Assembly (NCBI GenBank): GCA_027024125.1
Contig: JALVSV010000436.1
Coordinates: 1 to 26,113 of the forward strand
Source of the DNA: Methylothermaceae bacterium
Lineage (GTDB): Bacteria > Pseudomonadota > Gammaproteobacteria > Methylococcales > Methylothermaceae
Reading direction: 5' to 3'
DNA length: 26,113 nucleotides
This document shows positions 1-26,113 of the stretch, one piece after another; the first letter of the stretch is position 1; every line of letters begins with the position of its first letter. Both the position numbers and the translations under genes were made by a program. The notes under the pieces are model-generated. The model was not told the origin of the DNA. It did not search any database and saw nothing but the letters and a program-made list of their open reading frames with translations.

Positions 1-961
1 GATCGGCTTCGCAACCGTCCATCATCCCCTGATGGATCCGGTCGGCTGCGCGGGCAGCCCCCGTCAGGGCCAGAAACACCCCGGAGGAGAAGACCGGATC
101 CAGAAATCCAGCGGCATCTCCGATGCTGATATAACGCTGACCATAGCGGCGCCGGTTGAGATAGCTGAAGTTGGCTTCACTGCGAACCGGCCACAGTTGC
201 GCGGCTCCCTGAAGCAACCGGGCAAGCCGCGGAGAAGCCGTTACATAACGCCAAAACAAAGTCTCCTGGTCCATCCCTGATGGCTTCTTGTTCCGCACCA
301 CCAAACCGATACTGACCCTGCGTTCTGACATTGGAATCACCCACAGCCAGCCGATGTCCACCATCAGGATCCAGATATTGCCGGTGGTATAAAGCTCATC
401 GGCCAAGGCTCCCTGGATCGGGCCAAAATGGCTGTAAAGAGCGAAACGGCCCAAGGTGTCGATCCTCTCGATGTTGCGTGCACGCCGTCCCATCAAGGCG
501 CTCCTGCCCGTCGCATCGACAAAATAGCGGGCATGGTAATGTCGGCCTTCAGCCATGACCTGAACCCCCATGGGCCCGTATTCCACCTCCGTGACCTGGC
601 TTTCCATCCGGGCATCGACTCCATGGGCCAGGGCATTGTCGAACAGCTTGCGATCGAATTCCGCACGTTCCACCTGATAGGCCCGCTGCGCCTGCCCGCT
701 GAGCTGAAAAAACATATCCTGGCCGCTCGTCTCGTCGATAAAGACCGCTCCGGCCTTGAACACGTTCCCCTCACTCCAATCCAGGCCCAGACGGCGTATC
801 ACCGGTTCGCTGTATGGCAACATCGACTCGCCAATATGAAAACGGGGATGACGGCCCTTTTCCAACAGCAGCACACTGTAGCCGTGCTGAGCCAACAGCG
901 TGGCAGCGGTACAGCCGGCAGGACCTCCTCCGGCAACGACGACGTCGAAGTTGTATTTCAT
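1..961 (-). CDS. FAD-dependent halogenase-like oxidoreductase of an aryl-polyene cluster (C-terminus off the window)
   Basis: About 320 codons are present; the 3' end lies beyond the left edge. The N-terminus has a dinucleotide-binding motif (VVAGGGPAG, residues 8-16), then HIGESMLP (42-49), which is typical of the tryptophan-halogenase-like flavoprotein superfamily. A WLWVIP hexapeptide (205-210) matches the WxWxIP motif of flavin-dependent halogenases. A second FAD-contact motif, GDAAGFLDP, starts at residue 281. The family uses reduced FAD, either to halogenate aromatic rings or as a monooxygenase or reductase. The ATG at 961 follows a GGAGG that lies inside the end of the upstream ketosynthase gene, only 4 bases away, so the two are co-transcribed. 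Similar genes occur in xanthomonadin and aryl-polyene clusters, so a role in finishing the pigment is likely. Whether it halogenates is inferred from WxWxIP; the catalytic lysine was not assigned. Confidence 0.8.
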   Translation of the reverse strand, partial: MKYNFDVVVAGGGPAGCTAATLLAQHGYSVLLLEKGRHPRFHIGESMLPYSEPVIRRLGLDWSEGNVFKAGAVFIDETSGQDMFFQLSGQAQRAYQVERAEFDRKLFDNALAHGVDARMESQVTEVEYGPMGVQVMAEGRHYHARYFVDATGRSALMGRRARNIERIDTLGRFALYSHFGPIQGALADELYTTGNIWILMVDIGWLWVIPMSERRVSIGLVVRNKKPSGMDQETLFWRYVTASPRLARLLQGAAQLWPVRSEANFSYLNRRRYGQRYISIGDAAGFLDPVFSSGVFLALTGAARAADRIHQGMMDGCEAD

Positions 962-965
962 CGGA

Positions 966-2942
966 TCATTCCACCTCCACGCACCATCCCTCACCCAGGG
1001 GAACTTTGATGGACCTCCCCGTGGTCCCTGACGTATCCAGCCGCTTTAGCAGGGGCAATACAGCAAGTACCGGTGTCCGAAATACCATCTCCTCAAGACC
1101 CTCGGGCAGCCCGACACCGAAATCCTGCACCAGGGCGCCGCACCGTCGGCCCGTATCGCCGGCTTCCAGCACCATTGCCAGAGCCACAGGAAGCGTTCCC
1201 ATGCCAGGCTGCAGATACCCGGGCCAACGCTCATCGTAACAGACCACCAATAGTCTCGGGTTTTCCGTCATCAGCCGGCACCAAGTCTCCAGCCAGGTCA
1301 TGGCCACGGTTTCCCGGGCGGCCCCCATGGCTGTGCTGGCCTGCCTGGATTCGGTGGCGATGCTCCAGTATCCAGCAGCGGTATTGTGGACCGAGTTATG
1401 AAACTGGGTCGGCGAGATCCAACCGTCGGGTTGGGCCAGTTGGATACACAACTGATCGGTCACCTGCATTTCTCCACCCACACTGGCGAAAACCGCAGGC
1501 AACGCCCTGGGATCGATACCGGCGCGCTCACAGGCAGAAAACCCGGCACACAGAGCCAGGCGGGTCGCCTGACTGGTGCGGCGACGGATGGTGGCCGGCA
1601 ATCGGCTGGGGTCGACTGGATCGACATCGATATCAAAATCTTCAGGCAACGCCAGATCGCTGCCACAGACCGCCCATCCCCGCAGGGAAATTCCGGTTGC
1701 CTTGGCACCGCGGCAGGGACTGGAATGAAGGCAGGCGGGCAGGTCGTCACCGGAACGCGCCAACAGCACGCTGGCATTGCTGCCACCAAAACCGAAAGCA
1801 TTGCACAGCGCCAACCTGGCTTCCGTGGGCTCAGGATCCTGGATGACGTTGATGGGACACGACGGATCCAGCCGCTGCAGGCCGCAGGTACCGGGAAGTT
1901 GACCTGCCCGGAGGGACTCCAGTGTGACAATGGCTTCCAGAGCCCCCGAGGCGCCCAGCGTATGGCCGAAAATTCCCTTGACGCCACTGCAGGGAGTATC
2001 GCTGCCTACCACGCTGGCCACTGCCCTGGCTTCCGACAAATCGTTGAGTGGTGTCGCGGTGGCATGTAGATTGACGTAGCCAATCTCGGCAGCGGAAAGG
2101 CCGGCCAGGGTCAAGGCGGAACGCATGGCCTCTTCAGCGCCCCTGCCCCGCGGTTCCGGCGCGGACATGTGGTGAGCATCGGATGACTCTCCCACCGCCA
2201 ACAGGTGGGGGAATCGACGATTGTCGGGGTGAGATCTTTCCAGCAGCAACAGAGCGGCTGCCTCGCCGATATTGATCCCCTGCCGCCCGGCATCCATGGG
2301 CTTGCAGGGGCCTGGCGAAACCAGCTCGAGGCTGTGGAACCCCTGCAGAGTCAAGCGGCACAGCGTATCCACCCCGGCCACCAGGACGGCATCACAAACG
2401 CCTGCCTGAATCAGGCGTTGACCACTTCCAAAGGCCTTGGCGCTGGATGAACAAGCGGTGGAAATGGCGTATACAGGTCCCTTCAGCCCCAGTTCCAAGG
2501 CAAGAAACTGTGCCGTGGCCTGGATCGCATGTTGGTGAAGAAAATCGAATTCCTCTGGCATCCTGCCATGGGTGATGAAATGGGCATAGGCCCGCTCCGA
2601 ATCATAAATACCCGAGGTACTGGTTCCGAGCACCAGACCGATGCGCTCAGAGCCGTAACGGTCAGACAGATGGCCGACCTGGGCCCTGAATTGGCCGGCA
2701 TTCACGGCCAGGAGCGCCAGTCTGGCATTACGGCAGGCATAAGCGGACAGTTCGGAGCGAATGTCCGGAAGCGCACCCGCATATTCCCCCACCAGGGTGT
2801 CGAAAGGCAACTGAAACAGACGGATAGGCGCCAGGCACGGAGTGTTGTCACGTAACGCGATCTTCAGGGCCTGATTACCCCAACCTGCAGAAGTCACGCA
2901 TTGCCAGCCAACGATGGCGACAGGATCTGGACCTGCTCCCAT
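966..2942 (-). CDS. Beta-ketoacyl-ACP synthase fused to a ketosynthase-like (chain-length-factor-type) domain
   Basis: The product is 658 residues. Residues 1 to about 400 form a complete FabF-type ketosynthase: the nucleophile lies in STACSSS (Cys164), and the two catalytic histidines are in HATATPLND (His293) and FGHTLGASG (His327). From about residue 420 a second segment resembles the N-terminal ketosynthase-like domain found as a separate protein in aryl-polyene and type II polyketide clusters. It contains FHNSVHNTAAGYWSIA and a GAARETVAM stretch but no active-site cysteine. The enzyme would extend an aryl-polyene chain on the acyl carrier protein encoded in the same operon. The start ATG is preceded by AAGGA at 5 bases, which sits inside the last codons of the rhodanese gene. 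The downstream gene starts 4 bases after its stop. The fusion of the two domains is the odd feature. Confidence 0.88.
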   Translation of the reverse strand: MGAGPDPVAIVGWQCVTSAGWGNQALKIALRDNTPCLAPIRLFQLPFDTLVGEYAGALPDIRSELSAYACRNARLALLAVNAGQFRAQVGHLSDRYGSERIGLVLGTSTSGIYDSERAYAHFITHGRMPEEFDFLHQHAIQATAQFLALELGLKGPVYAISTACSSSAKAFGSGQRLIQAGVCDAVLVAGVDTLCRLTLQGFHSLELVSPGPCKPMDAGRQGINIGEAAALLLLERSHPDNRRFPHLLAVGESSDAHHMSAPEPRGRGAEEAMRSALTLAGLSAAEIGYVNLHATATPLNDLSEARAVASVVGSDTPCSGVKGIFGHTLGASGALEAIVTLESLRAGQLPGTCGLQRLDPSCPINVIQDPEPTEARLALCNAFGFGGSNASVLLARSGDDLPACLHSSPCRGAKATGISLRGWAVCGSDLALPEDFDIDVDPVDPSRLPATIRRRTSQATRLALCAGFSACERAGIDPRALPAVFASVGGEMQVTDQLCIQLAQPDGWISPTQFHNSVHNTAAGYWSIATESRQASTAMGAARETVAMTWLETWCRLMTENPRLLVVCYDERWPGYLQPGMGTLPVALAMVLEAGDTGRRCGALVQDFGVGLPEGLEEMVFRTPVLAVLPLLKRLDTSGTTGRSIKVPLGEGWCVEVE

Positions 2943-2943
2943 C

Positions 2944-3333
2944 TCAGTCCTTCATTCCCGGTGCCGTCATCACGTATCCCTGATTCCTCCATCGGTGCAT
3001 GTGGCCTTCCAGCAGCCGAACGTCAGGGCACCCAAGTCGGCGCAACTTTGGAGCGGCATAGGCTGCCCTTGGGCCATGCTCACAGGTCACCACGACCATC
3101 TGGTGTTTACAGGCTTCAATCACTTGCGACGGGGCGCTGCTCACATCGAGGAATGGTATATGCACGGCACCGGGGATGTGGCCTTTCATATACTCGGACT
3201 CCGAGCGCACGTCGATGACCAGGGGCGCATCCCCTTTTTCCATCTGGGCACTCAGAGTGGCGGGAGAGACGACAGGCTCTGTACTCGCACATCCGGCCAA
3301 CAATATACTAAGAAACAAGACTCGCTTGATCAT
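2944..3333 (-). CDS. Rhodanese-domain lipoprotein
   Basis: The product is 129 residues. The N-terminus MIKRVLFLSILLAGC has a signal peptide and a good lipobox (LAGC, Cys15), so the protein should be lipid-anchored outside the cytoplasm. The rest is a single rhodanese domain: VIDVRSESEYMKGHIPGAVHIPF (about residues 39-61) contains the DVR and GHIPGA motifs, and the active loop CEHGPRA begins at Cys84. Such domains bind or transfer sulfane sulfur, or act as thiol carriers. An upstream in-frame start at 3393 exists but would bury the signal peptide, so 3333 is preferred. It lies between the exporter gene (72-base gap) and the ketosynthase gene (1 base), so it belongs to the pigment operon. Its job there is unknown to me. 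Confidence 0.82.
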   Translation of the reverse strand: MIKRVLFLSILLAGCASTEPVVSPATLSAQMEKGDAPLVIDVRSESEYMKGHIPGAVHIPFLDVSSAPSQVIEACKHQMVVVTCEHGPRAAYAAPKLRRLGCPDVRLLEGHMHRWRNQGYVMTAPGMKD

Positions 3334-3405
3334 GTTCTTCCACACTAACGGATTTCGGTTCGCACACCGGGTCTTGGATCGTGCTTCTGTCACAGCCGCC
3401 CGGGA

Positions 3406-5721
3406 TCAGGGTCCAGGCCCGCTTTCAGCTGCCCGATCGCCCGGGAGTACCACAGGACATAACAAAAAACCGATGACCACCCCGCCCGTCACGGCAAGAG
3501 ACAGGGCTTTCAGCGCTGGATTGTTCGCCAGGCCCAGAGCGGAGAAGGCCACGACAGTGGTGAACATCGATGCCCCCATGGCACGATAAGTATCGACCGC
3601 ATCTCCAGCGCGTCGTTCAGAATAGAAAATACCGTAATCGACGCAAATTGCAACGGCAAGCATGGCAGCAATGAGATGAAAGAAACTGACCGGTTGGCTG
3701 AGAATCGCAAAACAGGCAAAGACGAACACCAACCCGCTCATCCCTGGCAATAGCACCTTGAAGGATCGGGCCGGTGACCGATACCTGATCAGCAACAATG
3801 CCAGGATGACACCCACTCCCACCCCCAGAGCGAGGAGAGCCCGCCGGCGGTAGGCGATCGCCAAAGCGTTGATTTGTTCCCGCTGACTGTAGTACCTGAC
3901 TCCCAGCTGGTCTGACAACGAAGCTGCTACCGCCTGCGGATCGTGTGGTCCCAGCCATATCGCCAGATGTGTTTTTCGCGGATGCTGTTCCACTTGTCCA
4001 GGCAGGACTTCCTTGACCTGAGAATTCAGGATGGTTTCCGTATCCATCCAGCTCCCTGGCAACTCTCCCGGAACAGTTAACCCCAGGGAGTCGACAGACA
4101 GGCCACTTCGGTTGAGCGCCTCATGCCACGCGCCGACAAACTCGTTGGTGACGTGCTGGGTATAGTGTCCCCAATTTTCCCTTTGCAGCTGCAAAGACAC
4201 CAGCCATGGATAGATGGGATGAAAAGCGCTCAAGGCACCGTTTTCTTTCAACCTTCTAAGGACCCTGGTTGCTTCCTCCCCCCGCTGCAGGGCCGTCTCG
4301 AGATCCGGAGCCTCCACCAGAACCGCCCTTCCCGGCTCGATTCCCCCGAGGCGCTTCCGCAGCTCTGTGTCCTGTTGCTGTAATCTGGCATCGAAACCTG
4401 CCAGCCTTTCCAGATCGTCCAGCCATTGCAAACGGGGCAGTAGCAACAACGCCCCACCCAATGCCAAGCCCAATGCGACCTGCATCAGCCGCTTGTGGGT
4501 GACCAGCCATTGCTGGCAGGAGACGAAGATCCGAAGCGAAGGGGTACCACCCACCACTGGTCCATCCAGCCACATTGGAACCCCATACAAGGTCGTCAGC
4601 AACGCTGTGACGATGCCGGCCGAAGCGAATACCGCAGTCTGCTGAAAACCGGGATATCCGGTCGCCGCCAGGGCGAGGTAGCCGATCACCGTGGTGATCG
4701 CTCCCAGCGACAGGGCGGGCCACAACCTGCCGGCGACTTCCGCCGGTGGCAACTCCCCCCGGCAATGGGCCAACAGGTGAATGGGATAGTCGACACACAC
4801 ACCGATCAGGGTCGCACCCAGGGCCAGGGTCAGGGCATGGAGATTACCGAACACCCACTGAGTTGCCAAAGCCCCAATCGTGCAGGCGAAAGCGAGCACC
4901 AAACCGATGGCAGGCAGCACCTGCCATGAGCGGAACAATACCAGCAACACCCCTGTGACCCCCAACCCGGAAGCGATCGTCACCCGGCTTACATCCTTTT
5001 TGACCCGCTGCTGGGCGGAAACGGCGAATACTGGCACTCCAGTCATTCGCAACTGGTATGTTCCATCCTGACCTTGGTTCAGCCTGGAAAATGTCTGCCT
5101 GATCCTCTGCTGTAAATCCCGCTGCCGCTCGATGTCGAAAGGGGGGTACCGAGCCTCAAGAACGATGGGATAGAAATCCTCAACCCGGGTTGCCATCTTT
5201 CCGAACAAGTCGCGCCAGTCAGAGAAGGCATGAAAGGTCAACAGAAGAGGATCCTTCGGTGCAACCCTCTGCACCAAGTCTCCAAACGGGGACAGCAGGG
5301 CTTTCTTCAAACCTCTGGCCCGCTCGTCCAGGGACTCGATGGCAAAAAGATCCGCCGCCTCGTCTTGTGGGTTCAAACTGTAGATCAAGGGCGCAAATGC
5401 GGCGTATCCAGCCATCAGATCGGGAATTGAAAAGGGAGGCTGAAAGGCGGGCCAGACCGAAGAAACCCCGGGCAGATCTTCCATGGCAGCGATGAAACGA
5501 CGGGAAAATCCAGGCAGATCCGCAGCTGTTCCGGCCTCCGGTTCGATCGCCAGTAGATAGCGGCGGGCAAACACTGTGTGCTGAAAACGCTCCACCATTC
5601 GACTGCCGGGGTCACTTCGTCCGAGAAAGAACACCGACAGCCTGGTTTCCAACTGCAGTTGCCACGCCAGCAACCCCAGCATTCCAGCCAGGACCAGCAA
5701 AATGGCCAAACGCCGTATCAT
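3406..5721 (-). CDS. RND/MMPL-family exporter of the aryl-polyene cluster
   Basis: The product is 771 residues with the two-fold RND layout of small MMPL transporters. There is an N-terminal membrane helix (about residues 4-22), a large periplasmic domain, a block of helices from about 245 to 400, a second periplasmic domain (about 440-630) and a final helix block to the C-terminus. The hydrophobic runs VLLVLFRSWQVLPAIGLVLA and VGVILALLLIRYRSP begin the two helix blocks. Proteins of this kind in aryl-polyene clusters are thought to move the pigment or its lipid conjugate to the outer membrane, with a LolA-like partner. The start overlaps the stop of the upstream LolA-like gene in an ATGA, which indicates translational coupling. 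The substrate is inferred from context only. Confidence 0.88.
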   Translation of the reverse strand: MIRRLAILLVLAGMLGLLAWQLQLETRLSVFFLGRSDPGSRMVERFQHTVFARRYLLAIEPEAGTAADLPGFSRRFIAAMEDLPGVSSVWPAFQPPFSIPDLMAGYAAFAPLIYSLNPQDEAADLFAIESLDERARGLKKALLSPFGDLVQRVAPKDPLLLTFHAFSDWRDLFGKMATRVEDFYPIVLEARYPPFDIERQRDLQQRIRQTFSRLNQGQDGTYQLRMTGVPVFAVSAQQRVKKDVSRVTIASGLGVTGVLLVLFRSWQVLPAIGLVLAFACTIGALATQWVFGNLHALTLALGATLIGVCVDYPIHLLAHCRGELPPAEVAGRLWPALSLGAITTVIGYLALAATGYPGFQQTAVFASAGIVTALLTTLYGVPMWLDGPVVGGTPSLRIFVSCQQWLVTHKRLMQVALGLALGGALLLLPRLQWLDDLERLAGFDARLQQQDTELRKRLGGIEPGRAVLVEAPDLETALQRGEEATRVLRRLKENGALSAFHPIYPWLVSLQLQRENWGHYTQHVTNEFVGAWHEALNRSGLSVDSLGLTVPGELPGSWMDTETILNSQVKEVLPGQVEQHPRKTHLAIWLGPHDPQAVAASLSDQLGVRYYSQREQINALAIAYRRRALLALGVGVGVILALLLIRYRSPARSFKVLLPGMSGLVFVFACFAILSQPVSFFHLIAAMLAVAICVDYGIFYSERRAGDAVDTYRAMGASMFTTVVAFSALGLANNPALKALSLAVTGGVVIGFLLCPVVLPGDRAAESGPGP

Positions 5722-6329
5722 TCCCCCGCAGCTTCCTGAACCAAACGGGCGATGGTATAAGTCAATTTGTCGCCACGCGCATCCAGAACCATCCGGGTAA
5801 CTGACCGGTCCCCATCCCGCTCAACGATTTCGAGCACCTGCCGGTTACCCTCGAGATCCCCATGCATGGAAACTTTCCTGAAGGGTGCCGATTCAGGATC
5901 TTTGGGAAGCAATTGCAGGCTCCAGTTTTTTCCTTCTTCGACATATTCGATGTGATAATGACCGCGAATCGGCTGAAAATTCCCCTGTAATAGCTGCCGA
6001 AGCAACACGATTCCCTCGGCCTGGGGCATGGATGTGGGAAGCCGGATTCGATGTCGCTCGCCGCTTGAGGAATCGAAATAGAGCAACCGGGTAGGCGTGG
6101 CAACCATGATCACCCGCTGGGGTGACAGCTGGAGCTTTACCATGGTTCCAGAAGGATCTGCCAGCAGGTATCCACTACCCTTCCAAGGCTCGGAGAGCAA
6201 CGCCAGGGTCCTGGTTTCCTGATACCGCATTTGCACAGGCTCGCTGAGTTTGAACCGGCCTGCAGGATCGGAGGCCGGAAGCCGAATCCCCCAGAAAAGC
6301 AGACAAATCAGTAGCCCTATTCTTCCCAC
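5718..6329 (-). CDS. LolA-like outer-membrane lipoprotein carrier-related protein
   Basis: The product is 203 residues. The first 20 or so residues (MGRIGLLICLLFWGIRLPAS) look like a Sec signal peptide, so the mature protein is periplasmic. The body has the LolA/LolB-like alternating beta pattern: an early QMRYQETRTLALLSEPWKGSG segment, a repeated PSGTMVKLQLSPQRVIM strand pair and a C-terminal ERDGDRSVTRMVLDARGD strand pair. Homologues in aryl-polyene clusters accompany an MMPL exporter and probably carry a hydrophobic product across the periplasm. The gene overlaps the upstream membrane-protein gene by 13 bases and the downstream exporter gene by 4 bases. Sequence similarity to genuine LolA is weak by eye, so the call leans on context as well. 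Confidence 0.75.
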   Translation of the reverse strand: MGRIGLLICLLFWGIRLPASDPAGRFKLSEPVQMRYQETRTLALLSEPWKGSGYLLADPSGTMVKLQLSPQRVIMVATPTRLLYFDSSSGERHRIRLPTSMPQAEGIVLLRQLLQGNFQPIRGHYHIEYVEEGKNWSLQLLPKDPESAPFRKVSMHGDLEGNRQVLEIVERDGDRSVTRMVLDARGDKLTYTIARLVQEAAGE

Positions 6330-6937
6330 AAACGTCGTCCCTCCCGGGCAACCGCCCGGAAAGTCTCATGAGGAAGAGGCATTTCCCCCAACTCGCTGAA
6401 ACGCCAGCGCCGATAGAAGAATTCCCCCAGCAACAGGGCCGCCATCAGCAGATAGATACCCAGCGCATGGAACCAGAACCAGAACCTGTCGTCACCAGCC
6501 ATGCTCAGCCCCATGGAAACCATGGCCATCACTAAAAACAGCACACACCACACCCAGGTAAGACGGCGTAGATAGACAAGCAGATAGGGAGGGATTTCCC
6601 TATATTGCAAGCGCACCATGCGCTCGATCAAAGGGGGAGGATGAATCATCAGGGTACGGCCAAATTCCCAGGCAACGAACAGAAAAGCCACCGCAGGAAC
6701 CCAGCGGGACACCTTCGGCCCCACCAGTATCACGCCCATCCCAAGCGAGATGCCCAATCCTGCCAGCAACCAGCGCATCTTCCCTTTCGTCCTGGCTGCA
6801 CGCCACAGCAAAATGGTGGCTATGGCAAGGGGAGCATATCCTCCAGCGTTTACATCCAGCCATTGCAGCAAAAAGGGGTAGGTCAGAAACAAAAGCGCGA
6901 CTGCAGTTCCCCACAACCAGCCTGGCACTTCAGGCAT
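6317..6937 (-). CDS. Integral membrane protein of aryl-polyene clusters (COG4648-like)
   Basis: The product is 206 residues with about five or six hydrophobic segments: WLWGTAVALLFLTYPFLL, a second near YAPLAIATILLW, one near LAGLGISLGMGVILVG, then VWCVLFLVMAMVSMGLSM and FHALGIYLLMAALLLGEFFY. It ends with a charged cytoplasmic tail rich in Arg and Glu. An in-frame start at 7027 would lie deep inside the acyl carrier protein gene. The ATG at 6937 overlaps that gene's stop by 8 bases and starts directly before the first helix, so it is preferred. Membrane proteins of this type sit beside the acyl carrier protein in aryl-polyene operons. Their biochemical role is not established. Confidence 0.78.
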   Translation of the reverse strand: MPEVPGWLWGTAVALLFLTYPFLLQWLDVNAGGYAPLAIATILLWRAARTKGKMRWLLAGLGISLGMGVILVGPKVSRWVPAVAFLFVAWEFGRTLMIHPPPLIERMVRLQYREIPPYLLVYLRRLTWVWCVLFLVMAMVSMGLSMAGDDRFWFWFHALGIYLLMAALLLGEFFYRRWRFSELGEMPLPHETFRAVAREGRRLWEE

Positions 6938-7205
6938 TTCTGTTAGTGGCCACGAACTCAGCCAACGACCTGAGAGAAGCGAAGATTTTGGCATTTCTAT
7001 CGTCGTTGGACACCAGCTTGATACCATATTTGCGGTCGAGCATCACCCCGATCTCCAGGGCATCGATGGAATCCAGGCCCAATCCCTCACCAAACAGGGG
7101 GGCTTCCGGATCGATATCCTCAGGAGAGACATCCTCCAGGTGCAATCCCTGGATCAACAGTTGCTTCAGTTCATCAATCATTTCGCTCAAGGGGATCTCC
7201 GCCAT
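6930..7205 (-). CDS. Acyl carrier protein
   Basis: The product is 91 residues. The GLDSIDALE motif carries the serine (Ser46) that would receive the phosphopantetheine arm. It is followed by the acidic recognition helix EIGVMLDRKYGIKL, and the whole length fits a four-helix acyl carrier protein. It would hold the growing polyene chain for the ketosynthase encoded downstream. The gene lies 12 bases after the upstream lipoprotein gene and overlaps the next gene by 8 bases, so it is part of the same transcript. Aryl-polyene clusters usually have two acyl carrier proteins; only one is visible here. Confidence 0.93.
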   Translation of the reverse strand: MAEIPLSEMIDELKQLLIQGLHLEDVSPEDIDPEAPLFGEGLGLDSIDALEIGVMLDRKYGIKLVSNDDRNAKIFASLRSLAEFVATNRNA

Positions 7206-7217
7206 ATCTTTATCTAT

Positions 7218-7808
7218 TCAATTGACGATCTCTTTGACCTTACCGTTTTTGAAACGCACGATAAAGGTATCGAACCGTGAGGCCCAGTAGCGCCATTCAT
7301 CCATGTCGAGCGTGGGCGTCTGGGTAATCGGCGGATACCCGATCGCTGCGATGACGGCCTTCTTGGACATGCCAGGCGCCACCTTGCCTTCGAGAATGAG
7401 CTTGCGCTCAGACGGGGTGAACTGGTTGAGATTCAATTTCTGCCGTGCCAGCATTTTATGGAATGCCTTGCCGATGGTATCGCCTGTATGCTTCTGCACA
7501 TTCTCTATCTCGACCTCGGGACCATTGGGAAGGATCCTGATCATGAACCCTTTTCTCCCCCAACTGATCAGCTCCACCGGTGTGTTGACAGGCACCAGAA
7601 ATCCCTTGCGATAGTTGGTGGTACGGTGGCGGTTCTTTTCGTACTGGAAAGAATACTGGGTGTAATACTTTCCCCCGAGCTCTATATCTGGCGGCAGGTT
7701 CGCTTCCCCACCCTTGAAAGCCTTTGGGCATCCTGTGAGACCAAGCAACAACAAGACACTCATGACCGAAAGCAGGACTATGCGGAACATGGATTGACGT
7801 TGATTCAT
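7218..7808 (-). CDS. Lipoprotein with a SmpA/OmlA-like C-terminal domain
   Basis: The product is 196 residues. MNQRQSMFRI leads into a hydrophobic run ending in the lipobox LTGC (Cys27), so it should be a lipid-anchored envelope protein. The C-terminal third contains VAPGMSKKAVIAAIGYPP followed by DEWRYWASRFDTFIVRFKNGKV. That is the pattern of the small SmpA/OmlA (BamE-like) fold, with its GMSKxxVxxxLGxP strand-turn. The in-frame start at 7880 is 24 codons upstream of the ATG at 7808, which has a strong GGAGGGG site and places the signal peptide at the N-terminus. It is the first gene of the leftward pigment operon, 12 bases before the acyl carrier protein gene. It may share only the promoter, or may help exporter assembly; no function is known to me. 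Confidence 0.8.
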   Translation of the reverse strand: MNQRQSMFRIVLLSVMSVLLLLGLTGCPKAFKGGEANLPPDIELGGKYYTQYSFQYEKNRHRTTNYRKGFLVPVNTPVELISWGRKGFMIRILPNGPEVEIENVQKHTGDTIGKAFHKMLARQKLNLNQFTPSERKLILEGKVAPGMSKKAVIAAIGYPPITQTPTLDMDEWRYWASRFDTFIVRFKNGKVKEIVN

Positions 7809-7813
7809 GTTTT

Positions 7814-7820
7814 CCCCTCC
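7814..7820 (-). promoter_or_regulatory. Strong ribosome binding site for the lipoprotein gene
   Basis: The minus strand reads GGAGGGG followed by five bases and the ATG at 7808. This decides in favour of that start over the in-frame one at 7880. Confidence 0.65.
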
Positions 7821-7954
7821 ATCTGACCCAATCCGCACTAAATCTAGCACATTTGCCACGCAATCCGTAATTGAGGGCATTGATTCTCCGGAAAATTACC
7901 TCTACGGCAAAGCTCAGGATCCGGCATTTTGTCGAATACGCCTCATCTCCCCCC

Positions 7955-7964
7955 CTATCGCGAC
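7955..7964. repeat. Left 10-bp direct repeat of element copy 1
   Basis: CTATCGCGAC, repeated exactly at 8130-8139. It is read as the target-site duplication of the MITE-like element. Confidence 0.65.
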
Positions 7965-8129
7965 CGGGGCTCCGTCATCTATTCGGTCCCGGGGCAGGTG
8001 ATCTGCTTCGAAAAACGCCGTGAATACTTCCTTGTAGGCTCCACGCCGGCGTCCCTGCCGGCGAGGCTTTAGAATCAGACCACCTGCCCCTTTACTCAAT
8101 CCCTTACGTGTTTAGATGACGTGGTCCTG
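7965..8129 (+). repeat. MITE-like palindromic element, copy 1
   Basis: This 165-bp element is flanked by a perfect 10-bp direct repeat, CTATCGCGAC, at 7955-7964 and 8130-8139. Its ends form an imperfect inverted repeat of about 20 bp (14 of 20 positions match by eye). Nested inside is a second inverted repeat around GGGGCAGGTG / CACCTGCCCC, then an inner hairpin built on GCCGGC. It contains no open reading frame of note and no transposase, so it would have to move in trans. About nine in ten positions agree with the copy at 10147-10307, in the same orientation. It fills most of the 403-base gap between the divergent lipoprotein and tas genes; nothing else but a candidate promoter is seen there. 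Confidence 0.75.
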
Positions 8130-8139
8130 CTATCGCGAC
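8130..8139. repeat. Right 10-bp direct repeat of element copy 1
   Basis: CTATCGCGAC, the exact partner of 7955-7964. The sequence is unrelated to the direct repeat around copy 2, as expected for a duplicated target site. Confidence 0.65.
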
Positions 8140-8150
8140 AGAAGCCGGTT

Positions 8151-8177
8151 TTGACAATGAGTGACTTCGGATAAACT
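8151..8177 (+). promoter_or_regulatory. Candidate sigma-70 promoter for tas
   Basis: A perfect TTGACA at 8151-8156 is followed after 15 bases by TAAACT at 8172-8177, 34 bases before the tas ATG. The spacing is shorter than the usual 17 bases, so this is tentative. It begins 21 bases after the repeat element ends. Confidence 0.3.
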
Positions 8178-8211
8178 TACCAATTGCCTGCAACCAATCA
8201 CTTTTCACGCC

Positions 8212-9249
8212 ATGGATTATTCGAATCTTGGAGAAACCGGTATTCAGGTCAGCCGCATCTGCCTCGGGACCATGACCTTTGGGGAACAGAACTCCCAGAA
8301 AGAGAGCCACTGCCAACTGGATCTGGCTTTTGAACGAGGCGTCAACTTCTTCGATACCGCCGAGATGTATCCGATTCCTCCCAAGGCCGCCACCCAGGGA
8401 CTCACCGAGACTTACGTCGGTCACTGGCTGTCCAGGACCGGCTTGCGTGACAAGGTCATCCTGGCCACCAAGGTCACAGGGCCGGGGGACTGGATCGCCC
8501 ACATCCGGGGTGGCCCGCGTCTCGACGAAAGACAGATCCGCCAGGCACTTGAAGGCAGCCTGACACGACTGCGCACAGATTACATAGACCTCTATCAGGT
8601 CCACTGGCCGGAGCGGCGTACCAACTTTTTCGGCCACCTTGGTTATCGGCATCAACCTGAAAACGATGGTGTTCCGATCGCAGAAACCCTGGAGGTGCTC
8701 GCCAGCCTGGTGGAGGAAGGCAAGGTCCGCACCATCGGGATATCCAATGAAACCCCCTGGGGGGTCATGCAATATCTAAACCTTGCCCACCAGCACGGAT
8801 GGCCGCGTATCGTCAGCATCCAGAACCCTTACAACCTGCTCAACCGCACCTTCGAGATCGGCCTGGCGGAATTCTCCCACCGGGAACACGTCGGGCTACT
8901 GGCCTATTCGCCGCTGGCATTCGGGGTACTCAGCGGCAAGTATCTCAATGGTGCCCATCCACCAGGTGCCCGCCTGACCCTTTTCCCCCACTATGCCCGT
9001 TACAGCGCGCCCCATATAGAATCCATCGTTCGTCGTTACGTGGATCTTGCCAAAAGCCACGGACTGACCCCAGCCCAGATGGCACTGGCCTATGTCAACA
9101 GCCGCCCCTTCCTGACAGCCAACATCATTGGCGCCACCACATTGAAGCAACTGGCTGAGGATATCGACAGCATCGACATCGAGCTCACGGAAGAAGTAAT
9201 AGCGGAAATCGAGGCGATCCACGCAGCCTGTCCAAATGTGGCGCCGTAA
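8212..9249 (+). CDS. tas: NADP(H)-dependent aldo/keto reductase, Tas family
   Basis: The product is 345 residues, against 346 for E. coli Tas, and recalled similarity runs along the whole length. GTMTFGEQN, AEMYPIPP, TQGLTETYVG, YQVHWPER, IQNPYNLLNR and GLAEFSHRE all correspond to Tas segments. The aldo/keto reductase catalytic tetrad is present as Asp48, Tyr53, Lys87 and His131. The enzyme is a cytoplasmic TIM barrel that reduces carbonyl compounds with NADPH; its physiological substrate is uncertain even in E. coli. A GTG at 8161 is in frame, but the ATG at 8212 aligns with the start of Tas, although no good ribosome site precedes it. The gene stands alone between two copies of a mobile repeat and faces the YdcF-like gene. 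Confidence 0.93.
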   Translation: MDYSNLGETGIQVSRICLGTMTFGEQNSQKESHCQLDLAFERGVNFFDTAEMYPIPPKAATQGLTETYVGHWLSRTGLRDKVILATKVTGPGDWIAHIRGGPRLDERQIRQALEGSLTRLRTDYIDLYQVHWPERRTNFFGHLGYRHQPENDGVPIAETLEVLASLVEEGKVRTIGISNETPWGVMQYLNLAHQHGWPRIVSIQNPYNLLNRTFEIGLAEFSHREHVGLLAYSPLAFGVLSGKYLNGAHPPGARLTLFPHYARYSAPHIESIVRRYVDLAKSHGLTPAQMALAYVNSRPFLTANIIGATTLKQLAEDIDSIDIELTEEVIAEIEAIHAACPNVAP

Positions 9250-9305
9250 GCATTTCTTCCCGGGCGGAAAAGTCCCACGTCCGTCCTGGAAACACGGTCC
9301 TGCAC

Positions 9306-10070
9306 TCAGTAAAACCGAAATCGGTACCACCAACGCCCGACGATTTCGTGGATCAACAGGCGATTGCGCAGCAAAGCCCGGTTTTCCGGTAACCAGTCAA
9401 GGAAGGCATACTCGCTTCCAAAAGTGCAGAAATAGACCGTGGGTGCAGGCGTGACTTCAAGCCCCATATGCTCGAAAGCCTCCAGGGCCCTAGGCATGTG
9501 ATAGGCATGGGTCACCAAAATGATACGGTGAATGTTGGCCCGTTCCAGAACAGCAGCACTGTAACGGGCATTTTCATAGGTGTTGTGGCTCTTTTCCTCC
9601 AGCCAGGAGACTTGGGCCCCGAATTCGTTTTCGAGAATATCGCGCATGATTCGAGCTTCGGAACGCTCTCCGGGCGCCCGATATCCACGACCGCTCACCA
9701 GAATGGGCAGCCTGGTCCGTTTCTGCAACCAGGCGCCATAACGAATCCTCTCCAGCCCCAAGCCCGCCAGGTTGTCCCTGCCTCCATATTCCGGCGCACG
9801 GGAGTAACGGGTCGCGCCTATGATCACAATGGCCTGCGCCTGCTTGTTCGATTTTTCCGGATCGAACGGCGCGGGAATATCCATCCATGACCAGAGCAGC
9901 CGGGTCGTTGACGGCAGGGTAACGAGGAAGAGCAGCAAGGTGGCCAACACAGCCAGCCACCAGATCCCCTTGATGCGCCAAAGGACAACTCCGATGATGA
10001 GCAGCAGGATGGGTCCACCCGGCAACAATGTCAGGCGTTCCACTGTCTGGAGAATCACAGTTTTCAACAC
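9306..10070 (-). CDS. YdcF/SanA-like (DUF218) membrane protein
   Basis: The product is 254 residues. Two hydrophobic segments (about residues 17-50) anchor it in the inner membrane. The DUF218 domain follows: AIVIIGATRYSRAPEYGG, then LVSGRGYRAPGERSEARIM, EEKSHNTYENARYS and the C-terminal LVTHAYHMPRALEAFEHMG. Relatives (YdcF, ElyC, SanA) are linked to cell-envelope integrity and polysaccharide or lipid-carrier metabolism; no reaction is firmly established. The start is a GTG at 10070 with only a weak ribosome site. The reading frame is closed by a stop a few codons upstream, so the start cannot lie much earlier. A 15-codon ORF with a strong ribosome site ends across this GTG, which suggests coupled translation. 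Confidence 0.85.
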   Translation of the reverse strand: MLKTVILQTVERLTLLPGGPILLLIIGVVLWRIKGIWWLAVLATLLLFLVTLPSTTRLLWSWMDIPAPFDPEKSNKQAQAIVIIGATRYSRAPEYGGRDNLAGLGLERIRYGAWLQKRTRLPILVSGRGYRAPGERSEARIMRDILENEFGAQVSWLEEKSHNTYENARYSAAVLERANIHRIILVTHAYHMPRALEAFEHMGLEVTPAPTVYFCTFGSEYAFLDWLPENRALLRNRLLIHEIVGRWWYRFRFY

Positions 10071-10111
10071 AGCTTTTCTTCGCGACCTTCAGGTCCATTC
10101 TCACAATCCAT
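10064..10111 (-). CDS. Possible 15-codon leader ORF coupled to the YdcF-like gene
   Basis: The ATG at 10111 is preceded by GAGGAGG at 6 bases, the strongest ribosome site in the region. It encodes MDCENGPEGREEKLC. Its TGA (10066-10064) comes just after the GTG start of the YdcF-like gene at 10070, so ribosomes ending the leader could reinitiate there. The peptide has no recognisable function. It may only serve translation, or the arrangement may be chance. Confidence 0.35.
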   Translation of the reverse strand: MDCENGPEGREEKLC

Positions 10112-10136
10112 CGCTTTCCTCCTCAAACTTGCGGAA

Positions 10137-10146
10137 AATACTTGGT
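10137..10146. repeat. Left 10-bp direct repeat of element copy 2
   Basis: AATACTTGGT, repeated exactly at 10308-10317. Read as a target-site duplication. Confidence 0.65.
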
Positions 10147-10307
10147 CAGGGCGTCATCTATTCAAGCCAGGGCAGGTGGTCCGCTTCGAAAAACGCCGTG
10201 AATACTTCCCTGTAGGCTCCACGCCGGCCTCCCTGCCGGCGAGGCTTTCGAATCAGACCACCTGCCCCTTCATTCAATCCGTTACGTGTTTGAATGACGT
10301 GGTCCTG
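10147..10307 (+). repeat. MITE-like palindromic element, copy 2
   Basis: This 161-bp copy matches the element at 7965-8129 with a 3-base deletion near its left end and a scattering of substitutions. It is flanked by its own perfect 10-bp direct repeat, AATACTTGGT. The inner palindrome is nearly perfect: GGGCAGGTGGTC near the left and its complement GACCACCTGCCC near the right, each followed inward by TTCGAA. A central hairpin has GCCGGC arms. The element lies 36 bases upstream of the leader ORF of the YdcF-like gene, so it could affect that gene's promoter. Confidence 0.75.
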
Positions 10308-10317
10308 AATACTTGGT
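10308..10317. repeat. Right 10-bp direct repeat of element copy 2
   Basis: AATACTTGGT, the exact partner of 10137-10146. Confidence 0.65.
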
Positions 10318-10746
10318 AGACGGACTTGAAATTCACGCCAAATATCTCACGAATCCTCCTGGAGTGTGGGTATCCAATACCTTCGGATATTCTAACGATC
10401 ATGAAAGCACCACGCAGGGAGCAGGGGAGTGGTTCGAGGGCGTACGCGGCCTGGACGGCCGCGTCCGAGCCTCCAGGGATGGATTCACGGCGTCCCGAAA
10501 ACCACTCCCCTGCTCCCTGCCCCACCTTGTATCTTTCACGGTATCTCAGGGGTCTTGGCATTTAGCCAAGGAAATCATGCGTATCTACGATGAAACCTAC
10601 AAAAAAAGCGGTTTATATCCAAAGAACAGAAGGCCTACAATCTCTGCCTGTTGCAAAATCTGAGACACGTTGAAAATCTTACTGCCGCTCATGAAATTAT
10701 CAACGCCTGTCGTCGTATTCATTTTGGCTCCTTTCATCTTGATTAA
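10318..10746 (+). pseudogene. Possible decayed coding sequence interrupted by a palindromic element
   Basis: No intact gene is recognised here. On the plus strand, protein-like stretches appear in different frames either side of the palindrome at 10414-10520. One encodes MKFTPNISRILLECGYPIPS from 10326. Another runs through LAKEIMRIYDETYKKSGLYP (about 10559-10620). A third, in a frame open from 10594 to a TAA at 10744, continues with SKEQKAYNLCLLQNLRHVEN. The change of frame near 10620 looks like a frameshift in a former gene. I cannot name the family, and the stretches may be chance. Confidence 0.25.
10414..10520 (-). repeat. Third palindromic element with the same core but different stems
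   Basis: The outer arms (10414-10434 and 10500-10520) are a perfect 21-bp inverted repeat beginning GCAGGGAGCAGGGGAGTGG. An inner hairpin has GCGGCC / GGCCGC arms with a five-base loop (10446-10462). On the minus strand, 10467-10493 reads ACGCCGTGAAT, a short variable part, then CCCTGGAGGCTC. That closely matches the core of the two MITE-like copies (8015-8041 and 10193-10219). The order outer stem, core, inner hairpin, outer stem is the same in all three. No clear flanking direct repeat was found. Confidence 0.6.
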
Positions 10747-11001
10747 TTCGCATTAACCACAAGATATCCCGGGGAAAAAGATCCAGTTTCTACGATTGAA
10801 AAAGCCAAATCGCGGTCCATAGCGCGCTGCCTCCCAGGAAGACGGTCATCACCACATTCAAAAAGAATCAGGCCACTTCCCTCGTGGCGTCCGTCTATAA
10901 CCACTCACCCAAATGTGAGCATCGTAGAAGGATAAGAATTGGCTAAAACGGATGGGGTCCGAAAGTTCCATCAGATAACCTCGGCTTGCCCCTGTCTCAT
11001 T
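10747..11001. other. Intergenic region with no recognised gene
   Basis: Nothing firm is seen upstream of the lipocalin gene. On the minus strand, 10790-10849 could encode a hydrophobic peptide of about 19 residues starting MTVFLGGSALWTAIWLF, but no ribosome site supports it. It may be a remnant of a membrane protein. Confidence 0.3.
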
Positions 11002-12051
11002 ATGCGTTGGCTACTCCTCTTCATTGTTCCAATTCTGATCGCTTCATTCCTGTGGCGGGATCGAGGGGGTAACACCAAGCCCGTCACCCACTTTCCGATC
11101 ACAACACTGATCGATTACGACGCATTTCCATGGCTACCAGTCGCAGAGCCGCTGCAATTTCCCAGGGACCATGGCGCCCATGACCATGTTCCCCTGGAAA
11201 CCTGGCAGATCCAAGGCACCCTTTCCTTCCCGGATCACAAGAAGATAGCGTTTCAATACCATATCCTCGCGCTCACCCTGCAGCCACAGACACCGAAACG
11301 CCCATCGGCATGGGGCACAAAGCGTGTTTTCCTCACTTATTTCACGCTGACGGATCCATCCACCCCAAATTTTCAGGTCGAACACCGAGAACAAAGGCAG
11401 GCACTCGGACTGAGCAGTACCGATGGTGATCGAATCATTATTGACGATTGGAAACTGGCTTTCAGATCCAACCAGCTGCAGCTGGTTGCCGGGATCAGGG
11501 GGAAATACCTGAAACTGGCGTTGCTGGACGAATCCATGATCAAGAACGCATCTATCGAATCGGCCACCCTACGCTCTTATCAACTTCCCCGGTTGATAGC
11601 AATGGGCCGCTATGGTGATGTGCCCGTGACGGGTTCAGCCTGGATGGAACATTCCTGGGGCAAACTCCCCCTGCCAGGTGGTGCTGTCTCCCTCCAGCGG
11701 CTCCAACTTCAGATGATCGATGGAAATCTGTTGTCCTGCCTGCAACTCAAACGCCGGGATGATGCATCATCCAATCCTGTCCGCTGTACGGTGATTACCG
11801 CCACAGGCAAGCAGAAACCGCTGGACGAAGCACGGTTGATTGCGATTTCCCACTGGCACAGCCCCAAGGGAAAGGTTTATCCTGTTTCCTGGCGCCTGGA
11901 ACAACCGAAACTCAACCTGCAGATCGAGGCGGTCATGCCGGATCAGGTAACCCCAGGTCCACTTTCCTGGTGGAGCGGCTGGGTAAAGGCCTCAGGCAAA
12001 AGCGGGGAGCTGGGAGAAGGTTTCATGCAGGCAACGGAGGTGGCACGATGA
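11002..12051 (+). CDS. CrtC/AttH-type lipocalin-like protein with N-terminal membrane anchor
   Basis: The product is 349 residues. The N-terminus MRWLLLFIVPILIASFLW is a signal anchor or signal peptide. The rest has the two-part lipocalin-like architecture of the CrtC/AttH family. An early WQIQGTLSFPDHKKIAFQYHI segment takes the place of the usual glycan-like GxLxxxDGxxxxFxY strand pair. Later AWMEHSWG (213-220) corresponds to the family's AWLDHEWG-type signature. Members include carotenoid hydratase CrtC and AttH, which is encoded with an ABC transporter of the AttEFG type. The ATG at 11002 is chosen because it starts the hydrophobic segment; a TTG at 10939 is in frame but gives an unlikely leader. 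The gene ends in an ATGA overlap with the cytochrome gene. The ligand is unknown. Confidence 0.72.
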   Translation: MRWLLLFIVPILIASFLWRDRGGNTKPVTHFPITTLIDYDAFPWLPVAEPLQFPRDHGAHDHVPLETWQIQGTLSFPDHKKIAFQYHILALTLQPQTPKRPSAWGTKRVFLTYFTLTDPSTPNFQVEHREQRQALGLSSTDGDRIIIDDWKLAFRSNQLQLVAGIRGKYLKLALLDESMIKNASIESATLRSYQLPRLIAMGRYGDVPVTGSAWMEHSWGKLPLPGGAVSLQRLQLQMIDGNLLSCLQLKRRDDASSNPVRCTVITATGKQKPLDEARLIAISHWHSPKGKVYPVSWRLEQPKLNLQIEAVMPDQVTPGPLSWWSGWVKASGKSGELGEGFMQATEVAR

Positions 12052-13442
12052 AAAAGGTGGCTTCGATGATGCTGCTGACTCTGACCTGCATCGCCTGTCA
12101 GCAGGAGGAAAAGGTCGAATATTCACCCCTCGGACCTGTGCCTGCCTTTGCTCAAAGGCCCGGCGACCCTGCCCGGGGACGCGAGGCTCTGCTGAATGAA
12201 CCCTACATCACCTGCGGCATTCCGGAATCTGCCTACAGAAAACTGGTCCCTCCACCGCCTAAAGATCAGATACTGGCCGAACGTAAGGGCCGCAATGCCA
12301 CCCTGCCCTATTATCAGACCCATTACCGCACCCCTGACGGGGTCGATCTGATTGTCGCCAACTGCCTCAACTGCCACGCCGCCTCTATCGCCGGCCAATT
12401 CATCATCGGCGTGGGCAACGAACAACGGGACTTCACCGAGGATCCCCGGGAGAGGATAGAAAGTGTGGGACTGTACCTGACCGATCCCAAAGAGATCGCA
12501 CAGTGGCGCCGCTGGGCCAGCCGCCTGTCTGCCATCGCTCCCTATATGATCACAGATACCGTAGGGGTCAACCCCGCCGCCAATATCACCCTGGCGTTGA
12601 TGGCCTACCGCGATCCAAACACCCTGGCCTGGTCGGACAAGCCGCTCATGGAGCCACCACCGCAGAAACCATTGCCCTTCAGCGTTCCACCCTGGTGGCG
12701 GCTGGCCAAGAAAAACGCGCTCTATTACAACGCCGAAGGCCGTGGCGACCATGCCCGGGCGATGATGCTGGGAGCGATCTACTGCGCCGACGATGTGGCA
12801 ACCCTGGAAAGGATCGACCGTTACGCACCGGATATCCGCGCTTTTTTTGCCAGCATCGAACCTCCAAGGTTTCCCTGGTCGATTGATAACATCCTGGCCG
12901 AAAAGGGGAGAACAGTCTTCGAATCCCACTGCAGCCGCTGTCACGGCACCTATGGAGAACAGGAGAGTTATCCCAACCTGGTGGTAAGTCTGGAAGAGGT
13001 GGGAACCGATCCATTACTGGCCGAATGGACCACCACAGGCGGCACCGACCGCTTCATCCACTGGTTCAACCGATCTTATTTCGGCAGACTGAGCCGGGCC
13101 GCACCTGCGCCTGGATACATGCCACCACCCCTGGACGGAATCTGGGCCACCGCCCCCTTCCTTCACAACGGTTCAGTCCCTACACTCGCTGCCCTGCTCG
13201 ACAGCCGAAAACGTCCCGCCTACTGGCTACGCAGCTTCGACACGAACGACTACGATCCCGGGCAAATCGGTTGGCGTTATCAGGCACTCGATCACGGCAA
13301 AGCGGGCGCCAGGGACGACCTGGAACGCAAACACCTGTACGATACCAGCCTACCCGGATATTCCAACCAGGGACACACTTTCGGCGACATTCTGACCGAA
13401 GAAGAACGGCGGGCTTTGCTGGAATATCTCAAGACTTTGTGA
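12048..13442 (+). CDS. Two-heme cytochrome c, probable lipoprotein
   Basis: The product is 464 residues. MKKVASMMLLTLTCIAC is a short export signal with a possible but imperfect lipobox at Cys17. Two heme c sites are present: CLNCH (106-110) and CSRCH (295-299). The C-terminal part has PPPLDGIWATAPFLHNGSVPTL (about residues 364-385), which is typical of larger cytochrome c proteins and resembles the closing segment of di-heme peroxidase-type cytochromes. It should be an electron-transfer protein in the periplasm. It is coupled by ATGA to the lipocalin-like gene, and converges on the ABC permease gene 82 bases away. What it donates to or accepts from is unknown; the nearby iron oxygenases are candidates only by position. 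Confidence 0.85.
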   Translation: MKKVASMMLLTLTCIACQQEEKVEYSPLGPVPAFAQRPGDPARGREALLNEPYITCGIPESAYRKLVPPPPKDQILAERKGRNATLPYYQTHYRTPDGVDLIVANCLNCHAASIAGQFIIGVGNEQRDFTEDPRERIESVGLYLTDPKEIAQWRRWASRLSAIAPYMITDTVGVNPAANITLALMAYRDPNTLAWSDKPLMEPPPQKPLPFSVPPWWRLAKKNALYYNAEGRGDHARAMMLGAIYCADDVATLERIDRYAPDIRAFFASIEPPRFPWSIDNILAEKGRTVFESHCSRCHGTYGEQESYPNLVVSLEEVGTDPLLAEWTTTGGTDRFIHWFNRSYFGRLSRAAPAPGYMPPPLDGIWATAPFLHNGSVPTLAALLDSRKRPAYWLRSFDTNDYDPGQIGWRYQALDHGKAGARDDLERKHLYDTSLPGYSNQGHTFGDILTEEERRALLEYLKTL

Positions 13443-13450
13443 ACAATCCC

Positions 13451-13471
13451 GGGCGAGTTTCAAACCCGCCC
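13451..13471. terminator. Possible bidirectional terminator hairpin
   Basis: GGGCGAGTTT and AAACCCGCCC form a stem with one mismatch in the 82-base space between two convergent genes. No T-tract follows on either strand, so factor-independent termination is doubtful. Confidence 0.3.
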
Positions 13472-13524
13472 CCAGGGATGACATAGAATGCGGAAGGGGA
13501 AAGGGTAAATGTTACCTCCGCCTA

Positions 13525-16038
13525 TCACTCGCATCTCAAGGCCTCGGCGGGAAGGGTGCGGGCCATCCGCCAGGCCGGATAGACACCCGCTCCCAGCCCT
13601 GCCACCAGCGCCATCAACACACCCTGCAGCAACGGTTGCCACTCCAGGTTGAAGGACAAAGTCCAGCCGAAGGCCCGCTGATGGACCACATGGGTCAGCA
13701 CCCAGCCGATCAGAACCCCCATGGGCACAGCCAACAGGCCCGCCACCCCACCCAGAAGACCGGTCTCCGCCATCACCAGCCGCCACAGTTGTCCCGGCGT
13801 CAGTCCCAGGGCCCGCAGAACCCCAAGCTCATGGGTACGTTCCAACTGTAATGCCAGAAGTGCGCTGAATACTCCGACGAAAGCCACCAGAGTCGCCAGC
13901 CAACGCAGCACAGCGGTCACGGCAAAAGCCTGGTCGAAAATTCCCATGGAAAGTGCCATCAGTTCTCGGTTGTCCGTCATTTCGAGACCCTGACCTGGAA
14001 CAAAAGCCTGGATCTTCTCGATCGCGTTCTCAGGATCGGAGCCCGGCTGCAGATAGATCCAGAATGTGGACACCCCGGAATCGTCCCAATAACGGTCATA
14101 GGTTCTGCGGCTCATGGAGATAATGCCCCGACCGGCGTTATAGTCCACATAGACCGCAGCCACCAGAAATTCCTGGTCACCTTTTGGGGTTGAAAGGCGA
14201 ATCCTCTGGCCTGCGCGGACCCGATTGAGGCGGGCATAGGCTTCGGAAACGATCACCGCCTCCTGGGACTGGAACGCCTGCCAGGGGTCGTCCACCGCCT
14301 GCTCCACCAGTTCGAAGGTGGCAAAGGCAGAGGGGCTGAGATCATAGGCATTGATGCGAACGAAACCCCGGTCGGTCGTCAGACGCAGATAGCGGACACT
14401 CCCAACCCCCGCCACTTCTTCGAGCCGGGCAATGCAGTCGCCCAAAGAGATGTCAAGTTCCGCCCTGCCAGAAGCACCGGAACCAGGCTGATATACGTAG
14501 AGATCTGCATCCAGCCGCCGCTCGAGCCATCCTTCCACCGAATCACGAAAGCTATGCATCATCAGGGTCATACCGATGGTGGTGGCGATAGCCACCATCA
14601 GTGCCGCCGCGGCCACACCGGTCCGGCTCAAGGAGGCGGCAACGGCACGGGGAGGCATTCTCCCGGCCGCCCCCAACAGCAACCCACCCAGCCATTGCAA
14701 CCCTTTCATGATTCCCAAAAGCAGGAACGGCACACACAAGGCCCCTCCTGACACCATCAGAATCAGCGCGGCGAACCCCACCTCAAGGCCCTGGGTCAGC
14801 AGCAAAAACACCAGCCCTGCCAAAAGCAGCGCCACACCAGAGGCAGCCAGCCAGATCCCTGTTCCGGCCACCCGCTGCTCGGCAGCCGAACGGATCAGCA
14901 CTGTCACCGGTTGGACCCTTGCCGCCTCCGATGCAGGTTTCCAGGCTGCAGCCAGCGTGGCTCCCAGCCCCAGCAAAATTGCCTTGCCCAACATCCAGGG
15001 AGACCAGCTCAACCTGGCGTCAGGTAGCGGAAAGTACAGTTGATCCAGCGTCCTGGCCAGCAGCGTCAACATCAACTGACCGAGCAGGATACCGGCCAGC
15101 AGACCAAGAAGGCTACCCGCCAACCCCAGAATCAGCGCTTCCAGCAACACCTGTCTCCTGATCTCCTGCCGGGTCAGCCCCAGAACCCGCAGAATGCCAA
15201 ACAAACGCAGACGCTGTACCACCATGAATCCGACGATATTGAAGATCAAAAAGGCCCCGACCAGCAGAGCCAGCAGACTCAATGCGGTCAGGTTGGTATA
15301 GAAGGCGTCGGTCATTTGCCGCACCGACACGCTTCCAGCCTCACGGCTCGAAAGCTCCACGGTCCCGGGCAATAAAGCCTTAAGTGCCACCAGGTCCTCA
15401 TTGCTCGTTATCATCGCATCGATGGCACTCAAGCGTCCCAGAGTACCCAGCGCCTCCTGGGCAGTCGCCATATCCGCTATCAGAGTGGCCTGTGGGCTCC
15501 GTGCTCCGGTATCCAGCCAGCCAATCAGAATCAAGGCGCGCTCTCTGTCACCCACCCACACCTTGAAGTGATGGCCCGGTACCATCCCCAGGGAATCGCC
15601 GGTTTCCCGATCCAGCAACACCGCTCCAGGCTCCAGCAACAGGCGGCGCCAGACCTCCGGAGGCGCATTTGACTGTTCGAGCCAGGGCGGGGCAAAACGC
15701 AATTCCGCCAGGGGGTCTATTCCCACCAGCTTCAGCCGCTTGCCGCTGCCTTCCACCTCGACATAGCCTTCCAGCACCGGCTTGAGCGCAAAAAAACCCG
15801 CCCGTCGCAGGGTTACATACAGACTGTCGGGCACGCCAAACGGCGAAGAGATTCGATGGGTGGCGCGTCCAAACAGCGTCTCGGTGGCCCGTTCGAAAGA
15901 ACGCAGGGCCCCTGTTTCCGCCAAATCGATGGACACCACCACTGCCACGCCCATCATCACCCCAAACAAGGCCAGCACCCACTGCCAGGGATGGTGCTGA
16001 AGGGTACGGATGTTGGATCGCCAGAGCAGGGTTTTCAT
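13525..16038 (-). CDS. FtsX/MacB-type ABC transporter permease (large, two-domain)
   Basis: The product is 837 residues with the duplicated FtsX layout of AttF/AttG- or YbbP-type permeases. There is an N-terminal helix (about residues 20-42), a periplasmic domain, a three-helix FtsX block at about 245-370 (LALLVGAFLIFNIVGFMVVQ at its start), a middle helix pair at about 395-455 with a further helix near 480, a second periplasmic domain, and a final FtsX block (about 705-830) containing ELGVLRALGLTPGQL. Such permeases work with a LolD/MacB-like ATPase to move lipids or hydrophobic compounds across the envelope. The start overlaps the stop of the ATPase gene by 4 bases (ATGA), so the two form one transporter. 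Substrate unknown; neighbours suggest a modified lipid. Confidence 0.9.
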   Translation of the reverse strand: MKTLLWRSNIRTLQHHPWQWVLALFGVMMGVAVVVSIDLAETGALRSFERATETLFGRATHRISSPFGVPDSLYVTLRRAGFFALKPVLEGYVEVEGSGKRLKLVGIDPLAELRFAPPWLEQSNAPPEVWRRLLLEPGAVLLDRETGDSLGMVPGHHFKVWVGDRERALILIGWLDTGARSPQATLIADMATAQEALGTLGRLSAIDAMITSNEDLVALKALLPGTVELSSREAGSVSVRQMTDAFYTNLTALSLLALLVGAFLIFNIVGFMVVQRLRLFGILRVLGLTRQEIRRQVLLEALILGLAGSLLGLLAGILLGQLMLTLLARTLDQLYFPLPDARLSWSPWMLGKAILLGLGATLAAAWKPASEAARVQPVTVLIRSAAEQRVAGTGIWLAASGVALLLAGLVFLLLTQGLEVGFAALILMVSGGALCVPFLLLGIMKGLQWLGGLLLGAAGRMPPRAVAASLSRTGVAAAALMVAIATTIGMTLMMHSFRDSVEGWLERRLDADLYVYQPGSGASGRAELDISLGDCIARLEEVAGVGSVRYLRLTTDRGFVRINAYDLSPSAFATFELVEQAVDDPWQAFQSQEAVIVSEAYARLNRVRAGQRIRLSTPKGDQEFLVAAVYVDYNAGRGIISMSRRTYDRYWDDSGVSTFWIYLQPGSDPENAIEKIQAFVPGQGLEMTDNRELMALSMGIFDQAFAVTAVLRWLATLVAFVGVFSALLALQLERTHELGVLRALGLTPGQLWRLVMAETGLLGGVAGLLAVPMGVLIGWVLTHVVHQRAFGWTLSFNLEWQPLLQGVLMALVAGLGAGVYPAWRMARTLPAEALRCE

Positions 16039-16715
16039 GGCAGCATCGGTTCAAACCGGCCCCGGCGGATGGCGAGGATCCGGTCCGCCCAACCCACCAC
16101 CTCCTGACTGTGGGTCGCCATGATCAACGTCCTGCCTTTTTCTCTGACCAGTTGATCCAATAGTTGCAACACATCACGCCCGGTCTCAAGATCCAGATTC
16201 CCGGTGGGTTCGTCGGCCAGGATGAGGTCCGGGTCGTGGGCAAGGGCCCTGCCGATAGCCACCCGCTGCTGCTCGCCACCGGACAGACGGTCCGGAAACG
16301 CATCCAGACGTTTTCCCAGTCCAAGCCGTACCATCAGCGCCAGAGAGCGTTTGCGGGAAGATGCATCCAACTGCCCGTTCAATTCGAGTGGCAGCAGTAC
16401 GTTCTCCAACACAGTCAATGTGGGAATGAGGTTGAACTGCTGGAATACAAACCCGATACGACGTCTTCGAAACAGGGTTCTGCCACGTTCCGAAAGTTGA
16501 TTGAGCCGTTGATCACAGACTACCACTTCTCCTTCGTCTGGAACGTCGATCCCGCTGATGAGATTGAGGAGGGTCGATTTCCCGGAGCCGCTGCGGCCAA
16601 GCAGAACCACGAACTCGCCAAGATTCACCTGCAGATCGATGCCCTGAAAGATCCAGTGTCTATGGCCCGCCTCGAGGTAGGATTTGGCGAGCCTTCGTAA
16701 CAGGACTACAGGCAT
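16035..16715 (-). CDS. ABC transporter ATP-binding protein (LolD/MacB/AttE-like)
   Basis: The product is 226 residues. It has a Walker A motif GRSGSGKS (40-47), the Q-loop in FQQFNLIP, the signature LSGGEQQR (144-151), Walker B LILADEP (164-170) and a switch histidine in MATHSQEV. The length and the close linkage to an FtsX permease place it in the LolD/MacB group. Longer in-frame starts up to 16835 run back into the preceding gene; the ATG at 16715 overlaps that gene's end by 10 bases and gives the family's normal N-terminus. It powers the permease encoded next to it. Confidence 0.93.
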   Translation of the reverse strand: MPVVLLRRLAKSYLEAGHRHWIFQGIDLQVNLGEFVVLLGRSGSGKSTLLNLISGIDVPDEGEVVVCDQRLNQLSERGRTLFRRRRIGFVFQQFNLIPTLTVLENVLLPLELNGQLDASSRKRSLALMVRLGLGKRLDAFPDRLSGGEQQRVAIGRALAHDPDLILADEPTGNLDLETGRDVLQLLDQLVREKGRTLIMATHSQEVVGWADRILAIRRGRFEPMLP

Positions 16716-18622
16716 AGGATTCTTTCCCTGATTACGGCACTTGCGAAACGGCGGCCCCATCCAGCCAGCAGATGAATGGTGAAACGCCAACTGGCGGGCG
16801 TCAATGCCTGCCAACCGGTCCATACCCTGCGCCACTGATTTTGGACCGCTGCCTCTCCACCAGGCTCGAACCGTTGCAGATACGCGATGATGGCATCCCT
16901 GGCAAGCGCCGCATGGCCACAGGCCAGGTTGTCTATGGATTGATGGAGCCGCACGATGGTGCTGTCCAGGCCCACAGCTTCCATTCCTTCCGCCAGTTCC
17001 TGATAGTTGTGGCCCAGGCCACTCAGTTCGATGGCCAGATTCAGCCCCAGGATCTCAGGCAGATAATATTCGGGAAAGCGGCCGATGGCGAGCAGGAAGG
17101 CTGGCAGATCGAAGGCACCGGTAACAAAGCCCGGATGGAGTATGAAATCCTCGGAATCGAAAGGGGGAAGATGAACCCCCACCGATTCCAGAAGGCTCCG
17201 ATAGAGGTTGCCGTGATGCCTCGTCATGTCACCGTCACCCAGCTCATCACGCCAGATCCGCCACAACGCCTCCCCTACTTCGGGCAACTGCCTGGCCAGC
17301 GGCAGGCTGGACTGGAGCCAGCTACCGTCCACCAGGATGGCGGGAGCGAACTGTTCGATGCCCCAGATATAGGTCTCACGGGACAGCGACCAACGGTTGC
17401 GCGATGTTGCCCGTTCTCTGCAGGCCTCCTCATGGAGCCGGTCGATATAGGCACGAAAAAGCTTGGGGTGAAAAGAAAAATATCCTTTCCTGAGCCAATG
17501 AGCCCGTCCCAGGATCCTTTCCACCCAGAGTCGTGCAGCCGGGAGGGCGGCGTGAGGATCGATACCGTTGAGTAAACTATGATACAACTCGGGCGGTTTA
17601 AGCCTCCTGGCCGGTCGTGCCACTGGCGGCGTGCCCGATACAGACGGCAGATACCGGGCATCTCCCCGGTCCTGCTGTTCCGGACGGATCTGTTGCTCCA
17701 TGTTGGATGCGTCAGCGGAGGGAGACTGAAACCAGCAGCGCAACAAGGCCTGATCCGATTCGCTGAACACCCCGAACATGGGCCCGCCAAAAGCGGTGGA
17801 GTGGCGCAGGAAACGACTGTCTTCGGGGTGTTGACGATCCACATAGGAAGACTCCCTGAAGCAACGCAGAAAATCTCTTCCTCCCCCCATGGCCAGTTCT
17901 CCCAGCCAGTCGTCCAGGCAGCGACCACCGATCTCGATTTTCCCGTGATATCCCTGGCCATATTTGGCCTTGGACCGAAACATCTCCAAAAGACGCTGTT
18001 CCAGAGGCGTTTCAGCCAGCCACGCCCGGCACCAGCCCAGGGTGCTTCGCCGGTACAATGCCCTGGCGGACATGGCCTGCTTCCAGGCATCACCCCCTTG
18101 GAACCAGTTGGCCAGTAAACGATTGGCCAAAACCAGAGTCCGCCGATAAGACACCGCCCTTTCCAGGGAAAACAGCCCACCGCCCAGTTCGGCATGGGCC
18201 AGCGTGACTCCAACCACCGCGGCTGGGAAACAGGCCCCTTCCTGGGCCAGCGCCAGCAACCAATGGGCATCTTCAGGCAATGGTCCTTCTGCTACTGCCA
18301 TTGAAAAGAACCGCCTGTCACCAAATCCCGACTCTTCAAAGAACACTCTTTGCAGATTGAGCAGTCCTGCTCCCAACCCGGTATGGGCGTTGGTCATCGT
18401 AACCACCCGTTCGAGCCAGCACCCATGGTGCCTTGCCAGAGGCCTGATCCAGACCCGCCATAAGGGGGAAATCCCAGGCTGCTTCAGACTACGTCGAACT
18501 TCGTCAACAGCAGCCTCGACCTCTCTGCCTTCATCTTTCAGCGAAGAGATAAAAAGACGGGTCAGAAGATTCCGCGATTTACCCAGGTTGCATGGAGTCA
18601 GATTGTGGGTTTCAGTGGTCAT
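16706..18622 (-). CDS. Large iron-containing redox enzyme, heme-oxygenase-like fold
   Basis: The product is 638 residues. The C-terminal half (about 410-590) resembles the iron-containing redox enzyme / heme-oxygenase-like diiron oxidase group. The features are IEQFAPAI, DELGDGDMTRHHGNLY (459-474), a helix with LGLNLAIELSGLGHNY (525-540) and SIDNLACGHAALARDAI (562-578). These supply Glu, His and Asp residues placed like iron ligands, but I could not fix which bind metal. The N-terminal half (1 to about 350) is unfamiliar. It contains GVTLAHAELGGGLFSLERA (138-156), which looks a little like the 525-540 helix and could be a duplication, and a GGPMFGVFSESDQALLRCWF segment. Relatives perform O2-dependent N-oxidation, C-C cleavage or desaturation. 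The gene overlaps the carbamoyltransferase gene (ATGA) and the ATPase gene, so it belongs to their pathway. Its substrate is unknown. Confidence 0.68.
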   Translation of the reverse strand: MTTETHNLTPCNLGKSRNLLTRLFISSLKDEGREVEAAVDEVRRSLKQPGISPLWRVWIRPLARHHGCWLERVVTMTNAHTGLGAGLLNLQRVFFEESGFGDRRFFSMAVAEGPLPEDAHWLLALAQEGACFPAAVVGVTLAHAELGGGLFSLERAVSYRRTLVLANRLLANWFQGGDAWKQAMSARALYRRSTLGWCRAWLAETPLEQRLLEMFRSKAKYGQGYHGKIEIGGRCLDDWLGELAMGGGRDFLRCFRESSYVDRQHPEDSRFLRHSTAFGGPMFGVFSESDQALLRCWFQSPSADASNMEQQIRPEQQDRGDARYLPSVSGTPPVARPARRLKPPELYHSLLNGIDPHAALPAARLWVERILGRAHWLRKGYFSFHPKLFRAYIDRLHEEACRERATSRNRWSLSRETYIWGIEQFAPAILVDGSWLQSSLPLARQLPEVGEALWRIWRDELGDGDMTRHHGNLYRSLLESVGVHLPPFDSEDFILHPGFVTGAFDLPAFLLAIGRFPEYYLPEILGLNLAIELSGLGHNYQELAEGMEAVGLDSTIVRLHQSIDNLACGHAALARDAIIAYLQRFEPGGEAAVQNQWRRVWTGWQALTPASWRFTIHLLAGWGRRFASAVIRERILCL

Positions 18623-20358
18623 TTTTTTCTGAAGACATAATCATCGATCACCAGTAGATCCAGCCCTGACGTCATGAAAAGGGCCACCGCGTCCTCTACC
18701 GATTGGACGATGGGTTTGCCCATCCGGTTCAGGCTGGTATTGAGCAGGATTGGCACACCGCTGATGTGGTGGAACGCCTTTAACAGATCATAAAACCTGG
18801 GGTTCCAGTCGCGCCGCACGCTCTGTACTCTGCCGCTGCCATCGGCGTGTACCACGGCAGGCACCTCGCCCGCGGGCATAGATCTGAACATCAAAGCCCG
18901 TTCCATATAGGGTGAAAACTGATAATCGTGGAAATAGCCCTGTCCATACTGGTCCAGTATGGACGGTGCGAAGGGACGGAAGGACTCACGAAACTTGACC
19001 TGGGTATTGATCCGGTCCTTCATCTTTGGGTCCCTGGGATCGGCAAGGATGGAGCGGTTTCCGAGGGCCCTTGGACCGAATTCCGCCCTGCCCTGCATCC
19101 ATCCCACCAGCTTGCCGGAAACCAACGCTTTGGCGACTACCTTGGATAGATCCTCAGAATGATGTTCGACCTGTAATTTTCCATGACGCAACAGGGCCTT
19201 TAGGCGGATCAGATCGATTTCACTTCCAAGATAGGGTGACAGCTGCGCTGTAGGATATCTTTGCCCCGGATGATCCTGGTGCCAGGCAAGCCAGGCAGCC
19301 CCCAGCGCCGTCCCGTCATCGGCCGGCGCACTGGGAACATGCAATTGACTAAAAGGGGTATTTGCCAACAGCTGTCCATTGCAGGCAGAGTTGAGAGCGC
19401 ATCCCCCACCCAGAACCAGATTTTCTGCCGCACAGGCGCTATGAATCGCATGACATAAGGAAATCACCAGTTCAGTGAAATAAAGCTGGCCGGTATGGGC
19501 GATATCCGCGGCTTTCTCCGGCTCATCCCCGGGGCCGCATCCCATTTTGCGAAGGCACGGCAATCCCCGTTGGATGGCGCCGGGATCCTGATGCAGTTCC
19601 AGGCCATCCACCCACATCATTTTTTTCATCAGGGCATAGGCCTCCGGGTCCAGTTTCCCATAGGCGGCCAGCCCCATGACTTTCCACTCTTCCCCCGCCA
19701 GCCAGTCGAACCCGCACAATTCGGTCAGCAGCATATAAAAAAAGCCGAGACTGCTGACCCCCTTGGAGACATGGACCCTGGACAACCGGTTGTTACGGTA
19801 CTTGTAGGCGGCCAGAGATCCCCTTTCGCCAAAGGAGTCGACGATCAGACAGACCGCTTCATCGAATGGTCCGCTGCCACAGGCCAGAGCAGCGTGGCAC
19901 AGATGGTGGTCGAAATGGCGAAATTCCAGCTTCACTTCCGGATAACGTTCGGTTACTCTCCGCACCAGGTTGACGCCTCCGAGGGGCAAAGAGGCATTCT
20001 GACAGGCAAGCATGTGGAACAGTTTGTACTTTTCCAGGAAGGTGGAATAATCCCGGTACCCTGGTGCAATCAGGCCCCGGGGGCTGAAATAGCCCAGCCA
20101 GCGGCTGGTATGTTCATACCAGGGGCGCCTGCCCAACCAGTTGAAGGCGAGCACCCATTCCGCCGAGGGATCACAGTGGCTATCCAGCCAGTCGAGAATA
20201 TGGGACAAGGGATCGGGTGGGCAATTGAGCCCCCGCTTGTACTGCAGACAGCGCTCGGTGGCTTCAGCGAACAGCACCTCACCTGATTCATCCACGATAG
20301 CGATCGCCGGATCGTGATAGGTTACCCCCAAACCGATGTAATACCTGGGCCTCATCAA
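18619..20358 (-). CDS. Carbamoyltransferase, NodU/CmcH family
   Basis: The product is 579 residues, the normal size for the family. The N-terminal domain starts YIGLGVTYHDPAIAIV and carries the DHHLCHAALA metal-site motif (150-159) and GGGCALN (317-323). The C-terminal domain has GRAEFGPRALGNRSILADPR (423-442), FRESFRPFAPSIL and GVPILLNTSLN. These enzymes make carbamoyl-adenylate from carbamoyl phosphate and ATP and pass the carbamoyl group to a hydroxyl of a secondary metabolite or glycolipid, as in nodulation factors, cephamycin and tobramycin-type products. It is the first gene of the leftward operon, and its TGA overlaps the next start. It implies that the operon's product is a carbamate ester. 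The acceptor is unknown. Confidence 0.9.
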   Translation of the reverse strand: MMRPRYYIGLGVTYHDPAIAIVDESGEVLFAEATERCLQYKRGLNCPPDPLSHILDWLDSHCDPSAEWVLAFNWLGRRPWYEHTSRWLGYFSPRGLIAPGYRDYSTFLEKYKLFHMLACQNASLPLGGVNLVRRVTERYPEVKLEFRHFDHHLCHAALACGSGPFDEAVCLIVDSFGERGSLAAYKYRNNRLSRVHVSKGVSSLGFFYMLLTELCGFDWLAGEEWKVMGLAAYGKLDPEAYALMKKMMWVDGLELHQDPGAIQRGLPCLRKMGCGPGDEPEKAADIAHTGQLYFTELVISLCHAIHSACAAENLVLGGGCALNSACNGQLLANTPFSQLHVPSAPADDGTALGAAWLAWHQDHPGQRYPTAQLSPYLGSEIDLIRLKALLRHGKLQVEHHSEDLSKVVAKALVSGKLVGWMQGRAEFGPRALGNRSILADPRDPKMKDRINTQVKFRESFRPFAPSILDQYGQGYFHDYQFSPYMERALMFRSMPAGEVPAVVHADGSGRVQSVRRDWNPRFYDLLKAFHHISGVPILLNTSLNRMGKPIVQSVEDAVALFMTSGLDLLVIDDYVFRKK

Positions 20359-20504
20359 TGCATCCTGTTTTCATGCTAAGCTCATCGACCATGTTACCGC
20401 TAAAATGCAGGAAAACTCACCGCAATAACGCCGGGAACGGAAAGGATGATTCACTTGGCAACCACTGCACCAACCCTGTGCCTTTTCGGTGAAAAAGCAA
20501 ACGT
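20359..20504. promoter_or_regulatory. Divergent control region between carbamoyltransferase and AlkB-like genes
   Basis: These 146 bases must hold promoters for both directions. No convincing promoter pair or operator could be picked out by eye. Confidence 0.35.
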
Positions 20505-21701
20505 ATGAATTTCATGCTGGCCCTCGCCCCCCTGCTCATTCCGGTCTGGAGCACCTGCTTTCTCTTCACAGGCCCCCATCCATGGTGGCAGGCGATCCTG
20601 TGGGTGCTTCCGATGGGATTGCCGGTGCTGGCGGATTTTCTCGGCTGTCGGAGCAGACGACCGAACTGGAGCCCTCCGGCTCCACTGGCTGCGGTGGTGC
20701 TGGGCGGGATCGCGGGGCTGTTCATCGCCGACCTGTGGCTGCTGCTGGAGATGAGTACCCAGTGGCAGTGGAAACCAGGCAAAGGCCTGATGGACACCCT
20801 TGTGGACCTGATGGCTGTCAAGTTGCTACTGGGCAGCAACGGCGCCCATTCGAGCCTCCTGGTCGGTCACGAGCTGGTCCATCGACAGGCCTGGATTCCC
20901 AGAGGATTGGGAAGATTGCTGCTCACCCTGAGCTGTTACCATCATTTTGCCATTGAGCACATCCACGGCCATCATCGCCGGGTAGGTCGGGTGGAAGACC
21001 CGGCGACTGCCCGCCTGGGGGAATCCTATAACACCTTCTGGTGGCGGTCGGTCACAGGACAGTTCAAAAGCGCCTGGCAACTGGAAAACAGGAGACTGCG
21101 GGCAGTTGCCACGGGAAGGGAGCGTATCCTCAGAAACCAAGTGTTACACGGAGTATTGGCCGAAACCGGCTTGATCATGTGCATCGCCTGGATTTTCGGT
21201 CCTGCCGCCCTGCTGGCCTATGCGATCCAGACTGTGATGGCGATTCGTAATCTGGAGGCGATCAACTACATCCAGCACTGGGGACTGAGCCGGGGAGACA
21301 GGGCACCTGACGCCCGCGACGCCTGGTATACCGACACCTGGTGCTCTACCCACCTGCTGCTGGGCCTGGTCCACCATGCCCATCACCACCGTCAACCAGC
21401 GATCCCCTACCCACGGTTGAGGTCTCTTCCCGGCAGCCCCAGGATGCCCTATGGTTATTTCACCCTGATGTTTATGATCGCCTACCGCAATCCGCGTTTT
21501 CAGGCCCTGGCCACGGCCGAACTGCAAAGGCTCGGTCTCGGCCCATTCTCCAACTCAGATCATCACCATCCCCACCATCAGATACATTCCCAGGGCAAGA
21601 CCTGCCCCCAGCAGGGCATAGGGGAACTGATGGCGGATGTGGTCGATGGGTTCGACCCCGGCCGACAGGGAAGCGATCATGGTGGTGTCGGACACCGGTG
21701 A
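20505..21701 (+). CDS. AlkB-type membrane di-iron hydroxylase/desaturase
   Basis: The product is 398 residues. Several transmembrane segments alternate with the histidine boxes of the alkane hydroxylase / xylene monooxygenase group: HELVH (122-126), EHIHGHH (151-157), NYIQHWG (254-260) and HHAHHH (290-295). The family hydroxylates terminal carbons of alkyl chains or related substrates at the inner membrane, drawing electrons from a rubredoxin or ferredoxin. It is transcribed divergently from the carbamoyltransferase, 146 bases away, so a shared control region is likely. The last 49 codons, from about residue 350, overlap the antiporter gene on the other strand and encode an odd His/Gly-rich tail (SDHHHPHHQIHSQG). 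That part may be non-functional. Whether it is a true alkane hydroxylase or acts on a pathway intermediate is open. Confidence 0.85.
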   Translation: MNFMLALAPLLIPVWSTCFLFTGPHPWWQAILWVLPMGLPVLADFLGCRSRRPNWSPPAPLAAVVLGGIAGLFIADLWLLLEMSTQWQWKPGKGLMDTLVDLMAVKLLLGSNGAHSSLLVGHELVHRQAWIPRGLGRLLLTLSCYHHFAIEHIHGHHRRVGRVEDPATARLGESYNTFWWRSVTGQFKSAWQLENRRLRAVATGRERILRNQVLHGVLAETGLIMCIAWIFGPAALLAYAIQTVMAIRNLEAINYIQHWGLSRGDRAPDARDAWYTDTWCSTHLLLGLVHHAHHHRQPAIPYPRLRSLPGSPRMPYGYFTLMFMIAYRNPRFQALATAELQRLGLGPFSNSDHHHPHHQIHSQGKTCPQQGIGELMADVVDGFDPGRQGSDHGGVGHR

Positions 21702-22913
21702 GCAATGATCACCGAACAGACCTCCGCTGAGTGCTGCCCCCACCAGCAGTGCCGGTGAAACCTGGAACACTTCCGCCAGCGGCACCACGATGGGAATCAG
21801 GATGGCGAAGGTTCCCCAGGAGGTTCCGGTGGCGAAGGAAATCAGACACCCGATGCCGAACACCAGGAATGGCAACCACATGGGATCCAACTCCCCCTGC
21901 AAGGTGTTGGCCAGATAGAAACCGGTCCCAAGTTCGTGGGTGGTTACCCCCACGGAAAAGGCAAAAATAAGCAGATACATCAGCGGCAGAATCACCCGGA
22001 CCCCCTGAATAACCGGCAGGATCATGGTTTCCAGCCTCATCACTTGTTCTTTATGGTAGTAGTAGACCGTCCCTCCGAGCGTCAGGACCACCGCAATGAA
22101 AATCGCCAGTGGCGCATCACCCAGCGCCACCAGCAACACCAGGGCGCTGCTCACCAACCCGACAATCGGCCACCACAGATGGCGTGGGTGACCTGGGGCA
22201 TCGGCATGAGGAACGATGGAAGTGCCAAAATGGGGCAATTCACCCACCACCCGCTTGGACAACGGCAGCCTCCATGGCAGCTCCAGGCCTGTCAGGGTCA
22301 CGACGAAGACCAGAATCAAGGCGATCCACCCATAAAATATGAAGCCCAGCGATTGGATCAGTACCGTGATTGGGTGCTCCACCCCCTGATCCGCCAGCAG
22401 GCTGATGATATAGGCACCCCAGGCATTGATCGGAATCATCAGACACTTGGGGGAACAGGTGGTATCGAGGATATAACTGAGTCTGAGCCTGGACAGCTTG
22501 TATCGGTCGAACAGAGGCAGGGCAATCAGCCCTGCGATCAACACGCCGAAATAGGTTTCGATGAATAACGCCATACTCGTAACCAGCGCCAACAGAGCCG
22601 GCTTACGCTGGTTGTCCATGGCTAGATGTTCTTCCGTCCAGCGAACGAAACCATCGGTGGCGCCGGATTTCTGGATCAGTCCGATCACCCCCCCGATCAA
22701 CAGGCTGAAGACGATAATAAGAATGTTGTCACGGTCGGTGACCACCTTTCCGACGATCTGAAAAAGGCGTGTCACAGCGTCTGGCAGCCATCCCTGGGCA
22801 AGAATGACTGCCCCGATCAGTACATACAGCCCCAGGGCCAGCAATACGCGCCGGGTGACGATGGCCACTGGAATGGCGACCAGAGCGGGAAGCAGAGACA
22901 ACCAGGTTGACAT
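21555..22913 (-). CDS. Na+/H+ antiporter, NhaC family
   Basis: The product is 452 residues with about eleven or twelve hydrophobic segments. The family hallmark GDHCSPVSDTTMIAS lies near residue 405, preceded by SFATGTSWGTFAILIPIV; an earlier GVIGLIQKSGATDGF segment also fits. The family exchanges Na+ or an organic ion for protons (NhaC, MleN and relatives) in the inner membrane. The start at 22913 (MSTWLSLLPALVAIPVA) has AGGA upstream; a longer in-frame start at 23024 gives an unlikely leader. Its last 147 bases overlap the AlkB-like gene on the opposite strand. The transported ion cannot be told from sequence. Confidence 0.88.
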   Translation of the reverse strand: MSTWLSLLPALVAIPVAIVTRRVLLALGLYVLIGAVILAQGWLPDAVTRLFQIVGKVVTDRDNILIIVFSLLIGGVIGLIQKSGATDGFVRWTEEHLAMDNQRKPALLALVTSMALFIETYFGVLIAGLIALPLFDRYKLSRLRLSYILDTTCSPKCLMIPINAWGAYIISLLADQGVEHPITVLIQSLGFIFYGWIALILVFVVTLTGLELPWRLPLSKRVVGELPHFGTSIVPHADAPGHPRHLWWPIVGLVSSALVLLVALGDAPLAIFIAVVLTLGGTVYYYHKEQVMRLETMILPVIQGVRVILPLMYLLIFAFSVGVTTHELGTGFYLANTLQGELDPMWLPFLVFGIGCLISFATGTSWGTFAILIPIVVPLAEVFQVSPALLVGAALSGGLFGDHCSPVSDTTMIASLSAGVEPIDHIRHQFPYALLGAGLALGMYLMVGMVMI

Positions 22914-23153
22914 GGTTTGATCCGTCCTTGTTGTTATTGATGGAAAAAGGAAGACCCATGATGGGCCGACAGGGAGGATGGACAGGATATCCGGCCCATT
23001 TGTATTGTCCCCTTTGCAACGCACAAACGTACCATAAAACGCGTTATTTCTGCACCCTCTACCAGGACTCCATCAACCACTCAGGTCGAGGAGGGCAATC
23101 CATGTAGTTTCCACCACTCAAAATCTGCAGCGACAACAGGGTGCTTCCCACAA

Positions 23154-23885
23154 TCATTCGATTCCCACGACCAGGCCTTCCTCCACCCAGCGGTGCAACC
23201 ACTGGGCTACCTGATGCGCAGCGTCGGTAGAAAGATCCTGTCCGGCCAGATCTGCGCACACTTCGGCGAACGCTGTTCCGGACTTGATAAGGCGCAGGGT
23301 ATGCGCCTCAGGCCCGTCCATGGAACGGAAGAAACAACGCAGCCTGTGGCGCCACACCATCCAGCTGACAGGTTCCGGCTGATCCGTACAGTCTGGAGGG
23401 GAAACCTGATCCTGGAGCGCCTTCCATACTTTGGGAACGGAAGTGCGCAAAGTCAGAAGCGACAGCCCCGGAGCCAGGACGAAACTCAAATGGGGCCAGT
23501 CCTGTGGCGGAATCGCGGCAAGGGTGTCAGGCCCGATGGGTTCTGCATCGGTGCAGTCGAAAGCCAGGCTCAAGGACCATTCGAAGGCAGCCATCTCGGC
23601 CCACTCCAAAGGCCCGGTGCGTTGTAGAAATTCAGGAAGATGCCTTCCTATCCAACGGATGGAAAAATGTCTTGAAGGGTGAGTGGTCAGATAGCCTGCA
23701 GCCAGCTCATGGAACCTGTCCCTACCCAACCATCGCGACAGCATCGGATAGTCAACGGCCAGGGCCTCTACCAGACGCTGGCGGTAGGCGTTGCGATAGA
23801 TCTCAAGCCCCGGAAGGGAAAGATCGGTCTCTGCCATAACGGCAGACTGGATTCTGGCCTGCAGATTGGCCAAATCCTTACTCAT
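23154..23885 (-). CDS. bufC: BufC-like DUF2063 protein, bufferin maturation partner
   Basis: The product is 243 residues. The N-terminal DUF2063 domain shows [19 protein letters not shown], then [26 protein letters not shown], which is typical of this family's helical opening. A small winged-helix-like C-terminal part follows (about residues 165-240). DUF2063 proteins are partners of MNIO enzymes and help bind the RiPP precursor during cysteine modification. The start at 23885 overlaps the stop of bufB in an ATGA, so the two are translated together. An in-frame start 5 codons upstream is also possible. It is the last gene of the bufferin operon. Confidence 0.88.
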
Positions 23886-24733
23886 GCAGCTTCCTGCCAA
23901 AAAGGACCGGCAATCCGCCTGGCCTGGTCCAACTCTTGCAACAATGCGTCAAGGGGAGGTATCCGGTCGTCACGTTCTATCATCGTCGCCACCGGGCCGA
24001 AATGGCGCGCAGCCTCACGGTAGAGGTCCCAGACTTCGTTACGGATGGGATGATCGTGGGTGTCGATGACCCACTGACCATGTTCTGTGTGTCCTGCCAG
24101 ATGGAATTGCCATACTTTGTCACTGGGCATGGCCAGCAGATATTCCGATGGATCGAAACCGTGATTGCGGGCACTGACATAGATGTTGTTGATGTCGAGC
24201 AGAATCAGACAGTCGGCGCGTTTGGCCACTTCAGTCAGAAACGTCCATTCAGACATTTGCGACTCTGGATAACTCATATAGCTGGAAACGTTTTCCAGCA
24301 GGATGCGCCTCTCCAGAAAGTCCTGCACCTGCCGTACCCGAGACACCACATGAGACAGGGCCTCTTCGGTATAAGGCAGTGGCAGTAGATCGTGGAGATT
24401 GATGCCACCCACTCCGGTCCAGCACAGGTGGTCGGAGACCCACAAGGGCCGAACCCGGTCGATCAGTGACTTCAGGAGGCCGAGATATTGGAAATCAAGG
24501 GGGTGGGTACCGCCGATCGACAACGATACCCCGTGCATGACCATGGGATATTCCGCACGGATCCGGTCCAGATAGTACAGCGGCTTGCCGCCTTCAACGA
24601 GGTAATTTTCGGTAAGAATCTCGAACCAGTCCACCGCTGGCCTTTCCGCCAGGACAGCTTCATAGTGTTCCTTGCGCAAGCCCAACCCGAAACCCGGGAA
24701 TGGTCGCTCGATAAAATCTGACACGGACGGCAC
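23882..24733 (-). CDS. bufB: MNIO (DUF692) iron-dependent oxidase, bufferin maturase
   Basis: The product is 283 residues, the usual length of the DUF692/MNIO family. The TIM-barrel signature segments are visible: [15 protein letters not shown] at the N-terminus, [74 protein letters not shown] and DTHDHPI. These hold the His, Glu and Asp ligands of the multinuclear iron site. The enzyme modifies precursor cysteines, in studied bufferins to 5-thiooxazoles. It starts at a GTG at 24733 with AGAGG upstream, 38 bases after the precursor gene, and overlaps bufC. Confidence 0.93.
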
Positions 24734-24771
24734 CGCTGGCCCGCCTCTTCACAGCTACGGGCCCAAAACAT

Positions 24772-25137
24772 TTACATCTGCGGCTTGATCACCTTGCCAC
24801 CCTGGGCCTCACAATCCTTGAGACTGACATAGAGATAGCCCTGTCCCTTGCATTGATTCAATCCTTTGCAGGCATTGTTGGGTGTGGCACATTCAGACTG
24901 ACCCTTACAGGCATTGATGCCGAAACAGGCCACTTTGACTTCGGTCGCCTGTTTCGAAGACTCCTGGGCCTGGGATTTCATTCCCTCCATCATGCCCATA
25001 CCTTGCTTGGATGCCTGCTCTGGGGACTCTTTCGCTGCCTTGTCGGCCTGGTCCTGCTGATTGGTGCAACCGGCGCTGAATATGGCTGCCGCCGCTGTAG
25101 CCAGTACGACGCCCCTGGACAAATTCACTTTGCTCAT
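24772..25137 (-). CDS. bufA: Bufferin-type RiPP precursor (BufA2-like), cysteine-rich
   Basis: The product is 121 residues. An N-terminal export signal (about 1-23) ends in SAGC (Cys24), which resembles a lipobox. A Lys/Gln/Glu-rich spacer follows (25-68), then a core with six cysteines at 71, 77, 83, 90, 96 and 109. The core has the repeated pattern ACKG...C: ACFGINACKG, SECATPNNACKG, QCKGQGY and a final KDCEAQGGK. That pattern is the same as in bufferin precursors, whose modified cysteines bind copper outside the cytoplasm. It is the first gene of a precursor, MNIO, DUF2063 operon. The identity as a bufferin is strong from both core and context; lipidation is inferred and unusual. The preceding 101 bases presumably hold a metal- or stress-responsive promoter, but none was recognised. 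Confidence 0.87.
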   Translation of the reverse strand: MSKVNLSRGVVLATAAAAIFSAGCTNQQDQADKAAKESPEQASKQGMGMMEGMKSQAQESSKQATEVKVACFGINACKGQSECATPNNACKGLNQCKGQGYLYVSLKDCEAQGGKVIKPQM

Positions 25138-25238
25138 TGCTAGATTACCCGCGTTATGAATCGATAGATTGGTTGATTGTTCACTCTATTCACCGCCTTC
25201 ATTGTCTGGCGGACCAATATGCTGTCTTGAGTCGCAGA

Positions 25239-25823
25239 TCATGGTAAATGTTTACGTTTTTTGTCTCTGCGGATCTCACGGAAAAAATGATGGCCCCACA
25301 ACGTCACATATTGAAGACCGCTGACTATTGTGGTCGCACTGACCAGGTAAATCAATCCATTCAGTATGCCCTGAGGCAACTGACTGAATCCATGATGCCA
25401 GAAGACCGCCAGAAGCAGCAGAATCTGAAACAGGGTATTGAATTTGCTGATCCAGGTGGGTTGCCCTTCGAAGGGATGCAACAGAAAGTAGTAGGCGACC
25501 GCCCCCAGAACGATGATCGAATCCCTAACCAGCACCAACAAGGCTAGCCACCAGGGCAGCAAGCCGATCCAGGCACATGCAGTGTAGCAGGATACCATGA
25601 GCAGCTTGTCTGCAACCGGGTCGAGCAGGGAGCCCAACCGGGTGATCCAGCCGTAATGCTTGGCCAGGAATCCATCCAGGGCATCGGACAGTCCGGCAAC
25701 GAAAAACAGCCCCAGCGCCCAGTCGAAACGCTGCTCAAGCACCATCATCACCGTCGGCCAGACCAACAGGATCCTCATCACGGTAATGATGTTGGGAATC
25801 TGTCTCAGCGAAAACCAGCTCAT
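25239..25823 (-). CDS. CDP-alcohol phosphatidyltransferase family protein (PgsA-like)
   Basis: The product is 194 residues with about five or six membrane helices. The CDP-alcohol phosphatidyltransferase motif is complete at residues 47-72: Asp47, Asp50-Gly51, Ala54, Gly64, Asp68 and Asp72, with Lys55 where many members have Arg. The enzyme transfers a phosphatidyl group from CDP-diacylglycerol to an alcohol such as glycerol 3-phosphate. It is shorter and more divergent than housekeeping PgsA, so it may be a second family member; the acceptor is not certain. It diverges from purM, with 76 bases between them. Confidence 0.85.
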   Translation of the reverse strand: MSWFSLRQIPNIITVMRILLVWPTVMMVLEQRFDWALGLFFVAGLSDALDGFLAKHYGWITRLGSLLDPVADKLLMVSCYTACAWIGLLPWWLALLVLVRDSIIVLGAVAYYFLLHPFEGQPTWISKFNTLFQILLLLAVFWHHGFSQLPQGILNGLIYLVSATTIVSGLQYVTLWGHHFFREIRRDKKRKHLP

Positions 25824-25889
25824 TGTCGTCGCCCCCGACTACCGTTGTCTCGTACAATAATACCTTGAATTTAATATGCAACTTCTATC

Positions 25890-25894
25890 GGAGG
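25890..25894 (+). promoter_or_regulatory. Ribosome binding site deciding the purM start
   Basis: GGAGG lies 5 bases before the TTG at 25900. The in-frame ATG at 25876 has no such site, so TTG is the likely start. Confidence 0.6.
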
Positions 25895-25899
25895 TTTCC

Positions 25900-26113
25900 T
25901 TGTCAGAACAAACATCCCTGGATTACAAGAGCGCAGGCGTGGACATTGAAGCCGGCTCCCAGCTAGTGGAACGCATCAAGCCCCATGTACAGAAAACCTT
26001 CCGCCCCGAAGTGCTCACTGGCCTCGGAGGATTCGGCGCTCTGTTCGAGCTGCCCTGGAATCGCTATCGAAGGCCGGTACTGGTGTCCGGAACCGATGGT
26101 GTCGGCACCAAAC
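25900..26113 (+). CDS. purM: Phosphoribosylformylglycinamidine cyclo-ligase, N-terminal part (runs off the window)
   Basis: Seventy-one codons are present before the right edge. They encode a typical PurM N-terminus: [20 protein letters not shown], then [12 protein letters not shown] and [11 protein letters not shown], the last being part of the ATP-binding site. PurM closes the imidazole ring of aminoimidazole ribonucleotide in purine synthesis, in the cytoplasm. Translation most likely begins at a TTG, supported by GGAGG at 5 bases; an in-frame ATG 8 codons upstream lacks a ribosome site. Confidence 0.93.

Follow-up and report, generated by a model that had tools for sequence, protein, structure and literature searches.

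A carbamoyltransferase, a haem-oxygenase-like di-iron oxidase and an AlkB-like hydroxylase recur together in methanotrophs of the order Methylococcales

Introduction

Carbamoyltransferases of the NodU/CmcH/TobZ type are built from two domains, PF02543 and PF16861, and those of the NodU type carbamoylate sugars. RohS, HrmI and SznF belong to the haem-oxygenase-like di-iron family PF14518, and AlkB alkane 1-monooxygenases carry PF00487 and a set of histidines that would bind the metal. ABC export sets of the AttEFGH, LolCDE and MacB type combine an ATPase, an FtsX permease and a CrtC/AttH-type lipocalin.

Members of all these families lie side by side in a stretch of 26,113 nucleotides, referred to here as the window, from a Methylothermaceae bacterium whose genome encodes PmoA (contig JALVSV010000436.1, assembly GCA_027024125.1). 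The carbamoyltransferase (CarbT), the di-iron oxidase (HDO) and the AlkB-like hydroxylase make up what appears to be an undescribed enzyme set, near all-or-none in its distribution and carried almost as a unit by many methanotrophs. Among the papers listed by a search of open-licence PMC text, with subscription journals mostly outside it, none describes the trio. What is reported below on the genes, on their co-occurrence and adjacency, on the conservation of candidate catalytic residues, on the fold and on the exporter lying apart from the trio in relatives was established by computation.

The locus and its genes

CarbT (18619–20358, minus strand) starts with TTG, with an alternative ATG at 20355. 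It is followed on the same strand by HDO (16706–18622), an ABC ATPase (PF00005; 16035–16715) and an FtsX/MacB-type permease in which FtsX occurs twice together with MacB_PCD (13525–16038). Successive genes overlap by 4 bases (18619–18622), 10 bases (16706–16715) and 4 bases (16035–16038), and the ATG start of the ATPase sits within a longer ORF opening at 16835. The AlkB-like gene (20505–21701) lies on the plus strand, 146 bases from the TTG start of CarbT or 149 from the ATG. ORF coordinates thus bear out the positions, strands, overlaps and gap given in the original prediction, and a Pfam search agrees with its family names for the five genes. The range that it delimited contains all five, but omits two plus-strand genes that accompany the exporter in relatives, a CrtC/AttH-type lipocalin (PF07143 and PF17186; 10939–12051) and a RoxA-like c-type cytochrome (PF21419 and PF00034; 11970–13442). 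The cytochrome is convergent with FtsX, and its real start is probably downstream of 11970. CarbT, HDO and AlkB are termed module A; the ATPase, FtsX, the lipocalin and, in the window's genus, the cytochrome are termed module B.

Other genes surround the two modules. The last 147 bases of the AlkB ORF (21555–21701) also belong to a convergent Na+/H+ antiporter-type ORF, and locus L022 shows a similar overlap. On the minus strand at 966–7027, inspection by eye picks out double ketosynthase-like and rhodanese-like genes, an RND/MMPL-type exporter, a LolA-like gene and a small membrane protein, which we take to resemble part of an aryl-polyene-type cluster running off the left edge; these same genes come after the cassette in G008 (L022). 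Also on the minus strand, at 23154–25137, a small Cys-bearing lipoprotein-like peptide (24772–25137) is followed by genes at 23882–24733 and 23154–23900, presumably DUF692/MNIO and DUF2063, respectively, in what we take to resemble a bufferin-type RiPP operon. G008 and G003 have it too.

The three enzymes

Both CarbT domains score above the Pfam cut-off, and the protein aligns to the novobiocin carbamoyltransferase 9s2t and to GdmN over residues 142–577 and to TobZ over residues 275–577. The NCBIfam NodU equivalog cut-off is not reached (143.9 of 1000 bits). CarbT shares its two domains with NodU, CmcH and TobZ but forms a separate orthologous group, with 48–78% identity among the matches listed in Methylococcales. 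A second CarbT copy (family f2; L134, L135) and the CarbT of L154 (G861) directly adjoin a B12-binding radical SAM protein, all of whose scores fall far under the HpnJ and HpnR cut-offs, a distant similarity only. Orthologues of CarbT in L127, L128 and L129 have no adjoining HDO or AlkB.

HDO consists of two tandem halves, the N-terminal half being a degenerate copy and the C-terminal half, with the PF14518 domain at residues 423–601, holding the candidate catalytic residues. E460, H470, E523, E532, H560, D564 and H570 are invariant in all 40 HDOs compared and, counted from sequence, would suffice for a 3H/3C or 3H/4C ligand set. The sequence found no relative among solved structures, giving one chance-level match (E 0.58). 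Its structure model has a haem-oxygenase-like fold and the closest folds are N-oxygenases: Foldseek alone returned no match at E ≤0.001, the best being HrmI at 1.8e-3, and a second comparison gave a clear match to the N-oxygenase fold. Such a match of a predicted structure by itself establishes no function for HDO. Identity to RohS, HrmI and SznF is 13–16%, and HDO differs from them in its added degenerate N-terminal half and in having a carbamoyltransferase as partner. D564 and H570 are separated by six residues, as against three in characterised members of the family. Proteins of about 740 residues from Penicillium (P0054, P0055, P0057) contain the HDO half with the same invariant residues.

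The AlkB-like protein contains PF00487 (E 1.1e-24), matches the alkane 1-monooxygenase 8sbb (E 2.3e-29) and aligns also to 8f6t. It has the histidine ligand set of a membrane di-iron site, in common with AlkB alkane 1-monooxygenases: among nine candidate ligands, assigned with the help of the 8sbb alignment, H122, H126, H152, H156, H157 and H258 occur in 100% of 96 cassette copies (duplicates included) and H291, H294 and H295 in 99% of the same copies. Where alkane monooxygenases have the motif HYG, the window protein has NYxxHWG, and unlike them it sits with CarbT and HDO. In a tree with 30 other AlkBs, both cassette arrangements fall on one side of a 100/99 branch and 25 of the others on the opposite side. 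The remaining five (P0214 and P0239, with Methylococcales names, and P0184, P0196 and P0204, which carry none) group among the cassette proteins, so the cassette label needs six changes on the tree.

Conservation of the trio

The original prediction had named conserved co-occurrence in distant genera as the support to look for, and this is found for CarbT, HDO and AlkB. Among 201 Methylococcales genomes, profiled with E cut-offs of 1e-100 for CarbT and 1e-60 for HDO and AlkB, the genes occur in 76, 77 and 76 genomes, respectively. All three are present in 71, two in 7, one in 2 and none in 121, so that 80 genomes have any and only 9 have a partial set. Fisher tests of co-occurrence give p from 1e-45 to 1e-48, but these ignore relatedness and the counts therefore weigh more. 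The trio recurs, beyond chance, in relatives of several families. It is retained at genome sizes of about 1.5 Mb (G934) and 1.7 Mb (G914), and the Texas strain of Methylococcus capsulatus carries it (L212). Named relatives of the window HDO include Methylohalobius, Methylothermus and Methylomarinovum. In L213, from a symbiont of Bathymodiolus platifrons, the HDO matches next to CarbT are scattered over several frames, a sign that the copy may be decayed or mis-assembled.

The genes are also physically close. HDO matched in 30 of the 61 relatives initially compared, and in the 30 regions fetched tblastn places CarbT beside HDO in 29 and AlkB in 27. CarbT and HDO lie within 1.4 kb of each other in 68 of 73 genomes with both; in the five where they are split, AlkB shares a contig with HDO in three (G861, G881, G903) and with CarbT in two (G812, G847). 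AlkB is alone on a contig in G002, G817 and G831, and on a different contig from HDO in G819, G827 and G851. A wider survey, drawn from the best 80 of 126 relatives and from hand-picked loci, gave 133 loci, or 108 distinct HDO loci after merging at >97% identity, of which 91 are from Methylococcales. AlkB lies on the CarbT–HDO strand in 39 of the 91 (by title Crenothrix, Methyloglobulus, Methyloprofundus and others) and on the opposite strand in 35, the window included (Methylococcus, Methylocaldum, Methylothermaceae and others). In the remaining 17, either CarbT is missing within 3 kb or AlkB within 4 kb, and seven of these loci are at contig edges; L178, L182, L183 and L203 have HDO and AlkB with CarbT absent from the stretch. 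That adjacency survives rearrangement of the AlkB strand is good evidence of a shared function, and CarbT, HDO and AlkB very probably belong to one pathway.

Outside the order, HDO has relatives under record titles that include Dyella, Rhizobiaceae, Aestuariivirga, Acetobacteraceae, Alcanivoracaceae and Coxiellaceae, many of these labels being titles of metagenome-assembled genomes that are possibly mis-binned. A carbamoyltransferase lies within 3 kb of HDO in 10 of 17 distinct loci of this kind, with 36% identity to CarbT in the one case measured (G125), and AlkB was not found in the stretches around these HDO genes. HDO–CarbT is thus a wider pair, to which AlkB looks like a methanotroph addition. 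In a sample of 369 genomes of the class, CarbT is matched at E 1e-60 in 58, comprising the window, G012, two members of family f36 (49–50% identity) and 54 others at 34–42%. The HDO–CarbT pair of G088, titled Chromatiales bacterium USCg_Taylor (L216/L082), lacks AlkB and adjoins a dynamin-family gene and a PQQ methanol/ethanol-type dehydrogenase (TIGR03075, above cut-off); the HDO of L208 has related neighbours.

The exporter

The original prediction placed the ATPase and permease in the pathway as exporter of its product, and the overlaps of 4, 10 and 4 bases do suggest a single transcript in the window. Comparison speaks against this membership. Among the 108 distinct loci listed, the window alone has FtsX within 4 kb of HDO, and three (the window, L038 and L165) have an ATPase match at such a distance. 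Homologues of FtsX occur in 17 of 61 relatives (E 1e-40), and in the 15 loci that were fetched the ATPase adjoins FtsX in 14 and the lipocalin is near in 10. The RoxA-like cytochrome adjoins FtsX in three of the 15, all from the window's genus and in the same convergent arrangement. FtsX and CarbT are on different contigs in four relatives from that genus (G005, G007, G004, G002), with the cytochrome and lipocalin beside FtsX in three of the four, although the assembly is good enough to give this separation weight in G005 alone. There, trio and exporter occupy separate large contigs and the exporter retains its cytochrome and lipocalin. The closest relative, G008, has the trio, a different sequence downstream of HDO and no FtsX match at E 1e-40. 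In G050 the exporter is present with its lipocalin, and no trio gene is.

Genome-wide, an exporter homologue is present in 15 of 30 HDO carriers as against 2 of 31 other genomes, an excess for which either a looser link or kinship may account. G054 and G039, which belong to one genus, have the ATPase on the HDO strand at distances of 7.5 and 8.9 kb. These figures favour one pathway of five genes whose product the ABC exporter exports, but with FtsX found near HDO nowhere else in the listed loci, and elsewhere in relatives, we regard that arrangement as very unlikely and set it aside. The exporter is in all likelihood a gene module separate from the trio. Its permease falls under the NCBIfam cut-offs for lolCE (60.9 of 362.45 bits) and MacB (41.2 of 966 bits). 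Module B resembles AttEFGH, LolCDE and MacB-type sets in its ATPase, permease and lipocalin and differs from them in having one duplicated permease and, in the window's genus, the added cytochrome.

A possible pathway and its alternatives

The window may well comprise two side-by-side modules, A being a three-enzyme pathway to a carbamoylated, N-oxygenated, lipid-like compound and B a separate exporter, a reading to which we give slightly less than an even chance. The chemistry set out here, the order of the steps, and the identity and lipid nature of the substrate are inferred. On a substrate that is membrane-bound or lipid-like, AlkB would hydroxylate an unactivated aliphatic carbon. CarbT would form carbamoyl-adenylate from carbamoyl phosphate and ATP and use it to carbamoylate a hydroxyl, or an N-hydroxyl, of the substrate. 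HDO, as an N-oxygenase-like di-iron enzyme, would oxidise a nitrogen, either that of the carbamate or an amine on the same molecule. Module B (ATPase, FtsX, cytochrome and lipocalin), which follows HDO in the window, would be a separate exporter set. Membrane hydroxylation, carbamoyl transfer and nitrogen oxidation together suggest a lipid-like product with a modified nitrogen-bearing head. The original prediction likewise proposed a carbamoylated, oxidised, lipid-like product, and suggested that genome-mining tools built on core enzymes may miss the set; we surmise the lipid character from the AlkB-type membrane enzyme. We hold a carbamoylated, N-oxygenated, lipid-like product of the trio to be possible, and only tentatively favour it; that it represents a methanotroph membrane lipid of a new class, its hydroxylated chain bearing an N-hydroxy-carbamate or a hydroxyurea as head group, would be a long shot.

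The trio might instead decorate hopanoid side chains, with AlkB as the side-chain hydroxylase (aminotetrol, aminopentol) and CarbT and HDO making carbamate-type C-35 head groups. PMC12583986 reports carbamoyl-BHPs in Enhydrobacter aerosaccus and describes the genes for BHpentol and BHhexol as unknown, and PMC5100885 gives tentative identifications of methylcarbamate-BHPs in type I methanotrophs, including Methylomarinovum, which has HDO. The latter paper has M. capsulatus without MC-pentol, yet the Texas strain has the trio. Hopene cyclase (TIGR01507) was sought in 80 chosen genomes. It is present in all four Methylococcales trio carriers tested and in 3 of 5 carriers of CarbT orthologues outside the order, as against 6 of 65 other genomes there, and G014 and G015, the two order genomes tested that lack the cyclase, lack the trio too, but G009, G016, G022 and G029 (four of four tested) have the cyclase and no trio. 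In the two remaining carriers outside the order, G788 and G651, whose CarbT orthologues show 45 and 50% identity, the cyclase has no match, so that CarbT orthologues are not confined to hopene-cyclase genomes and an explanation by hopanoids only is rejected. No hopanoid gene is among the recurrent neighbours of the cassette, judged by position and translation, and a role in hopanoid decoration is on balance unlikely.

Modification of a surface glycan or lipopolysaccharide, with CarbT acting on a sugar as NodU-type enzymes do and the oxidases on neighbouring groups, seems highly improbable. In two Rhizobiaceae loci HDO is near a GDSL hydrolase (L222) and genes that by eye look like heptose-kinase, epimerase and glycosyltransferase genes, but both lack CarbT in the stretch, no glycan gene family recurs beside 31 methanotroph-side cassettes (neighbours judged without Pfam), and an AlkB-type enzyme has no obvious role on sugars. 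It is also quite unlikely that HDO acts like UndA, cleaving a fatty acid, and with AlkB and CarbT yields a volatile or carbamoylated alkenol rather than an N-oxygenated compound.

Outlook

The near all-or-none distribution of the trio across the genomes sampled, and its retention in the small ones, suggest a product of importance to many methane oxidisers. Lipids of methanotrophs serve as biomarkers of methane oxidation, and the genes for some bacteriohopanepolyols remain unknown, according to PMC12583986. If the trio did make a new class of membrane lipid and its precursor were an amino-hopanoid, the AlkB-type enzyme would be a candidate for the missing side-chain hydroxylase. A defined target of three genes makes the question of the product testable in Methylococcus capsulatus.
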